Both the position numbers and the translations under genes were made by a program. Positions 1 through 64,000 of a DNA stretch of 64,000 bases are shown here, in pieces (positions within the stretch are counted from its first letter, which is position 1; each line of letters begins with the position of its first letter). The DNA is from an uncultured Flavobacteriales bacterium. GTDB taxonomy: Bacteria > Bacteroidota > Bacteroidia > Flavobacteriales_G > Salibacteraceae. The notes below the pieces were generated by a model. It was not told the DNA's origin. It saw only the letters and a program-made list of their open reading frames with translations, and made no database searches. The stretch is from positions 1 to 64,000 of the forward strand of contig CALCCE010000050.1 of NCBI GenBank assembly GCA_937899835.1, read 5' to 3'.

Positions 1-191
1 AGTTTTCCGGCTTTTGCTTTAGCCGCTGACTTTTTGATTGCGTTTCTCCTGGTTGTTTTATAAAAAAGTGTTGCGTGGTGTTTTTGCGCGCAACAGTTTT
101 CCGGCTTTTGCTTTAGCCGGTGGCTTTTTGATTGCGTTTCTCCTGGTTGATTTAGGAAAAAGTGTTGCGTAACGGTTGGACTGCGCAACAC
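1..191. repeat. Tandem 94-bp-period repeat with embedded hairpins
   Basis: Bases 1-76 and 95-170 are near-identical 76-bp copies with a period of 94 bp. The short linkers (77-94 and 171-191) are also related and each closes a hairpin with arms GTTGCG/CGCAAC. The array touches the window edge, so more copies may lie to the left. On the minus strand each hairpin is followed by a T run, so each unit carries a terminator-like element. The period is not a multiple of three, which argues against coding use. Confidence 0.85.
157..191 (-). terminator. Rho-independent terminator of the DUF4403 gene
   Basis: An 8-bp perfect stem (162-169 with 184-191, GTGTTGCG/CGCAACAC) starts right after the stop codon at 192-194. 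In the minus-strand sense it is followed by five T (157-161). A second hairpin of the same type lies one repeat unit further on. Confidence 0.7.
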
Positions 192-1583
192 TCAAAGCTT
201 CCGCATCAAGATGCCGGTTTGGCCGGTGCCCCGAATTTGCGTGTGTAGTCCTTTTTCTCCTACGACCAAGGCCATGGGGGCGACTTCCATTTCGTCGATG
301 GAGACGTTGACCCGTTCTCCCAACTTTCCTTGCGACAAGGCTCCTTGAATCAGTTCGGGCAATTGGTCGATGCTGGTACCAATGGGAAAGGCCAGCTTTT
401 TTTCCAACGAGGCTTTGAACGAATCGTGAAACAACCAATCGGCCACCGAGAGAAAAACATCTTCGGTGTTGACATCGAACTCAACGGACTGTAAGCGCAA
501 CAGTGCCGATTCGGGTTCGAACACCGGCATGCCCGACAGGTAAAGCGTTCCGTCCACATCTCCTTCCGTGGTGAGCTTCAGCACCAGCCGTTGCCCACTG
601 CCCGATAGTTCCATGGCTTTCACCTTCAACTCGTGCCCTTCCACTTCGAGGGTTTTACCCATCAAACTGTCTTTCAGCAATTCATTCATGCGTTGGTAGG
701 GCCACCAACTGTTGAGGTAGAGGTCAAAATCCCGACTGGCGGTCTTGCCTTTCATCAATGCAGGCAGGGCTACCAGAGCATCTTGACCTTTGGGGGTTCC
801 TACCTCCGTTTTAAGCCACGCGGTTACCCGGGCGCGAATCAACAATTGATCGGAATAGAAGGCTACCGGCCCCTGAAAGATTTGCTCCGGACGAATGTGC
901 AGCCACACTTCTTCGTATGATTTGTTGATCCGTATCGGTTTTTGCAATTCGTTCCACACCTTTTCTATGGTCGGTTTGAGGTTCACGTTTTGCAAAATGG
1001 CCTGATCGATTTGCCCGAGCAATTCTTTTTGATTGTTGCGAAAATAATTTTCAACGAACCCGGTGAGGTCCAACTCAAACAACTCGAAATCCACGATGGG
1101 ACGTTTGATCCAGGTGATGCTCTTCAGCCGAGTGGTGGTGACCAACTGCCAGTCGGTATTGAGATCGAGCAGGCTGGCCAGGTGTAGCACCATTTGAAAC
1201 TGCACCTTCTCCGACTCTTTCCGCTTTCCCTTAACCCGAATGAGCAACGGCACTTTCCAATTCATGTGGTCGTCAGTCGGAGAAAGTTCGATGTCGCCTG
1301 CTTTTTCCAGGTCGAGTTGCAAGCCTTTGCTTTTGCCCAATTGCTTGTCGGTAAAAATGGCCCCTTTCACCTTGCGGTTGATCAGGTCTTCCAATTGGTC
1401 CATGCCCAGCGCAATCGGAGCTTCCAGGGTAGAAAGTCGCGGATCGGGAGGCGTTTCAAAAGGTTCAGTTTCGGGGGCTTTGGCTTCCGGGCCGTTGCCG
1501 CTGCAACCGGCCCCAACCAGTAGGGCCAGGAGGCCAACCAACAAATAGAGCTTAGTCGTCGAGCGCACGTTGTAGAAAGTCAA
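192..1583 (-). CDS. DUF4403 family lipoprotein
   Basis: This 463-aa protein has an N-terminal signal segment ending in a lipobox with Cys27 (V-G-A-G-C), so it is probably a membrane-anchored lipoprotein. The remainder, with alternating beta-rich stretches such as PIALGMDQLEDLINRK near residue 57, matches the uncharacterised DUF4403 family, whose function is unknown. The start overlaps the end of the DUF2461 gene by 32 bases, and the two are probably co-transcribed. A GTG at 1568 is an alternative start but would shorten the signal peptide. The assignment is from memory of the family. Confidence 0.8.
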   Translation of the reverse strand: MTFYNVRSTTKLYLLVGLLALLVGAGCSGNGPEAKAPETEPFETPPDPRLSTLEAPIALGMDQLEDLINRKVKGAIFTDKQLGKSKGLQLDLEKAGDIELSPTDDHMNWKVPLLIRVKGKRKESEKVQFQMVLHLASLLDLNTDWQLVTTTRLKSITWIKRPIVDFELFELDLTGFVENYFRNNQKELLGQIDQAILQNVNLKPTIEKVWNELQKPIRINKSYEEVWLHIRPEQIFQGPVAFYSDQLLIRARVTAWLKTEVGTPKGQDALVALPALMKGKTASRDFDLYLNSWWPYQRMNELLKDSLMGKTLEVEGHELKVKAMELSGSGQRLVLKLTTEGDVDGTLYLSGMPVFEPESALLRLQSVEFDVNTEDVFLSVADWLFHDSFKASLEKKLAFPIGTSIDQLPELIQGALSQGKLGERVNVSIDEMEVAPMALVVGEKGLHTQIRGTGQTGILMRKL

Positions 1584-2217
1584 TCAGTGGTTTACCGGTG
1601 ATGTAATGTTCCAACAAAGTATCGAGCAAATTGTCTTTGAGAATAACCTTGGCATTCATCGACCGCTGAAAAAGGTATTGTTTGTGAAAAAGCAGCGGCT
1701 GCTTCTCCGCATCTTCCCGAAATTCTTTGGGCAGGATCTTGTTCTTATCGCCCTTGAGTTCACCGTAGGTTTTGGTGAAATTTTTATCCGTAACGATGTT
1801 TTGAAACTCTTCGGGAGAATATACAATCTCCGTTCGGATTTTGTGCAGCGTTTCTTTGTCCAAGGACCATTTTCCACCACCCACAAAGAGCTCACGGTGG
1901 CTCAATTGGAAATAAAACCCAGGGTTGCCCGATTTTTTACCATCAGAACAAACGAAGGCCGAGGCGTGGGGCTTGTAAGGCGATTTGTCTTTGCTGAAAC
2001 GCACATCCCGATAAATCCGAAAAACCGCCTGGTTCGGCGTCATTTGGATGCGGGGTTCGTGCGACCGCATCCGGTCGATCACATCGCCAACCAAAGCTTT
2101 GAACGGTTCCTTGACCTCTTTGATGTAGGTGGGCTTGTGGTCTTCGAACCACTCCCGGTTATTATTTTCAGACAGCCCTTTGAGAAAGGAATGGAACTCA
2201 GCGGTAAAGTAGCTCAT
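1552..2217 (-). CDS. DUF2461 domain protein (TIGR02453 type)
   Basis: The 221-aa protein fits the DUF2461 family along its whole length: an N-terminal FHSFLKGLSENNNREWFEDHK block, then FRIYRDVRFSKDKSPYK and the GFYFQLS segment. The biochemical role of the family is unknown. An upstream in-frame start at 2265 exists, but ATG 2217 is preferred because a -7 box (TACATTTG) sits at 2241-2248, inside the longer reading, and homology begins right after ATG 2217. It overlaps the start of the downstream lipoprotein gene. Confidence 0.88.
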   Translation of the reverse strand: MSYFTAEFHSFLKGLSENNNREWFEDHKPTYIKEVKEPFKALVGDVIDRMRSHEPRIQMTPNQAVFRIYRDVRFSKDKSPYKPHASAFVCSDGKKSGNPGFYFQLSHRELFVGGGKWSLDKETLHKIRTEIVYSPEEFQNIVTDKNFTKTYGELKGDKNKILPKEFREDAEKQPLLFHKQYLFQRSMNAKVILKDNLLDTLLEHYITGKPLIDFLQRALDD

Positions 2218-2240
2218 CTTGGTGCAACTTGGTTGTTGGT

Positions 2241-2248
2241 CAAATGTA
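2241..2248 (-). promoter_or_regulatory. Bacteroidota -7 promoter box
   Basis: The minus-strand sequence TACATTTG matches TAnnTTTG exactly and lies 24 bp upstream of ATG 2217, giving a leader of roughly 15-20 nt. No clear -33 TTTG was found. It helps decide the start of the DUF2461 gene. Confidence 0.5.
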
Positions 2249-2329
2249 CAATAGAATTTAGCCACCCGGGAAGAGGCGCTGCTACTATTTAAGGAATTGT
2301 ATGGGCGATGTCAGCCGTTGTTCATGCGG

Positions 2330-4297
2330 CTAATCGACAGAGGTATCTGCGGGGGAATCGGGTACAGGCTTGCCCAACCAATGCACTACGGCAAACAATG
2401 CTCCAAAGCCCACGGGGAACAACAACCATGCAGGTACGCCAAAGGCGGCCGGTAACACTCCAACAAACAGGGCCACCCCACCTACCGTGAGGGCATAGGG
2501 CAACTGGGTGCGCACGTGGTCGATGTGGTTGCACGAACTGGCCAGTGAACTCAAAATTGTGGTGTCTGAAATGGGGGAACAGTGATCGCCCAGTACTGCA
2601 CCTGCCAGTACAGAAGCTACCGCATTGTAGAAGATGGGCAACAAGGCTTCGGTTTCCAGGCCCGCATCAATGCCGATTTGCCAACAGGCCGGCAACACCA
2701 ATGGATAGAGAATGGCCATGGCACCCCACGAAGAACCGGTAGAAAAGGCAGTGAGGGCGGCCAACACAAAAGTGAGGGCCGGCACCAGGGCGGGCGAGAG
2801 GTTGCCCGACAACATGCCGGTGAGAAAATCAGCGGTATGCAAATCGCCGGTGACCTTGGCCAGCGACCAGGCCAGCACTAAAATCACGATGGCCGACAAC
2901 ATGGTTTTTATGCCGTGCATGGCCGTCTCAATGCTACTTTGCAAGCTCAGGAGCCCTTGGCCAATGCTCAGCAACAGCGCTACGATCAAACCACTGATGG
3001 AGGACCACAGCAAGGCCGCATACGAATTGGAATTGCCAACGATTTGCGAAATTTTCTTGAACAGGCCCAGGTTGGGATCGCCCCAAACCGAAGGATCGCC
3101 CTGGTGGCCGGTGTAGCCAAGGCCGATCAAGGTGCCCAAAATGATGACGGCAATGGGCAAAATGGCATTGTAGGCCTTGGTACGAACGCCTTCGGCCGGA
3201 TCAAACTCGGCCATTTCGTCTTTGGAATCCGTAGCTACCGAAGTTGGATTGAGCACCCCACCTCCCGTTCGGGCGCGGTGTTCGGCTTTCCACATGGGGC
3301 CAAAATCGCGATTGCGAAAGATGAGAAAGAGCATGAACACCAAGGTGAGAATCGGGTAAAAAGAGTAGGCGAGAGAAGACAGAAAAATACTGTACTCGCC
3401 AATGCCCAATTCGGCAAAGCCGGTAAGGTTGTTGACACTGTCTTTGATGTAGCCCAATTCGGCTCCAATCCAGGTAGTCACAAACGCAATGGCCGCAATG
3501 GGCGCTGCCGTAGAATCCACCAAATAACTCAGTTTTTCCCGCGAAATCAACAACCGGTCCGTCACTGGGCGCATCGTGTTGCCTACCACCAGCGTGTTGG
3601 CATAATCGTCGAAGAAAATCGCCACGCCCAGCACCCAGGTGGCCGTTTGGCCCGAACGCGCATTTTTGGCGTATTTCGAAATGTGGTTCACCACACCCTG
3701 CATGCCCCCGTTTTTGGAAATCACCGCCACCACGGCCCCGATGAGTAGGGAAAAAACAATCACTGCCAGGTGGTCCGTGTCCGCCATGGCATCGATCAAA
3801 TAGGTATCAATCACGGCAAACAAGCCAGTGAATATCCCAGTGAAACCTTCAGCATACACCCCCATGATGGCCGCTCCGCAAAAGATGCCCAGAAACAAAG
3901 CGGTGATGACCTCGCGAAAAATCAGCGCCATCACAATGGCCAGCAAAGGAGGAATGAGCGACAACCAAAGTGGAATGGGAGAGATGGCCACCGTTTGTGT
4001 GCCACCGCCGGGCATTTCTACCCGAATTTCGGTGGTAGCCGCCGGAATGAGTACCTCCACCTGCGCCTTGTGGTCGACACAAGTGATGGCGTAGCGTTTA
4101 CCATTGATGATCAGCTCCTGCGGAGCTTCCGGCAAACCTTCATTGCACTCAAAAGCGATCGTAGAGTTGAGGTCTCCCATGATCACCTCGGGCACGGTAA
4201 TGCTAAAAGAATCGACAGGAGCTTCCAGGTGGGCAAGTCCCCGGTGGGAAATGGCCAAAGCCATCAAAAGAAAACACAGTTGAAAGAATTGCTTCAT
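2330..4297 (-). CDS. Na+/H+ antiporter NhaC family protein
   Basis: A 655-aa multi-pass inner membrane protein. It starts with a signal-like segment (MKQFFQLCFLLMALAISHRG) and about 90 residues of non-membrane sequence, followed by at least ten hydrophobic helices. FFDDYANTLVVGNTMRPVTD and the later GSSWGAMAILYPL and GDHCSPISDTTILSS blocks are typical of the NhaC family, which exchanges cytoplasmic Na+ (or amino acids in some members) against H+ or another ion. The N-terminal exported domain is an addition to the classical family length. ATG 4297 was chosen over an upstream TTG at 4303. The ion specificity cannot be read from the sequence. Confidence 0.85.
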   Translation of the reverse strand: MKQFFQLCFLLMALAISHRGLAHLEAPVDSFSITVPEVIMGDLNSTIAFECNEGLPEAPQELIINGKRYAITCVDHKAQVEVLIPAATTEIRVEMPGGGTQTVAISPIPLWLSLIPPLLAIVMALIFREVITALFLGIFCGAAIMGVYAEGFTGIFTGLFAVIDTYLIDAMADTDHLAVIVFSLLIGAVVAVISKNGGMQGVVNHISKYAKNARSGQTATWVLGVAIFFDDYANTLVVGNTMRPVTDRLLISREKLSYLVDSTAAPIAAIAFVTTWIGAELGYIKDSVNNLTGFAELGIGEYSIFLSSLAYSFYPILTLVFMLFLIFRNRDFGPMWKAEHRARTGGGVLNPTSVATDSKDEMAEFDPAEGVRTKAYNAILPIAVIILGTLIGLGYTGHQGDPSVWGDPNLGLFKKISQIVGNSNSYAALLWSSISGLIVALLLSIGQGLLSLQSSIETAMHGIKTMLSAIVILVLAWSLAKVTGDLHTADFLTGMLSGNLSPALVPALTFVLAALTAFSTGSSWGAMAILYPLVLPACWQIGIDAGLETEALLPIFYNAVASVLAGAVLGDHCSPISDTTILSSLASSCNHIDHVRTQLPYALTVGGVALFVGVLPAAFGVPAWLLFPVGFGALFAVVHWLGKPVPDSPADTSVD

Positions 4298-4357
4298 GCC
4301 CAAATGAAGCGCCTAAGATAACAGAATCGCCGGAATGCCCGTTGCCCCGCAGGGCTT

Positions 4358-5062
4358 TCACTCTTCCTCGTTCACCACCAGTCGAAAACCTACTCCGTGC
4401 ACATTCTGAATTTGAATCCGCGGGTCGGCCCTGAGGTACTTGCGCAATTTGGTGATGAAAACGTCCATCGAACGCCCAAGAAAATAATCGTCACTGCCCC
4501 AAATCAGGTTGAGGGCCATGTCCCGCTCCAACACCGAGTCACGGTGCAGGCACAGCAGCCGCAACAGGTTGGCCTCCTTCTTCGTCAGTGCCTTTTCCTC
4601 TTCCCCGTGAAGCAGGCGCATGTTGCGGAACTCAAAAGAAAACGCACCGATCTCAAAGGCATCTTTTTGTTTGGGACTGCTAGTGGTCCGCGTACGCTTC
4701 AAAATAGCCTCCAGGCGCAAGGTCAATTCCTCGATGTTGAAAGGCTTGGTGAGGTAATCGTCTCCTCCGGCCTTGAAGCCACGCACCTTGTCTTCCGGCA
4801 TCGACTTTGCCGTTAAAAACAGGATCGGAATGTCTTCGTTGAGTTTTCGCATGTCTTCGGCGAGCGAAAAGCCGTCTTTTAAAGGCAGCATCACATCCAA
4901 AATGCAGAGGTCGAAATCTTTGGCAAAAAAGGTTTTGTAGGCCGATTCGCCATCTTTTTCGAGGGTCACGTTGTAGCCGGCGAACTTCAGGTTGTCCTGA
5001 ACCACGAAACCGAGGTTCAAATCGTCTTCAACCAGCAAAATGTTGGGGCGTTGGCGGTTCAT
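4358..5062 (-). CDS. OmpR-family response regulator
   Basis: A 234-aa regulator with an N-terminal receiver domain (acidic pair E12-D13-D14, phospho-acceptor D56 in LCILDVMLP, K106 in YLTKPF) and a C-terminal OmpR/PhoB winged helix (residues about 135-230, ending NVHGVGFRLV). It binds DNA as the output partner of the histidine kinase encoded just upstream. The stop of the kinase and the ATG of this gene share one base (TGATG), implying translational coupling. Target genes are not evident. Confidence 0.93.
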   Translation of the reverse strand: MNRQRPNILLVEDDLNLGFVVQDNLKFAGYNVTLEKDGESAYKTFFAKDFDLCILDVMLPLKDGFSLAEDMRKLNEDIPILFLTAKSMPEDKVRGFKAGGDDYLTKPFNIEELTLRLEAILKRTRTTSSPKQKDAFEIGAFSFEFRNMRLLHGEEEKALTKKEANLLRLLCLHRDSVLERDMALNLIWGSDDYFLGRSMDVFITKLRKYLRADPRIQIQNVHGVGFRLVVNEEE

Positions 5063-6342
5063 CAGGTAGGTTGGGTTTGTGGAAAACGTAGCGTAAACAA
5101 ACTGCCTTTACCCGGTTCACTTTCAACCGAGATGCTCCCATGGTGTGCCTGGGTCATGGTACGCACGTAGTACAAGCCCAGTCCAAAGCCCTTCACGTTG
5201 TGTACGTTGCCCGTTGGCACCCGGTAAAATTTGTCGAAAATGTGTTTCAGGTTGTCGCGCGAAATTCCAATGCCGTTGTCGCGAATGCGCAGCAACAATT
5301 GCTCGCCCTTTGATTCGGTCGAAACCTGAATTTGAGCGCCCTCAGCAGAATATTTTTCGGCGTTGTCCAGCAAGTTGTTCACGATGTTGGTCAGGTGAAC
5401 TTCGTCCGCTTCGAGCTGGCAGGCAGTAGCTTCCAAATGCAAGTCTACCGTCCCGTTTTTGGCCCGAAGGTTGAGTTCCAGGCTAGCCACCGCGTTGCGG
5501 ATGATTTGGTGAAGATCAACCCTTTTGAAACGCAGCTTCTGCTTCTCTGAATTGAGGGTAGCCATTTGCAGCACCCGCTCCACCTGATTTTGTAGACGTA
5601 AATTTTCGTCCCGAATGATGCCTGCGTAAGTTTTTAATCGTTCCGGTTCGTTCACAATCCCAGGATCGAGCAAGGTTTTGGTCGATAGCGAAATGGTTGA
5701 AATGGGCGTTTTCAACTCGTGTGTCATATTATTAATGAAATCGTTTTTGATTTCCGACAAGCGCTTTTGTTTTAGAATAACCCAAATGGCGTAGGCAAAA
5801 AACACCACCACCAGCAGCAACACCGCCGAAGAAAAAATCCAGAAATCCAACTCCGCCACGATGCCCTCTTGCAGGGTAGGAAAAAACACCCCAAAGTAGT
5901 GGCCGTCGTCGGTCCAATCTACCGGAGGAGCAGCTTCCAAACCCGCTGCTGCCGGGTCTTCCTCGTTGATCACCACCCTAGTAAACACCACCGAATCGGT
6001 GAAGCAATCGTAAATGCTGTACTCGTAGTCGAGGTTGATCTCCGCTTTGGTAAACTCCCGGTTGAGTAAACTCTCCAGGTAATCGGGATACAAGGTATCG
6101 TTGATGCTCACCCGATAGAACTGTGGACTGATGCGCAACACCGGATCGATGACGGTAGAAGAATCTTCTTTGGCCTCTAAAATTTCGTTGGTAACGTTTT
6201 TCAGTGATTGGGTGATGGCCTGATCCAATTGAAAGGCACTCAACTCATAGGCCCTGCCCACCCAAAAGATTTGCGTAGAGACCAAACCCACAAAAAGCAC
6301 GGTGGCCAGTAGGATGATGATGCGGATGGTTCGCCGTTTCAC
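5062..6342 (-). CDS. Two-TM sensor histidine kinase
   Basis: The 426-aa protein has TM1 at about residues 8-28, an extracytoplasmic sensor of about 140 residues, and TM2 at about 166-190. HisKA follows with H208 in FINNMTHELKTPIS, then HATPase_c with N (NNLLDNAEKYS), G1 (DNGIGIS) and G2 (GFGLGLYYV) boxes. There is no obvious HAMP domain. It should phosphorylate the OmpR-type regulator that follows in the same operon. The start codon is GTG, with no other in-frame start before TM1. The signal sensed is unknown. Confidence 0.92.
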   Translation of the reverse strand: MKRRTIRIIILLATVLFVGLVSTQIFWVGRAYELSAFQLDQAITQSLKNVTNEILEAKEDSSTVIDPVLRISPQFYRVSINDTLYPDYLESLLNREFTKAEINLDYEYSIYDCFTDSVVFTRVVINEEDPAAAGLEAAPPVDWTDDGHYFGVFFPTLQEGIVAELDFWIFSSAVLLLVVVFFAYAIWVILKQKRLSEIKNDFINNMTHELKTPISTISLSTKTLLDPGIVNEPERLKTYAGIIRDENLRLQNQVERVLQMATLNSEKQKLRFKRVDLHQIIRNAVASLELNLRAKNGTVDLHLEATACQLEADEVHLTNIVNNLLDNAEKYSAEGAQIQVSTESKGEQLLLRIRDNGIGISRDNLKHIFDKFYRVPTGNVHNVKGFGLGLYYVRTMTQAHHGSISVESEPGKGSLFTLRFPQTQPT

Positions 6343-6411
6343 GAACTAAAATTACCACATTCCCCGTGGGACGGAAATCAAATTAACAAAGCATTAACAG
6401 GAAAAAACCGA

Positions 6412-7005
6412 CTAATCCGGCCGCAGAAACTGCTGCAACTCGCGGTAGAGCCGGTTCAAAGGCAGGCCCACCACATTGAAATAGCACCCTTCAATGCCCG
6501 GTATGCCCACGTAACCGATCCATTCCTGAATGCCATAGCTTCCCGCCTTGTCAAAAGGACGGTAGTGCTCTACGTAGTGCTCAATCTCCGCCTCGGACAG
6601 GGTTTGAAAGTGCACGTGGGTAATTTCTGCAAAAGCGTGCGACCGCTCCCTGGTGCTGAGCGAAACCCCGGTAATCACCTCGTGGCTGCGGCCGCTGAGC
6701 AATTGCAACATGGCTTTGGCTTCCTGCGCATCGGCCGGTTTGGCGATGCTTTGGCCGGCCACCCACACAATGGTGTCGGCCGTGATGAGCAATTCATCCG
6801 CTGCAAGATCGTGGGCAAAGGCTTTGCTTTTCAGTTGGCTGAGGTAGATGGCAATTTGCTCTCGCTCCAACTCCGGAGGGTATACCTCGTCCACCGGTCG
6901 GGTGCGGACCTCAAATTCCAGGCCCAGGTCGCGCAACAATTGTTGCCGCCGGGGCGACTGCGAAGCAAGTACAATACGGTAATCGGAAAGGGGAAGCCAG
7001 TGCAT
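6412..7005 (-). CDS. maf: Maf family nucleotide pyrophosphatase
   Basis: The 197-aa protein carries the Maf signature near the N-terminus (IVLASQSPRRQQLLRDLG) and the conserved ADTIVWV and GRSHEVITGV blocks. Maf proteins hydrolyse non-canonical or modified nucleoside triphosphates to monophosphates in the cytosol. ATG 7005 is preferred to 7026 because it lies just after the stop of the prenyltransferase gene (TGA at 7010-7008) and the signature starts soon after it. It is the last gene of the long ccm-maf gene string. Confidence 0.92.
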   Translation of the reverse strand: MHWLPLSDYRIVLASQSPRRQQLLRDLGLEFEVRTRPVDEVYPPELEREQIAIYLSQLKSKAFAHDLAADELLITADTIVWVAGQSIAKPADAQEAKAMLQLLSGRSHEVITGVSLSTRERSHAFAEITHVHFQTLSEAEIEHYVEHYRPFDKAGSYGIQEWIGYVGIPGIEGCYFNVVGLPLNRLYRELQQFLRPD

Positions 7006-7007
7006 GC

Positions 7008-8048
7008 TCAGAGTCCTTCGGTCCAACCGAGGATATAGCGAATGGTGGAACCAAAATCGCTGACCTCATAGGCCTGTTGCACAATGATATAATAGGCTAC
7101 CGGCATGTAGAGCACACCTCCCAGGGAAAGCCATTTGTTCCAGGTGCTGGCTTTCACAAAATCCTTGCGTTCTTTGGCGGTCCAGGTATAGTAGAGGGTG
7201 ATGCCCAGCAGCAAACCCAAACCGATCACCATGTAAGCAAAGGTGAGTTTATCGCTCAGAAAGTTTTGTTGCACGTAGATCAAGCCAATCACCATCAACA
7301 AGTAATAGCCGGTGAGGATCAATTTGGAATTGGTGATGCCCAAGCGGATGGGAATGGTTTCACAGCCGTATTGTTTGTCTCCCTCAATGTCGGCCATGTC
7401 TTTGGTGAGTTCTCGGGCCAGGGTGAGGATGAAGGCAAAAGCGGCAAAACCGATGATCCAATACGAAAGAAAGTTGAAATCGAACAGGCTCGGGTCTTTT
7501 CCTTCTTCGATCAACTGTTGGTTGACAATGGCATTGAGCAGTGGCACTTCGTAGAGGCCTACGATGAGCGGCACCAAGGCCGCCAGCAGTGCAATGACAA
7601 AATTGCCCCAAAAGAAAGTGCCTTTCAGGTTGGTGGAGTATTGCCACAAGCCCAACAGGGCCAGCATGTGCAAGGTAACCAGGCCAAAGCGGTTCACTTT
7701 CCAGGCTACATAAGCGGCCAGAAGCAAGCCAACAATGTTGATCACCACGTGTGCCGCCATGGCTACCCGGCGTTTGATGGCCCGGCCTACAATGATTTTA
7801 TCTGGTTTATTGACCCGGTCGATCTTCAGATCGAAATAATCGTTGATGATGTAGCCTGCGGCCGCAATCATCACGGTAGAGAGCACCAACAAAAAGAAAT
7901 CGAGCTCCGACATGCCCAGGTGTTGCAAGCCATGAAAATCCATGGCAAAGCCACTGAGCAGGCACCACCTCAACAAATATTGCGTGAGGGCAATGATCAG
8001 CAGGTTCGGAAAACGAATGGCTTTGAAAAAAGCAGCCAAGGTGTTCAT
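7008..8048 (-). CDS. UbiA-family geranylgeranylglycerol-phosphate geranylgeranyltransferase-like
   Basis: An integral membrane prenyltransferase of 346 aa with about eight hydrophobic helices. The first Asp-rich motif is N69-D70-x-x-D73-x-x-x-D77 (INDYFDLKIDRVNKPDK), and the second is DMADIEGDKQYG. These bind the Mg2+-prenyl-diphosphate. In Bacteroidota, UbiA members next to Maf are usually annotated as geranylgeranylglycerol-phosphate geranylgeranyltransferases; the actual acceptor is inferred and could instead be a quinone precursor. ATG 8048 shares a base with the upstream stop (TGATG), preferred to a GTG at 8054. Confidence 0.82.
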   Translation of the reverse strand: MNTLAAFFKAIRFPNLLIIALTQYLLRWCLLSGFAMDFHGLQHLGMSELDFFLLVLSTVMIAAAGYIINDYFDLKIDRVNKPDKIIVGRAIKRRVAMAAHVVINIVGLLLAAYVAWKVNRFGLVTLHMLALLGLWQYSTNLKGTFFWGNFVIALLAALVPLIVGLYEVPLLNAIVNQQLIEEGKDPSLFDFNFLSYWIIGFAAFAFILTLARELTKDMADIEGDKQYGCETIPIRLGITNSKLILTGYYLLMVIGLIYVQQNFLSDKLTFAYMVIGLGLLLGITLYYTWTAKERKDFVKASTWNKWLSLGGVLYMPVAYYIIVQQAYEVSDFGSTIRYILGWTEGL

Positions 8049-8593
8049 CACCACTTAAATTCGTCCAGTTTTTTTCCGTGAACGCTCGGGTCGAACCATT
8101 TTCCCTGCACCCGCAAGGCTTTTTCGATCACATCACGCACACAACCCGTTCCGCCTTCGGCAGGAGAAATGTAGTGGCAAATGGATTTGATTTCTTCGGC
8201 AGCATCCAGCGGACAGGCCGCTAATCCCACTCGCGAAAGCACTTGATAATCGGGCAAGTCATCGCCCATGTAAAGGATGTTGTCGGCCTTCAGGTCCCAG
8301 GTGAGCAGGTATTCGTCGAAAACTTCCAGTTTGTCGCTGGCTCCCAGGTGAACGTCCTGTACGCCCAAGCCATTCAGCCGTTGCCGTACGGCTTCCGATT
8401 TTCCACCGCTGATGATGGCAATGCGATAACCGAGTTTTATAGCCAATTGAAGGGCGTAACCGTCTTTAACGTTCATGTTGCGCACCTGATCTCCCGTGGG
8501 GAGTAGGGTCACGCTACCGTCGGTCAACACACCATCAACATCGAAAATAAAAGTGCTAATGCGGGCAAGCCGCGAGAGGTAAGGCTCATTCAT
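8048..8593 (-). CDS. KdsC-like HAD phosphatase
   Basis: A 181-aa HAD-superfamily hydrolase of the KdsC (3-deoxy-D-manno-octulosonate 8-phosphate phosphatase) subfamily. The nucleophile and acid/base Asp are D18 and D20 in FIFDVDGVLTDG; IISGG gives motif II and YMGDDLPDYQVL gives motif IV. Length and lack of a cap domain fit KdsC, which makes free Kdo for LPS, although family members in Bacteroidota may act on related sugar acids. Its start overlaps the end of the upstream DUF2520 gene by 8 nt. Confidence 0.85.
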   Translation of the reverse strand: MNEPYLSRLARISTFIFDVDGVLTDGSVTLLPTGDQVRNMNVKDGYALQLAIKLGYRIAIISGGKSEAVRQRLNGLGVQDVHLGASDKLEVFDEYLLTWDLKADNILYMGDDLPDYQVLSRVGLAACPLDAAEEIKSICHYISPAEGGTGCVRDVIEKALRVQGKWFDPSVHGKKLDEFKW

Positions 8594-9362
8594 GGGAACT
8601 GCTTCGGAGTATAGATTGGCTGACTAAAGTATAGATTTTTTGAAAGTCAGGATGCTCCGATAAGAGTTGTTCATGGCCTTTTAACACCCGTTCGTCTCCC
8701 CGCCGGGCAGGGCCGGTTTGCCAGTCCTTGGGCAACCCGGTTTGTGCTTTCTGAGCGGTTTCTTCCATCAGGGGATGCAACAAGTCCATGGGCAGTCTGG
8801 CTTCCGCTAGTAATTCTGCTCCGATTTGGTACATGTGATTGGTGAAGTTGTTGACGAACACCGCAGCCAGATGAAGCATTTTTCGTTGTTCCGAATCCAC
8901 CTGGTAGCACTTTGGCGAAAGCCGGCGAGCCAGGGATTCTAAAAGTGGGAGATCGTTTTCCTGTGCCGACTCTATGCAAACAGGAAGTTGCGCAAAGTCT
9001 ACCGTGCGGTCTTTGCTAAACGTTTGCAAAGGATAGAACACACCGATGCGTGCACCATAGGTAGCAAGTTGCTGCATGGGAACTGCCCCGGAGGTATGTA
9101 CCAGTAAGCAGGACAACTTGGGCAGTTGAGCCGCTACAGTCGCCACTGCGTCATCGCTCACGGCCAGAATACAGAGTTCGGTTTCGGGATGGAGTTGCGA
9201 AAAATCGGTGGTAAAATCTGCTCCGATGGTATCGGAAAGGGCTTTTCCCTGTACAGCATTTCTACTTAGCACTTGTTGCACCGGAACTTGGACGGCCGTC
9301 AGCGCTTTGCCCAAGTGGGTAGCAACGTTCCCACTACCGATCAAGGAAAGCCGGGGTGTCAT
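8586..9362 (-). CDS. Rossmann-like and DUF2520 domain protein
   Basis: The 258-aa protein starts with a dinucleotide-binding fold (LSLIGSGNVATHLGKAL) and continues with the DUF2520 C-terminal helical domain (HLAAVFVNNFTNHMY). It resembles F420/NADP-dependent oxidoreductases and ketopantoate-reductase-like proteins, but the substrate is unknown. There is a 1-bp gap to the ccmF stop, so it is co-transcribed with the cytochrome maturation genes. Confidence 0.85.
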   Translation of the reverse strand: MTPRLSLIGSGNVATHLGKALTAVQVPVQQVLSRNAVQGKALSDTIGADFTTDFSQLHPETELCILAVSDDAVATVAAQLPKLSCLLVHTSGAVPMQQLATYGARIGVFYPLQTFSKDRTVDFAQLPVCIESAQENDLPLLESLARRLSPKCYQVDSEQRKMLHLAAVFVNNFTNHMYQIGAELLAEARLPMDLLHPLMEETAQKAQTGLPKDWQTGPARRGDERVLKGHEQLLSEHPDFQKIYTLVSQSILRSSSHE

Positions 9363-9363
9363 A

Positions 9364-11964
9364 TCACCGTCGTCGAATTAAACGAATCCGATTGACTACC
9401 GCAATGATCGTTCCGATGGCCAACAACACCGAGCCCAGCCACAGGATGTTGATCCACGGGAACATAATGGCCTGCATTACAATGAATTCTTTGCCGCGTT
9501 TTTCTTCCACGGTGATGGAATACTCTTGCTTGGCCGGGTTGATAAGGTCGAATGAAAAGCGCGGGCCATTTTCTACCGTATCGGGAATGGAAAAAATGCG
9601 GTTTCCGCGGAGCACAAATACGGGCTCGGCAATGGTCAGACCCTCATCCAGCGTAAAGACTTTGATTTTGGCTTTCACTGCGAGGTCGGTAGAGTCCAGG
9701 CCTAAGTCTTGCAGGTTGAGGTCGCGCTGGATGGTATCCAAAATAAAAATGCTGGAACTCCCTTTCACCGTGTCACCCAATTGCAGCTTGTGCTGTTCCG
9801 GTTCCTTGTAAGGTGTTTGAGCGGTTTCTTCCAACTCGGCAAACGTAATGTGGGTAAAAATATCTTTGCCCCAAAAGTGCTTGGTGCCGGGCTCGGGCAC
9901 GTTGCCCATGCGCTCATTCAACTGTACGAAAGGTTCGAGGGTAAACTCTTTTATGAGTTCCTGGTTCTCGTCTTCCGAGTAATAATCGACTTTGTAGAAA
10001 AAGTTGATGCCGCGTTGTTCTTTGCCCCGGTAAGAAACGAAGTAGTCGCCCATGGGCACAGTATCATTCACAAAGAGGATGGCATTTTCTTCGTTGGAAT
10101 ACTCGTCGTTGAGATCGGCCACATTGTACTGCGTGGCATTTCTCGAAATGAATTCCTGTTCCCCGTTGGAGATCAATGCTCCCAGCAGAATTAGCGCGAA
10201 GCCAATGTGGGCAATGGAGGCTCCGGCCCTGCGAATCTTGCCTTTCACCATGCGCAAAGCGTAGTCGGCGTTGGCCACGAAAGCAAAAACGGAAGTGAAG
10301 AGCAACAACAAAAAGAAAATATCGGTCATGCCAAAACCAATGGCAATGACCACCGAAATAACTACCGAGATCGCCAGAGAAGGCGTTAGCTTCTTAAGGA
10401 AAGGAACCAGCTTGGTGTTTTTGTACCGCAGAAACTGCCCGTAGGCCATGAACAGGGCTACCAAAATGGCAAACGGCACCTGCCAGTTGTTGTATACCTC
10501 TGCATCGGTTTTGGGTGCAAAAGAACCTGCCACCAGTTTTTCGTGCACCGAATCGGGAATCATAAAACTCAAGCCATCCCACAACCAGGCAAAAGCAGGC
10601 GTCAACTTATTGATGACCGGAATGGAAGTGTAGCCGGAGATTTGAAAGGCCGATACCAACAAAACCAGCGCACCCACAAACATCCAAAACTCACGAGACC
10701 ACAATTCTTCTTCCTTTTCGGCTTGTGGAAAGTGTCTTTTGTAAGCGATGTAAAGAAATGCAATGGTGGCGCCAAACCAAAGCATCAGCGGGTAGGAAAA
10801 GGAATCGGTGAACCCGTAAACGATCAAACAAGCAAAGGTGGCCACGGTATAATATTCCTGCAGTTTGCGGTTTTGCAACATGAACGTGAAACCCAACCAC
10901 ACGAAGAAGATGAGGTAAAAAACCAGTTGGCCCGACATCCCCAGGTCGGTGAAAGCGTGCACCGAAGCATCGCCCAACACCCCGCTTCGGGTAAGAAAGG
11001 TGGAGTAGAGCACCAACAAAAACGAAAGTTGGGTGAGCAAAAACAACATGAACAAAGACGTGCCCTTGTTGCGGTGAATCAGCATCAGGTGCGCGGCTCC
11101 CACCAAGGTGAGCCAGGGTACTAACGAGGCATTTTCTACCGGGTCCCACGCCCAAAAACCACCAAAGCTCAAAGCTTCGTAGGCCCAGGCACCCCCCATC
11201 AAAATTCCCGTACCAAGAATCATGATGGAGAAATAGGTCCACGGAATCGCCGGTTTCAACCAGGCGGTGAGCTCTCGGGTCCACAAACCGGCCATGGCAA
11301 AACAAAAGGGGATCAGGGTAGAGGCAAAGCCCAAAAACAGGGTGGGCGGGTGAATGGTCATCCAATAGTTTTGCAACAGCGGATTGAGCCCTCTACCATC
11401 TATCCGGGTAATGTAGTCGGCAAATTGAAAAACTTCATCGTCGAAAAAATCGGGATGCTCCCGCAGCAATACGGCAAAAGGGTTGCTACCAATCTTGTAT
11501 TCAAAAATGTAGACGCCGAGCACCATGGAGGCTAACACCACCTGCACCATCGCAAAAACCGCCATTACCGGAGCTTCCCAGCGTTTGGTCGTATGAATAA
11601 GGATGTTGCCCAGCACGATGTGCCAAAAGATCCAGAGCAAGAAACTGCCCTCTTGTCCTTCCCAAAACGCCGACAGAATGTAGCGCATCGGCATGGCCAG
11701 GTTGGAGTGCTGCCACACGTAGTGGTACTCGAAACAGTGGTTGGCCAGCATCACGAAAATCAATCCGATGGCCGAAAACGATAACAGGGAATGGATGCGA
11801 AAGCCCCAACGGCCCAAGCTCAACCAAGAAGATTGCGGGTCTTTATCATAGCGGGCCATGATGTAGGCCACACACGACAATAGAATGCTGGAAAAAGAAA
11901 GAAGTAAAAAAAGATTGCCGAGTTCTCCAATCCACAACCGTTCACCAACGTACGCTATATCCAT
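9364..11964 (-). CDS. ccmF: Cytochrome c biogenesis protein CcmF/CcsA type
   Basis: An 866-aa multi-pass membrane protein with the heme-handling WWD-type motif at about residues 262-280 (SFGGFWAWDPVENASLVPW), many TM helices and a C-terminal periplasmic part with a final TM anchor. CcmF is the heme lyase subunit that attaches heme from holo-CcmE to apocytochrome c at the periplasmic face. It is some 200 residues longer than the E. coli protein; most of the extra length is in the C-terminal periplasmic region (about 620-830). It follows ccmE by 9 nt. Confidence 0.9.
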   Translation of the reverse strand: MDIAYVGERLWIGELGNLFLLLSFSSILLSCVAYIMARYDKDPQSSWLSLGRWGFRIHSLLSFSAIGLIFVMLANHCFEYHYVWQHSNLAMPMRYILSAFWEGQEGSFLLWIFWHIVLGNILIHTTKRWEAPVMAVFAMVQVVLASMVLGVYIFEYKIGSNPFAVLLREHPDFFDDEVFQFADYITRIDGRGLNPLLQNYWMTIHPPTLFLGFASTLIPFCFAMAGLWTRELTAWLKPAIPWTYFSIMILGTGILMGGAWAYEALSFGGFWAWDPVENASLVPWLTLVGAAHLMLIHRNKGTSLFMLFLLTQLSFLLVLYSTFLTRSGVLGDASVHAFTDLGMSGQLVFYLIFFVWLGFTFMLQNRKLQEYYTVATFACLIVYGFTDSFSYPLMLWFGATIAFLYIAYKRHFPQAEKEEELWSREFWMFVGALVLLVSAFQISGYTSIPVINKLTPAFAWLWDGLSFMIPDSVHEKLVAGSFAPKTDAEVYNNWQVPFAILVALFMAYGQFLRYKNTKLVPFLKKLTPSLAISVVISVVIAIGFGMTDIFFLLLLFTSVFAFVANADYALRMVKGKIRRAGASIAHIGFALILLGALISNGEQEFISRNATQYNVADLNDEYSNEENAILFVNDTVPMGDYFVSYRGKEQRGINFFYKVDYYSEDENQELIKEFTLEPFVQLNERMGNVPEPGTKHFWGKDIFTHITFAELEETAQTPYKEPEQHKLQLGDTVKGSSSIFILDTIQRDLNLQDLGLDSTDLAVKAKIKVFTLDEGLTIAEPVFVLRGNRIFSIPDTVENGPRFSFDLINPAKQEYSITVEEKRGKEFIVMQAIMFPWINILWLGSVLLAIGTIIAVVNRIRLIRRR

Positions 11965-11973
11965 CTTGCACCT

Positions 11974-12384
11974 TTAGCTTTCTGCCATCTCCTCTGGAGT
12001 GAGGAATTCACTTCGCCCATCGTTGTATTTCGAGGGGCATTTCATCAACACCTGGTTGGCGTGGAATTCGCCATTTGCAGCCTTGCCAATCAACACAATT
12101 TGTTCCGACTGCTCAAAATCTTGTGGCTTAGGCTTGTGGAGGTATACCTTTTGCTCCTCGCCTTTGTTGTCCACCATGTAGAAAGAAAACAAGTTGGCAT
12201 TTTGTTCAGGGTTATACTCCATGGGTTTTTCCATGTTGAGTTTCCCCACCACATGGAATTCTTCTCCCGTGTGCTCGAAAGCCGTACCAAAATCAGCGTA
12301 AGTGCTGGAATCCGCCAATGAAGTCAACAACGTACCGATCGCCACGGCGATCACCAAAATGGCTAAAATATGTGTCTTCTTCAT
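11974..12384 (-). CDS. ccmE: Heme chaperone CcmE, CxxxY type
   Basis: The 136-aa protein has an N-terminal TM anchor (residues 5-25) and a small beta-barrel domain with the VVGKL and VLMKCPSKY blocks. CcmE carries heme covalently in the periplasm from CcmC to CcmF. In classical CcmE the heme is bound by His in HxxxY; here the aligned residue is C116 and the tyrosine is Y120 (C-P-S-K-Y). This places it in the Cys-type group known from archaea and some bacteria with a modified System I. It overlaps ccmD by ATGA. Confidence 0.88.
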   Translation of the reverse strand: MKKTHILAILVIAVAIGTLLTSLADSSTYADFGTAFEHTGEEFHVVGKLNMEKPMEYNPEQNANLFSFYMVDNKGEEQKVYLHKPKPQDFEQSEQIVLIGKAANGEFHANQVLMKCPSKYNDGRSEFLTPEEMAES

Positions 12385-12617
12385 GCCTCTTCCTCCAGTC
12401 GTTTTTCGAGTTGCTTGATCTTGCGGTCTTGCACCACCAAATACACCACAATGCCCAGAAAAATTATACTGGCTACTCCTGTTGTCACCCAGTATTTACC
12501 CGATTCTTGCGCCACAGATGTCAATTTGGGACCTTGTTCCTGACCAAGGACTGTCAGGTTGGTCAAGACCACCAGCATAGTAACAACCAAAGACCGCAAA
12601 CGGATTAATTTTTCCAT
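12381..12617 (-). CDS. CcmD-like small membrane protein
   Basis: A 78-aa protein with a signal-like N-terminus ending near GQEQGP, one TM helix (YWVTTGVASIIFLGIVVYLVV) and a charged coiled C-terminus (QDRKIKQLEKRLEEEA). The topology and the position between ccmC and ccmE match CcmD, which helps release holo-CcmE. ATG 12617 was chosen over an upstream start because the hydrophobic segment follows at once; the gene overlaps the ccmC end by 13 nt. Confidence 0.75.
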   Translation of the reverse strand: MEKLIRLRSLVVTMLVVLTNLTVLGQEQGPKLTSVAQESGKYWVTTGVASIIFLGIVVYLVVQDRKIKQLEKRLEEEA

Positions 12618-13663
12618 AATAATTTTCTTTCCACCAGCGACAAGCGCGTGCGCACCTGTGCCATCCATAATCCCATACCCATCCAGCCAAGGACTGCCGG
12701 ATAAAATACCAAACGCATCTTGTTGTCGAGATCGTATTGGCTAAACGCTGGATTTCCACCAGCACCGGGGTGCAACGAGTCCACCATCCGGGGTAACACC
12801 AACAAAAATACGATCAGCATTACATATGCAAAAATATTGTACACTGCTGCCAGCCGTCCGCGTTTGCTTTCATCTTCTACCGAGTTGCGCAAAATGAAGT
12901 AGGCCATGTAGATGAGCAAGGTAACGGCCGATCCGTTGAGCCTTGAATCGTTGACCCACCAATCGCCCCAGGTGAATTTGGCCCACAACATGCCGGTGAG
13001 CAAACCCAACATGCCCAGCACCATGCCTACTTGAGCAAATACCCGGGCCTTCACATCGTCTTCGAGTTTGGAGCTGCTGAGGTGTTTGATGCTGAAGATC
13101 ATCGACATCAGTAACAACAAGATCATGGCAAACCACATGGGCACGTGCAAATACAAGTTGCGAATGGTTTCAATCAACATTTCCCGGTTGGGGAAGTGCA
13201 GGTAGCCCGGTTCTGTTCCTGCCAAAGCCAAGGGGGAGCATTCGGCGTCCCAGGAAACAGGGGTTGCCCCTTCTTCGCTGCCTACCGAAAGCGCATTCGG
13301 CCGCACCATCAATCCGTTGGTGGGCGTGTAAATGAGCAGGTGACAAATGCGGCTGGGCAAGGCGCCCAGCGGATCGAAGGAAATGGATAGTGTTTTACCA
13401 TCTACCACCGATACGGCGTCTGCGCAAATAAACTGACTGCCTTTAAAAGGATCAAGTTCCCCGTTTTGTAACCAAACCTGTGGTAATTCTTCGGAGGAAA
13501 AAGCGGTATTGTAACCGGTAACCTCAAAAGACAAGTCGTTGGAAGTTTCGAAAATGGTGTTGGATACCGAAGTGATACCGGGACCAAGAGGAATTGCAAG
13601 CCCAGCAATAAGGCTGAGAAGCACCAGGGCTGCAGCCAGGAATTTCCACCAAAATTTAATCAC
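12605..13663 (-). CDS. ccmC: Cytochrome c biogenesis protein CcmC (CcsA family)
   Basis: The 352-aa membrane protein carries the tryptophan-rich heme motif FTWGDWWVNDSRLN, with HVPMWFAM before it and DSLHPGAG after it, matching the conserved His-containing loops of CcmC. It delivers heme to CcmE. Compared with classical CcmC (about 240 aa) it has an inserted periplasmic domain of about 110 residues after the first TM helix. The start is taken as GTG 13663, 13 nt after the ccmB stop; the longer reading to 13750 would run 73 nt into ccmB and adds no family sequence. Confidence 0.85.
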   Translation of the reverse strand: MIKFWWKFLAAALVLLSLIAGLAIPLGPGITSVSNTIFETSNDLSFEVTGYNTAFSSEELPQVWLQNGELDPFKGSQFICADAVSVVDGKTLSISFDPLGALPSRICHLLIYTPTNGLMVRPNALSVGSEEGATPVSWDAECSPLALAGTEPGYLHFPNREMLIETIRNLYLHVPMWFAMILLLLMSMIFSIKHLSSSKLEDDVKARVFAQVGMVLGMLGLLTGMLWAKFTWGDWWVNDSRLNGSAVTLLIYMAYFILRNSVEDESKRGRLAAVYNIFAYVMLIVFLLVLPRMVDSLHPGAGGNPAFSQYDLDNKMRLVFYPAVLGWMGMGLWMAQVRTRLSLVERKLLWKN

Positions 13664-13676
13664 TTGAGCGCGCGAA

Positions 13677-14312
13677 TTATTCGCGCCAAAGGTACGGAAA
13701 TAAGAGGTAAGATAGGGTGAACACAATGGCATTAATAGCCAACAAAGCAATCATGTATTTACTGCTTACGGCCCACTGAAGCCCATCTGCTGCCTGTTTG
13801 GAAAGCGTTATTAGCGTGAGCAACAAAGGCAGCAATATCGGAAAGCTCAAGATGGCCATCAAGGTAACATTGTTGTTGGTTTGGGCCGCAATAGCCGACA
13901 TCAGCGTAAGCACCGCGGCAAATCCGATACTGCCCAAGGCCAGGGTGCCCAAATAAAGCAAATGGTTTTCTACCGGATTGCCCACCAGCAGCGAATACAC
14001 TGCCAGGCAAATGAGCCACATGAACATGGTGAGTCCGGCATTGTAGATGGAGCGGGCCAGGATCACCGCTTTGGGACTGGCCAATAAATAGACGTACAAC
14101 TGGCGCCCACGACTTTCCTGCAAGAAGCCTTTGCTAATGGTGTTCACCGCGGTAAATAGTAGAATGATCCAAAACAGGGCATTCCAGGTGGGCACATCAC
14201 CGATGCGTTTAAACGAAAGGTAACACACGAAAACAGTGGCCAGCACATACACCAACACGCTGCTGAAAGCGTATTTTTGCCGCCACTCCAGCAGTGCTTC
14301 ATGCCGGATCAT
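13677..14312 (-). CDS. ccmB: Heme exporter membrane protein CcmB
   Basis: A 211-aa protein with six hydrophobic helices and the CcmB N-terminal block RHEALLEWRQKYAFSS. In the classical system CcmB pairs with the ATPase CcmA, which is not found in this window. ATG 14312 is preferred over starts at 14342 or 14369 because the -7 box at 14347-14354 would place the transcript start near 14341. It is the first gene of the long ccm-maf gene string. Confidence 0.87.
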   Translation of the reverse strand: MIRHEALLEWRQKYAFSSVLVYVLATVFVCYLSFKRIGDVPTWNALFWIILLFTAVNTISKGFLQESRGRQLYVYLLASPKAVILARSIYNAGLTMFMWLICLAVYSLLVGNPVENHLLYLGTLALGSIGFAAVLTLMSAIAAQTNNNVTLMAILSFPILLPLLLTLITLSKQAADGLQWAVSSKYMIALLAINAIVFTLSYLLFPYLWRE

Positions 14313-14346
14313 TCGAACAATTTGTTGGCTCAATGGTGTCACCCTG

Positions 14347-14354
14347 CAAAGATA
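14347..14354 (-). promoter_or_regulatory. -7 box for the ccm-maf gene string
   Basis: The minus-strand TATCTTTG is an exact TAnnTTTG match. A TTG at 14371-14373 lies 16 nt upstream as a possible -33 element. It implies a leader of about 30 nt before ATG 14312. Confidence 0.55.
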
Positions 14355-14393
14355 GGGCGATTCGAACAACCAATGAGCCCGGATGTTATACCG

Positions 14394-14401
14394 TAACTTT
14401 G
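14394..14401 (+). promoter_or_regulatory. -7 box for gpx-bshB1
   Basis: TAACTTTG matches TAnnTTTG and lies 35 nt before ATG 14437, divergent from the ccm promoter about 40 bp away. No clear -33 TTTG was seen. Confidence 0.5.
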
Positions 14402-14436
14402 AAATCCTCGATACGGCATCGATACAAAATCACAAC

Positions 14437-14916
14437 ATGCAATCATTCCACGATTTTTCTACCAAAACCCTGGCTGGTCACGACTTTGACATGGCTTCCC
14501 TCAAGGGAAAAAAAGTAATGGTGGTCAACACCGCATCGGAGTGTGGCCTCACCCCTCAATACGAAGTGCTGCAAGAAGTCTACGACCAATTGGGTGGCAC
14601 GAACTTCGAGATCATCGGTTTCCCGGCCAATAACTTTGGTGCACAAGAACCCGGCACCAATGACGAGATACAGCAGTTTTGCACCACCAATTTTGGTGTG
14701 ACCTTCCCTATGATGGCCAAGGTATCGGTGCAAGGAGCCGATCAACATCCGATCTATTCCTGGTTGACCTCCAAGACGGAAAATGGAGTAGAGGACGTAG
14801 AAGTCGCCTGGAACTTTCAGAAATTTTTGATCGACGAAGACGGACAGTATGTTCGCACTGTAGCCCCACAAACCAGTCCGGCGGATGAAAGCATCCTGGA
14901 TTGGATTCAATCTTAA
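14437..14916 (+). CDS. Glutathione peroxidase family thiol peroxidase
   Basis: A 159-aa member of the GPx family. The catalytic tetrad is complete: peroxidatic C36 (NTASECGLTPQY), Q70 (FGAQEPG), and W125-N126 (AWNFQKFL). C82 in the FCTTNFGVTFP segment is placed like the resolving Cys of thioredoxin-dependent GPx enzymes, so the reductant is more likely thioredoxin or a related thiol than glutathione. It reduces peroxides in the cytosol. It is followed after 8 nt by bshB1, which links it to low-molecular-weight thiol metabolism. ATG 14437 is set by family start and promoter position. Confidence 0.92.
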   Translation: MQSFHDFSTKTLAGHDFDMASLKGKKVMVVNTASECGLTPQYEVLQEVYDQLGGTNFEIIGFPANNFGAQEPGTNDEIQQFCTTNFGVTFPMMAKVSVQGADQHPIYSWLTSKTENGVEDVEVAWNFQKFLIDEDGQYVRTVAPQTSPADESILDWIQS

Positions 14917-14924
14917 TTTCTACT

Positions 14925-15641
14925 ATGAAACTTGACATTCTGGCTTTCGGAGCCCACCCCGACGATGTTGAATTGGGGGCCGGAGGCACCCTTATCAAAC
15001 ACCTCCAACAAGGCAAGAAGGTAGGGATAGTTGACCTTACGCGTGGCGAATTGGGCACCCGTGGTTCGGCCGACCTGCGCGACCAGGAGGCCGCCCGCTC
15101 TTCTGAAATCATGGGCCTAACGGTTCGGGAAAACCTCCACATGGCCGATGGCTTTTTTGAGCATTCTCGCGAAAACCTGCTCGCTGTGGTGCGGGCCGTT
15201 CGCAAATACCAACCCGACATTGTGTTGGCCAACGCCATTTCAGACCGGCACCCCGACCACGGAAAAGGCTCCAAGTTGGTGTCGGAAGGTTGTTTCCTCG
15301 CCGGTTTGGTGAAAATTGAAACAGAAAGCCAGGGCCAGCCTCAGGAAAAGTGGCGTCCTAAAGCAGTATACCACTACATCCAGGACCGCTACATCCACCC
15401 GGATTTTGTGGTGGATGTGAGTGAGCAGTGGGACCTCAAGATGCAAACTGTCTTGGCCTTTTCTTCTCAGTTTCGGCAGCCGCAAGAAGGTGAAGACGTT
15501 ACTCCACTCACCACTCCGGAGTTTATGGATGCGTTGAAAGGTAAGTTTGCCACTTTTGGTCGGTCCATCCAGGCAGCTTACGCGGAAGGGTTTACCGTGG
15601 AGCGCACGCCGGGCGTCCACGATCTTTTCGATTTGCATTAA
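14925..15641 (+). CDS. bshB1: Bacillithiol biosynthesis deacetylase BshB1
   Basis: The 238-aa PIG-L/LmbE-family protein opens with the zinc-site motif GAHPDDVELGAGGTL (H11, D13, D14) and has a later NAISDRHPDHGKGS block supplying another zinc ligand His. BshB1 removes acetyl from GlcNAc-malate to give GlcN-malate, the second step of bacillithiol synthesis. bshA and bshC are not in the window. ATG 14925 was chosen rather than an upstream start inside gpx. Confidence 0.92.
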   Translation: MKLDILAFGAHPDDVELGAGGTLIKHLQQGKKVGIVDLTRGELGTRGSADLRDQEAARSSEIMGLTVRENLHMADGFFEHSRENLLAVVRAVRKYQPDIVLANAISDRHPDHGKGSKLVSEGCFLAGLVKIETESQGQPQEKWRPKAVYHYIQDRYIHPDFVVDVSEQWDLKMQTVLAFSSQFRQPQEGEDVTPLTTPEFMDALKGKFATFGRSIQAAYAEGFTVERTPGVHDLFDLH

Positions 15642-15828
15642 GTGTTCATTGCTGGATGGTCATGCGCCATCCTTTGTACTTTAAGTTCTGAATAAGGCTT
15701 CCGAATTTAGGCCCGTCAGCATCGCTGTTCCGCGGCCAGCATTTTGATGTTTGGCCATTTCTTTTGTTGGATTTTGTCCTTCCATACCTGCTTTGCTTAT
15801 TTTTATTGGGGTTTTGGAGGTGCAAAAC

Positions 15829-17463
15829 ATGATGCGAAAGGTCGGCTTGTTGATCACAGTATTGGGCATTGCTTGCTTGGTGCAAGCCAACCCATTGACT
15901 GACAGCTTGAAGCAACAACTGGCTGACGGTGAGGTCTCGTTTCAGGTCCGTCACGAATGCGCAATCAGATTGGTTCAGGGGTACATGAATACCCAATTGG
16001 ACAGCTCCTTCCACTATGCACAAATTACCTTAGAACTGGCCGAGCGCGAGCAGGATACCCTGGCGCTCATCGAAGCGATGAATGCCTATGCCATGGTAGC
16101 GCGTGAACGCAACGAATCGCTCTCGGCATTGGAACATTTGAACCGGGCCTTGGCCCTCGCCAAAAGGTGGCAGCATCACCGGTTTATGTTTGCAAGTTAC
16201 AACATCAAAGCCATTGTGGCACAAGATATTTCCGACTTCGAACAATCCATTGGTTGCCTTCAAAAGGCGTTTGAGATTGCTGAGATTGTGGCCGACAGCA
16301 ACTTGATGATTATTGCCCTCAACAATTCGGCAAACCTCTACAATTACCTGGGCAATACATCCGAAGCCAAACAGCAATATCAAACTTCTTTGGCCATCAG
16401 TGAACTGCTGGAGGATAAAGGCCGGATGGCGACCACTCATCAAAATTTGGGTGCTTTGTATGCCCAGGAAAGCGATTTTGAACGGGCCATCGATCACTTA
16501 AACAGCGCTTTGCTCTATCATGTAGACCACAACAATCCCATTCCGAAAGCCCAAACTTTGGCCACCATTGGACGGGTTTACCGGGAGTGGGACAAAAATG
16601 TGATGGCTTTGCACTTTATTCGGCAGAGCATAGAGGTCTTCAACCACCGGGGCTACCAACGTGGCCTGGCGACCTCATATCGGGAATTGGGAGAAACTTT
16701 TTTGGCCTTAGATCAATCGGACAGTGCCCTCTTTTTTCTGGAAAAAGCCAGATCGGTCTACCTTTCCACCCAGGATCTGATGGGTTTAAGTGATTGCAGT
16801 CATGCCCTGTACCAGTTTTACAAGAAAAATCGGCAATCGGAGAAAGCTCTGTATTTCTTTGAGCTTTTTACAGAATACAACGACAGTTTAAAAGGCATTG
16901 AAAACCAGGAAAGGTTGGCAGAAAGCCGCATCCGCTTCGAAGTGAACCGAAGGCGAAGAGAAGACAGTTTGCGTTTTGAACAATTGCGCGAAACCGAAAT
17001 GCTCGAACAGAAATATGAGGATGCCCAATACCGCTCAAGAATGGGCATTGCCCTGGGAGGCTTTACCGTGACCGGTTTGTTGCTGCTGTTTTATTTCCGA
17101 TCCCGACACCTGAAGCATAAACTGGAAAAACAAGCCATGTTGGAGCAAATTCGAATGCTCAAATCGGCAGTGATTGCTCAACCTACTCCAGAACGCAAGA
17201 CGTTTGACCGGGGAGCCATTGAGCAAAACATTGGATTTAAGCTTAACCAAACTGATTGGGCGGTGTTGTATGAGCTGTACCAAAATCCGGCCCTCACCAA
17301 CAAAGAATTATCCGACCGGGTATTTGTCAGTTATGAAGGGGTACGCTCCAGCTTGAAAAAAATGTACCGCCACCTCAACATCGAAAGTAGCGCTGGAAGC
17401 CAGCGTGCTTCCCTGATCTTGAAAGTGATTGAATTGTCTACCCTTTCGGCTACAGAATCCTGA
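15829..17463 (+). CDS. TPR membrane protein with C-terminal HTH domain
   Basis: A 544-aa protein with a signal peptide (MMRKVGLLITVLGIACLVQA), about six to eight tetratricopeptide repeats from about residue 30 to 370, a coiled segment rich in Arg/Glu, one TM helix (IALGGFTVTGLLLLFYF) and a cytoplasmic C-terminal domain. The end (LTNKELSDRVFVSYEGVRSSLKKMYRHLNI) looks like a LuxR-type helix-turn-helix. This periplasmic-TPR/TM/HTH layout is common in Bacteroidota one-component regulators. The signal and target genes are unknown. Start taken at the double ATG 15829/15832. Confidence 0.8.
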   Translation: MMRKVGLLITVLGIACLVQANPLTDSLKQQLADGEVSFQVRHECAIRLVQGYMNTQLDSSFHYAQITLELAEREQDTLALIEAMNAYAMVARERNESLSALEHLNRALALAKRWQHHRFMFASYNIKAIVAQDISDFEQSIGCLQKAFEIAEIVADSNLMIIALNNSANLYNYLGNTSEAKQQYQTSLAISELLEDKGRMATTHQNLGALYAQESDFERAIDHLNSALLYHVDHNNPIPKAQTLATIGRVYREWDKNVMALHFIRQSIEVFNHRGYQRGLATSYRELGETFLALDQSDSALFFLEKARSVYLSTQDLMGLSDCSHALYQFYKKNRQSEKALYFFELFTEYNDSLKGIENQERLAESRIRFEVNRRRREDSLRFEQLRETEMLEQKYEDAQYRSRMGIALGGFTVTGLLLLFYFRSRHLKHKLEKQAMLEQIRMLKSAVIAQPTPERKTFDRGAIEQNIGFKLNQTDWAVLYELYQNPALTNKELSDRVFVSYEGVRSSLKKMYRHLNIESSAGSQRASLILKVIELSTLSATES

Positions 17464-17628
17464 CGTAGGTGCCAGACGATCCCGAAAGGAAATCGGGAAC
17501 CAAAAGTGGGCGATTTTCTACTTCCCAAAGCTAATTGACATCCATTTTTGAGCAGTTAAGAAGCTGCTGGAGCAGCAGGGCGCTTTTCCTCCGTTGTTGC
17601 TTTTATTGGTCTAAGAGGCCGTTTTTTG

Positions 17629-17649
17629 TTTCACCCGGGGTGGGTGAAA
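17629..17649. promoter_or_regulatory. Palindrome upstream of the esterase gene
   Basis: A perfect 8-bp inverted repeat (TTTCACCC at 17629-17636, GGGTGAAA at 17642-17649, 5-nt loop) lies in the 274-bp gap between the TPR/HTH gene and the esterase, about 90 bp before its ATG. No T run follows on the plus strand, so an operator is more likely than a terminator. Confidence 0.35.
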
Positions 17650-17737
17650 AGTAGGATTCACCAGCAGTAGGTTCGATTTCATCATTTAAAAGTTTTGATC
17701 ATTGGTTGCCTCACGCAATTAATCAAATCAACACATC

Positions 17738-19162
17738 ATGAAACAACTCAATCTTATCCTTTTATTCTTTTTCATGGGTCTCACCCAACTTAGTGCCCAA
17801 TACCAGCAAAGGCAAATGAATGTCAATGGAGAACTCCGTTCTTTCGGTCTTTCATTACCTACCGGGCATAGCAATTCGGGCAGCTATCCTTTAGTCATTG
17901 TGCTGCACGGTAACCCGAGCAATGGGATTCAAATGCAAGCCCTAACCGAATTTGATCAGTTAGGCAATTCCGAGAACTTTGTCACGGTCTATCCCGATGC
18001 CCATTTCCGAGCTGCGACCACTCCTAACCCTGTAGATGAATGCGATATTGGTAATGCGCTCATTGGATTGGGGTTCTGGCCTGTCTACAGCCCGGTTTCA
18101 ACTACTGCAATGGATCGTGAAGAACGGTTCCTTTCTGATTTGATTTATAGAATGATCGCTAACCGAGGGGTGGATGCTTCCAAGGTCTACCTGGTAGGTT
18201 TATCGGGAGGCGGCATGCTTACCGGCCACATGGCCTTTCGCATGTGCGATCGTATTGCGGCCTTTGCCAACGTAGCGGGGCAAACTCCTGATTTGTTCAG
18301 TTCTTTCAATCCTGGTGGAGTGGTACCTTACCTCCACATCCATGGTACAGCAGATATGAATGTCGATTATTTTCAACCTGAGTTTAATGACTATCTGGCA
18401 GTAGAACCGGGCATGAAAAAATGGGCTCAAGCCAATGGCCTGTCAACCATGCATAACACTGCCAATATACCCGATACAGATCCTTCTGATGGCAGCACCG
18501 TGACACGATATTCCTATGGATCAGGGAATATAGTGGAGCTTTTGAAAGTTGACAATGGTGGTCATCAGTGGCCCAATTCAGTCATCAACCCAGATAACCT
18601 TCCCAGTTGTGTCAGTCAATATAACCAACAGCTGGGAAACTTGAACCGAGACATTGACGCGAATACCGAAATCTGGAATTTCTTCAAAACCAAATCTTTG
18701 GATTGCAACAACATTCCAACCATTCAATTTCCGGTGCTTGCCAACCATTCGGTGGGTGATTATGTTCAGTTTTTAGGCTCAGTTTTTAGAGTGAGTCCAA
18801 GTGGAACCGGTCAATTGGTACTTTCGGGTGGCTGTGGTTCTTTGCCAAGAAAGCATGTTGCTGCTTTCAACAACGAAGGAGTTACCGCGGAATCGGTAGC
18901 AACAGATGCCGTTGAATTTTCGGCTTTTCCCAATCCATTGCAAAATGAATTGAATATTCAACTGAGTGGGATTTCTGGACAACCTGCCCAAATCGTGCTC
19001 ACCGATTTGCAAGGACGCACCTTGCAGACTCGATGGGTGGGTAGCGCGCACGGCGGTAATCAAACCATTCAAATGGAGGTAAGCAACCTGGCCCAGGGGG
19101 TATATGTACTTCAATTGCTTGTGGGAGACGTTCGTATGACCAGGCGAATCGTCAAAGAATAG
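17738..19162 (+). CDS. Secreted PHB-depolymerase-like esterase with T9SS signal
   Basis: The 474-aa protein has a signal peptide (MKQLNLILLFFFMGLTQLSA), an alpha/beta-hydrolase domain like LpqC/feruloyl esterase/polyhydroxybutyrate depolymerase (residues about 30-320) and a C-terminal T9SS type A domain (FPNPLQNELNIQ to the end). Catalytic features are the HGNPSNG oxyanion region, nucleophile Ser in VGLSGGGM (about residue 155), Asp in HIHGTADMNVDY and His in NGGHQWPN. It is predicted to be exported and attached or released outside the cell. The substrate could be a polyester, an acetylated or feruloylated glycan, or other ester. Confidence 0.85.
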   Translation: MKQLNLILLFFFMGLTQLSAQYQQRQMNVNGELRSFGLSLPTGHSNSGSYPLVIVLHGNPSNGIQMQALTEFDQLGNSENFVTVYPDAHFRAATTPNPVDECDIGNALIGLGFWPVYSPVSTTAMDREERFLSDLIYRMIANRGVDASKVYLVGLSGGGMLTGHMAFRMCDRIAAFANVAGQTPDLFSSFNPGGVVPYLHIHGTADMNVDYFQPEFNDYLAVEPGMKKWAQANGLSTMHNTANIPDTDPSDGSTVTRYSYGSGNIVELLKVDNGGHQWPNSVINPDNLPSCVSQYNQQLGNLNRDIDANTEIWNFFKTKSLDCNNIPTIQFPVLANHSVGDYVQFLGSVFRVSPSGTGQLVLSGGCGSLPRKHVAAFNNEGVTAESVATDAVEFSAFPNPLQNELNIQLSGISGQPAQIVLTDLQGRTLQTRWVGSAHGGNQTIQMEVSNLAQGVYVLQLLVGDVRMTRRIVKE

Positions 19163-19190
19163 TAGTAGGTTAAAGAAAGTTTAGATCATT

Positions 19191-19227
19191 AAAAAGGCCA
19201 CTTCCCGAGAGGGAGTGGCCTTTTTTT
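19191..19227. terminator. Bidirectional terminator between convergent genes
   Basis: A strong stem (GGCCACTTCCC with GGGAGTGGCC, one bulged T, loop GAGA) is flanked by an A run on the left (19191-19195) and seven T on the right, so it can end transcripts from both the esterase gene and the convergent BNR/Ig gene. Confidence 0.85.
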
Positions 19228-19246
19228 GTCATATCAACCAGGTATA

Positions 19247-22195
19247 TTATCGAACGATCACGCGTTCGGTGGTTGCTGAAGTAGCAGTGCGAACATTGAC
19301 CAAGTACAATCCCTGCCCCAGTTCACGAAGGTCGAGCGGATACAGGGTGTTGCCATTCAGGCGTACCGATTCGCTCCTTACCACTTGACCCAACAAGTCG
19401 GTCACTTCAACGGTATAGACTTCGTTGGCAGCATTGGTAAACTCAATCGTGAACCGACCATCGTTTGGATTCGGATACACGTTAAATGCTGAAGGTACCG
19501 CATTCAATTCCAACACATCGGTTACAGAATTCTCAGAAGAACAACCGTTGCCATCTGTGACGCTCACGGTCACCTGTCCGCCCGAAGTTGGGAAACTGGG
19601 TGTCCAGGTTTGCTGAATTTCACCAGCTTGCAAAGTTCCATTGAAGAACCATTGGTTACCAGAGGTCACACTTGAGGTATAGGTTCCGTTGCTGTATGAA
19701 ATATTGGGTACCGCAGGGAGTGGATTGACCGTCACCGTAGTAGCGGACGAAGTAGTAGCTGAATCGCCACAACCGTTGAAGGCTGTAAGGAAATAATCAC
19801 CACTTTGGGCAATTTGATCCAAGGTAATTGAACCGTTGGTACTAATGAAGTTGTTCGGCCCGTTCCAGCGGTAGTTTTGACCTCCACCAGCGGTGAGGGT
19901 AACATCGTCTCCATCACAGAATTCAAGGTCGCCAGCAACAGAAACCGATGGAGCAGGAGCAGGCTCAGTACCTACACCGATTGACACTACGGTGGTACCT
20001 CCACAGTTGGTCACATTACACAGGAAGAGACCTGTGGTGTCTTGCAACGTAATCGTGTTTCCGGTGGTACCGTTGAACCACACATAAGAACCACCACTAA
20101 CCGGGTTAACGGTAAGTGTAAATGGAGTACCAGGACAAACGAAGGTTGGACCTGTAATGGTGGTAGAAGGAGGTCCGGGGGTGTTTACCGTCACTGATTG
20201 AATGGAAGTTCCACCACAGTCGGTAACCGATACGGTGTAGGTTCCAACAGCGTTAACTATAGTACTAACGGCGGTTGCGCCAGTTGACCACAAGTAGCTG
20301 GCACTATTGGAGTTCGTGTTAGCCGTTAAGGTCAGGTTGTCCCCTGGGCAAAGCTCCAGGTTGTTGGTACCCGTAATGTTTACGTTAGGTCCCGATCCGG
20401 GAGCCGCCAGGTCTACGGTATCCAACAAAACGCCACATCCGGTAGTGGTACTCAAAATGTATTGTCCGTAGGAAGTAATTTGAATGGATTGGGTGGTAGC
20501 TCCATTGGACCAGGAGTACGCTGAGCCACAATATGCTTCCAATGTCACAGTATCACCAGGGCAGAAGGTAGTAGCACTGGCAGTGATGCCGTGGGCACAA
20601 ACTGCGGAAGTAGAGCTAAAGTCGGTAACATCCACCGACATGTAAATAATATCGTTGGTCACCACAGGATCTTCATCCCCGTTTACGGCCAGTCCAGGTT
20701 CAAAATCACGCTGGTAGACCAGGTGTGCTTTGGAATCGACACGGCGGGCCAGGCTGGCGTAAACACATTCGTCGAAATCATGAATAGGATCGGCCGTGAA
20801 ATCTACCGGATTAGACCAGGAGCAACCACCGTCTGAACTCATAACACCATATATTCGGCGGTAATTTTGAGCGAGGTTGTCCGCGGTTTCATCCACTGCC
20901 ACGTAGGTCATGTAAATGTTTCCACTGTTGTCAATACCTGCGGTAGGATAGCCTGCCAAACCGCTGAAACGATAACTGGCCAACCAGCTTTGATCGGGAA
21001 TACTGATGGCTCCGTTGCCATCACCGTCAAGTGCTCCAGCAATGGTCAGTGGCTCACGATCTCCCCAGGTTTCGTTCCAATACTCGATACCGTTTTGAAA
21101 AGGGTAAAAACCAAGTTGGCCATCGCCCAGGTTTTCGTTGTTTACAAACTGACGACCGAACCAAACGTGTACTTGATCGGAATTGTCGATCAACACGTGG
21201 CAGGAGCCATCTGATCCATACCATGCACTATCAAATACCGCAGGAATGAAAGTAGTAGCATCATCGAAACGCCATTGTGGAGGAGTAACCACACTCGTGC
21301 GGGTCCAGTTGGATCCGTTGTCGGTCGATTTCCACATTTGCACCCCAGCACCCAGCGTAGCTACAATGACAGCAACGGTGTTGCCGCGGGCATCAATAGA
21401 ATAAGCATCGGCATCAATTCCTACATAGTGTACAGAATCCAACATGGGCAGTTGAAGGTCGGTAATGTCCCAGGTTTGTCCACCGTCTTGTGAGCGGTAG
21501 TAAAGCAAGGCTCCGTCCATACCGTTGAAAGGCACACCAGGAGTACCAAAGGTGATGTTGGTGGGCGTGGTAAGCCCAATTAAGTGTACGGTATTGTTGT
21601 TGGTGCCACCGGTGGTCATTTTGTTCCACAAACCAGCAGTAAGAGGGGAAAGTGCCGTTTCATTCCAACTACCAGAACCAGCAGTTCCGCGTTCGCTTTG
21701 AATCAGCACATCGTTGGCCGGATCGTGAGAAATCACAATCTCACCATTAGCACCGAGAGGACTTAAAGAAGGCCATCCGGTACGTACCGATTCCAATGGT
21801 GCAGTGGGGTTGGCTCCCCAACTCGATCCATCGAAAAAGTTGTATCCAGTGCCCCGTGTAGACCAATCGTTGTTGTTGGAATACGTCCAGGCTACAGAAA
21901 TGTCTCCGTTGGGATAGTTGATGATCCGGCGTTGAATAGCCGTGTTGGTTTGAAGATCGTAGGTCGTTGTACCGATCGTGGTTTCGTTGATGGCGCGTGC
22001 GGCATTGGTGGCGTTGCTGCCCGAGTTCATTTGCACTTGGCTGGGTGTCCGGTTCATGCCAGCGGGAGCAATTTCTGCTTCACGGTAGGCATTCTGCTGA
22101 TCAGGTGTCAACTGAGGCGGAGTCCAGGAAGTATTTTGTTGTGCAAAGAGGCCTGCACTAAGGCAAAGTGCAGGTAGGAGTAGCAGTTTTTTCAT
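19247..22195 (-). CDS. Secreted BNR/Ig-like repeat protein with T9SS signal (paralog 1)
   Basis: The 982-aa protein has a signal peptide (MKKLLLLPALCLSAGLFAQ) and an N-terminal half (to about residue 530) with Asp-box-like motifs (SQDGGQTWD, STDNGSNWT, SSDGGCSWS) suggesting a beta-propeller like sialidases. Four or five Ig-like/PKD-like modules follow, each starting with a C-P-G-D-x-(V/L)-T-L pattern, and a T9SS type A domain (NVYPNPNDGRFTIEFTN) ends it. No enzymatic residues are evident; an adhesive or glycan-binding surface role is inferred. It is a tandem paralog of the next gene, most similar in the Ig-like part. Confidence 0.82.
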   Translation of the reverse strand: MKKLLLLPALCLSAGLFAQQNTSWTPPQLTPDQQNAYREAEIAPAGMNRTPSQVQMNSGSNATNAARAINETTIGTTTYDLQTNTAIQRRIINYPNGDISVAWTYSNNNDWSTRGTGYNFFDGSSWGANPTAPLESVRTGWPSLSPLGANGEIVISHDPANDVLIQSERGTAGSGSWNETALSPLTAGLWNKMTTGGTNNNTVHLIGLTTPTNITFGTPGVPFNGMDGALLYYRSQDGGQTWDITDLQLPMLDSVHYVGIDADAYSIDARGNTVAVIVATLGAGVQMWKSTDNGSNWTRTSVVTPPQWRFDDATTFIPAVFDSAWYGSDGSCHVLIDNSDQVHVWFGRQFVNNENLGDGQLGFYPFQNGIEYWNETWGDREPLTIAGALDGDGNGAISIPDQSWLASYRFSGLAGYPTAGIDNSGNIYMTYVAVDETADNLAQNYRRIYGVMSSDGGCSWSNPVDFTADPIHDFDECVYASLARRVDSKAHLVYQRDFEPGLAVNGDEDPVVTNDIIYMSVDVTDFSSTSAVCAHGITASATTFCPGDTVTLEAYCGSAYSWSNGATTQSIQITSYGQYILSTTTGCGVLLDTVDLAAPGSGPNVNITGTNNLELCPGDNLTLTANTNSNSASYLWSTGATAVSTIVNAVGTYTVSVTDCGGTSIQSVTVNTPGPPSTTITGPTFVCPGTPFTLTVNPVSGGSYVWFNGTTGNTITLQDTTGLFLCNVTNCGGTTVVSIGVGTEPAPAPSVSVAGDLEFCDGDDVTLTAGGGQNYRWNGPNNFISTNGSITLDQIAQSGDYFLTAFNGCGDSATTSSATTVTVNPLPAVPNISYSNGTYTSSVTSGNQWFFNGTLQAGEIQQTWTPSFPTSGGQVTVSVTDGNGCSSENSVTDVLELNAVPSAFNVYPNPNDGRFTIEFTNAANEVYTVEVTDLLGQVVRSESVRLNGNTLYPLDLRELGQGLYLVNVRTATSATTERVIVR

Positions 22196-22496
22196 ACTGT
22201 CTCAGGTTGTAGGATTCTTGAATTCTGTTAAATATATCTAAAATCTTTTATCAAACTCGGGTCAACGCATGGGTTTAAGAGGATTGTTAACGAAAGTTCA
22301 GTGGCGGTACGGTTGAAGAGACTGGCGCAAATCGCCGGTTTTCCGGCTGTTTATGGACGTAAACGGTTAATTGGTCCACTTTTAAATAGGAGGGTTATCC
22401 CGCTTTGAAATTTCAAGAATAATGCTTCAGCAACCAACAAAAAAGGCCGATCTCAAAATGAAGATCGGCCTTTAAAAGTGTTCTAACTTGTTTCGC
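22196..22496. other. Intergenic region between the tandem paralogs
   Basis: This 301-bp gap holds the terminator of the upstream paralog (22442-22473) and must contain the promoter of paralog 1. A weak candidate on the minus strand is TATATTTA (22229-22236), one base off TAnnTTTG, with a TTTG at 22252-22255. Nothing coding was seen. Confidence 0.4.
22442..22473 (-). terminator. Terminator of paralog 2
   Basis: A perfect 12-bp stem (22442-22453 with 22462-22473, AAAGGCCGATCT/AGATCGGCCTTT) with an 8-nt loop. In the minus sense it follows the stop of the 987-aa gene and is followed by a T-rich stretch. Confidence 0.8.
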
Positions 22497-25460
22497 TTAC
22501 CGCACCATAATCCGGTCGGTAGTTTCAGAAGTGGCGGTACGTACCGTCAACATATAAACCCCTTGGTCCATGCCATTGAGGTTGAGGTTGCGGAGGTTGT
22601 TGCCATTCAATTGTACGGTTTCGCTGTAGATCAATTGACCCACCAGGTTGGTGATTTCAATGGTATACAGGTCATTCACGGCATTGGTGAATTGCAAGGT
22701 GAAATCTCCGTTGTTTGGATTCGGGAATACGCTGAAAGCAGTAGCTGCATTGCTCAGTTCCAATACGTCGGTTACCGAGTTCTCAGAAGAACAGCCGTTG
22801 CCATCGGTAACGCTTACCGTTACCTGCCCGCCCGAAGTTGGGAAACTTGGAGTCCAGGTTTGCTGAATCTCACCAGCTTGCAAAGTTCCATTGAAGAACC
22901 ATTGGTTACCCGAGGTTACACTCGAGGTGTAGGTTCCGTTGCTGTAAGAAATAGCTGGTACCGCAGGTAATGGGTTAACCGTTACTGAAGTAGCAGTGGT
23001 AGTAGTTGCGGAGTCGCCACAGCCGTTAAAGGCGGTGAGAAAGTAATCACCACTTTGGGCAATTTGATCCAAAGTGATCGAACCGTTGGTGCTCATGAAG
23101 TTGTTAGGCCCGTTCCAGCGGTAGTTTTGACCACCACCAGCAGTAAGGGTCACATCGTCACCTTCACAGAATTCGAGGTCACCGGCAACAGAAACCGATG
23201 GAGAAGGAGCAGGCTCCGTACCTACACCGATAGAAACTACCGTGCTACCACCGCAGTTGCTCACATTACACTGGAAAAGACCAGTGGTATCTTGCAAGGT
23301 GATGGAGTTTCCGGTAGCACCGTTGAACCACACATAACTTCCTCCACTAACCGGATTGACGGTCAAGGTGAAAGGAGTGCCAGGACATACAAAGGTTGGC
23401 CCTGAGATCGTGGTAGAAGGTGGTCCGGGAGTATTTACCGTCACCGATTGAACAGAAGTTCCTCCACAGTCGGTTACGGATACGGTATAGGTTCCAACAG
23501 CGTTGACAGTGGTGCTAACGGCAGTTGCGCCATTAGACCACAAGTAGGTTGCACTGGTAGAGTTGGTATTGGCAGTCAAGGTCAGGTTGTCCCCTGGGCA
23601 AAGCTCCAGGTTGTTGGTCCCCGTAATGTTAACGTTAGGCCCTTGTGAAGGAGCAACGATATCAACCGTGTCTTGCAACACCCCACAAGCGGTGGTAGTG
23701 CTGAGAATGTACTGACCAAAAGTGGTGATTTGAAGGGTTTGAGTAGTAGCTCCGGTAGACCATGCATAGCTGGTTCCACAATAAGCCTCCAACATTATTG
23801 TATCACCAGGGCAAAGGCTGGTGCCACTTGCCTGAATACCATGGGCACATACTCCAGGAGTGTTGCCAAGGTCAGAAACATCCGCCGACAAATAAAGAAT
23901 GTCGTTGGTTACTACCGGATCTTCATCACCGGCTACTGCGATTCCAGGCTCGAAATCACGTTGGTATACCAAATGCAATTTGCTGTCTACCCGACGGGCC
24001 AGCGATGGATACACACACTCGTCAAAATCGTGTGTTGGATCATCGGTCAAGTCCAGTGGAGTGGTCCAGGTACAACCGTTATCGGTTGATTTTACAGCAT
24101 ACACCCGATGGTACTTCTGCGCGAGGTTGTCGTGCTCTTCGTGTACTGCATGGTATACTACATAAAGGTCGCCGTTGGCATCGATACCAGCAGTTGGCGC
24201 ACTGGCCAAACCGGTGAACCGGTAGCTGGCAAGCCAGGTTCCGTCAGGGATGTCAAGGGCTCCGTTACCGTTGTGATCCAAAGCACCAGCGATGGTGAGC
24301 GGCTCACGATCGCCCCAGTTTTCGTTCCAGTAATCAATACCGTTCTGGAAAGGGAAGAAGCCCAATGCTCCGTCACCAATCACATCGTTGGTGATGCGCT
24401 GACGGCCAAAAAATACGTGTGCATCGTCATTGTTGTCGAGCAATACGTGTACGTTTTCATCGGAAGTGTAAACCGAGCTGTCGATGTTGCCAGCAATGAA
24501 GTGCACTGCTTCGTCGAAACGTGGGAAAGCGGGCTCCACAATCACAGTGTGGGTCCAGGTGCTTCCGTTGTCGGTCGATTTCCAAAGTTGTACACCATAA
24601 CCGAATACACCTACTACGATGGCTACCGTGTTGCCACGTGCATCGATGGAGTAGGAGTCACCGCCAAAACCTTCCCAATTGGTAGAATCCATGTTGGGCA
24701 GCTGCAGGCTGATGATGTCCCAGGTTTGGCCGCCGTCCAGAGAGCGGTTGTAGAGCAATGCTCCATCAATACCATTGAAAGGAACACCAGGAGTACCGGT
24801 GGTAATGGTGGAAGGCAAGGTCAAACCAATGAGGTGAACCGTGTTGTTGTTCGGACCGGCGATCGCCAAACGGGACCATACCTGAATGTCCAATGGAGTG
24901 AGGTTGGCCTGATTCCAGGTACCGGAACCAATCGTGTTGCGGTCAGAACGACGAATCACATCACTCGCAGTATTGTGTGCGAAGATGGACTCGGTACTTG
25001 AACCTACCACGCCGATGTTGGGCCATCCGGTACGCTCGGTTTCGATTTCTGCAATAGGAGCAGTTCCCCAGGCAGTTCCATCAAAAAAGTTATAACCCGA
25101 TCCACGAGTAGACCAGTCATTTACTGCACTAAACGTCCAAACAGCAGAAAGGTCACCATTCGAATGGTTAAGAATCCGGCGTTGGATCGATGCGTTGGTT
25201 TGCAGGTCGTAACGGGTGGTTCCAATGACGGTTTCGTTGATCGCACGCTGGCCACCGGAGTAGTTGGAGCCGTTGTTGATCTGGTACTGACTTGGGGTTT
25301 CGTTCCCCAGCTTGTAATCCCGATACGGGATGGTAACCATATAATTCTCCTGGGCAGGGGTCAGAACGGGTGGTGTCCAACCGGTTGCCTGATTGTTGGT
25401 TTGAGCTTGTGCTCCTACCATACAGGCCATACCCAAGGCAAATAGTAAAGTTTTTCTCAT
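22497..25460 (-). CDS. Secreted BNR/Ig-like repeat protein with T9SS signal (paralog 2)
   Basis: The 987-aa protein has the same architecture as paralog 1: signal peptide (MRKTLLFALGMACMVGAQA), Asp-box-like N-terminal half (SLDGGQTWD, STDNGSTWT, STDNGCTWT), Ig-like modules and T9SS type A domain (SVFPNPNNGDFTLQFTN). By eye the Ig-like part (about residues 610-910) matches paralog 1 at roughly nine residues in ten, while the N-terminal half and the sorting domain are clearly more diverged. It is predicted to be exported; no enzymatic function is evident. Confidence 0.82.
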   Translation of the reverse strand: MRKTLLFALGMACMVGAQAQTNNQATGWTPPVLTPAQENYMVTIPYRDYKLGNETPSQYQINNGSNYSGGQRAINETVIGTTRYDLQTNASIQRRILNHSNGDLSAVWTFSAVNDWSTRGSGYNFFDGTAWGTAPIAEIETERTGWPNIGVVGSSTESIFAHNTASDVIRRSDRNTIGSGTWNQANLTPLDIQVWSRLAIAGPNNNTVHLIGLTLPSTITTGTPGVPFNGIDGALLYNRSLDGGQTWDIISLQLPNMDSTNWEGFGGDSYSIDARGNTVAIVVGVFGYGVQLWKSTDNGSTWTHTVIVEPAFPRFDEAVHFIAGNIDSSVYTSDENVHVLLDNNDDAHVFFGRQRITNDVIGDGALGFFPFQNGIDYWNENWGDREPLTIAGALDHNGNGALDIPDGTWLASYRFTGLASAPTAGIDANGDLYVVYHAVHEEHDNLAQKYHRVYAVKSTDNGCTWTTPLDLTDDPTHDFDECVYPSLARRVDSKLHLVYQRDFEPGIAVAGDEDPVVTNDILYLSADVSDLGNTPGVCAHGIQASGTSLCPGDTIMLEAYCGTSYAWSTGATTQTLQITTFGQYILSTTTACGVLQDTVDIVAPSQGPNVNITGTNNLELCPGDNLTLTANTNSTSATYLWSNGATAVSTTVNAVGTYTVSVTDCGGTSVQSVTVNTPGPPSTTISGPTFVCPGTPFTLTVNPVSGGSYVWFNGATGNSITLQDTTGLFQCNVSNCGGSTVVSIGVGTEPAPSPSVSVAGDLEFCEGDDVTLTAGGGQNYRWNGPNNFMSTNGSITLDQIAQSGDYFLTAFNGCGDSATTTTATSVTVNPLPAVPAISYSNGTYTSSVTSGNQWFFNGTLQAGEIQQTWTPSFPTSGGQVTVSVTDGNGCSSENSVTDVLELSNAATAFSVFPNPNNGDFTLQFTNAVNDLYTIEITNLVGQLIYSETVQLNGNNLRNLNLNGMDQGVYMLTVRTATSETTDRIMVR

Positions 25461-25501
25461 GTTAAGCGAAATTTAGTTAGACTCAGTTGCAGGCGAATCA
25501 G

Positions 25502-25509
25502 CAAATGTA
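25502..25509 (-). promoter_or_regulatory. -7 box of paralog 2
   Basis: The minus-strand TACATTTG is an exact TAnnTTTG match 41 nt upstream of ATG 25460. No well-spaced -33 element was found. Confidence 0.45.
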
Positions 25510-25596
25510 GAAAAAATAGCAAAGTGCTAATTTATCCCGATCTAATGAGTCGGTCAACCCAGTGCGGGATTAAATTCTTACCAATGCAGGAACCCA

Positions 25597-25617
25597 AAAA
25601 AAGCCTTTGAGCTCAAA
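25597..25617 (-). terminator. Possible weak terminator after the flippase gene
   Basis: The perfect palindrome TTTGAGCTCAAA (25606-25617) is followed on the minus strand by GGC and a run of seven T. It sits 17 bp after the flippase stop. The stem is short and AT-rich, so the call is tentative. Confidence 0.4.
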
Positions 25618-25633
25618 ATGGAATCTGAAAATA

Positions 25634-26902
25634 TTATTGTGATCCTAAAAATTGCCGCAACCGACTAACAAACTGCTGCCCATCTTCTCGGGTGGGAAGC
25701 AAAGCCTTGATGGAAAAGCCCGTATAACGCAGGAAAAACCAAAGTTGGTAAGCCGTGGCTGCTGAGTAGGAAGCTGTGGCGGTTAAGCCGGCCCCTGCAA
25801 TTTCATAACTGGGAATTAATCCAAATCCCAATACTAAAGTAAAGCCAAGGCCGATGATAGAGCTGTAGGCGTTGACCTTTAGCAGGCCTACACCAGCAAA
25901 ATAATGACTGAGGATGCTGGAAACGGCAAAAACGGCAACCCCGGGAGCGAGGAAATAAAGCACTGATTTCACTTGCGAAAACTCGGGCCCAAAAAGAAAG
26001 GTGTAAAAGGCGTTGGGCAGCAACAAAGCAGGAATCAATAAAGCCAATACCGATAAAAAGCTAAATTTTAGCAAGTCTAAGGTTAGTCTTCGGTTTGCAT
26101 TTTCGTCCTGGCTGTTGGAAATGTGTGCGTATTGAACTGTAGATATTCCACGGCTGATGACCCAAAACACCTCACTCAGTTGAATGCCAGTAGAGTAGAC
26201 CCCAACGCTGGCTACTCCGTGCCATTCTTTTAGCAGAAAAAAACTGAGGCGGTAGTTCAACAGCTGGGCCAGATTGCCCAATTGCGCAAAAAATCCATAC
26301 CGCGCCATTTCTTTGATCTCTTTGCCCATTCCGCGCAAGCTGGTCCAGGTCCATTCCGGGGCGATGCGCCAAAAGCTCAACAGCAACATGCTTCCATTGG
26401 CAACGTACAGCGCAGCAAGGTAATCTTGCAAATCTCGCGGACCATCCAAAAACATCAGTCCGGTAAATACCGCTATCAGCAGGCCAACTTGCATGATGGA
26501 CAACCAATTGTATTCTTTCACCCGATCGCGGCCCAACAGCACCATTTGGTTGACGACCCCAAGCGATTGAATGAGGCTGATGGCCAGCAAATGCCATCCA
26601 AGTTCTGACGGGGCCAATTCTATAAGAATGAGCCCTGCGGAAACCGCCGAACAGGCCACCACACACCAGGTATAGGCCGAAATCACCATTTTGAAAACAT
26701 CCAACCGTGGGACGAGGTAGACCAAGGCCGGCCCACCAATGAATTGAGTGAATTGAATGACCAGGGTGATGTTGAGGACCAACAAGGCTACTTCACCCTT
26801 CCCTTCATCGCCCAGAAAGTGAGTAGTGGCAATCACCAGAAAAAACTGGATGATGTTCACCAAAAATCGGGAGCCTATCGTGGCAAGAATTTTTCCAAAC
26901 AT
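25634..26902 (-). CDS. Polysaccharide flippase (Wzx/MATE-like)
   Basis: A 422-aa membrane protein with about twelve hydrophobic helices and the N-terminal pattern of oligosaccharide flippases (GSRFLVNIIQFFLVIATTHF). Such proteins move undecaprenyl-linked oligosaccharides or related lipid-linked glycans across the inner membrane. It lies 12 nt after a GT9 glycosyltransferase in the same direction, which supports a cell-surface glycan role. The substrate is unknown. Confidence 0.82.
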   Translation of the reverse strand: MFGKILATIGSRFLVNIIQFFLVIATTHFLGDEGKGEVALLVLNITLVIQFTQFIGGPALVYLVPRLDVFKMVISAYTWCVVACSAVSAGLILIELAPSELGWHLLAISLIQSLGVVNQMVLLGRDRVKEYNWLSIMQVGLLIAVFTGLMFLDGPRDLQDYLAALYVANGSMLLLSFWRIAPEWTWTSLRGMGKEIKEMARYGFFAQLGNLAQLLNYRLSFFLLKEWHGVASVGVYSTGIQLSEVFWVISRGISTVQYAHISNSQDENANRRLTLDLLKFSFLSVLALLIPALLLPNAFYTFLFGPEFSQVKSVLYFLAPGVAVFAVSSILSHYFAGVGLLKVNAYSSIIGLGFTLVLGFGLIPSYEIAGAGLTATASYSAATAYQLWFFLRYTGFSIKALLPTREDGQQFVSRLRQFLGSQ

Positions 26903-26914
26903 GCGTTTTGCTCG

Positions 26915-28000
26915 TCAGGAACGGAGAATTGCCCCCGATTCGTCTACGTAATCGTTAAATGCATTGATAACCATGATGGGAGTAAGGTCTCTGAGGCATC
27001 GAAAATCGGGACATTTTTCCGGTTGTGTCACCCGACTTTGGTTGGGAGTTAGCCAGGAGTTGCAAGGGCGGCAGTCCATCTTGGGATTGAAGATCATACC
27101 GTGGTGTGGCCCAAACAAGCGGTGGTAACCGTACATATTAAAGTCAGAAGCGCCCCAAATGGTAAAAGTAGGTCGGCCCAGGGCCACGGCAAGGTGCATC
27201 AGGCCACTGTCGCAACCCAGGTACAACTGCGCTTGTGCAATCACGCTGTTCAATTCGCTGATCGTGGTTTTCCCCACCAGCGAATGCACGTTGGGCAAGT
27301 TGCGTTTCATGATCCTTTCCGCTAGTTCGGTTTCGTTCTTATCGCCCAGCAAAACAAACTCGTGTTTGGGAAACTGCCGACTCACCACGGTGAGAAAAGC
27401 AATCCAATGGTCCAGGGGCCAGTTTTTGTATTGCACTTTGTTGTTGGCAGCACTTACCTGGGCCACGATATAATCACCTTGAAGCACCGGCAACAATTCC
27501 TGAACCGCCGGGTTTTCCAACGCTTCTACGGAAGGAAATTTTCCGGGTAAGCGCATCATGGACTCTTCGATGTCGGCATCCTTGTAATTGGAATACAGCA
27601 ACTTCATGTTTTGAGTCGTTTCATGAACGTGGCGGGTGGGCGGTTGCACCTTTAAAAAGTGTTTCAAAAAGGGAGGTAACCGCCGTGGAATATGGTTGGT
27701 GATGGTTTTATTGGAAATGGTGTTGGCCAGCAGGATGTTTTTCCGGGTAGCTGAAAAGAAATCGAGGTACGCCTCATCAAACGATTTCACCCGGGAAGTG
27801 CCAAACCTCACCCAATCCTGATTTTGTTTCAAGGTGTGTATTTCGTCCAGCAATCCGCTGTGCTCAAACAACTGTTCGATGCTTTGGTCAGATACAAAAA
27901 CGCCTACCAATTCGTTTGCCCGGGCTTTCAGCTTTTTCATCAGGGGCAAGAGCAGCAGCGCATTGCCCAAACCAGCAGATACGAAAAGGACAATTTTCAT
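26915..28000 (-). CDS. Glycosyltransferase family 9 (heptosyltransferase-like)
   Basis: The 361-aa GT-B protein has the N-terminal nucleotide-sugar/acceptor region (VSAGLGNALLLLPLMKKLK) and the typical C-terminal GT9 block (AQLYLGCDSGLMHLAVALGRPTFTIWG). A Cys-rich tail (MDCRPCNSW, EKCPDFRCL) is often seen in this family. GT9 members add heptose or other sugars to LPS core. It lies 16 nt after the P-type ATPase gene and 12 nt before the flippase gene. Confidence 0.88.
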   Translation of the reverse strand: MKIVLFVSAGLGNALLLLPLMKKLKARANELVGVFVSDQSIEQLFEHSGLLDEIHTLKQNQDWVRFGTSRVKSFDEAYLDFFSATRKNILLANTISNKTITNHIPRRLPPFLKHFLKVQPPTRHVHETTQNMKLLYSNYKDADIEESMMRLPGKFPSVEALENPAVQELLPVLQGDYIVAQVSAANNKVQYKNWPLDHWIAFLTVVSRQFPKHEFVLLGDKNETELAERIMKRNLPNVHSLVGKTTISELNSVIAQAQLYLGCDSGLMHLAVALGRPTFTIWGASDFNMYGYHRLFGPHHGMIFNPKMDCRPCNSWLTPNQSRVTQPEKCPDFRCLRDLTPIMVINAFNDYVDESGAILRS

Positions 28001-28016
28001 GCTACGGGCAGTAGGG

Positions 28017-30155
28017 CTAACCGAGTTTTTTGTATTTCAACCGAATCGAATTACCGATTACCATAACATCGGAAAAAGCCATGGCCAGGGCCGCAACCAT
28101 GGGATGCAGGCCTCCGAAAGCAGCAACCGGAATGGCAATGATATTATAGAAAAAGGCCCAAAACAAATTTTGTTTGATGGTGAGAAGAGTATGGTGGCCG
28201 ATTTGATGGGCTTTCACCAGCTGTTGCAGGTTTTGCCCGTCGAGCACCACTACCTGAGCCGATTGTAGCGCTACCGGGGTGGCATTCCCGAAGGAAATGC
28301 CCACCGTTGACCGGGCCAGGGCCGGGGCATCGTTTACTCCATCGCCCACCATGGCAGTAGGCCCTATTTCAGTGGCCGCATCGATGATTGAAAGCTTGTC
28401 GTGCGGGAGTTGTTCGGCATGCAGTTCATCAATCCCTAATTCCTGGGCAACTGCTTCCACTTTGCTTTGGCGATCGCCACTCACCAGCACCGTTCGAAGC
28501 TTCAAGGCCTGCAGTTGTTGTATGGTGGTAGCGGCACCGGGCAATACTTCATCTTCCAAATCGATACCGGCTACGAGTTCCTCGTTTTTCAACAAGTAAA
28601 ATGAATGCTCGGCGGGAGGAGGGTTGTCGGCGAGGAGTCGGTGGTTCCCTACCGCCCAGGAAACGCCTGCGGCATCCGTGGCCCGCAGGCCAATGCCTTT
28701 CAGTTCTTCTACCGCCTGCAAGGGGGCAGCTTCCACTTCCTCTTGCCAACGATCGACGATCGAACGCGCCAGCGGGTGATTGGAATGCTGTTCAAGGGCC
28801 AATACCTGTTCGCGTGCTACCTTTTGATCGATACCATTATATAAGGTGAGGTCTTTTACCTGAAACTTCCCTGAAGTAAGGGTGCCCGTTTTATCAAATA
28901 AGAAAGTTTTTACCGAAGCCAGTTTCTCTAAAGTGTCGCCACCGCGAATCAAAATGCCGCTTTTGGCGGCTCGGCCGAGGCCTACCATCACTGCAGTGGG
29001 AGTTGCCAATCCCATGGCACAGGGACACGAAATCACCAACACTGCTACTGCTTGCATCAAGGCTTGGGCCATACGGAGTTCAAAAACAAAATACCCTAAC
29101 GTAAAAGTGAGCAGAGCAATTGCCAATACCACCGGAACAAATACTGCACTTATTCGGTCGCCCAGTTTTTGGATGACCGGTTGTTTTTGGCGGGCTTCTT
29201 TTACCAGGGCAATGATGCGGGCCAATAGGGTATCGTCTCCTACTTGCTCAGCTCGCATATTTAGATTACCGTCGAGCAAAATCGTGCCACCCACCACTTG
29301 CTCTCCCGCAGCCACCGCAATGGGTTCACTCTCACCCGTCACCAGCGAGGCGTCTACTAGTCCACCACCTTCCAGCACCAGGCCATCTACCGGTATCCGG
29401 TCTCCGGTGTTGACTTGTAGTTTGTCGCCCACCTCCAGTTGGTCCACATCCACCTCTTCGATTTGCTCATAGCGCACAATCACAATGATTCGCCGGGCTT
29501 TTTGAGGTTGCAGGGCCGCCAATTCACGCATGGCGGTAGTGGTTTGTTTTACCGAACGGTGTTCAAGCACGTTGCCCAACAGCACCAGGGTAATGATGGT
29601 GGCCGTTGTTTCAAAAAACAGGTAGTTGTGGACTTCCGAAGTGCCGAAATGCAAGAGTACACCCCCGATGCTGTAGCCAAAAGCAGCGGTGGCTCCGGTG
29701 AAAATCAAAACGTCCATGTTGGGCACCCGCGCTTTCAAAGAAGCGATGGCACTTTTCCCAATTTGTAGCACCCCGGTAAAGTACACCGGCAGGCAGAGCA
29801 GGAATTGGATCAAAGGGTGGTTGATCCAGGCCGATTCGGGGAAAAACATGTGCCCGAAAAGGAAGATTGAAAAAGGGAGGGTAAAATAGAAGCGCTTTTC
29901 TAAGGTAGACCAACGCGGAGCAGGGCCAGCTTCTGTCTCGGGTAGGCGCGCCTTGTACCCTAAGGCATTGATGGTTTGCAGGGCCTCCTCTACGGGATGC
30001 TCCGAATCAGGCGACAGCAGTGCTTCTCCGGAGGCAAAGTCTACCTGAACATCTTGAAAACCCTCGTTTTTCAGGGCTTTGGAAACTCCCAACGCACAAT
30101 TGTTGCAAGTCATTCCTTCCACCTGAAGGACTACCGATGTTTCAGAATTGCCCAT
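28017..30155 (-). CDS. Copper-translocating P1B-type ATPase
   Basis: The 712-aa protein has one N-terminal HMA domain with the metal-binding CxxC (VEGMTCNNCALGVSKAL), eight expected TM helices, the CPC motif in the ion path (VISCPCAMGLATPTAVM), the phosphorylation site DKTGTLTSG, the HP locus (HSNHPLARS) and the GDGVNDAPAL hinge. These together indicate Cu+ export or delivery to cuproenzymes. ATG 30155 gives the family start; an upstream reading to 30305 adds unrelated residues. A -7 box lies only 6 nt upstream of the ATG. Its link to the downstream glycan genes may be only positional. Confidence 0.92.
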   Translation of the reverse strand: MGNSETSVVLQVEGMTCNNCALGVSKALKNEGFQDVQVDFASGEALLSPDSEHPVEEALQTINALGYKARLPETEAGPAPRWSTLEKRFYFTLPFSIFLFGHMFFPESAWINHPLIQFLLCLPVYFTGVLQIGKSAIASLKARVPNMDVLIFTGATAAFGYSIGGVLLHFGTSEVHNYLFFETTATIITLVLLGNVLEHRSVKQTTTAMRELAALQPQKARRIIVIVRYEQIEEVDVDQLEVGDKLQVNTGDRIPVDGLVLEGGGLVDASLVTGESEPIAVAAGEQVVGGTILLDGNLNMRAEQVGDDTLLARIIALVKEARQKQPVIQKLGDRISAVFVPVVLAIALLTFTLGYFVFELRMAQALMQAVAVLVISCPCAMGLATPTAVMVGLGRAAKSGILIRGGDTLEKLASVKTFLFDKTGTLTSGKFQVKDLTLYNGIDQKVAREQVLALEQHSNHPLARSIVDRWQEEVEAAPLQAVEELKGIGLRATDAAGVSWAVGNHRLLADNPPPAEHSFYLLKNEELVAGIDLEDEVLPGAATTIQQLQALKLRTVLVSGDRQSKVEAVAQELGIDELHAEQLPHDKLSIIDAATEIGPTAMVGDGVNDAPALARSTVGISFGNATPVALQSAQVVVLDGQNLQQLVKAHQIGHHTLLTIKQNLFWAFFYNIIAIPVAAFGGLHPMVAALAMAFSDVMVIGNSIRLKYKKLG

Positions 30156-30160
30156 CTCTG

Positions 30161-30168
30161 CAAATTTA
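30161..30168 (-). promoter_or_regulatory. -7 box abutting the copper ATPase start
   Basis: The minus-strand TAAATTTG is an exact TAnnTTTG match ending 6 nt before ATG 30155. Normal spacing would put the transcript start at or next to the ATG, giving a leaderless or nearly leaderless mRNA. Confidence 0.35.
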
Positions 30169-30408
30169 CAAATTGTGAGTAAGGGCCCCGTGTCGGGTCT
30201 GCTACATACTTGGATTTCTGGTGGAGCAGGGGTGATCTGCCTACAGGCAATAAATGAAAACTCCCCGAGTTGTTCGCCAGCGACAAGGCCGAAAGCAACC
30301 AGCACACCAGGAATTCGCTACCCGAAATTTGCATAAATGGCCTTCCATTTCAATGGCCTCTCCATAGAGGGCATATAGACAAGGTGAAGAAAAGCTTAGA
30401 ATAAAGCC

Positions 30409-31146
30409 TTAAAGCGTGGTGCCGGATTTAGCCTGCCACTCTTGGAAAGTGTATTGGGTATTGGAGCCGCCATCTGCAGCAAACACCACGATAGTGCTCT
30501 GGTCGTAGTCGATTTCCGCTTTCAGGGCTCCACTTCGTCTGAAAATGCGGTGAACGCCAACCGGTTTTCCCTGATCATTGCCCACCTGTACAATTTTGCC
30601 TTCGTAAAAATTTTCCCCAAAAGTGTAGGGAATTTCAAGAGTAGCCGAGTCGGTATACAATTGAAACCCATCGGGATGAAGGAGCAGCGTATCCAAGGCT
30701 TTGGGATGGGCTGTCCACTGCAACAAGTCGATGTAATAATAAGAAGCCACTTCTGGTATCGAATCGCTGCGATGGTATTCCAGCGCATAACCCGACCGTT
30801 GGCCGTAGTTGTAGTCCATGGCTTTTGTCCCACCCTCTGCTTCGTATTCAAAACACCGGCCATTGCGGTAACCCCCTTCATAAAATTCCAGTTTCCACAG
30901 TCGGCCACCGATTCGGAATTCCCAACGGCCCTGTTTCAGGTGGTTTACATCGGTTTGGTTGATGGGGATGGTGTCCGAAACGTCTACAGTATCTGATATA
31001 ACTTTATATAAGGTATCGGTCATGCCCGTTTTCCCGTTGGCAGCATCTTCCTCAGTGCGATTCCCATCCCCACAAGCACAAAGCCAACCGGCGAGGAACA
31101 GTCCACAATAAAGAGCAGAAAAACGAAAACGGAAACACGATGCCAT
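30409..31146 (-). CDS. Hypothetical lipoprotein with YwqK/MORN-like strands
   Basis: A 245-aa protein with a signal segment and lipobox-like end at Cys25 (W-L-C-A-C). Its body has short Gly/Tyr-rich strands (KQGRWEFRIGG, LEFYEGGYRNGRCFEYE) like the loose repeats of YwqK/MORN-type proteins. No catalytic features are visible and the function is unknown. It stands alone on the minus strand before the tRNA-His locus. Confidence 0.6.
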   Translation of the reverse strand: MASCFRFRFSALYCGLFLAGWLCACGDGNRTEEDAANGKTGMTDTLYKVISDTVDVSDTIPINQTDVNHLKQGRWEFRIGGRLWKLEFYEGGYRNGRCFEYEAEGGTKAMDYNYGQRSGYALEYHRSDSIPEVASYYYIDLLQWTAHPKALDTLLLHPDGFQLYTDSATLEIPYTFGENFYEGKIVQVGNDQGKPVGVHRIFRRSGALKAEIDYDQSTIVVFAADGGSNTQYTFQEWQAKSGTTL

Positions 31147-31338
31147 CTAACGAGGGGGTAAAGCTCGAAAGTAGAAAACCCAGCCCAAAAAAGCGCCCCT
31201 TTCAGTCCAACCGTTCATGAAGCACCAATCCCCCGAAGGACACAACCGCTACTGAACCAGAAATTTAGGCCGCTCCGTCCATCCCAAGCACCCACTGATT
31301 TTTTCCACCCAAAGCCGCCTGAGTTTCGAAAATCTGTT

Positions 31339-31346
31339 TATTTTTG
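31339..31346 (+). promoter_or_regulatory. Candidate -7 box of tRNA-His
   Basis: TATTTTTG matches TAnnTTTG and lies 60 nt before the tRNA, in the 260-bp gap after the lipoprotein gene. A -33 element was not convincing. The rest of the gap shows nothing else. Confidence 0.4.
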
Positions 31347-31406
31347 CTGCCCGGTTTGCGGAAATGCTTCGGCTTTCCCCAATCCAAAAATCGTTCTGAT
31401 TTTCCT

Positions 31407-31481
31407 GGTGCTTGTAGTTCAGTTGGTTAGAATGCCAGATTGTGGTTCTGGAGGTCGCCGGTTCAAATCCGGTCAGGCACC
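31407..31481 (+). tRNA. tRNA-His (GTG anticodon)
   Basis: The cloverleaf folds well: acceptor GTGCTTG/CAGGCAC (one G-T pair), anticodon stem CCAGA/TCTGG with loop TTGTGGT (anticodon GTG at 31442-31444), and T arm with GTTCAAATC. The histidine-specific extra G-1 (31407) faces the C73 discriminator (31481), both identity marks of tRNA-His. CCA is not encoded. Confidence 0.95.
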
Positions 31482-31811
31482 CTAAAGTTGAAAGCCTCTT
31501 CGAGTTATCGGGGAGGCTTTTTTTGTTGGGGAGTTTTGACGGATATAGCCCAATTAGCTATGCGTAGTCTTAGATTTCTGTATAGAGTCCTTGTATGACG
31601 AATTTGTTTCTCTTTTAGAGATTTAAATTTCTGCTTTTGAAGCTGCTGAGTTAGAAGAGCGAATTTTTAGTATCCCAGGTGTTGAATTTATATGTTAAAC
31701 TCTAATTATTGTATTGAAAGGACTGCAACTTTTTTAATGTTTTGGTTTTGATTAGTAATGTTTCGATGCGTGCTATTGCTTTCTATGGGCTTATTGGTCA
31801 TAGAGGTGCCT
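31482..31811. other. AT-rich non-coding stretch after tRNA-His
   Basis: Beyond the tRNA terminator this 330-bp gap is visibly AT-rich and holds no convincing gene or promoter. It marks the start of a region of altered composition that runs to about 38.9 kb. Confidence 0.5.
31494..31524 (+). terminator. tRNA-His terminator (repeat copy A)
   Basis: An 8-bp stem GCCTCTTC (31494-31501) with GGGGAGGC (31510-31517) is followed by a run of seven T. The stem together with the 12 bases before it recurs in diverged form at 33249-33299. Confidence 0.85.
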
Positions 31812-32786
31812 TTAAAACAGTTGCGTTTGAATATCATCAGGTTCATTGCTAATTAATTGAATAAACTTGATTCTGGGGAGCTTCTCATTCAGTTCTCCAG
31901 ATTTTTTGTTTAATCTATCAACAAATCCCTTAATTATACAGTTGGTGAACAATGCGTCTTTGAAGTTTTTGATATTTCCCTCATTTGGATATGAAGTCAA
32001 AATATGGCCTTGGTACATGAATCCAATAGTATTAGAGCTCTCATTGCCCCGTGTTATATGTCCTTCAAGTTCTACATATGAATCATGTTCCAACTCTGGA
32101 AAAAGTATTTCATCTTCATCTTCGTCAGGGATAAAAATGCTTTTTTCAGTTGCTCGAACTCGTATAAATTGCTTATCTGATCTTTCTTTGTCTTCAAATC
32201 CAATTACTAATTCTCTCTCGACCTCAATTATTCGAGCCAAACTGACAAAAAGATTAGGTGGACAATTAGAAAATACTTCTAAATATTTCACTGGAACTTC
32301 CATAAGTTCCCCTTTGTCATTTTCAAGGTTTACAACCTTATTATTTTTGGAAAATGTGAGCTTTTTAAACTTCTTTTTTGTGAAGTTCCCTAAATGAAGA
32401 GCAATTTTAAATACCCATGTCATTGAGCTATATGCGTCTTTGAAGATTGATTTAAACCCTACCTCCTTAAAGTCATTTTTCGCCATTTCAGATAATGCAC
32501 TTCCGAAGTATTTAGAGGCGCCCCATGCCGTGACTGTTTTTAAGAATATTGCATCAAAGTTTTCAAGGAATATAGTTTCCCAGCTGCCTTTTGTTATCCT
32601 CACCGGGATTTCGAATTCAACTTGTTTTAAGTCACGACTTTCTTGAAATAGGAAGTATCTAAGGGCCTCATCAACATTAATTAAAATTTCCCTTGCCTTC
32701 TTCGCATCCATGAACCCATCATTTACTAATTCTCCTTCATATTTGAGAAATGCAAAAATGTTTATGTCGTCAGGCTCTGTTTTCAT
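31812..32786 (-). CDS. Hypothetical 324-aa protein, AT-rich accessory gene
   Basis: A soluble protein with no signal peptide, TM segment or nuclease motif that I can see. The N-terminus (FAFLKYEGELVNDGFMDAKKA, then LRYFLFQES and ITKGSWETIF) resembles an uncharacterised family whose members begin LRYEG...G.(L/M)D and often sit in accessory or defence regions; I could not verify this. The middle is Lys/Phe-rich and an acidic stretch (PDEDEDEILFPELEHD) lies near residue 230. Base and codon use are AT-rich compared with the flanking backbone. It lies alone between two copies of the tRNA-His terminator sequence, suggesting acquisition by transfer. Confidence 0.6.
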   Translation of the reverse strand: MKTEPDDINIFAFLKYEGELVNDGFMDAKKAREILINVDEALRYFLFQESRDLKQVEFEIPVRITKGSWETIFLENFDAIFLKTVTAWGASKYFGSALSEMAKNDFKEVGFKSIFKDAYSSMTWVFKIALHLGNFTKKKFKKLTFSKNNKVVNLENDKGELMEVPVKYLEVFSNCPPNLFVSLARIIEVERELVIGFEDKERSDKQFIRVRATEKSIFIPDEDEDEILFPELEHDSYVELEGHITRGNESSNTIGFMYQGHILTSYPNEGNIKNFKDALFTNCIIKGFVDRLNKKSGELNEKLPRIKFIQLISNEPDDIQTQLF

Positions 32787-32932
32787 TTTTTAATATTATG
32801 ACCAACGTGCGAGTCTGCACCCCAGAGTGAATGTGTGTCTTACCTTAATACTTATATTCTAAGTATGTATAAAATAATTTACCCATCAAGCAATTGAAAT
32901 AATCGCATTTGTCACCTTGATCCGAATTGTGA

Positions 32933-32966
32933 AGGACTTAGTTTTTTCTAAGTCCTGAGCTTTTTT
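32933..32966 (+). terminator. Orphan plus-strand terminator-like hairpin
   Basis: A perfect 9-bp stem (AGGACTTAG 32933-32941, CTAAGTCCT 32948-32956, loop of six T) is followed after 4 nt by six T (32961-32966). It faces away from the minus-strand gene upstream, and no plus-strand gene precedes it. Confidence 0.5.
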
Positions 32967-33248
32967 CGAAACTCCGCTATGATGAATCAAAGTTTTGAGA
33001 TTCTACGTTACTTATAGATAGATCATTCTTGGTCAAGTAAATATAATCCTTGGTTATTCGCAATCCTCTCAAGAGGGTATAATTAATTTTGAGAGAGTGG
33101 GTGAAACCAAGTATTGCAATTAAATGGAAAACAAAACAATTTAGCGTTGTTAGGGTGTTTTGCACAAAAAAATCATTTACTATTTAAATGAAATTGATTC
33201 GCGATCTTCTCTAAATCCCCCTACAAAAACGTTAGAAATTTTTCCCGC

Positions 33249-33299
33249 CAGTCAACCTAAAGTTGAATGCCTTTTCGAGAAATCGGAAAGGCTTTTTTT
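33249..33299 (+). repeat. Diverged copy of the tRNA-His 3' edge and terminator (copy B)
   Basis: Bases 33249-33262 match the tRNA-His 3' end and flank (31474-31487) at 12 of 14 positions. The following stem GCCTTTTC/GGAAAGGC with loop GAGAAATC keeps the fold of copy A (GCCTCTTC/GGGGAGGC, loop GAGTTATC) by paired changes, again followed by seven T. The two copies are 1775 bp apart in direct orientation. Confidence 0.75.
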
Positions 33300-33415
33300 G
33301 GTGGTGGAGGAGTAATTTAAATCTTTACAGATAGGTTGGACAATATTTCTATCCCCGAAAGCAATTGATACATAACAAGTACAAAGGCTTCAATAGAAAT
33401 CGAGTCCTGGGTATT

Positions 33416-36097
33416 TTAACGCACCAAGGTAAAATGATCCATATACTGCCGCGTTGTTCCTAAAACATCTTTTAGGGTTACCTGATATACGTAGACACCT
33501 TGTTGAGCCATTTCACCTTTTGAATTCACTTGCCCATCCCAACCCGTATACAGATCGTCTGATTCAAAGATTACCTCTCCCCAACGGTTGAAAATAAGCA
33601 TATTGAACTCATCTATTCCGTGGCCTTTCCCAAGGAAAATATCGTTTAATCCATCTTCATTTGGGGTGAATGCATTGGGGATGTGGAAATCGAAAGAGCA
33701 GTCAAAAATAACGTTGATGGAATCGGTAAACTGTCCGCAGGTGTTGCTCATTTCTACTGTGTAAACTCCACTTTCAAAAACGGTTATTTGAGGCGTTGTT
33801 TCACCCGTTGACCAACTGTAATTGGTATAATCCTGAGCCAGGTCCAACACGAGCTCATTCTCACACAGCTCTATGGTTGAATCTAAACTGACAAGAGGTG
33901 GAGATACAAGGTAAACCTGGCTAGTGTCTGATGTGACGCAAATGCCATCATCGATCTTTAACCAATAAGCACCTCCATCCGTCACTGTAATTGCAAAGGA
34001 AGTGTCGAGTGTGGACCACTGGTAGTTTTCGCTGCCCGTAAATGTACCTTGGGGAATGACTTGAATGGAACTATTGTCACATAAATAATAGGGATCCTCC
34101 AACCACCAATTCGTGGGGTCTTGAGTAACAAGGAGTAAGGTGTCCGTGAAAAAACAATTGTTTGTGTCCGTTATTTCTACCCAGTAGGTGCCACTTTGAC
34201 TCACCGTTATAGAGGGTCTTATTTCATTTGTTGACCAGAGGTAATAACCAGGCAATCCAGGGTCAATGAGGTATTCTGTATTGGAACAAATAGTAACGGT
34301 ATCATCCATGTTTGCATTCTGGGGGTGGACATATACGGTTATTGATCCGCAAATTGCGAGAGAACCACCATTTACCGCTAAGGTATAGGTTGTGGTTTGC
34401 TGCGGAGCAACGGTAATGGAAGTGGTGTTTTCTCCCGTACTCCACAAAAACTGATTGCCAGAAAGTGAGGTTAACGTAACTGAATCGCCTGGACATATTG
34501 TGGTTGCGGGAGACATGGCGATATCACAATTCTCAACCATCAGGTTGGTTTTAGTGAGAGAATCTATGATGCAACCTGAAGGGCTGGTGATATACAGTTT
34601 GATATCAAAATTCCCATTGGTAAATGTATGTGTTATGGGGTTTCCTGTCTGTGTTGTTCCGTTTCCAAAGTCCCAAAGATAGCCGACTGATCCATTGGGG
34701 TAATTTCCTTCGAAATAAACAGGTTCACAGGAGCAAATGGTATCTGTGAAATCTTGGTAGTTTAGGGTGTCTTGCAAATAACCGATTTCAAAACCTGGGG
34801 CAAGAGCAGTATAGTTAAAACCAATGGTGTAACCGTAGCCTGAGGCATCGAACAGTCCACTGTATACCGCGACAAAAGGAGCACCTGATGAAGACAGGAC
34901 ATGGTCCGTGTTTCCTGGTGGGATTACTACTGTTGCATATGAATAGAAGGGATTAAAAGGGTTGGTAGTCCAGCCAGTCACCGGAGTTCCATTAAAAGTA
35001 ATGTTATTGGTATTGGATGCTTCTGTAACTACCTGCACCTTCTGCGGCTTAACAAACGAAAGAAAGGGATGGTCGAAACCGTAAAACCTTACGTCAGTGA
35101 CTCCCTGATCATCCGGAGAAACATTAATCATTAACGGATCACCGTCATCCGTGACCCCTGGCAAATGCCCGGTTATAAAACGAAAACCTCTGGTAAATAC
35201 TTGAACAGAAATCGGCTTATTTGAGGAAATATAGCCAAGCCCGATCAAATTGCCTCGATAATAAGCTCCGGCATTGAGGTTGATATTATTCCCATTAAAA
35301 GATACCTGAGTACCGTTCTCACTCGCTATAATATTTACAAAATAGTCGTTGTTATAGGGCAAAGGCACAAGATTGAAAGAGGTTCCCCAAGTCTCCACGG
35401 GCGTCATCTGACTAACTAAATGATCTCGTGCAGGAATGGCGCCAACCTCTGTTGATCTTGCTCCTGAGAAAACAGCTACAGGATGCATTTTGCCAGCTGA
35501 ATTACAAATGACTTCGATGTGGGTACCCGTCAATTCTGAACTTGATTGTACCTGATGGAGCTCTCCCGCATCGAGGTTAATGGTGCTGATACCTCCTGCA
35601 GGACTTGTTATTTGAATGCTGGTATTGTTAGCTGTGCCTACAATAATGTATTCAGCCAAATCATCTCTTGGAACAGGTTCAAACCATGTTGCAACGTAAT
35701 ATTCATAGCCTAAAGCGGCAAGTGGCTTTATTTGCACCGCATCTTCGCTGCCTCCGTCCCTGTTAAGTGTGTAAACAGATACGTAGTCGCTTGAAGTAAT
35801 CTTTATCCCAAAAGGGAAAGTTCCCGTTGAGCTGGCCTGCGTTATGTTTGATGGCAACACCATTTCGATAGAACCATTTGCAGGAACAGTAAATGAAGTT
35901 GACCATCCGGATTGTGGGATCTCAACGACCCCAGTAGCTCCATTATCGGAGGTGATTGCAACAACAGATTTAGTTAAGGATGATATATTCGCCATAAAAC
36001 CAAACCAGAATTCTTTCCCCTTAAGGTTGTGTTTTTGTCCTTGAGTGGTCAAGCACAAAAACAAGAATGTTATCAGAGATAGAATTGTTTTGTTCAT
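33416..36097 (-). CDS. IgGFc-binding-like surface protein with gliding-motility (type B) T9SS signal
   Basis: The 893-aa protein has a signal peptide (MNKTILSLITFLFLCLTTQG), an N-terminal domain of about 430 residues starting GKEFWFGFMAN that resembles the IgGFc-binding N-terminal region of Bacteroidota surface proteins, a PKD-like module (GSVGYLWDFGNGTTQTGNPI), several Ig-like modules (LWSTGE, LWSTNE, QWST) and a C-terminal type B domain (NAFTPNEDGLNDIF ... FNRWGEVIF ... GWDG). The type B signal points to export and surface attachment through the T9SS. ATG 36097 was chosen because the signal peptide begins there. Role probably adhesion; no enzyme motif is seen. Confidence 0.82.
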   Translation of the reverse strand: MNKTILSLITFLFLCLTTQGQKHNLKGKEFWFGFMANISSLTKSVVAITSDNGATGVVEIPQSGWSTSFTVPANGSIEMVLPSNITQASSTGTFPFGIKITSSDYVSVYTLNRDGGSEDAVQIKPLAALGYEYYVATWFEPVPRDDLAEYIIVGTANNTSIQITSPAGGISTINLDAGELHQVQSSSELTGTHIEVICNSAGKMHPVAVFSGARSTEVGAIPARDHLVSQMTPVETWGTSFNLVPLPYNNDYFVNIIASENGTQVSFNGNNINLNAGAYYRGNLIGLGYISSNKPISVQVFTRGFRFITGHLPGVTDDGDPLMINVSPDDQGVTDVRFYGFDHPFLSFVKPQKVQVVTEASNTNNITFNGTPVTGWTTNPFNPFYSYATVVIPPGNTDHVLSSSGAPFVAVYSGLFDASGYGYTIGFNYTALAPGFEIGYLQDTLNYQDFTDTICSCEPVYFEGNYPNGSVGYLWDFGNGTTQTGNPITHTFTNGNFDIKLYITSPSGCIIDSLTKTNLMVENCDIAMSPATTICPGDSVTLTSLSGNQFLWSTGENTTSITVAPQQTTTYTLAVNGGSLAICGSITVYVHPQNANMDDTVTICSNTEYLIDPGLPGYYLWSTNEIRPSITVSQSGTYWVEITDTNNCFFTDTLLLVTQDPTNWWLEDPYYLCDNSSIQVIPQGTFTGSENYQWSTLDTSFAITVTDGGAYWLKIDDGICVTSDTSQVYLVSPPLVSLDSTIELCENELVLDLAQDYTNYSWSTGETTPQITVFESGVYTVEMSNTCGQFTDSINVIFDCSFDFHIPNAFTPNEDGLNDIFLGKGHGIDEFNMLIFNRWGEVIFESDDLYTGWDGQVNSKGEMAQQGVYVYQVTLKDVLGTTRQYMDHFTLVR

Positions 36098-36784
36098 CAA
36101 TCTTCTATAAATGCTTGATTCTAATCTAAAGACTGAAAAAAGTATGTAAACGTTGTTTGTGCAATTACGATAGATCAGCAACCGGCTATACTTTGTTTTC
36201 AAGCATATTTGGGTGAGTTCTTTTTCAAGTTCAACAGCAGGGTTTTCTCAACTCAATTGTGTTCAAGCTATTCTGCTGTATGACCGATGTGAGCTTATTT
36301 AGTTACAAAATGGTTACAGATCATGTAAGTATTTGATCCAATTAGGTTAATTGCAAAACGCTTTGCTGCGTTGAGCTTCTTAATTAAACCTACTCTGTTT
36401 TTCTTATTAAGTCTACTGAGGATGAGAAAACGGTAGGATAAAGCAATTAAACGGTATCCTTCGATTGTGTTTAATTATTGATTTGAACTCGAACGCAATC
36501 TGCTTCAGACCCTTGTACTTTTTGTTGGTTTTTAGGGAGTTGTCTGGATTTGAATGATTGAAAAAAATAGCTTGAAGAAAAGTAGAATTGGTGAGGCCTT
36601 TTGATTGCGCTTTGCTTTAGGAAGCGGTTTTAGGATTTTCGATTTTCTGAACTGATTGCTGTAATTTATTTTGATAAATTACTGGATTGTCGAAACAAAA
36701 ATTATTCAAAAGGTTATCCTAAGTATGGAGTAGTTTTGACGTGAATTATGAATGATATTTGAAAATTAAATTCACCTTTTTTTG
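36098..36784. other. AT-rich 687-bp gap between divergent genes
   Basis: No gene was recognised here. It contains a perfect 9-bp-arm inverted repeat (GTAATTTAT 36661-36669, ATAAATTAC 36674-36682) and the promoter box of the following lipoprotein gene (36731-36738). Confidence 0.5.
36731..36738 (+). promoter_or_regulatory. -7 box of the GldM-like lipoprotein gene
   Basis: TAGTTTTG matches TAnnTTTG and lies 46 nt before ATG 36785, about 50 bp after the 9-bp-arm inverted repeat. No clear -33 element was found. Confidence 0.45.
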
Positions 36785-37462
36785 ATGAAAAATCGAATTT
36801 TGAGCTGTGTTTTGTTAGTTGTTACGCTGTTCCTGTTTGGAGGGTGTTTAGAGAATAATACCCAATTTGAGAAGAAAGGGAAAATTCTTGATCACTACTA
36901 TTATAGAAATCAACAGAATTTATTGAGGATGCAGAATGATGACTTTGAAATTGAATTGTTGCCTTTATTTTCTGGGAATAATGCCAAGACTAACCAGCTG
37001 AAAAAAATCAGAAACTTAACTTCTCATACAGTTGATTATTTGGCTTCCTTTCAATCAAAAGTTGTTGAGTATGTTGAGGGAGGGAGTCAAGAGGACTGGT
37101 TGAAAATAAATGGGTTAGATAATTACCTCAAGCCAACTGAATTTCTGTTCGGTGACGACCCAGCTTCTCCAAAGGAAGGTAAATGGACTGCGTTAGGATT
37201 AGAATTACACCTCAAAAATTTCAAAGAGAACATGTTGGCACTTTTGGAGTCAAAACACCGTTCCTTTTTCTATTGTCCGATAGACCCGCAAGATTTCACT
37301 TATGATGAAGACGGGGTACAAATGATTGAAAGTTGGGAGAGTGTCCTATTCTACAACCAACCTCTTTCGAATGTGTTGGTGCGGCTTTCCATGCTTCAAT
37401 ATCATGTATTACAGACGGAGCAAATTGTCTTGCTTGAGCTGAAAAGGATAGAGAGTTATTAG
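36785..37462 (+). CDS. Small lipoprotein resembling the GldM N-terminal region
   Basis: The 225-aa protein has a signal segment with lipobox Cys21 (LFLFGGC). The body has two long alpha-helical stretches (DHYYYRNQQNLLRMQNDDFE, then NLTSHTVDYLASFQSKVVEY) and a later block SWESVLFYNQPLSNVLVRL followed by SMLQYHVLQTEQIVLLEL. The W-E-x3-F-x3-P-L-x2-V-L-x2-L-x3-Q-x2-V-x3-E spacing recalls the N-terminal domain of the T9SS/gliding motor protein GldM. The beta-rich GldM periplasmic domains and the TM anchor are absent; a lipid anchor replaces them. It was not found in a gld operon. The relationship is inferred from motif memory. Confidence 0.5.
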   Translation: MKNRILSCVLLVVTLFLFGGCLENNTQFEKKGKILDHYYYRNQQNLLRMQNDDFEIELLPLFSGNNAKTNQLKKIRNLTSHTVDYLASFQSKVVEYVEGGSQEDWLKINGLDNYLKPTEFLFGDDPASPKEGKWTALGLELHLKNFKENMLALLESKHRSFFYCPIDPQDFTYDEDGVQMIESWESVLFYNQPLSNVLVRLSMLQYHVLQTEQIVLLELKRIESY

Positions 37463-37557
37463 GAAAATGAAAGCTTTGGACAATTTGTATCAAGAAACAC
37501 GGCCTATAGTGGAGGTCTGTTCAATGGTAACAGGAGAGAGAGTCGCCAGTGTGAAAC

Positions 37558-38364
37558 TCAGCTGCCTCCCTGGTACTCCTTTTTTTTGTACCAGCCTGCT
37601 TCAGCCTTATACCAGCCACTATTTCCTTTCTTGTAAAAGAGTACTTTTATTAAAGCGCCCTTTGGGTTGTAGTAGTACCATTTTCCTTTTCTTTTCCATT
37701 GATCCTTTTGGATTTTTCCTTTCGTTTTAATAGATCCATTAGGGTAATTTTCGAGATAGGAATTCTTTCTGTCATCTCTTTGCGTTTGAATATTGCCATT
37801 ATCAAAGTAGGTGTATTCAATTTGCCTTTCTTCGTCATAAAAGGATATTAATTGACCATTGGGATAATAGGATCGAAGCATTTTTTGACCACTGGGTGAT
37901 TCTATAAAGGAGGATCGGAGGGTTCCGGTTTCATAGAAACATTCACTTTTTATTATGGTACCAAAGCTCCAACTGTTGATGCATTCCGCTTGTCCAGACT
38001 CGTACCAATAAAATTCATTTCCGTGTCTGTCCCCATTTTGATATTTTGCATGGTACCGTTGGTTCATGTTTTCATCCATAATGGATAGTTCACCGTCTGG
38101 TTTGTTGGGTAAAGTGATGATCCGCTTTACAAAGCAAGCTTCTCCCACGTTCAAACTATCAAAGTTGTGGAGTTGTATCTGTGAACTATCAGATGCTGTC
38201 TTGTTTATTTTGAAATCGACAAGTTTATACTTTGCCGGAATGTTGCTGGCAATGAACGCTGCAATTGAATTGGAGGAGTCGGCCAATTGCAGCGTGTCAT
38301 GACTTTGGGCTTTCACCACTTGCAAGGATAAAAGGACGATCAGAGAAAGGATACCTGGTTTCAT
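37558..38364 (-). CDS. Secreted YwqK/MORN-like repeat protein
   Basis: A 268-aa protein with a signal peptide (MKPGILSLIVLLSLQVVKAQ) and, from about residue 115, repeats centred on Y-x-N-G or Y-E-S-G-Q (FYWYESGQAEC, RSYYPNGQLISFYDEE, YTYFDNGNIQTQR, YPNGSIKTKG, KWYYYNPKGALIKVLFY). These match the variant MORN repeats of proteins often labelled YwqK family antitoxin in Bacteroidota, although no toxin is adjacent. The function is unknown. ATG 38364 is used because it begins the signal peptide. AT-rich like its neighbours; convergent with the GldM-like gene. Confidence 0.7.
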   Translation of the reverse strand: MKPGILSLIVLLSLQVVKAQSHDTLQLADSSNSIAAFIASNIPAKYKLVDFKINKTASDSSQIQLHNFDSLNVGEACFVKRIITLPNKPDGELSIMDENMNQRYHAKYQNGDRHGNEFYWYESGQAECINSWSFGTIIKSECFYETGTLRSSFIESPSGQKMLRSYYPNGQLISFYDEERQIEYTYFDNGNIQTQRDDRKNSYLENYPNGSIKTKGKIQKDQWKRKGKWYYYNPKGALIKVLFYKKGNSGWYKAEAGWYKKKEYQGGS

Positions 38365-38894
38365 ATTGTTCGATTTGAAGGTTGATACCTCACCTTGGAA
38401 AAGGTAACCTCGCGAAATAGTCGTAGCGGATGGTATCCAATGCCTACTGCGAAAATGCTGTTCCCATCTGTTTTCGAAGACCTTGCAAGTGCCTCTCGTC
38501 AAACTCTTAAAAGTGGAAAGCTTCAAAGGATTTTTAGGAGTGAGGCCTTCCCGCCGATGGTGAGATCAGGAATCTTGAATCGGATATCCAATAATAGTGA
38601 TGCTTAGCTATTTTTTGGTGGCTACTAAAGCAAGGTAGCTTTAATAGATTGGAAAGGGTTGCAGCATTTCGGGTAGAACTCCAACCGAAATGCTGTCCAT
38701 CTACTAAAATTTGGGTCTGAAAAGGTCACTGTCTCGCCAAAGTCAATCCTGTGGCTTAATGCTCTTCCGGTAATCGGAATGACTCCACATTTATTCCATA
38801 AATCGGAAAGTGGGGATTCCTGTGAAAATGTTTATCTATTTGTTTTTCAGCTGTTTATATTTTTTGGACCACTATTTAATAGTAGTGGGGGCAA
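38365..38894. other. 530-bp intergenic region with a perfect 11-bp hairpin
   Basis: Nothing coding was recognised. A perfect inverted repeat (CAGCATTTCGG 38662-38672, CCGAAATGCTG 38685-38695, 12-nt loop) lies about 200 bp before the start of the 2155-aa gene. There is no T run on either side, so it is not a standard terminator. A weak promoter-like pair TTTG (38839-38842) and TATTTTTT (38858-38865) lies just upstream of the gene. Confidence 0.4.
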
Positions 38895-41800
38895 ATGAAC
38901 AAACCTATGAGACCATATCTACTCCTGCTAACCGTAATGCTTTCTTTGGGAAGCATTTTTAAGGCTAATGCTGCTGCCACCATTTCGTCCACCGTAACCA
39001 GTGAAATGGAGGTTTGCCTAAACAGCGAAAGTTTTGAACTGGTGATCGTCAACGACTCTACCGCAACCTTGACCAATGTGTCGGTAGTGGTCGCGCTACC
39101 TTCAGGAATTCGATATGTCTATGGTTCTTTGTTTGAGACAACATATAGTAAGGTGCAAGAACAAAATGTGGTGAAGAACAACAATTTGATTTTTAGTTCA
39201 GGAAATATACCCGCGGGCGACAGCATCAAATTTTCGATAGCAGTAGCGGCCTTTCAGGATGCCATCACCTTTCAGGATGCAGGAAACATTTTTCGCAATA
39301 CCGTTACCATCCATTACGATGGAGGCTCCGAAACGCACGTGAGTGATGCGTATAACATCTTGTATCCTGCGCTCACCATTCTTTCCGTCTCTCCCAATGC
39401 CGCGACCATCTTGAGTGGTAACTCCCTCACGCGCAATGTAACCGTTATTAATGGCGGAAACGGCAAGGCCAGCACCGTGTACCTCACTGACGTGAGAAAT
39501 GCTTCTACCTTAACATTGGATGCCACGTCTCTTGGAACGATCAGTGGAGACACTATTGTGCTCAGTGGAAGTGATTTCAACGGTGTTGGAAACAGTGACA
39601 ATTACCTTGATCAGAACGAGTCTTTTACGTTAACTCAAACCTTGTCGGGGACAAGTTGTGTTGACGTTACGGTGACTTCTGCCATTAATGCTCACTGGGG
39701 TTGTGATGGTGACCTTTTGAGTACTTCCACCAGCTACGGCAACGTTAGTATCGATTTCCAAAGCCCCAAACTTGCTCTCTCCGGTACTGAAGTCCTGGAG
39801 GATTGTTTTGGTTCGGGTGCGCCCTCCAACCAAACGATGCGCATCGTCAACAAAGGAACTGGTGTGGCATCCAACATTGATGTTTCGATTTTTAAGTCCA
39901 CCGGAGGCACTTACAACCAAACTATTTTTTCCCGATTTGATCCTGCTTCTCTCCAATACAAAGTAGGGCAGAGTGGTGCCTTTACCACCGTTACCGGGAT
40001 GACGAGTACCGCCACGCAGAACACCGGAGATTATAGCTGTTTGGGGACAAACCCGGTGGGAAAAATGGATTTTACGCTGGTGAACATCCAACCGGGCGAC
40101 ACCATTTACGTGGCCTGGGACATGTACTCCTGTTGCGTGCAAACCTGCAACAACGAGGCGGTGAAAGGCTGGCGCGCTGAACTGAGTTATTCTGATGTAT
40201 GTGCTACCACTCTCTACACCGCCTCGCTTAACGGGCAAAGCAGGAACAACCACTTGATTTCTTTTACCACCGAAACGCCCACCGACATCATCGACGGAGA
40301 GGATGAAGACTTCACTTTTATCGTATCGAGTTTTGAAAACGACCTGCCTGCAGGAGACGGAGCCAGCTACAAAGTGACCTTTACGCTGGAACTGGGATTG
40401 GTGTACGAAAACCTAAAGTTTCATTCCAACGGCGTTCAATGGACGCCTCAATCCATCAATTATTCCAGCAACGTGGTGACGGCTTTCTTTCCGGCAGCGG
40501 CTCCTTTTACGGTGCCTAAAAGTGAAATGGAACTGACCCTTTCTGGCAGTTGTGGCAGTCCGGGCTGGAAAACCATTGAGATGGACCTGGCCTACCTTCC
40601 AGATACTTCTTGCACTACAGGTTGTGAAATTCCGATGGAGTGTGACCTGGAGGTGGAGACGTATTTACATTGCCCGGCCGTGGGTTGCGCAGGCCCGAAC
40701 GTACTCGCTTTTTCGGTGCTGCGCACCAATTTTGGATTGCCCGACAACAACCTGGATGGCATGGCCGACGGTAGTGGAGCGCTTAATCTATCCGAAATAA
40801 AGCGCAACCGTGCCATGGTAGGAGATACCATTGAAACGGTGGTGACCTCGTTTGTGAAGTCTTCAGGAACTACCTGGAACTATGGGGCCTTTACTTCCTC
40901 GATCGACTATGGCAGTGTATTGAGCTTTGTGAATGCCACGTTGACCATTTACGATTCCAGTGCAGCTACCCACTTCATCGTTACCAACCTTACTCCCACC
41001 ACATCCATATCCAATCATCAGCAAGATTTTAGTTTTGATCTTGCCACCGCGAACCTCAGCGCTTTAAATCCGGCTCTTTCCGGCTATTCCTACGCTGGTG
41101 GCGACTCCATCGAACTTCGGATCAACTACCGGGTGAGCGACAATGTGAATGGATTGCTTCAGGAAACCACTTTTCTGAATGAGTTTTACCTGAGTGCAGT
41201 GGCCAATCCAAGCAATGGCCAAAAGGAATATTGCAATTTTAAAAACGGCCGCATTACCCTCATTGGCTACGATTGGAGAAACAATTCCCAAAACAGCCTT
41301 ACGGTAACGTCCTGTACCAAAGTGGTGAACCAATATTGGGGAATGTCCATTGGCGATCTTTCTTCCAACTACGGAGGGGGCAACCTGTTCCCCTACGAAT
41401 ACCGCTATTGGGGACAAATCAAGGAGGCCTGGTTGGTGTTGCCGCCCAATTATTCGCACGTCAACACAATTTTAAAACACTGGGGTACTAAGAAAACCAA
41501 TTCCACGAACAGCCAAACGGTGAACAACGTTTCTCCTGACCAGGTCACCGGGGACACCCTTTATTACAACATGGCCCAATACTATTCATCGGGCCAGTTC
41601 AAGAAGAGTGACGATGGGTTTCACGGTAGAATTCAGGTAGAAATTGCGCCCAATTGCGATGTGCCAGAGAATCAATACGAAGACATGGTTTGGATTTTCA
41701 ATTACGAAAAGTCGGATGCCATTGATGGAGCAGAATCGGGTCAGGTGTTGGCCTCGTCCAACGACCGGATTCGCTACAAGCGCTCTGCGTTGCAACCCAT

Positions 41801-44800
41801 TTCAGCCAATCCTACTCAAGATGCGAATACCCGTAAGGTGGTTTGGGATTATAAATTGAAAAATACTTCGAGTTCGGGTGCCGACAATGCGTGGATCCAT
41901 TTTATTCCGCCGAGCAATTTCACGATTGATTCGGTGGTGAATGATGCTACGGGAGCTTTGCTCACACTGCAAAACGACATTTATCGGGTGGGTGAAATCA
42001 AGGCCAATGCTTCTGCTGATCTGAGCATTCACGGCACTTTCAGCAGCTGCGATACGGTGCGTGTGCTTACTTACACCGGCTACGAGTGCACAGGCTATCC
42101 CACTGATTTCGCCAGCTTTGCCTGCCCTTATGAGAATTATTCGCTCTACGTAGAGCCGAAGCCTTCGGCCTACCAAACCCGAATTTCCACGGAATTGGGT
42201 GCTGACCCCTGCAACGCGGAGTTGGAGTTGGAAATTGACATCACCAGCGTGAAGTTGGCACACATGTTTGACATGACGATCGACTACATCACGCCTGACA
42301 CGCAAAAGATCAGCGTAAAGCCCAATACCTCGGAGTTTCTTTACAACATTTCTAATGCGTACACCAGCATAGCCGATCCCGCATACGACAACGGGTCGAA
42401 AACCTACTCCTTCGACATCAACGATTACAACAGCGCTTTCGCGCTGGACGGTATTCCTGGTGTGCTGGACATCAACAATAACCGCTACAAACTCAGCACC
42501 ACCTTAAAGCTTGGAGATCAATTCCAAAACGGAGATTTCTTGCAGGTGCAAATCAATGGTGCCAACGCTTGTAATGTGCCACTGCAAACCATCAACCTGG
42601 CCATTGATCCCAACATGAGTTTTGAGAAAGACAACACTGCAGGACTGCATTTGGACAACATCGACAGTTGGAGTGCCTCTTGGGGCGACTATACCGGTGA
42701 TGGATACGACGACCTGTTCGTTCCTTCCAAAGATGTAAATGCTCAAAACCTGCTCTATCAAAACAATCAGGACGGTACGTTTACCAAAATTACTTCTGGT
42801 CCTGTGGTAGAAGATTTAGGAGCCGCAGTGGCCGGCACCTGGGGGGATTACGACAACGATGGTGATGTGGACCTATTTGTGACTTATCAGGCCAACGCCC
42901 CCAACCGGCTCTACCGAAACAACGGTGACAGCACGTTTACCCGTGTAGCTAATTCAGTCCTCAGTCAGGGAGGCATTTACGGTCATTCGGCGGCTTGGGC
43001 AGATTACAACAAAGATGGAAACCTCGATTTGATGGTGGCGAACTACCACGTTACCCACTTCAACCACCTCTATTACGGGGATGGCAACGGAGGGTTTACC
43101 AAAGACCAAAACAGTGTGATTGCCCAATCGGCTACATCAGCGGTTGGGGTAGCCTGGGGCGACTACGACAACGATGGGGATGCTGATCTTTTTCTGGCCA
43201 ATACCAATGGGGAAAACAACCAGTTGTTTCGCAATGATGCCGGACTGTTCGTAGAAATCACCAGCGGCAATGTGGTGAACGATGGCGGAAACTCGGTAGG
43301 GGGCACCTGGGGCGATTACGACAGCGATGGTGACCTGGACCTGTTTGTGACCAATGCCAGCATGTTGGAACCCAACTTTCTTTACAACAACAATGGAGAT
43401 GGCACTTTCACTAAGGTGACTTCAGGTGCCATAGTGACCGACATTTCAAACGCTCATGGAGCTTCCTGGATCGACTACGACAACGATGGCGATTTGGATT
43501 TGACAGTGGCCAACGATCAATTCAACAATTTTCTCTACTCCAACAATGGAGACGGCACCTTTACCAAGCTTACCAATGCCATTACTGAGGAAACTGGTAA
43601 CTCTTTTGGCGTGTCGTGGTCCGACTTTGACAACGATGGCGATTACGACCTTTATGTGGCCAATCGTGGCAACAGCAAAAACGACTTTTTCATCAACGAG
43701 AAAGGCTCTTGCACGAACCACATTGTAGTAGACCTTGAAGGATGCATCTCGAACCGGGATGGTATCGGTGCCAGAATTGGGGTGAAAGTCACCATCAATG
43801 GTGCTTCAGTTTGGCAGTATAAGCATGTGTCTACTCAAACTTCGGGCATGGCCGGGCAGAACTCGAACAAGATACTGTTTGGCTTGAACGATGCTACTGC
43901 GATTGATAGCCTGGTGGTAGAATGGCCATCGGGAGTGGTTTCTTACCTCAATGGAGCGGCTGTCAACCAAATTCATAAAATCAATGAAGACTGCGCTTCG
44001 AAAGTTTGTGGAATGGTGTTCAACGATCAAAATGGAAACGGGGTGCAAGACTTGGGAGAGAAGGGAATTCCCAATGCGAGTCTTACGGTAAGTCCTGGCG
44101 GGTTTAAGGTATACACGGACGACAACGGTTACTACCAACTGTACATTGGTGACGGCTCCTATACCATTGCCTTGGATACCAACTCCAAATGGACACAAAC
44201 CTTGCCCGTGGCTAATGGCGGTTACACCTTGGTGGTGGACAAGGCTACGGCTACCGAATACTGTGGCAACGACTTTGGCCGGAATGCGGTTTGCAGCGAT
44301 CCTGATTTGAGCTTGAGCCTTGGAACCACTGCTTTCCGCAGGGGTTTGACCAACATGCTCAATGTGGTGGTGACCAACGAGGGCGCTTACGATGCCACCG
44401 AGACCATTCAGGTAGACCTGACGATGACCGACAACGTGTACATCCTCGATACAGACTGGACCCAAGGGATTGCACCGAGTGGCTATCGTGCTTATAGTCT
44501 GACTTTTTCAGGGCTGGACCAATTGAGCGATACGATTTTTGAATTGACGGATTCTGTGGCCTTGAGTGCCGGATTGGATGATTTGGTTACGGTGGAAGCG
44601 GAAATCAGCTATGCGAGCAGCGAATGCGATACCACCAACAACACGTATTCCATGACCGACATCGTGGTGGGCTCTATTGACCCGAACGACAAAATGGTGA
44701 TGGTGCAAGACCTGGGTAAATCCGAAGTAGCTCACCGGAACGAGGTGTTGATCTATAAGATTCGGTTTCAAAACGTAGGCACCTATGCGGCCCGCATTGT

Positions 44801-45362
44801 GCGCATTGTGGACGAGCTTTCGCCCGATCTCGATTGGAGTACTTTCCAAATGGAGAGTTCTTCTCACCCTTTCACCGTGTCGGTGGTAGATGGCGTAGTA
44901 GAATGGGTAAACCGCAACATCGAGTTGCCCGATTCTGCCTCGAACCCGGAAGGCAGCCAAGGATATGTCACTTTCTCCATCCTGCCGAAGAAAGATCTGA
45001 AACTGTACACTTTGATCGAAAACGAAGCAAAAATTCAGTTCGATTACAACGACTTTATCGTTACGAACAACACCCAGATCTACGTGAAGCCGATTGACTA
45101 CGAACCAGTAGTACCGGTGGTGACGCTTTATCCGAATCCAACCAGCGATCAGGTTCATGTGCATTTGGTGGACATCGACCGCCAACTGATTGAAATGGAC
45201 CGCATTGAAATACTGGACATCAACGGAAATACGCGGCAGGAACACCGCGGAGAACCCGTATTCAAAAAGCGGTTGGAAGTGGGTTTCTTGCCCAGCGGAG
45301 TGTATATCGTTCGCGCCTGGAATGGCGAAGCAAGCTACGCTACTAAACTGGTGATCTTATGA
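38895..45362 (+). CDS. Giant FG-GAP/ASPIC surface protein with T9SS signal
   Basis: A 2155-aa secreted protein. In order: signal peptide (to about residue 27, ANA|A), a long DUF11/CARDB-like beta-repeat region (30-1250), seven FG-GAP/VCBS-like repeats with Ca2+-binding D-x-D-x-D-G-x-x-D loops (WGDYDNDGDVDLFV and similar, about 1255-1590), an ASPIC/UnbV domain (about 1610-1700, DGIGARIGVKV ... VVEWPSG), an SdrD B-like module (GMVFNDQNGNGVQDLGE), a CARDB-like module, a DUF7619-like repeat (GSIDPNDKMVM to YVKPID) and a T9SS type A domain (LYPNPTSDQVHVH). It is probably an outer-surface adhesin or propeller scaffold. Followed by a clear terminator. Confidence 0.85.
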   Translation: MNKPMRPYLLLLTVMLSLGSIFKANAAATISSTVTSEMEVCLNSESFELVIVNDSTATLTNVSVVVALPSGIRYVYGSLFETTYSKVQEQNVVKNNNLIFSSGNIPAGDSIKFSIAVAAFQDAITFQDAGNIFRNTVTIHYDGGSETHVSDAYNILYPALTILSVSPNAATILSGNSLTRNVTVINGGNGKASTVYLTDVRNASTLTLDATSLGTISGDTIVLSGSDFNGVGNSDNYLDQNESFTLTQTLSGTSCVDVTVTSAINAHWGCDGDLLSTSTSYGNVSIDFQSPKLALSGTEVLEDCFGSGAPSNQTMRIVNKGTGVASNIDVSIFKSTGGTYNQTIFSRFDPASLQYKVGQSGAFTTVTGMTSTATQNTGDYSCLGTNPVGKMDFTLVNIQPGDTIYVAWDMYSCCVQTCNNEAVKGWRAELSYSDVCATTLYTASLNGQSRNNHLISFTTETPTDIIDGEDEDFTFIVSSFENDLPAGDGASYKVTFTLELGLVYENLKFHSNGVQWTPQSINYSSNVVTAFFPAAAPFTVPKSEMELTLSGSCGSPGWKTIEMDLAYLPDTSCTTGCEIPMECDLEVETYLHCPAVGCAGPNVLAFSVLRTNFGLPDNNLDGMADGSGALNLSEIKRNRAMVGDTIETVVTSFVKSSGTTWNYGAFTSSIDYGSVLSFVNATLTIYDSSAATHFIVTNLTPTTSISNHQQDFSFDLATANLSALNPALSGYSYAGGDSIELRINYRVSDNVNGLLQETTFLNEFYLSAVANPSNGQKEYCNFKNGRITLIGYDWRNNSQNSLTVTSCTKVVNQYWGMSIGDLSSNYGGGNLFPYEYRYWGQIKEAWLVLPPNYSHVNTILKHWGTKKTNSTNSQTVNNVSPDQVTGDTLYYNMAQYYSSGQFKKSDDGFHGRIQVEIAPNCDVPENQYEDMVWIFNYEKSDAIDGAESGQVLASSNDRIRYKRSALQPISANPTQDANTRKVVWDYKLKNTSSSGADNAWIHFIPPSNFTIDSVVNDATGALLTLQNDIYRVGEIKANASADLSIHGTFSSCDTVRVLTYTGYECTGYPTDFASFACPYENYSLYVEPKPSAYQTRISTELGADPCNAELELEIDITSVKLAHMFDMTIDYITPDTQKISVKPNTSEFLYNISNAYTSIADPAYDNGSKTYSFDINDYNSAFALDGIPGVLDINNNRYKLSTTLKLGDQFQNGDFLQVQINGANACNVPLQTINLAIDPNMSFEKDNTAGLHLDNIDSWSASWGDYTGDGYDDLFVPSKDVNAQNLLYQNNQDGTFTKITSGPVVEDLGAAVAGTWGDYDNDGDVDLFVTYQANAPNRLYRNNGDSTFTRVANSVLSQGGIYGHSAAWADYNKDGNLDLMVANYHVTHFNHLYYGDGNGGFTKDQNSVIAQSATSAVGVAWGDYDNDGDADLFLANTNGENNQLFRNDAGLFVEITSGNVVNDGGNSVGGTWGDYDSDGDLDLFVTNASMLEPNFLYNNNGDGTFTKVTSGAIVTDISNAHGASWIDYDNDGDLDLTVANDQFNNFLYSNNGDGTFTKLTNAITEETGNSFGVSWSDFDNDGDYDLYVANRGNSKNDFFINEKGSCTNHIVVDLEGCISNRDGIGARIGVKVTINGASVWQYKHVSTQTSGMAGQNSNKILFGLNDATAIDSLVVEWPSGVVSYLNGAAVNQIHKINEDCASKVCGMVFNDQNGNGVQDLGEKGIPNASLTVSPGGFKVYTDDNGYYQLYIGDGSYTIALDTNSKWTQTLPVANGGYTLVVDKATATEYCGNDFGRNAVCSDPDLSLSLGTTAFRRGLTNMLNVVVTNEGAYDATETIQVDLTMTDNVYILDTDWTQGIAPSGYRAYSLTFSGLDQLSDTIFELTDSVALSAGLDDLVTVEAEISYASSECDTTNNTYSMTDIVVGSIDPNDKMVMVQDLGKSEVAHRNEVLIYKIRFQNVGTYAARIVRIVDELSPDLDWSTFQMESSSHPFTVSVVDGVVEWVNRNIELPDSASNPEGSQGYVTFSILPKKDLKLYTLIENEAKIQFDYNDFIVTNNTQIYVKPIDYEPVVPVVTLYPNPTSDQVHVHLVDIDRQLIEMDRIEILDINGNTRQEHRGEPVFKKRLEVGFLPSGVYIVRAWNGEASYATKLVIL

Positions 45363-45394
45363 GGTAAACCAAGGTAAAGGTTAAGCGATGACAG

Positions 45395-45434
45395 GGCTCG
45401 GTTCACATAGGTTAGGTGTGGGCCGGGCCTTTTT
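45395..45434 (+). terminator. Terminator after the giant surface protein gene
   Basis: A 13-bp stem with three G-T pairs (45395-45407 with 45417-45429) is followed by five T (45430-45434). Its right arm and T run also match, as an inverted repeat, a segment at 45506-45524, so two mutually exclusive folds are possible. Confidence 0.8.
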
Positions 45435-45573
45435 GTTGGGGTACAACGCTAAAATTGACTTTTACAGAGAAAGAGGGTTGGCATATTCATTCCATGCTCC
45501 AGAAGAACAAAGAGGCCCGGCCCATTCTTCCGAATTTGGCAAAGTTTAGAGGTCTTTTTAATTTCCGGTGCTG

Positions 45574-48264
45574 ATGCTGTTACCCCGTTTCTTCTCAACT
45601 TGTGTTGACTGGTTGCTGGTTTTTCTTCTGTTGGGAGGATGCCTGTTTCCGCATGGGGTGGCCGGGCAGCAACCCGAAGACAAGTATTACAGGGATGTGG
45701 ACGGCCTGGCTTCCAACTCCGTTTTTCAGCTTCGAACGAGGGCGGATGGAAAAGTTTGGATGGCTACTTCGAAGGGCATTTCAAGCTTCAACGGAATTAC
45801 CTTCAGGACTTATAATCAGGATCATGGGCTGGAAGATCGGGCTGTTTTTGGCTTGCGCGAATCGGAGGATGGTACCCTCTACGCCTACACCTACTCGGGG
45901 GATGTCTATTTCCTCGAAAAGGATTCGTTTCGCCTGGTGCCCTTTAGTCGTTTGGTGAAGCACACCAAGAGGTCTTACATCATGGACCTTGCTTTTAAGG
46001 GAGACACCGTTTGGGTTGGATATACCGGCAATCCTCCCGTGAAGGGCATTGGGGAGAAATGGGAACTGGTAGACGAAGTTATCTTGGAAGGACCGGATGC
46101 TTTTGCGGCCTACCGCAGGCAAATTGGTCACCATCAAAACCTCATTGGGTATGTGGCCGGAGGAATAGACTCATTGGTTTTTAAGTTGACGGACTCTCTT
46201 GGGGCAGATCAACGCCTTGTGATCGACCGCCCGGGCAGGGCCGGTTATATTGGATATTCTTTTTTGGAGACAAGGGAGGGGTACCAACTCTTTTGTATGG
46301 AAAATGTGATGGTGTTGTATGACCCACAGACAGGGAGCTATCGGAGGCTGCCTTTCGTGGCCAATTTTTGTACGAACTCCATTTTTCAAGACGCAGCGGG
46401 CTACGTTTGGGTAGGAACCTTTTACAGTGGCGTCTACCAGCTGGATCCTCAACAGGATTACATGCCAGTCAAGCGCCTTTTTCCGCAAAGAACCATTACG
46501 GCAATTGCTGAAGACCGCGAAGGTGGTTTTTGGTTTAGCATTATCGGCGGAGGAGTGCTTTATGTTCCTCAACCCGAAGTGATCAACTACCCTTTGGGGC
46601 AGGAGGCTGCGTATGAAAACCCAATCCATCTTTTCGTAGGGAACGACAGTTTATGGGTTCAAACCCGGCAAGGCAATGTATATGGGTTGAAACCGATGGT
46701 AGAAGACCCTTATTTGCTCGCTCCTTATCGCTTACAATCGACCGATGCTTTGGCCGATCAGCTGGTGACGGATGCGCTACCGGAGAAAATTATCCCTGAA
46801 GATTTAGAAATCGATGGGTTGGGAGACTACCGGGTACTCGCCATGGTCAAACGAGCTGGATGGACGTTTGTAGGCACGGAAACCCAAGGATTGATCGTGC
46901 GTTCGGCGGACGGTAAAACCATCCAATATGATGGAAAAGGTGGTGAGGATTTAAACATAGCCTTTCAAGCCTTGGCGTTTAGTTCAGACGGGGATTTGTG
47001 GGCCGGAACCAACCGCGGGGTTTATCGATACGCATGGCAGGGAGACTCGTTGCGGCAAAAATCATGGTATCGGAGCGAGAATGGATTTTCGGAGAAAGAA
47101 ATTAATGCGCTACTGGAACATCAAGGTAAAATGTGGGTGGCGGGTAAGGATAAACTTTGGTCGATTCCGATTGCTAAAGTGCTCCAACCTTCGAATGCAC
47201 CATTGATTGAAGTTACCCAAACGGAGGTGCAGCGCGGTGCTGAACGTACTGCTTCGCTCTTGGAAGAACTCAGCTATGAGGACAACAACATCTATTTTCA
47301 TTTTCAGGGAACCCTGTTCCAGCACGACGGGAAGGTGATCTATGAATACCGACTAAAAGGCCTTACCTCCACGTTTCAAAAAACACAAGATCAGACAGTA
47401 TTCTATCCTTCTTTGCCCAGTGGCGATTACACTTTTGAGGTACGCATTTTCAACGGTGACGGTATTCCTGGAACAGCTACTGTGCACTTCACCATTCCTC
47501 CTCCTTTTTGGAAAACCTGGTGGTTCATTCTGCTGGAAGTGATCACGGTTTCGGCCATTCTTTATTTTTTCATTGATTACCGCAACTACATCCGCAATGA
47601 GCGGTACAAATTGCAACTTGCCTTGGCCGAAAGTGAGCAAAACGCACTTTCAGCGCAGATCAATCCCCGGTTTTTGCACAATTCTTTGCGCTCGGCCATT
47701 TCGTTCATTTTAAAAGGAGATGCTTCCAAAGCCGCTGACCACCTGGCCAGTTTTTCGGTGTTGATGCGACTGGTATTGCGCAACACCCGAAATTCGAAAG
47801 TAACGGTGAAAGAAGAGGTCGAGATTTTACGACAGTACCTCGAACTGCAATTGCAACGCTTTGATGATCGGTTTCAATTTCAAATTGAAGTGCAGCCAGA
47901 AGTAGATCAAGACCATACGATTTTGCCTACCATGTTGATTCACCCCCACATAGAGAATGCCATTTGGCATGGATTAAAAATGGGAAGCCTAGAAGGGACG
48001 ATAAAAATTGGTGTATCGCAGGATGAAGAGCATTTGTATTGGAACGTGGAAGACAATGGCGTTGGTCGTGCCAAGACAAGGGGCAATTCGAGTCATCGGG
48101 GCATGGCGGGATCGGGAATTGCTATTTCGAAAAATCGGATTGACTTGTTGAACAAGGGCAGCTATGCTGGCTTCGATATGACCATTACCGACCTTTTGGA
48201 TGAAGAAAAACAGCCGTCGGGCACCCAGGTGGTGGTAAAAATACCCCGTCATTTCAAAGCGTAG
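45574..48264 (+). CDS. Propeller-type LytS-like sensor kinase with altered H box
   Basis: The 896-aa protein has an N-terminal signal/TM segment, a Reg_prop-type propeller sensor (about 30-560; VWMATSKGISSFN and later WAGTNRGVYRY blocks), a Y_Y_Y domain (YEYRLKGLTSTFQKTQ ... GDYTFEVRIFNGDG), one TM helix (about 648-668) and a His_kinase/HATPase module. In place of the NPHFLYN phospho-acceptor motif it has NPRFLHNSLRSA, with Arg699 (CGG at 47668-47670) where His is expected. The N box (HPHIENAIWHGL) and G box (VEDNGVGRAK) look intact. It may be a pseudokinase, possibly paired with the following kinase, whose GTG start shares a base with this stop (TAGTG). ATG 45574 is preferred to GTG 45568. 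Confidence 0.85.
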   Translation: MLLPRFFSTCVDWLLVFLLLGGCLFPHGVAGQQPEDKYYRDVDGLASNSVFQLRTRADGKVWMATSKGISSFNGITFRTYNQDHGLEDRAVFGLRESEDGTLYAYTYSGDVYFLEKDSFRLVPFSRLVKHTKRSYIMDLAFKGDTVWVGYTGNPPVKGIGEKWELVDEVILEGPDAFAAYRRQIGHHQNLIGYVAGGIDSLVFKLTDSLGADQRLVIDRPGRAGYIGYSFLETREGYQLFCMENVMVLYDPQTGSYRRLPFVANFCTNSIFQDAAGYVWVGTFYSGVYQLDPQQDYMPVKRLFPQRTITAIAEDREGGFWFSIIGGGVLYVPQPEVINYPLGQEAAYENPIHLFVGNDSLWVQTRQGNVYGLKPMVEDPYLLAPYRLQSTDALADQLVTDALPEKIIPEDLEIDGLGDYRVLAMVKRAGWTFVGTETQGLIVRSADGKTIQYDGKGGEDLNIAFQALAFSSDGDLWAGTNRGVYRYAWQGDSLRQKSWYRSENGFSEKEINALLEHQGKMWVAGKDKLWSIPIAKVLQPSNAPLIEVTQTEVQRGAERTASLLEELSYEDNNIYFHFQGTLFQHDGKVIYEYRLKGLTSTFQKTQDQTVFYPSLPSGDYTFEVRIFNGDGIPGTATVHFTIPPPFWKTWWFILLEVITVSAILYFFIDYRNYIRNERYKLQLALAESEQNALSAQINPRFLHNSLRSAISFILKGDASKAADHLASFSVLMRLVLRNTRNSKVTVKEEVEILRQYLELQLQRFDDRFQFQIEVQPEVDQDHTILPTMLIHPHIENAIWHGLKMGSLEGTIKIGVSQDEEHLYWNVEDNGVGRAKTRGNSSHRGMAGSGIAISKNRIDLLNKGSYAGFDMTITDLLDEEKQPSGTQVVVKIPRHFKA

Positions 48265-51200
48265 TGAAACGGCATCAACATAACAAAGAGAGACGATTTT
48301 GGCTACTGGGGAGCGCTTTATCAAGGTGCTTTTTCTGGATTTGTTTTGTGGGCACAATCGGGCACTACAACCTGTCTGCACAAATACCCAACTACACCCA
48401 TTACGATCTTGAAGCTGGCCTGCCTTCCCAGGTAATCAATTGTATGATGGTTGGACATGATGAGGCGCTTTGGTTTGGAACTAACCAAGGTGTAGCGCGC
48501 TTTGATGGCAATGCCTTCCAACGCTTTGGAGCTGAAAAGGGTTTGACCGACTTGTCCGTTGTAGACCTATTAGAAGACGATCAGCAGCGGCTGTGGTGTA
48601 GAACCAGCCACCAACAAATTTTTGTGCTGGAAAGCGATTCCTTTCGCTTGGTGGACATGGGTTGGAAGCAAGCAGTAGCAAGTCCGGATGCTGCCATCAG
48701 CAGTTGGCTGGTTCGGGGAGATACCGCTTGGGTGGCATGGGCGCCTGGGGGCTTGTGGCACGCCACAGGAATTCATTCTACCACCGAAAAACCGAATTTA
48801 GAACGCATTGCTACCGGTAGTCAAAACTACCTCTACGAATGCGGTATAGGTCAGTTTCTGGACGGAGGTGTGGCACCTGATACAGGATTGTCTTTGTCGA
48901 TCACGCGAATCGGCGACCCCAGTCAAGTGCTTGATCTGGCACCCATAGATACCTTCCAATCGGGCAACTTTACTGCCTTGCCGGTGCAGGAAAATTGGTT
49001 GATGGCTTTTCAAAATAAGCTCTTCCTGCACCAGCCCGATTCAGGGTCGAAAGAAAATTGCGCCTTTCGCAACACCCATGTGAAGGCGGCATTGTTTCAG
49101 GACCGCAAGCATTTAATTTGGGTAGGCACGGTGGGTGATGGCGCGTATGTAATTGATCCGGATAGCGATTACAGCATCGTTGGAAATTACCTGCCTGGGA
49201 AAACCGTTACAGCGATTGCACAAGATTATGAAGGTGGTTACTGGTTCGCGACCTTAAACGATGGTGTTTATTACGCCTCGGCTCCGTTTACGGTAGATCA
49301 TCTTACGGTTTTGAATGGCAATCGGATTACTGCCCAAGATGTATTTGACTTTCAGGGTGCGCTGTATGCGCGGACGATACCCGTGTACTTTTTTCGACTT
49401 CAACTGGAAAAGAATGGCGACTTTAAATACGACCCCATCAAGTTGCCGGTGAACAAAACCATTCACTCCCAGCGAGTGGTGGGGGATTACCTCTACTATT
49501 CTTCGATTCAGGGTTTTTACCGGATGGACAACGACCATCAATCAACCAAGGTGGCGCACGGATGGGGCAAGTACATGGTCGTTGATTCGACAGGGATGTA
49601 CCTGTTGAGCAACCGGTTGGAGTTCCTGGCGCATGGAAAAGCACCTACCGAAGAAGAGATTTTATTGGAGGATTTTTGTCAGCCCGTTTCCATTGAAAAA
49701 GAGCAAGATAACTCGCTGTATGTAGGCTGTAATGATGCCATTCGAAGGATTTTTATCGATAAGGAAAATGACACGGTGCAGGTGGATACCCTTTGGGAGG
49801 GGAGGGGCGTAGCTTTCACCTTGCTTACTAAGCATTGGTTGCTGGCGACCATCAATAGGAAAGGCTTGTTGATGTTTGATCGACGGCGGATGATGAAGGG
49901 GGAGTCTCCCGACCCGGTGACCTTAGCCCTTGATGAAAGCCTGGGGGCGAAGTCTTTGGGAAGAATGTATCAAACCTTGGATGACGATTTGTGGGTATCC
50001 AGCGATGTTGGGCTTCTGCGATTTCAATACACCGACGATACGTTCCAACTCAAAAAGATCTACCAAACCAAAGAAGGTTTTCCGCCCAACAATTTTGTGT
50101 TGAACATGCATGAGTTTGAAGGGCGGTTGTGGCTTGCCACCAGCGCAGGTCTATATTCCACACCCATCTATGAGGAAGAATTACCTACGGTAACTCCAAA
50201 GATGAACATCAGCCGGATGACCCTCCAGCAAGACGGGGAAGAGCTGGAAACCGATTCAAAAAACCTATCCCATACCGATAACAACATCCACTTTTATTTT
50301 GCAGGCACCACCTTTGCCAATGCCGGCGATATCCCTTACCGCTATCGCTTGTTGGGCTTGGATTCTACTTTTCAGGAAACGAAGGACCAGCAGGCCTTTT
50401 TTCCAGCTTTGCCTCCCAATTCCTACACCTTTGAGGTAGCGGCTGCCAACAGCAAGGGACAGTGGAGCGAAACGCCTGCGCGTTATACGTTCACGGTATT
50501 GCCCCCTTTTTGGAAAACCTGGTGGTTTTATGCCTTGGAAGCTTTGGCGGTAATCGCGGTTCTTTATGGAATATCGTGGTTTCGAAACCGGGTGCGGAAA
50601 GAACAACAGGAGTTGAAAATGGCCATGGTAGAAAGTCGGCAAAAAGCCCTTTCGGCACAAATCAATCCTCATTTCTTGTACAATAGTCTCAATTCTGCAC
50701 AGTACTACATCATTGACGATGACCCCCGCAGCGCAGCCAATCATTTGGAAAGATTCTCCGACCTGATGCTTCGGGTGTTTCAAAACACCAGCGTCACTGA
50801 AGTAACCTTAGAGGAGGAGTTGGCCATTTTGAAGCTGTACATGGAGCTGGAGCAGGAGCGTTTTGAGCATGCCTTTACTTTTTCAATTGAGGTAGACGAT
50901 GCCTTGTCGGCTTCTCAAATTATGATCCCTACCATGCTCTTGCAACCGCACGCTGAAAATGCCATTTGGCACGGCTTGATCAGAAGCAAGAAAAAAGGAG
51001 GACACGTGAACATCATTGCCCGAAAAAAAGAAAATGGTTTTTTGCTGTTGGTCGAAGACAATGGAATAGGCCGCAAAAAATCCAAAAACCTGAAGCAAGC
51101 CTCCGAATACCAGTCTACCGGCATTCAAATTACCTTGGAGCGCATTGAGTTGTTGAACCGCAAGAAGCAGGGCGGATACGCCATGGAAATCATCGATTTG

Positions 51201-51275
51201 CAAACTGCAGATGGCCAGGCGGCTGGAACCAGGGTGGAACTTTCTTTTCCGCTGGAACTTCCTGCTTTCAGCTAA
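48264..51275 (+). CDS. Propeller-type LytS-like sensor histidine kinase
   Basis: A 1003-aa paralog of the preceding protein: N-terminal signal-like segment, propeller region with Reg_prop motifs (ALWFGTNQGVARFDG), Y_Y_Y domain (YRYRLLGLDSTFQETKDQ), TM helix (WFYALEALAVIAVLYGISWF), then His_kinase with a canonical H box (QINPHFLYNSLNSA, His803) and HATPase with QPHAENAIWHGL and EDNGIGRKK. It should phosphorylate a LytTR response regulator, the nearest being at 51699. GTG start overlaps the previous stop codon by one base; no ATG precedes residue 41. Signal unknown. Confidence 0.88.
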   Translation: MKRHQHNKERRFWLLGSALSRCFFWICFVGTIGHYNLSAQIPNYTHYDLEAGLPSQVINCMMVGHDEALWFGTNQGVARFDGNAFQRFGAEKGLTDLSVVDLLEDDQQRLWCRTSHQQIFVLESDSFRLVDMGWKQAVASPDAAISSWLVRGDTAWVAWAPGGLWHATGIHSTTEKPNLERIATGSQNYLYECGIGQFLDGGVAPDTGLSLSITRIGDPSQVLDLAPIDTFQSGNFTALPVQENWLMAFQNKLFLHQPDSGSKENCAFRNTHVKAALFQDRKHLIWVGTVGDGAYVIDPDSDYSIVGNYLPGKTVTAIAQDYEGGYWFATLNDGVYYASAPFTVDHLTVLNGNRITAQDVFDFQGALYARTIPVYFFRLQLEKNGDFKYDPIKLPVNKTIHSQRVVGDYLYYSSIQGFYRMDNDHQSTKVAHGWGKYMVVDSTGMYLLSNRLEFLAHGKAPTEEEILLEDFCQPVSIEKEQDNSLYVGCNDAIRRIFIDKENDTVQVDTLWEGRGVAFTLLTKHWLLATINRKGLLMFDRRRMMKGESPDPVTLALDESLGAKSLGRMYQTLDDDLWVSSDVGLLRFQYTDDTFQLKKIYQTKEGFPPNNFVLNMHEFEGRLWLATSAGLYSTPIYEEELPTVTPKMNISRMTLQQDGEELETDSKNLSHTDNNIHFYFAGTTFANAGDIPYRYRLLGLDSTFQETKDQQAFFPALPPNSYTFEVAAANSKGQWSETPARYTFTVLPPFWKTWWFYALEALAVIAVLYGISWFRNRVRKEQQELKMAMVESRQKALSAQINPHFLYNSLNSAQYYIIDDDPRSAANHLERFSDLMLRVFQNTSVTEVTLEEELAILKLYMELEQERFEHAFTFSIEVDDALSASQIMIPTMLLQPHAENAIWHGLIRSKKKGGHVNIIARKKENGFLLLVEDNGIGRKKSKNLKQASEYQSTGIQITLERIELLNRKKQGGYAMEIIDLQTADGQAAGTRVELSFPLELPAFS

Positions 51276-51698
51276 ACGAATAAAATCAGAGGCTGAGTCA
51301 ATGATTGGTAGGAGTTTTTTTCTGTTTCCCTGACCGGCTGCATTGGCGCTACAGGCGAGAGTAGCTCCAGGTAATTGATCAAACCGGCCCGTTTTCTTTT
51401 GGTAAGTTCAACCATAGGTTGGGAGAATAGAACCAATTATTGGCCAATTGAACCAGTTATTGTCGGTTTTCAATTGAGATGATTTTTCCACTAATTATGT
51501 AACGTCAACCATCTTTGATCATGCAATAAAATAGAATATGAAAAGGAAAACAGCAGGAAGGATGATGATTGCGAATAGGCTGGGCTGGAATGCCTGCGCC
51601 TCGTTGAGCTATCTTTATTTCTCCCCCTCAACTGTAAGGTCATTCGATGATGGAAACGCAATTTTTACGGCCAACAAACCACTAGAAACAAGTTTATT
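51276..51698. other. 423-bp leader of the LytTR regulator gene with direct repeats
   Basis: Two near-identical 12-mers (AACCAATTATTG 51431-51442, AACCAGTTATTG 51451-51462) are spaced exactly 20 bp apart, about two DNA turns. The element lies between the kinase and the regulator gene. No coding sequence was seen; a TATCTTTA (51610-51617) is one base off the -7 consensus. Confidence 0.4.
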
Positions 51699-52439
51699 GT
51701 GAGCGACATTAAAGCAATCATTATCGACGACGAATGGAAGGCAAGAGAAGCCTTGAGTAAGTTGATCAACCGGCATTGCCCGGAGGTAGAAATTGTAGCG
51801 ATTTGCGAGAACCTTGTGGAAGGCAAAGTTGCCATCTTGGAGCGGGTGCCGGATTTGGTTTTCTTAGACATTAAAATGCCCGAGGACAACGGTTTCGACC
51901 TGTTGCGGGATGTGCCTAACCGGCAGTTCAAAGTCATATTTGTGACCGCATATCCCAATTTTGCTTTGGAAGCCTTTGATGAAGGAGCGATCGATTACTT
52001 GCTGAAGCCCATTCATTCGGAGCGTTTGATCAAAGCCATTGCGCGTTTTAAAAGTCATGGGGAAGTGATCAGTAAAGCACCGACACCAGCGCCACCGGTA
52101 ACGGTTCCCTTGGGAAAAGTGGGGTTGCCTACCGAAGATGGATTAGAATTCTTTGAAGCGGAGGATATTTATCGCTTCCGGGCCAAGGGAACACATACGC
52201 TGATGTACTTGGCCTCTGGCGAGTGCCTCAACATTGCCCGCAACCTCAAAAAGATTGAAGACGCGGTAGCCCACCTCGGGTTTTTCAGGGTGCAAAATGC
52301 CCACCTGGTTAACTTGAACTATATCAAAAAGATCAAGAAAATTGATGGAGGATTTGTGGTTTTGCAAGATGGCACAGAAATCGAAGTTTCCCGCAGAAAA
52401 AAGACCAAGCTGTTGAAAATATTTCAGGAAAATCAATAG
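51699..52439 (+). CDS. LytTR-family response regulator
   Basis: The 246-aa protein has a receiver domain (D10-D11, phospho-acceptor D57 in VFLDIKMPE, K103 in YLLKPI) and a C-terminal LytTR DNA-binding domain (about 145-243; DIYRFRAKGTHTLMYL, FFRVQNAHLVNLNYI, GTEIEVSRRKK). It is the likely partner of the LytS-like kinase upstream and binds DNA at direct repeats. The start is GTG 51699 with no earlier in-frame ATG of similar quality. Target genes are not known. Confidence 0.92.
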   Translation: MSDIKAIIIDDEWKAREALSKLINRHCPEVEIVAICENLVEGKVAILERVPDLVFLDIKMPEDNGFDLLRDVPNRQFKVIFVTAYPNFALEAFDEGAIDYLLKPIHSERLIKAIARFKSHGEVISKAPTPAPPVTVPLGKVGLPTEDGLEFFEAEDIYRFRAKGTHTLMYLASGECLNIARNLKKIEDAVAHLGFFRVQNAHLVNLNYIKKIKKIDGGFVVLQDGTEIEVSRRKKTKLLKIFQENQ

Positions 52440-52706
52440 TGGGAATCGGAGCGCAGCGGTTCTGTCTTCGTCCCGCTTTTCATTGGAAATAAACCTTCTT
52501 AAATATTATCTCCTTCGGCAATATACTTTCGGGTCATTACCTGAAAATTTCTAAGAACTGACGGAGAATTTTTGTTTTTACCTTTCGAGGTAGCGTTCAT
52601 CTTCCAAACCGGTAGCATTCGCGGCAACTTCTTCGGCATTCAAGTCAATTAATTGAGTATCATCGTTAAAATTGTTTTATTCGATGGGTAATGGTACTTG
52701 AGTTAC

Positions 52707-54692
52707 ATGCGGACCTGCCTTAGTTTTTGTTGTTGTATGTGCCTGTTTTTTGTTGCCGGATGGGCGCAGAAAACCACACAAATGCCTTCAGATACCATTG
52801 GTGCGGAATTTAGTAAAACGGACTTGCACCGCCTGATAGATTCTCTGGTGGACAACCGCAAATACTCCTTAGCAAAAGCCACTACACCCCAGCTAATGGG
52901 GGCCTTCTCCCTGCTGAAAGAACAAGAGGAAAGCAGAGCCGAGTTGGTGGCACAGTTAGCGGTATACGAGGAATTGTTCAAGCGTGGGGAGATCAAAGCG
53001 GCCATCCGTTTGGGCAATGCCTTGTTGGTGCAGGCCGACTCGTTTTCGGCCACGGACCAGTACAGTTTGTACTACACCTTGTCGAGTGCTTATTTTAACC
53101 TGGGGTATTACGACAAATACCTGGAATTGCTTCCCAGGAAGCACCAGGCCTCCCGGGGGTATTCCAATTCTTTTAAGGTGGACTTGGAAGAATACTCCGA
53201 TCTCGCTTTGGTGTATCACCGAATGAAGCAATACGACAAGGCACGCCTCTACAACCGAAAGATCATTCAGTTGAATGCCGGAGAGCCCAGCTATGCCGCT
53301 TCTCACAGTTCATTGTACAACAACATTGCGCTTACCTTCCGGGAAGAGCAACAAACGGATAGCGCACGGTTCTATTTTCACAAGGCTTTAGCGTTGGCCC
53401 GAAAAGGTGTATTCAAAAAAAATAACGCCCGGTTTTCGAAACTGTACAAAGCACATTTTATCAATGTGATTGAATCAGACATCGCCTACCTCGATCAGCG
53501 CCCCGAAAACCACCCGCGAATCATCCAATGTTTGGAAAAGGAAGCCGCTTCTGCCCAACAGGTGAGTGAAGCCAACATCTACCTCAGTGCCTGGAACAAG
53601 TTGGGGCAACTCTATTTCGAACGTCAGGAATGCACCAAAGCACTGCACTACCTGCATTTGGGAGATGAAGAACTCAACGAAAAAAATCCGCAAGGCGAAC
53701 TGTATTTCAATAACCTTCAATTGAAAGCCAAGATTGCCCTCCTGCAAGGCAAACAGGCGCTCGGCAACCAGCTTTTTGAAAAAAGTCAGGCCATTAGAGA
53801 TGCTTTAGAAGCGCAGCGTAGTCGTGGTATTACGGAGGTGGCAGCCATTCTTTACGAAATCGACAACAAGGAAAAAGAAATAGAAGAGCAGCAGTTGCGA
53901 CTGGTCGAAAAGAACGATGAAATCCAGCAGCAAAGAAGAACCCAATTGGTATTCATTGCTTTTATTTCCGTGTTGAGCCTGTTGTTGTTGGTGTTGTACC
54001 GCTTTGTGCGGAAATTGAACAAGCAAAAACAGATCATTGAGCAACAAAAAACAGCGGCCAACGATTCGCTGAAGCAGAAAGAAATGTTGCTAAAGGAAAT
54101 CCATCATCGGGTGAAAAACAACCTGCAGGTGGTGTCTGGTATATTGAACAAACAAGCTCAAAAATCGCCTGATCCGGAGGTAAAGGCATTGATGGAAGAA
54201 GGCAAGAGTCGGATCAAATCCATGGCGCTCATTCATCAAAAACTCTATCAAACCGAAGACTTTACCCAAATCGATTTTGCTTCTTACGTAGCCGATCTTT
54301 CCCGGTCCATTGCGCTGATGCACCAGCGGCCCGGGGCCACCATTGAATTGGAGCAGGCCATTCCCAAACTGTTTTTCCACATTGATGTGGCGGTTCCGTT
54401 GGGGCTGATCATCAACGAACTGCTCACGAATGCCTACAAGCATGCTTTTCCACACTTGAGGCCTGGAAAAGTGAAAATTACAATAGTGCAAAAAGAGGCG
54501 CACCAATTTGAATTGACCGTAGCCGATGACGGAGTAGGTTATCCGTCCGATTTTGAACAGGTTTCCCAACGCTCCCTGGGCATTGGATTGGTGGAGGGAC
54601 TGGCATGGCAACTGCGCGGAAAATTCACCTATCGCCAAAAGGCAGGAAGCGTGTTTACAGTAGCATTTACAGACCAACTCAAACCCACATGA
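52707..54692 (+). CDS. TPR sensor histidine kinase, HisKA_2 type
   Basis: A 661-aa protein with a signal peptide (MRTCLSFCCCMCLFFVAGWAQ), periplasmic TPR-like repeats (about 40-380), a coiled coil (KEKEIEEQQLRLVEKNDEIQ), a TM helix (LVFIAFISVLSLLLLVLYRF), then a HisKA_2/HWE-related dimer domain with H466-H467 (EIHHRVKNNLQVVSGIL) and HATPase (NELLTNAYKHAFP, DDGVGYP, GIGLVEGLA). It likely phosphorylates the LytTR regulator whose ATG overlaps its stop (ATGA). ATG 52707 is used instead of an upstream TTG at 52698. Confidence 0.9.
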   Translation: MRTCLSFCCCMCLFFVAGWAQKTTQMPSDTIGAEFSKTDLHRLIDSLVDNRKYSLAKATTPQLMGAFSLLKEQEESRAELVAQLAVYEELFKRGEIKAAIRLGNALLVQADSFSATDQYSLYYTLSSAYFNLGYYDKYLELLPRKHQASRGYSNSFKVDLEEYSDLALVYHRMKQYDKARLYNRKIIQLNAGEPSYAASHSSLYNNIALTFREEQQTDSARFYFHKALALARKGVFKKNNARFSKLYKAHFINVIESDIAYLDQRPENHPRIIQCLEKEAASAQQVSEANIYLSAWNKLGQLYFERQECTKALHYLHLGDEELNEKNPQGELYFNNLQLKAKIALLQGKQALGNQLFEKSQAIRDALEAQRSRGITEVAAILYEIDNKEKEIEEQQLRLVEKNDEIQQQRRTQLVFIAFISVLSLLLLVLYRFVRKLNKQKQIIEQQKTAANDSLKQKEMLLKEIHHRVKNNLQVVSGILNKQAQKSPDPEVKALMEEGKSRIKSMALIHQKLYQTEDFTQIDFASYVADLSRSIALMHQRPGATIELEQAIPKLFFHIDVAVPLGLIINELLTNAYKHAFPHLRPGKVKITIVQKEAHQFELTVADDGVGYPSDFEQVSQRSLGIGLVEGLAWQLRGKFTYRQKAGSVFTVAFTDQLKPT

Positions 54693-55429
54693 CGAAGCCC
54701 ATCAGTGTTTTGATTGTTGAGGACGAATTCCTCACCGCCGATACCATCAAAGATGGATTGGAGGAAATTGGTTACCGCGTTTCAGGGATGGCCAAAGATG
54801 CGGTGGAAGCCTTTACCATTTTGGAGAAAGGACATACTGATATTGCCATTTTAGACATCAACATTCAAGGTGCCCGAGACGGGATTTGGCTGGGAGAGCA
54901 AATCCATCAAAAATTCGGGATACCCTTCTTGTACCTCAGCGCTTACAGCGATGCCGATACCCTGCAAAGTGCCATTGCAACGCAGCCCCACAGCTTTTTA
55001 GTGAAACCGTTCAACAAAGTAGACATCTACTCTTCCATTGAATTGGCGTTACAAAATTTTGCTCGTCTCAAAGGAACGCAAGTGCAGAAAGAAGCAGAAA
55101 GTGCTCCCTTGCTGAAAGACGATTACCTGTTTGTGAAACAAGACCACTTGTATTGCAAAGTGGTGCTGCGCGATATCCTGTATGTACAATCGGAATTAAA
55201 ATACGTGCAGATCTTTTTGCCGCATAAAAAATACCTGTTGCGCTTCAACCTCTCCGACATGCTCGCCATGCTGCCCGCCGAAAGTTTTGTGCAGGTGCAC
55301 CGCTCCTACCTTGTGAACAAAGACCATATCGACGAAATGGGACCTGATTTTGTGCGAGTAGCCGACCAAAAAATTCCGCTCAGTGCTTCGCATCGGAAAA
55401 ACCTGCGGAAGGTTTTGAACATGCTGTAA
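54689..55429 (+). CDS. LytTR-family response regulator
   Basis: The 246-aa protein has a receiver domain (E11-D12, D56 in AILDINIQG, K106 in FLVKPF) and a C-terminal LytTR domain (about 140-245; DYLFVKQDHLYCKV, FVQVHRSYLVNKDHIDEM, QKIPLSASHRKNL). It overlaps the upstream kinase by 4 nt (ATGA) and forms a kinase-regulator pair with it. A longer reading from 54605 lies inside the kinase and was rejected. Confidence 0.93.
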   Translation: MTKPISVLIVEDEFLTADTIKDGLEEIGYRVSGMAKDAVEAFTILEKGHTDIAILDINIQGARDGIWLGEQIHQKFGIPFLYLSAYSDADTLQSAIATQPHSFLVKPFNKVDIYSSIELALQNFARLKGTQVQKEAESAPLLKDDYLFVKQDHLYCKVVLRDILYVQSELKYVQIFLPHKKYLLRFNLSDMLAMLPAESFVQVHRSYLVNKDHIDEMGPDFVRVADQKIPLSASHRKNLRKVLNML

Positions 55430-55506
55430 AAAAGCATCTAAAATTGAATCGTCATGATTTCAATTTTCATACCCCTTTATATCCGGTAAGTTGGAGCATT
55501 GGAAAA

Positions 55507-55547
55507 GCACCAGGCCGCTACCTTAAACCTTGGCACCGGCCTGATGC
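55507..55547. terminator. Bidirectional terminator between convergent genes
   Basis: An 11-position stem with one mismatch (GCACCAGGCCG 55507-55517 with CGGCCTGATGC 55537-55547) lies between the LytTR regulator and the convergent FG-GAP gene. A/T-rich sequence flanks both sides (AAAA at 55503-55506, ATTTTATT after 55550). Confidence 0.65.
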
Positions 55548-55554
55548 AGTCATT

Positions 55555-58248
55555 TTATTGCTTTACCCACCTTTCGGTGAATGAACGGCCGTTCCCTTCC
55601 ACCCGGATGAGGTAAACACCGGCTTCTAAGTGAGACAGGTCTAACGCATGGGCTTGTTGAGGTTGTTCTTGCACTTTATAGAATTGCGTCACCTGCCTGC
55701 CGGCAAGATCAAAAACCTGGACGACTACTTGTCCCGGAGCACTCGATAGGTTCAAGGTTACCCAATCGGCTCCTGGGTTGGGATAGAGGCGGCCAGCCGT
55801 TGGCACGCTTCCCGCAGCTGGTAACAGTTCTTTTCTTTCACTTATGAATTCGTTTTCCTCCTCATGGGGGTCTCCGGTGCAGGAAATGGGGGCTTGCTGT
55901 TCGTAGCCGAGGTCGAATATAAACATGTGGCCATCGGTATGCGAATTTCTAAGCATCACCATACGGTCATAAAGGCAATTGCTATCCGTTTCGCCATCGT
56001 CTCCTCCGTTGCGGATAGTGCCCAGCGAAACCGAACGCCGAAAGAAGGAAGGGTCGAAAAGCTCCTCGCGGTGGTATTCGGCTTTCCATGCTTCTGTACT
56101 ACCAGAATAGCCTTCAAAAGAAAGATCGAGCTGAATAACCAGCCCTCCTTTTTGCATAATAACCAGTTCATCCTCTTTTTGATCCTGGTCAAAATCGCCC
56201 AAGATCATTTCTCGGACAAAACCGCCTTGCCAGGGGCCGTTTAGTTGGGTGATGGCTTCGCGGAGTTGGACGCCATCGTAATAAAAGATCGACACTTTTC
56301 CATTTTCGGTAATGCCTATAATTTCATCTCGGCCGTCTTGGTTGATGTCGCCTGCTTGCAGTTCCACCCAGTTCACCACATTGGTCACCAAAGACCCACC
56401 AGAAACCCCGGCTAAAACATTAGAACCGTTGTTGTCTTTCAGCATGGTGATGAGGCCTTCGTTGTTGCGCACTGCTGCTATCTCGTCAATGCCATTGTTC
56501 GTGAAATCTCCGGCACAAATGCTGGCCCAGTTCGACCCGTTGCCAAAACCAGTGTACGTAGCATGGACACTCAGCGAACTCCCCGTGCGATTGAATACAA
56601 AGAAATGCTGAAAGCCATTGTAGTTGCGCACCGCAACAATTTCATCCCCGGTTGGAGAAGCGATATTTCCGGTAGCCAAATCTACCCAGTTGCCGGGCTC
56701 GTAACGGGAGGCCAGGAAATTCATTTGTCCATTGTTTCCAGCTTGGTAAACGTAGAAAATATCGTCCGCTGCGCGCACGTTAACAAACTCCCGTTCGTAG
56801 CCATCGCCATCAAAATCACCACCTTCCACTCCGCGCCAGAGAGAACCGTTTCCAGGATCGCGCGATACGTGGGTAGGTCGATAGTGGAAGCCTAAATCTC
56901 GGCCGTTGATGGCCATACGGGCCAGGCCCAAAAAACCGACTGCGCTAATGGAACCATGCATGGTTTGGTCCAGGGTAAGGCGGGTCATAGCATCGTAATC
57001 CCGGTGATAGAGTTGTTCGCCCCATTCAGAAAATTGCAGCATGTTGGTCAGATGGTCCGCCAGGGTATCCAGGCTGCCCTGGTTGTTTGGGGTGGGGTAG
57101 GAGGTATTGCCGTTGAGGTGCGTGTAGTAATGCAATGGATCACCCGAATAGGCACGGTCTACCGCCCGCATGATTTTTTGCATGTCGTTGGCATCAAAAA
57201 TGGGCCCGGTACCAGCACCGCCCCACGACAGGTTTTCCTTGTGCACCAGGTAGGGGAAATCGACCGTAATGTGCACGTGCCGGATGTCTTCGGGGTAATT
57301 GGAAATGCCGTTGAAAAAAGTGTAATTGATGTCTTCGTACCACCAAACGTAGCCACCATCAGGGTGGTTGAGGAGCTTCGTGCGGAAGTGATTGGCCATG
57401 CGAACCGTCTTGTCCTTGTAGGTGACAGCCCGAACATCGCCTTCGTATTGAAGGGCTTTGTAGGTGGTCAAAAGCACCTTGCCAAAGGCATACTGTTGGT
57501 TGTAGGGCAGTTCGCGGTTGGGGTAGAGGGTGTAATAACCGTCTCCGCTATTGGAAACCATGTTGCCTGCCCCGGGGTCTTGAAATTTGAAATAGCCGTA
57601 GTTCACCCCTCCGGAGCTGTAGGGAACCCATTGGTCCGAATTAAGGTGCGCGTTGACGGATTGATCTATTTTTTCCAGTAAGTCCTCAGCGATTTCATGA
57701 TACGTGTCGGTGTCGTAATAGGGATCGTCATTCAGTCCCTTGTTAAACGAAAAGGAGGTAGCAAATCCATGATTAGAAGGTTGGAGCATGTATTCGGCAA
57801 AAATGGCCATAGGATAGAGCAATAAGCCGGTATGCACCAGGTCGCCTGACCTGCGCGTGGGCTGGTACCTCTTGTTGCTCCACCAGTCTTCCACACGGTC
57901 CCAGTGATCTGCCGTACCCGTAACATTATCGCGCTTACTCAACACATAAGAAAACATGCGAATGAGGGTGTTCCAATACTCCACGCGTTGGGCTATGGGA
58001 ACGTTGGGATTGGAAGCCATTTCTGCATAGGCTTGCATGATGTAATCTCTTCCCCATACAAATTCAGCCTGCTCGTTGTTGGCAATGGTGTAGAGGTCCC
58101 ACGGGCCTTGGGGTTGATCTTCATTTTTAAAGAGGGAGTGAACGTGGTAAAATTCATTTTCAAAAATGGGTGCCTGGCTCTGCGCAAAAGAACCAATAGC
58201 AGCAAAAAGCACTACCAGTGCGATCTGGAGGAGATAGTTTTTAGTCAT
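55555..58248 (-). CDS. Secreted FG-GAP protein with helical N-terminal domain and T9SS signal
   Basis: The 897-aa protein has a signal peptide (MTKNYLLQIALVVLFAAIGSFA), an alpha-helical N-terminal domain (about 30-470) rich in W/Y/H motifs (AEFVWGRDYIMQAYAEMA, LLYPMAIFAEYML, DGGYVWWYEDINY) that looks like an (alpha/alpha)-barrel of glycan-active enzymes, then FG-GAP repeats with D-x-D-x-D or D-x-N-x-D loops (GGDFDGDGYEREFV, AGDFTNNGIDEIAA, AGDINQDGRDEIIG, LGDFDQDQKEDELV) and a T9SS type A domain (LYPNPGADWVTLNLS). Export to the surface is predicted; an enzyme on polysaccharide is possible but the active site is unproven. ATG 58248 sets the signal peptide. Confidence 0.78.
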   Translation of the reverse strand: MTKNYLLQIALVVLFAAIGSFAQSQAPIFENEFYHVHSLFKNEDQPQGPWDLYTIANNEQAEFVWGRDYIMQAYAEMASNPNVPIAQRVEYWNTLIRMFSYVLSKRDNVTGTADHWDRVEDWWSNKRYQPTRRSGDLVHTGLLLYPMAIFAEYMLQPSNHGFATSFSFNKGLNDDPYYDTDTYHEIAEDLLEKIDQSVNAHLNSDQWVPYSSGGVNYGYFKFQDPGAGNMVSNSGDGYYTLYPNRELPYNQQYAFGKVLLTTYKALQYEGDVRAVTYKDKTVRMANHFRTKLLNHPDGGYVWWYEDINYTFFNGISNYPEDIRHVHITVDFPYLVHKENLSWGGAGTGPIFDANDMQKIMRAVDRAYSGDPLHYYTHLNGNTSYPTPNNQGSLDTLADHLTNMLQFSEWGEQLYHRDYDAMTRLTLDQTMHGSISAVGFLGLARMAINGRDLGFHYRPTHVSRDPGNGSLWRGVEGGDFDGDGYEREFVNVRAADDIFYVYQAGNNGQMNFLASRYEPGNWVDLATGNIASPTGDEIVAVRNYNGFQHFFVFNRTGSSLSVHATYTGFGNGSNWASICAGDFTNNGIDEIAAVRNNEGLITMLKDNNGSNVLAGVSGGSLVTNVVNWVELQAGDINQDGRDEIIGITENGKVSIFYYDGVQLREAITQLNGPWQGGFVREMILGDFDQDQKEDELVIMQKGGLVIQLDLSFEGYSGSTEAWKAEYHREELFDPSFFRRSVSLGTIRNGGDDGETDSNCLYDRMVMLRNSHTDGHMFIFDLGYEQQAPISCTGDPHEEENEFISERKELLPAAGSVPTAGRLYPNPGADWVTLNLSSAPGQVVVQVFDLAGRQVTQFYKVQEQPQQAHALDLSHLEAGVYLIRVEGNGRSFTERWVKQ

Positions 58249-58281
58249 GATAAGTCGGTTAGTGCCCCATTGGGCAATGGG

Positions 58282-58326
58282 CAAAAATTAATTGGGGTGA
58301 TAAGAAATTGGGGTCAAAAATTAATT
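58282..58326. repeat. Direct repeat pair upstream of the FG-GAP gene
   Basis: CAAAAATTAATT occurs at 58282-58293 and again at 58315-58326, 33 bp apart (about three helical turns), 35-80 bp upstream of ATG 58248. It may be an operator or chance in AT-rich sequence. Confidence 0.35.
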
Positions 58327-58521
58327 TCTCAAGATACGAAAAGCAGGGAAGAGCAAGGGAAACTATTGGGACTATTTTGGGTGCTACACATCGAGCTTAT
58401 GAAGACAATAATTGCGGTTTAATGGAATGCAGTGAACCTCAGAAATATCCATTAAATCAACCACTTGGCGCTACCATTCTGAAAGGCAACTGCAAGAAAC
58501 ATTTAGCGATGCTCCACCCAA

Positions 58522-59349
58522 CTAAGCCGTGAGCGATCGAAGCCGCCAATGCTGATCGTCTAACTTGCGATCGAAGGGAAGTAGTATGCTTCTTTGGCGG
58601 TATTTTTTGAGCTGATAAAAACTGTTGAAACCACAGCCAGAATAAATGCGTGCGGCTAATGGAAACCAGTCGTGTGCAGGGTAATCGTCTAACAAGCGGG
58701 CGCCTGTCGGCAAGTCCACGGGTTGATCGGAAATAACCAGTAGCTCGGGCGATTGGTTTTCAAGTTCCGCATCGGTCTCTGCAAGATTGACTAATTGCTG
58801 GACTTCGTTTGAATGAAACGCATGTACAACGATCCATAAGGGGCGCTGTGGAAATTGAATTTGTGGCTTTACCCGCGCTGTGTTGGGGCTTGGATAGGTA
58901 ATTGAAAAGGGCAAACAACGCTTGGAATGTGTTTGCAACCAGGCTTGGTGTGCGGGTTCTAATTCTTCCAAAAGAAAGGTTTGGTCATAGCGCAGCACAG
59001 TTGATTTTACCATCGGTTGATAGGCCGGCCAGCGTAACCTTCTGGCCAGATAGTGCAAAGGTTTCCCGACTTGAGCAAGTACGCCCAATTCGCCCAAAAT
59101 ACCTTGTGGGAAACTGTCGATATACACCTCGGAACTTGCAGCCGCATGTTTCAAAACGGTCGCTTGAATCATGGAGACTAATTGAGGAGTACTTGCGAGT
59201 AGAAATATTAAATTTTCAGGTTTGAATATTCTCGTAGCCAAGGGGTTGCTGGTGAGTACGCGAAAATGCAGAAAACCCATTTTTTGTATGAAAGCATGCG
59301 TGCGCACCAAATGGCCGAAGCCTCCACCCATGGCATAAAAAAGCTTCAT
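58522..59349 (-). CDS. MurG-like GT-B glycosyltransferase-type protein
   Basis: The 275-aa protein begins FYAMGGGFGHLVRTHAF, the glycine-rich start of MurG/MGDG-type GT-B enzymes, and ends with ARIYSGCGFNSFYQLKKY and LPFDRKLDDQHWR, like the nucleotide-sugar-binding and DDQ segments of this fold. It is shorter than MurG (about 350 aa), with the centre reduced. Overlaps the upstream lipoprotein by ATGA and is the last gene of the five-gene glycan operon. Donor and acceptor are unknown. Confidence 0.65.
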   Translation of the reverse strand: MKLFYAMGGGFGHLVRTHAFIQKMGFLHFRVLTSNPLATRIFKPENLIFLLASTPQLVSMIQATVLKHAAASSEVYIDSFPQGILGELGVLAQVGKPLHYLARRLRWPAYQPMVKSTVLRYDQTFLLEELEPAHQAWLQTHSKRCLPFSITYPSPNTARVKPQIQFPQRPLWIVVHAFHSNEVQQLVNLAETDAELENQSPELLVISDQPVDLPTGARLLDDYPAHDWFPLAARIYSGCGFNSFYQLKKYRQRSILLPFDRKLDDQHWRLRSLTA

Positions 59350-59975
59350 GGTTGCAGCTTAGTCAACTCCATGAGGATTACATATTGCTCCATGGGTTGC
59401 AGCGCATCGAGCAACAGAATGCCTCCTAAGTCCTCATGGGCTAGCCCAACGATATTTTGGTTTTGGGAGAGCTGTAAAATGGGTCCATTGTGCGATGGCC
59501 GTACCGTTTTTATTTCCTTTTCCTGATGCGAGATCTTGATTTTTCCGCTTTCCGACTGCTTTATTTTGTAAGCGTTTTGCATGGCTTCATCGTTGGCAAT
59601 TTTGATGCGCCCATTGTTGACTTTTACTTTCCAAAGCAGTTGTTCGTTCGCATCGCGCAACTTAAAACCATCAGTTTTGTATTTCACCGAATAATGCAGG
59701 TTCCCGTTGGAATCGTAATACTTTCGTTTGTCTGCTTTGGTCAACTCGCCAAATAAAGTCTGATCCGCCGTTCGGAGTTCAAACGTTTCTCCCAAGAAAA
59801 GCGTGGCCTGATTTACGTTAGAGGAATCGTTGATATGGATGTAAGCCTCCGAAGTATTGGACGTCACCGGAATAGGTTCCGGCTGCCGAGATTCTTTGCT
59901 TTCCCCGGAACAGGCTACCAGGAAACCCAAGAGAAAAAGGCTAACTAAAAATTTGAGAATACTTTTCGATTTCAT
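59346..59975 (-). CDS. Hypothetical lipoprotein
   Basis: A 209-aa protein with a signal peptide and lipobox at Cys22 (GFLVAC). The mature part has short beta-like strands (ELRTADQTLFGELTKADKRKYY, LHYSVKYKTDGFKLRD, WKVKVNNGRIKIAND) but no family I recognise. Its start overlaps the preceding GT4 gene by 35 nt, and its end overlaps the MurG-like gene, so it belongs to the same operon. A periplasmic or outer membrane accessory role is only inferred from its context. Confidence 0.7.
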   Translation of the reverse strand: MKSKSILKFLVSLFLLGFLVACSGESKESRQPEPIPVTSNTSEAYIHINDSSNVNQATLFLGETFELRTADQTLFGELTKADKRKYYDSNGNLHYSVKYKTDGFKLRDANEQLLWKVKVNNGRIKIANDEAMQNAYKIKQSESGKIKISHQEKEIKTVRPSHNGPILQLSQNQNIVGLAHEDLGGILLLDALQPMEQYVILMELTKLQP

Positions 59976-61047
59976 GACGATGGGTGAAATTTTGCTGAAT
60001 GTGTTGTTGTAACCTCAAACCGAGCTGCTTTCGATCCTTTTCCGACCGCTGAATTATGGAGTAAATCGCTTTGCGGCAACCATCTTCCGAATCGGCTTCA
60101 AAAAGGCATTCGGGACTTACTGCTTCTATAACATCGATCATTCCGTCCACCTTCGAACCAATAACCGGAACCCTCAAGGCACCGGCTTCTAGCAAAACGT
60201 TGGGCATGCCATCGTAAAAGGAGGGGATGGCCATCGCATCACAACACAGGTAATATTTGAGCAATTGAAACCGATCTTGAAAAGGCAGTCGATCGTAGGT
60301 GATTTGGTGCTTTGTCAGCAGCGTTTCGATTGTTTCTTGCATTTCGCCAATCAAGAGCAAATGCAGGGCATTTGCCCATCGGTTTTTGCGGAGGGCTTCC
60401 AAAAGAAACGGGACTCCTTTCTTTGCTTTTAAGTCGCCAAAAAGCCCCAAAACGATTTTATTCGAAGGAATTTTGGAACGGAATTGCTCCGCAAATTCTA
60501 ACTCATGGGTGGAGGCTTTCCATGCATTAGCGTCAATGCCGTTGGCGATGAACAAGACTTTGTGGTCAGGGGATAGCTGTTGGATTTTCCATTGCTTTTC
60601 AGCACTCACAGTGCAAATCAAAGTAGATTGGTTCAAGCAATCTTCCAACAGTTTCCGTTTGCGCGGGGCAAACAGTGATTCGTCAAAATCGTTGCCGCGG
60701 ATGAGGGTGACCAAAGGAGTATTGAGCCATTTCGAAAAAATGGGAGCCCCTGTCATGGGCAGCAAGCCGCCAAAGCATACCAGGTAGTCGGGTGGAGGTA
60801 ACTTTCGAAGTTGCAACCAGGCCCGGTTGAGCACAAAAGATTCACTGGGACCGTTACCAATGCTGGTATAGCTGCCCTGTAAGAGCTCTTTGGTAGGAGT
60901 GGCTCGGTCCGAAGCCACAAAGTGAACAACGTCAATCACAAAGCCCTCTTGCCGAAGACCATGCACAATCCGATCGCAAGATTGTGCCATTCCACCTCGT
61001 TGGGGCGGATAATTCTCCGTGAGCCACAGCAGTCTTTTCATAGGCAT
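59941..61047 (-). CDS. Glycosyltransferase family 4
   Basis: The 368-aa GT-B enzyme has the N-terminal acceptor-site region (LLWLTENYPPQRGGMAQSCDRI) and C-terminal GT4 blocks: KIVLGLFGDLKAKKGVPFLL, AIPSFYDGMPNVLLEAGALRVPVIGSKVDGMIDVI with the E-x7-E retaining-GT pattern. It transfers a sugar from a nucleotide donor, probably to a lipid-linked or surface glycan. ATG 61047 shares a base with the upstream stop (TGATG); M3 at 61041 is an alternative start. Confidence 0.88.
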   Translation of the reverse strand: MPMKRLLWLTENYPPQRGGMAQSCDRIVHGLRQEGFVIDVVHFVASDRATPTKELLQGSYTSIGNGPSESFVLNRAWLQLRKLPPPDYLVCFGGLLPMTGAPIFSKWLNTPLVTLIRGNDFDESLFAPRKRKLLEDCLNQSTLICTVSAEKQWKIQQLSPDHKVLFIANGIDANAWKASTHELEFAEQFRSKIPSNKIVLGLFGDLKAKKGVPFLLEALRKNRWANALHLLLIGEMQETIETLLTKHQITYDRLPFQDRFQLLKYYLCCDAMAIPSFYDGMPNVLLEAGALRVPVIGSKVDGMIDVIEAVSPECLFEADSEDGCRKAIYSIIQRSEKDRKQLGLRLQQHIQQNFTHRHEIEKYSQIFS

Positions 61048-62096
61048 CAGCTGTCAAAAACTCCTACTTCGTCACTTTCATCTACGTGCCAACCGGTTGC
61101 TTCGTAGTCAAAAGAACTGTGGTCGTAATTGTCAAAATAGCTTCCCATCCACACTGTAGGCAAAAGGAAATCGTCAAACTCATCTTCCACCTCATTGGTA
61201 CGCCTGGCGTTTTGAGGATGATCTGTTGCGGGAGTAGCCTTCGGATTATCTTCCGGTTTCAGGTCCTCAAACAATTGATAAATTTTCTCCATGGCCTGAA
61301 ACGGAACATTGATGGGAAGTACAAAATCACTTTCATTCACCGATTTTGCCTTGGCTTTGGATTTAACGATGTAGTATTCGGAATCGCTCTTGGCATCAAT
61401 GTAAAAATTGCCCTTTTTGATCAATTTGTATTTGGTTTTGGGAAACTTAATTTTCAGCACCAACTGCGTAGTGGTTTTGAGTTTGGATTTGTGTTTGATT
61501 TTGCCCGAATAACTGCGTTTGGTCCAGGTGAAATTCTTCACTGCAGCGGCTACGCCAATTGTCAGCACCGCTCCGTCTTGAAGTTTTACCTGTGCAGTGA
61601 GGTAGGTGATTCGGCGGAGCCTTAAAAGTCGGCCTCGCACTTTTCCGGTTTTAGGCTCAATGTCTGCTTGGGGAATGCGAAAATCTACGGTGGCAGACAA
61701 TTTCGCCTGCTGGCCCGCTTTGACCATCAGCATTTCCAGCAGTGGAAAAAAGAAGAGCTGTAGGTAACTGTTGAGGTCTTTGCTTTGCAATTGGTTTTTG
61801 GCGCTATATACCGGAATCAATGCCAAAAGGCTCACCAGGGAGAGAATAGCCCAAAGTGCCTCTTCAGTAAGGTAAATTAATAGAACACCCACCACCGTCA
61901 GCACTCCGATCACCCAAAACAGCGTAATGCATTGCGCAATGGCTTCGTCCACCAGGCTATCGTGCTTGTTGATCTGTGCCATAAAACCCAGCCACCTGCG
62001 AATGGATTGGGTGGAACTGAGCCTTTTGGTCGCCAAAAAATCTTTTTGACTTTTATTGAGTTGCTTGTGGTAATTGAGGGCTTTAGTGATGATCAT
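61047..62096 (-). CDS. Unknown two-TM membrane protein
   Basis: A 349-aa protein with a charged N-terminal cytoplasmic stretch (about 1-55), two adjacent TM helices (about 57-98; CITLFWVIGVLTVVGVLLIYL and ALWAILSLVSLLALIPVYS), a basic, beta-like middle (KRSYSGKIKHKSKLKTTTQ) and an acidic C-terminus (EVEDEFDDFLLP ... DESDEVGVFD). I do not recognise the family. It lies between two GT4 genes in one operon, so a role linked to glycan assembly is possible. It starts 9 nt after the preceding GT4 gene's stop. Confidence 0.7.
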   Translation of the reverse strand: MIITKALNYHKQLNKSQKDFLATKRLSSTQSIRRWLGFMAQINKHDSLVDEAIAQCITLFWVIGVLTVVGVLLIYLTEEALWAILSLVSLLALIPVYSAKNQLQSKDLNSYLQLFFFPLLEMLMVKAGQQAKLSATVDFRIPQADIEPKTGKVRGRLLRLRRITYLTAQVKLQDGAVLTIGVAAAVKNFTWTKRSYSGKIKHKSKLKTTTQLVLKIKFPKTKYKLIKKGNFYIDAKSDSEYYIVKSKAKAKSVNESDFVLPINVPFQAMEKIYQLFEDLKPEDNPKATPATDHPQNARRTNEVEDEFDDFLLPTVWMGSYFDNYDHSSFDYEATGWHVDESDEVGVFDS

Positions 62097-62105
62097 GGGG
62101 CAAGC

Positions 62106-63245
62106 TTAAGCAAAGAAGGTTTCGAATGGGGTGGTTTGATACACCTTGGAAAGTTGGGTTCTGATGGAAGCCCAATCGTACTTTTTGGCGATGTGTTGTT
62201 GAGCCGCAGCACCAAGTTGTTGGCTTTTGATGGGCGAAAGGGCCAGATCGCGAATGCATTGAGCCAGCTCGGCCGGCCGGCCGGGGCGCACCAGAATTCC
62301 GTTTTCGTGGTGCGTGATGATTTCTTCGCATACCGGAAGGTTGGAGGCAATGACCGGTGTAGCACAAGCCATGCTTTCAAAAATCTTGAGTGGAGAACAA
62401 CCCTGGCGAATGTTTCTGGAACATTCGATCAAGGGAGCAACCGAACAAAAAGCATGTTCCACCACGGCAAAAAGCTGCTCTTTTTCCAATTGATGGAACC
62501 AAACCAGCTGTTCGGCAATGCCCAAATGATGGGCAAATTTGACCAGTTTTTTAGAGCGGTGAGGCGGGTGGGAGGAGCAAACCACTAATTTGAGTTGGGG
62601 TTGGTCCTGCAGGTATTTCATCGCTCGAAACAACACATCCACTCCTTGCCAGGGCTGAAAGGCGCCAAAGTAAACCAGGTATTGCTCGGGGAGCCCTACT
62701 GGTTTGGCTTGTGGTGGTGGAATGTTGGCTCCATTAGGAATCAGCTCAATTTTAGCCGCAGGAATTCCCCGCTGCCGGATTTCCCGAAAGATGGTTTCCG
62801 AAGGAGTGATGATTTTAGCCGCTTCGCGCAAGCACAGGTTTTCCAGCTGTTCCAGCTTTTGAAGCGTTTCGGGCGCGATGGCGCCATACCGGTAAGGCAA
62901 TTCGATGGAGGGAAAGCCATTGACCTCAAAAATGGGAAGGATGTGGGGTTGGGTCAGCAAGGCCAAACCGCCCCAGATGTCTCTGAAATGTCCGATGCTC
63001 AACTGTTGCTCATCGCGCAACCTGGATACAGCCAGATCGGTGAAGGCCTGACCACGTTGCAAGTAATTGGTGTCAGCAGTTGCCAGTTGAAAGTGCAACG
63101 CGTCTAAAGGCGCCAAACCCGGCAGGGTAAGCACCAGTGGGCGGCCATAAACCGCATCCAATGTGGCCACCACCTGATCAATATGAATGGCGGAGCCTTT
63201 GAACGAAGGGTAGGGGTCGAAAGCTATAAAAACGGCCTTGGTCAT
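62106..63245 (-). CDS. Glycosyltransferase family 4
   Basis: The 379-aa GT-B protein begins KAVFIAFDPYPSFKGSAIHI and carries the GT4 C-terminal signature (YLVYFGAFQPWQGVDVLFRAM; VAPLIECSRNIRQGCSPLKIFESMACATPVIASNLPVCEEII with E-x7-E). It is the first gene of the five-gene minus-strand operon. No exact -7 box was seen upstream. The sugar and acceptor are unknown. Confidence 0.9.
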   Translation of the reverse strand: MTKAVFIAFDPYPSFKGSAIHIDQVVATLDAVYGRPLVLTLPGLAPLDALHFQLATADTNYLQRGQAFTDLAVSRLRDEQQLSIGHFRDIWGGLALLTQPHILPIFEVNGFPSIELPYRYGAIAPETLQKLEQLENLCLREAAKIITPSETIFREIRQRGIPAAKIELIPNGANIPPPQAKPVGLPEQYLVYFGAFQPWQGVDVLFRAMKYLQDQPQLKLVVCSSHPPHRSKKLVKFAHHLGIAEQLVWFHQLEKEQLFAVVEHAFCSVAPLIECSRNIRQGCSPLKIFESMACATPVIASNLPVCEEIITHHENGILVRPGRPAELAQCIRDLALSPIKSQQLGAAAQQHIAKKYDWASIRTQLSKVYQTTPFETFFA

Positions 63246-63422
63246 CTTAAGGCGAAAAACAACTGGCGTTGTTTAACGATTGGGGTAATAGTAAAGAACG
63301 GATAGCATATAAAAGTAAATCCTGAAATAGAAAACTTTTGATCCTACCTGATTCCCCGATGATCCTCTTCTACCGTTTGGGACGGCACCATACCCGGTTT
63401 TTTCACCTACTTTTAAAGCCCC

Positions 63423-64000
63423 ATGAGTAGACTGTTTGCTGGCATAATTTTCTTGATGATAAGCAGCATGTGCATTGCCCAGGTAGATACGGTTGTTGTT
63501 CATCGGGATTCTACCGGTAATGTGAAAAATCGGTTTGAGCTACAAGAGGTGGAACCCGAGAAGGGCATACCACTGGAAGCGCATTTGCAGGGAATTTATG
63601 GAGTTGCCTATTTCGACGGAAACGAACATGAGCATTATAAATTCAAGGTGGCCGCACAATTCCGATTCGAGAATTATTTCCAAACCGGTAAGTGGACCAG
63701 TTACTACCCAAATGGCCAAACAGGGCAGGTGATCCACTTCCAAAATGGAAGGGTGGACGGCAACTACCAACTTTTTGACACCAATGGCACCGTGCTCGTA
63801 GCAGGTCGGTTCGACCTTGATGCGAAGGTGGGCGAATGGAGCTATTATCACCCCAATGGGAAAATGCAAGCCCAAGGGAGCTATTTTCCTGATGTAAGGA
63901 TCTATCGGCCGCTGGCTTTCATCAACAAAGATTCTACCGCTGTTTATGGTCGCAACCGCCAGCTTTTGAATACTTATGGGGATGGCTCCGACGAGTTAAG
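63423..64000 (+). CDS. Secreted YwqK/MORN-like repeat protein (3' end outside window)
   Basis: An open frame of 192 codons from ATG 63423 to the window end without a stop. It begins with a signal peptide (MSRLFAGIIFLMISSMCIAQ) and contains YwqK-type repeats (TGKWTSYYPNGQTGQV, FQNGRVDGNYQLFDTNGTV, VGEWSYYHPNGKMQAQG), related in style to the protein at 37558-38364. The C-terminal part is cut off, so a T9SS domain may follow. The function is unknown. It is divergent from the glycan operon. Confidence 0.8.
   Translation, partial: MSRLFAGIIFLMISSMCIAQVDTVVVHRDSTGNVKNRFELQEVEPEKGIPLEAHLQGIYGVAYFDGNEHEHYKFKVAAQFRFENYFQTGKWTSYYPNGQTGQVIHFQNGRVDGNYQLFDTNGTVLVAGRFDLDAKVGEWSYYHPNGKMQAQGSYFPDVRIYRPLAFINKDSTAVYGRNRQLLNTYGDGSDEL

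Follow-up and report, generated by a model that had tools for sequence, protein, structure and literature searches.

Histidine kinases are usually regarded as symmetric homodimers, and mixed dimers of chains with complementary defects have mostly been made in the laboratory. Two-protein kinase splits and pseudo-histidine kinases are already known. In Rhodobacter sphaeroides, CheA3 and CheA4 carry the acceptor and kinase functions on two partner proteins, neither of which autophosphorylates alone (PMC3591291, PMC6829392), while in Caulobacter DivL the acceptor His is replaced by Tyr with the other kinase motifs kept, and the protein acts through the regulator DivK (PMC4211667). The pseudokinase RocA modulates the related active kinase CovS and still carries a His, though it can do without it (PMC7028121); native ChrS and HrrS heterodimerise, the ChrS pseudokinase having come from a laboratory-evolved frameshift (PMC9491836); and the kinases RetS and GacS heterodimerise and integrate signals, with RetS inhibiting GacS (PMC12189002). 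Closest in composition are the pyruvate-sensing pairs BtsS/BtsR and YpdA/YpdB of E. coli, each made of a LytS kinase and a LytTR regulator (PMC5552118, PMC10653868). What we have not found described is a natural tandem duplication of LytS kinases with single-residue losses that complement each other: the searchable literature, outside which most subscription papers lie, holds no description of a tandem LytS pair of this kind.

The window analyzed here, a 64,000-nucleotide stretch of DNA from an uncultured Flavobacteriales bacterium, encodes two tandem LytS-type kinases, K1 and K2, followed by a response regulator (Table 1). Both kinases score far above the curated PF06580 cut-off of 25.2 bits (67.1 bits for K1 and 72.2 for K2) and have a LytTR regulator nearby, as expected of LytS-type kinases; both N-termini read as signal peptides, and the sensor parts are 31% identical. 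The K1 frame is intact over 898 codons, its residues being numbered here from the upstream GTG, two above the ATG-based numbers (Arg701 = Arg699). The GTG of K2 is the earliest ATG, GTG or TTG start downstream of the preceding in-frame stop, and the one-base TAGTG overlap of the two genes, already noted in the preliminary description, is borne out by the sequence.

Table 1. Features of the K1/K2 locus, in window coordinates.
Feature	Position	Strand	Description
K1	45568 (GTG) or 45574 (ATG)..48264	+	Reg_prop propeller, Y_Y_Y, membrane helix, PF06580 DHp and ATP domain
K2	48264 (GTG)..51275	+	Layout as K1; canonical acceptor His, helix-2 Arg lost
K1 stop/K2 start	48262..48266	+	TAGTG, K1 stop and K2 GTG start, one-base overlap
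K1 Arg701	47668..47670	+	CGG at the phospho-acceptor position
K1 Arg734	47767..47769	+	CGA; helix-2 Arg 33 residues past the acceptor, kept
K2 His803	50670..50672	+	CAT; phospho-acceptor
K2 Leu836	50769..50771	+	CTT; replaces the near-invariant Arg; Arg837 is next
Response regulator	51699..52439	+	REC and LytTR; probable common partner of K1/K2

Set beside the described systems, K1/K2 would resemble CheA3/CheA4 in being a kinase split over two partners that autophosphorylate together but not singly, as our preferred explanation predicts; the latter belong to the CheA family and lack whole domains, whereas K1 and K2 are two near-equal membrane LytS kinases of PF06580, outside the CheA family, that are altered at single residues (with loss of an ATP site added in other lineages). 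The likeness of K1 to DivL is one of pattern only, in that the acceptor His alone is replaced while N-box, G1 and G2 are intact; DivL is of a different kinase family and, unlike K1, has no tandem duplicate with a complementary loss. No complementary residue loss is reported for RocA/CovS or ChrS/HrrS, and RetS and GacS are hybrid kinases rather than tandem duplicates. BtsS/BtsR and YpdA/YpdB share the combination of LytS kinase and LytTR regulator, but we found no His-less partner described for either.

At the acceptor position K1 reads QINPRFLHN and K2 reads QINPHFLYN, and the K1 ATP-binding region is normal, with the motifs ENAIWHG, EDNGVGR and GSGI..NR intact; the preliminary description was right on all of these points. 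K1 therefore lacks the acceptor His of the LytS PHF motif, which K2 has, and is a LytS homologue rather than a kinase of the canonical type. Both His codons (CAC and CAT) are two base changes away from CGG, so a single base-calling error cannot account for Arg701. K1 alone among the 60 PF06580 domains of its own genome lacks the His, and it is the sole exception among 245 unique homologues (244/245), a figure for which 161/162 is the fairer value since 84 of these sequences were retrieved by their His motif. A DNA pattern for Q-x-N-P-Arg-F-x-x-N has a single match across 395 genomes of the class, while its His version has about 180 matches summed over 60 genomes.

K1 has no orthologue among 42 genomes of the order, where the best match is 45% identical, and scanning genome contigs with K1 returned only distant relatives of at most 41% identity. 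An orthologous pair with the same Arg is likewise absent from the 42 genomes of the order and the 395 of the class. The idea that Arg might be conserved in a clade of paired genes finds no support in these genomes; other lineages carry Gln, Ala, Glu, Ser or Asp, and what recurs is a tandem pair with one His-less member, not Arg itself.

K2 carries a change of its own, at another near-invariant residue, and the original proposal of a normal catalytic kinase beside a pseudokinase has to be given up on this account. An Arg in helix 2, 33 residues past the acceptor, is present in 161/162 sequences of our first set, the exception being Leu836 of K2, and in 241/245 of the wider set, where K2 (Leu) is joined by L206 (Ser), L196 (Gln) and L053 (Ala). 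K1 keeps this residue as Arg734. In a set of 140 long sensor kinases, K1 alone departs from His and K2 alone from Arg in the respective columns, and in twelve other tandem pairs both residues are present wherever the sequence is complete. The residues flanking Leu836 are in register, indicating a substitution and not an indel. An alignment shift was considered as a source of the apparent loss and rejected: one structure alignment gaps Arg837 into place, but the flanking FS and NT align gap-free. Since a single base change separates CTT from the Arg codon CGT, the codon alone leaves a base error in K2 possible; moreover, by our estimate about 1 in 12 kinases departs from the consensus in some column with at least 97% conservation, so the loss of Arg in K2, taken alone, is weak evidence. 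Arg837, one residue later, might also substitute for the lost Arg. A short LytS-type frame of 228 aa elsewhere in the same genome (L290:5989-6672, contig C252) has DPHFLHN and no Arg, and is probably degenerate or a fragment.

In both AlphaFold models (mean pLDDT 90.5 and 89.3), the hairpin turn (76-78) is as far from the acceptor (model residue 61) as from the Arg position (94), and by helix register the two positions should therefore face each other. The nearest solved structure, GanS (6swj/6swk), has an Arg at the same spacing; our literature search found no publication on that structure, and no explained role for the near-invariant LytS-family Arg in the papers that could be searched.

The two kinases appear to have arisen within an existing signaling unit. 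In a full-length tree K1 and K2 are sisters (support 98/93), joined next by a kinase on contig C218 (99/97) and then by G003:C2 and a pair on contig C129, while a smaller tree of kinase domains only does not fix the branching order of K1, K2 and the C218 kinase. The C218 and G003:C2 relatives each consist of a single kinase and, after it, one regulator of that same type, and the nearest relatives of the window regulator are the regulators of C218, G003:C2 and C129, which together argue that the kinase was duplicated within a kinase-plus-regulator unit. K1 and K2 probably share the LytTR regulator of Table 1. The same genome also holds arrays of two to three near-alike tandem propeller-LytS kinases in which every copy has both His and Arg (L041 on contig C7 and L040 on contig C126); these arose by recent duplication in a genome that has 60 such domains in all.

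Beyond K1, a scan for non-His acceptor codons in 247 genomes of the class yielded two true LytS kinases without His, each adjoining a His-bearing kinase without Arg. In G223 the His-less member carries Gln at the acceptor and retains Arg, and the kinase next to it retains the acceptor His and also has a His where the Arg belongs. In G275 the acceptor is Asp and that kinase is also without Arg (Ser), beside a neighbor that has kept His and has no Arg. When the neighbors of the previously found Arg-less kinases L196, L206 and L053 were inspected, L196 proved to overlap a His-less neighbor (Ala) that keeps Arg, and neither L206 nor L053 had a His-less neighbor beside it. The true His-less LytS kinases found here outside the window come from three lineages, all in tandem with a His-bearing kinase, and pairs occupy four separate places in our tree (window, g69, f34 and f69), which was built by a quick method and has some long branches. 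LytTR-type regulators adjoin the G223, G072:C6 and G275 pairs.

Homologue searches recovered 24 pairs in the G223 genus, one per species. The His-less partner, here called A, has Gln at the acceptor in 23/24 and Arg in 24/24, and the His-bearing partner, B, has His in 24/24 and has lost Arg in 23/24. Pairs of the genus g216 follow suit, with Glu and Arg in A and with His and either Ala or Gly for Arg in B. In the G223 genus A no longer has the N-box Asn and His or the G2 glycines, and B keeps its ATP motifs; K1 differs from the His-less partners elsewhere in keeping its entire ATP site. Values of dN/dS between close species are 0.12-0.39 for A and 0.10-0.36 for B, and A is under purifying selection. 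In one pair of genus g69 (L294, genome G421), A retains His though its ATP site is gone, and the adjacent B is apparently frameshifted in the ATP domain.

K1/K2 has every feature of such a split pair: tandem genes, a His-less kinase with Arg, a His-bearing kinase without it and a LytTR gene nearby. Two other loci share these features only in part. The f69 pair, also found in a second f69 genome, has a His-less partner that is without Arg as well, and a second pair in G072 (L335/L339, on G072:C9) has an A that is His-less (Ser, RVAPSFLLN) with Arg and a B that keeps both His and Arg. The latter exception may be an early stage or may possibly reflect a different mechanism. The early-branching L308 of the G223 genus likewise has an A that lacks His and a B whose Arg is still present; together with L335 it suggests that A's His goes first and that B's Arg is then free to go.

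The His-bearing partner is without Arg in 4/4 lineages, compared with 2/242 other His kinases (Fisher, 1e-7), a count that includes both the window, as the discovery case, and the f69 family, where the background of Arg loss is high. With those two excluded the figure is 2/2 (2e-4), one of the two having been found partly through its missing Arg, and restricted to loci found without regard to Arg it is 2/3 (6e-4). Lone His-bearing LytS kinases with Ser for the helix-2 Arg (LLSYML) occur in the f69 clade, for example L371-L380, and their close relatives keep Arg. Of these Ser-bearing lone f69 kinases, 10 were inspected, and all 10 are without a tandem partner within about 7 kb. The strict rule that a kinase without Arg must have a His-less partner is therefore rejected: Arg can be lost where no such partner exists, and the helix-2 Arg is not strictly essential.

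We think it somewhat better than even (probability roughly 0.55) that K1 and K2 pair as an asymmetric heterodimer in which a single phosphorylation site is productive. In this proposal, a tandem duplication of one propeller-LytS kinase, partnered with one LytTR regulator, gave rise to two kinases that would be co-translated and would meet through their DHp helices, their two propellers reading two periplasmic signals. K2 would supply the acceptor His803 and, through its intact ATP domain, probably also the ATP, and His803 would be phosphorylated either by that domain or by the still-intact ATP domain of K1. K1, which could not be phosphorylated at its acceptor site, would add the second sensor and the Arg734 that K2 is missing, and the phosphoryl group would pass from His803 to the LytTR regulator. 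The notion that the co-made pair acts as a heterodimer, first put forward in the preliminary description, gains support from the tandem setting of the other true His-less LytS kinases found and from the pairs conserved in 24 species. Several observations count against our preferred explanation: K1 has no close orthologue, lone His kinases of f69 carry Ser for Arg, the L335 pair has Arg in both partners, the His-less f69 partner is itself without Arg, Arg837 might stand in for the residue lost from K2, and K1 has an entire ATP site where the His-less partners elsewhere do not.

The simplest account of the losses is that A's Arg serves B's His, B's own Arg becoming dispensable once A is His-less. 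If Arg does act across the dimer, all of the losses recorded (His in K1, Arg in K2 and, elsewhere, the ATP site in the partner without His) lie in one and the same unused site. That Arg734 acts in trans on the K2 site is an evolutionary argument that we advance tentatively, at slightly less than even odds. To a similar degree, these pairs may constitute a recurring class of LytS kinases that work only as heterodimers and have given up one of their two composite active sites, with His and ATP site on one chain and Arg on the other. If so, the pattern of losses would show the helix-2 Arg of the LytS family acting across the dimer interface, and in lineages where A has no ATP site, B would have to be phosphorylated by its own ATP domain, that is, in cis. 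Natural pairs with complementary losses in separate lineages would then offer a direct view of which residues of one chain act in the site of its partner, a duplicated kinase that gives up one site would be a simple evolutionary route to a two-signal receptor, and the role of the near-invariant Arg would become testable.

Several other readings of K1 deserve consideration. It may be a regulatory pseudokinase in the manner of DivL or RocA, which binds K2 or the regulator and tunes a homodimeric K2, the Arg change in K2 being of no consequence or made good by Arg837. In K1 only the His is missing and every ATP motif is kept, as in DivL (PMC4211667), and both the existence of lone Arg-less kinases and the Arg adjoining the lost position fit this reading. 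We nonetheless consider it unlikely, because pure regulation does not predict that elsewhere the His-less partner keeps exactly the Arg that its His-bearing partner lost.

A less probable alternative is that K1 is a recently inactivated duplicate heading to decay, with no lasting function. Its Arg occurs in no other genome searched, it has no orthologue in the genomes searched, and in the kinase domain it has the longer branch of the two (0.68, against 0.44 for K2). Against this, the frame is intact with all ATP motifs kept and overlaps K2, the change from His to Arg requires two base changes, and His-less partners elsewhere are conserved under purifying selection; over the full length, K1 and K2 have equal branches (1.35 and 1.39), at odds with wholesale decay of K1.

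The phosphatase activity of several kinases is independent of the acceptor His, and K1 could be a dedicated phosphatase or a phospho-regulator sink for the LytTR regulator that opposes K2. The Asn at +4 of the acceptor, which may serve dephosphorylation, is kept in K1 (NPRFLHN), but 8/24 of the A partners in the G223 genus are without it and K2 has an Asn of its own, and we regard this role as improbable. Finally, the suggestion that the His one helix turn later (H702 in ATG numbering, here His704) has taken over as acceptor in an active K1 can be set aside, as a His at +3 is likewise present in kinases whose acceptor His is normal (L053, and G096 with QMNPHFIHN) and other His-less partners show no consistent His there, having Phe, Leu or Ser.

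Directly upstream of K1, positions 38895-45362 encode a very large exported protein with FG-GAP-like repeats, and a terminator-like 16-bp stem at 45393-45431 may separate that gene from K1; a scan for promoters and terminators gave counts no higher than in shuffles. Just downstream of the regulator, a TPR-HisKA_2 kinase and a second REC-LytTR regulator are encoded in overlapping frames (52698-55429), so that two types of kinase with LytTR regulators lie side by side.
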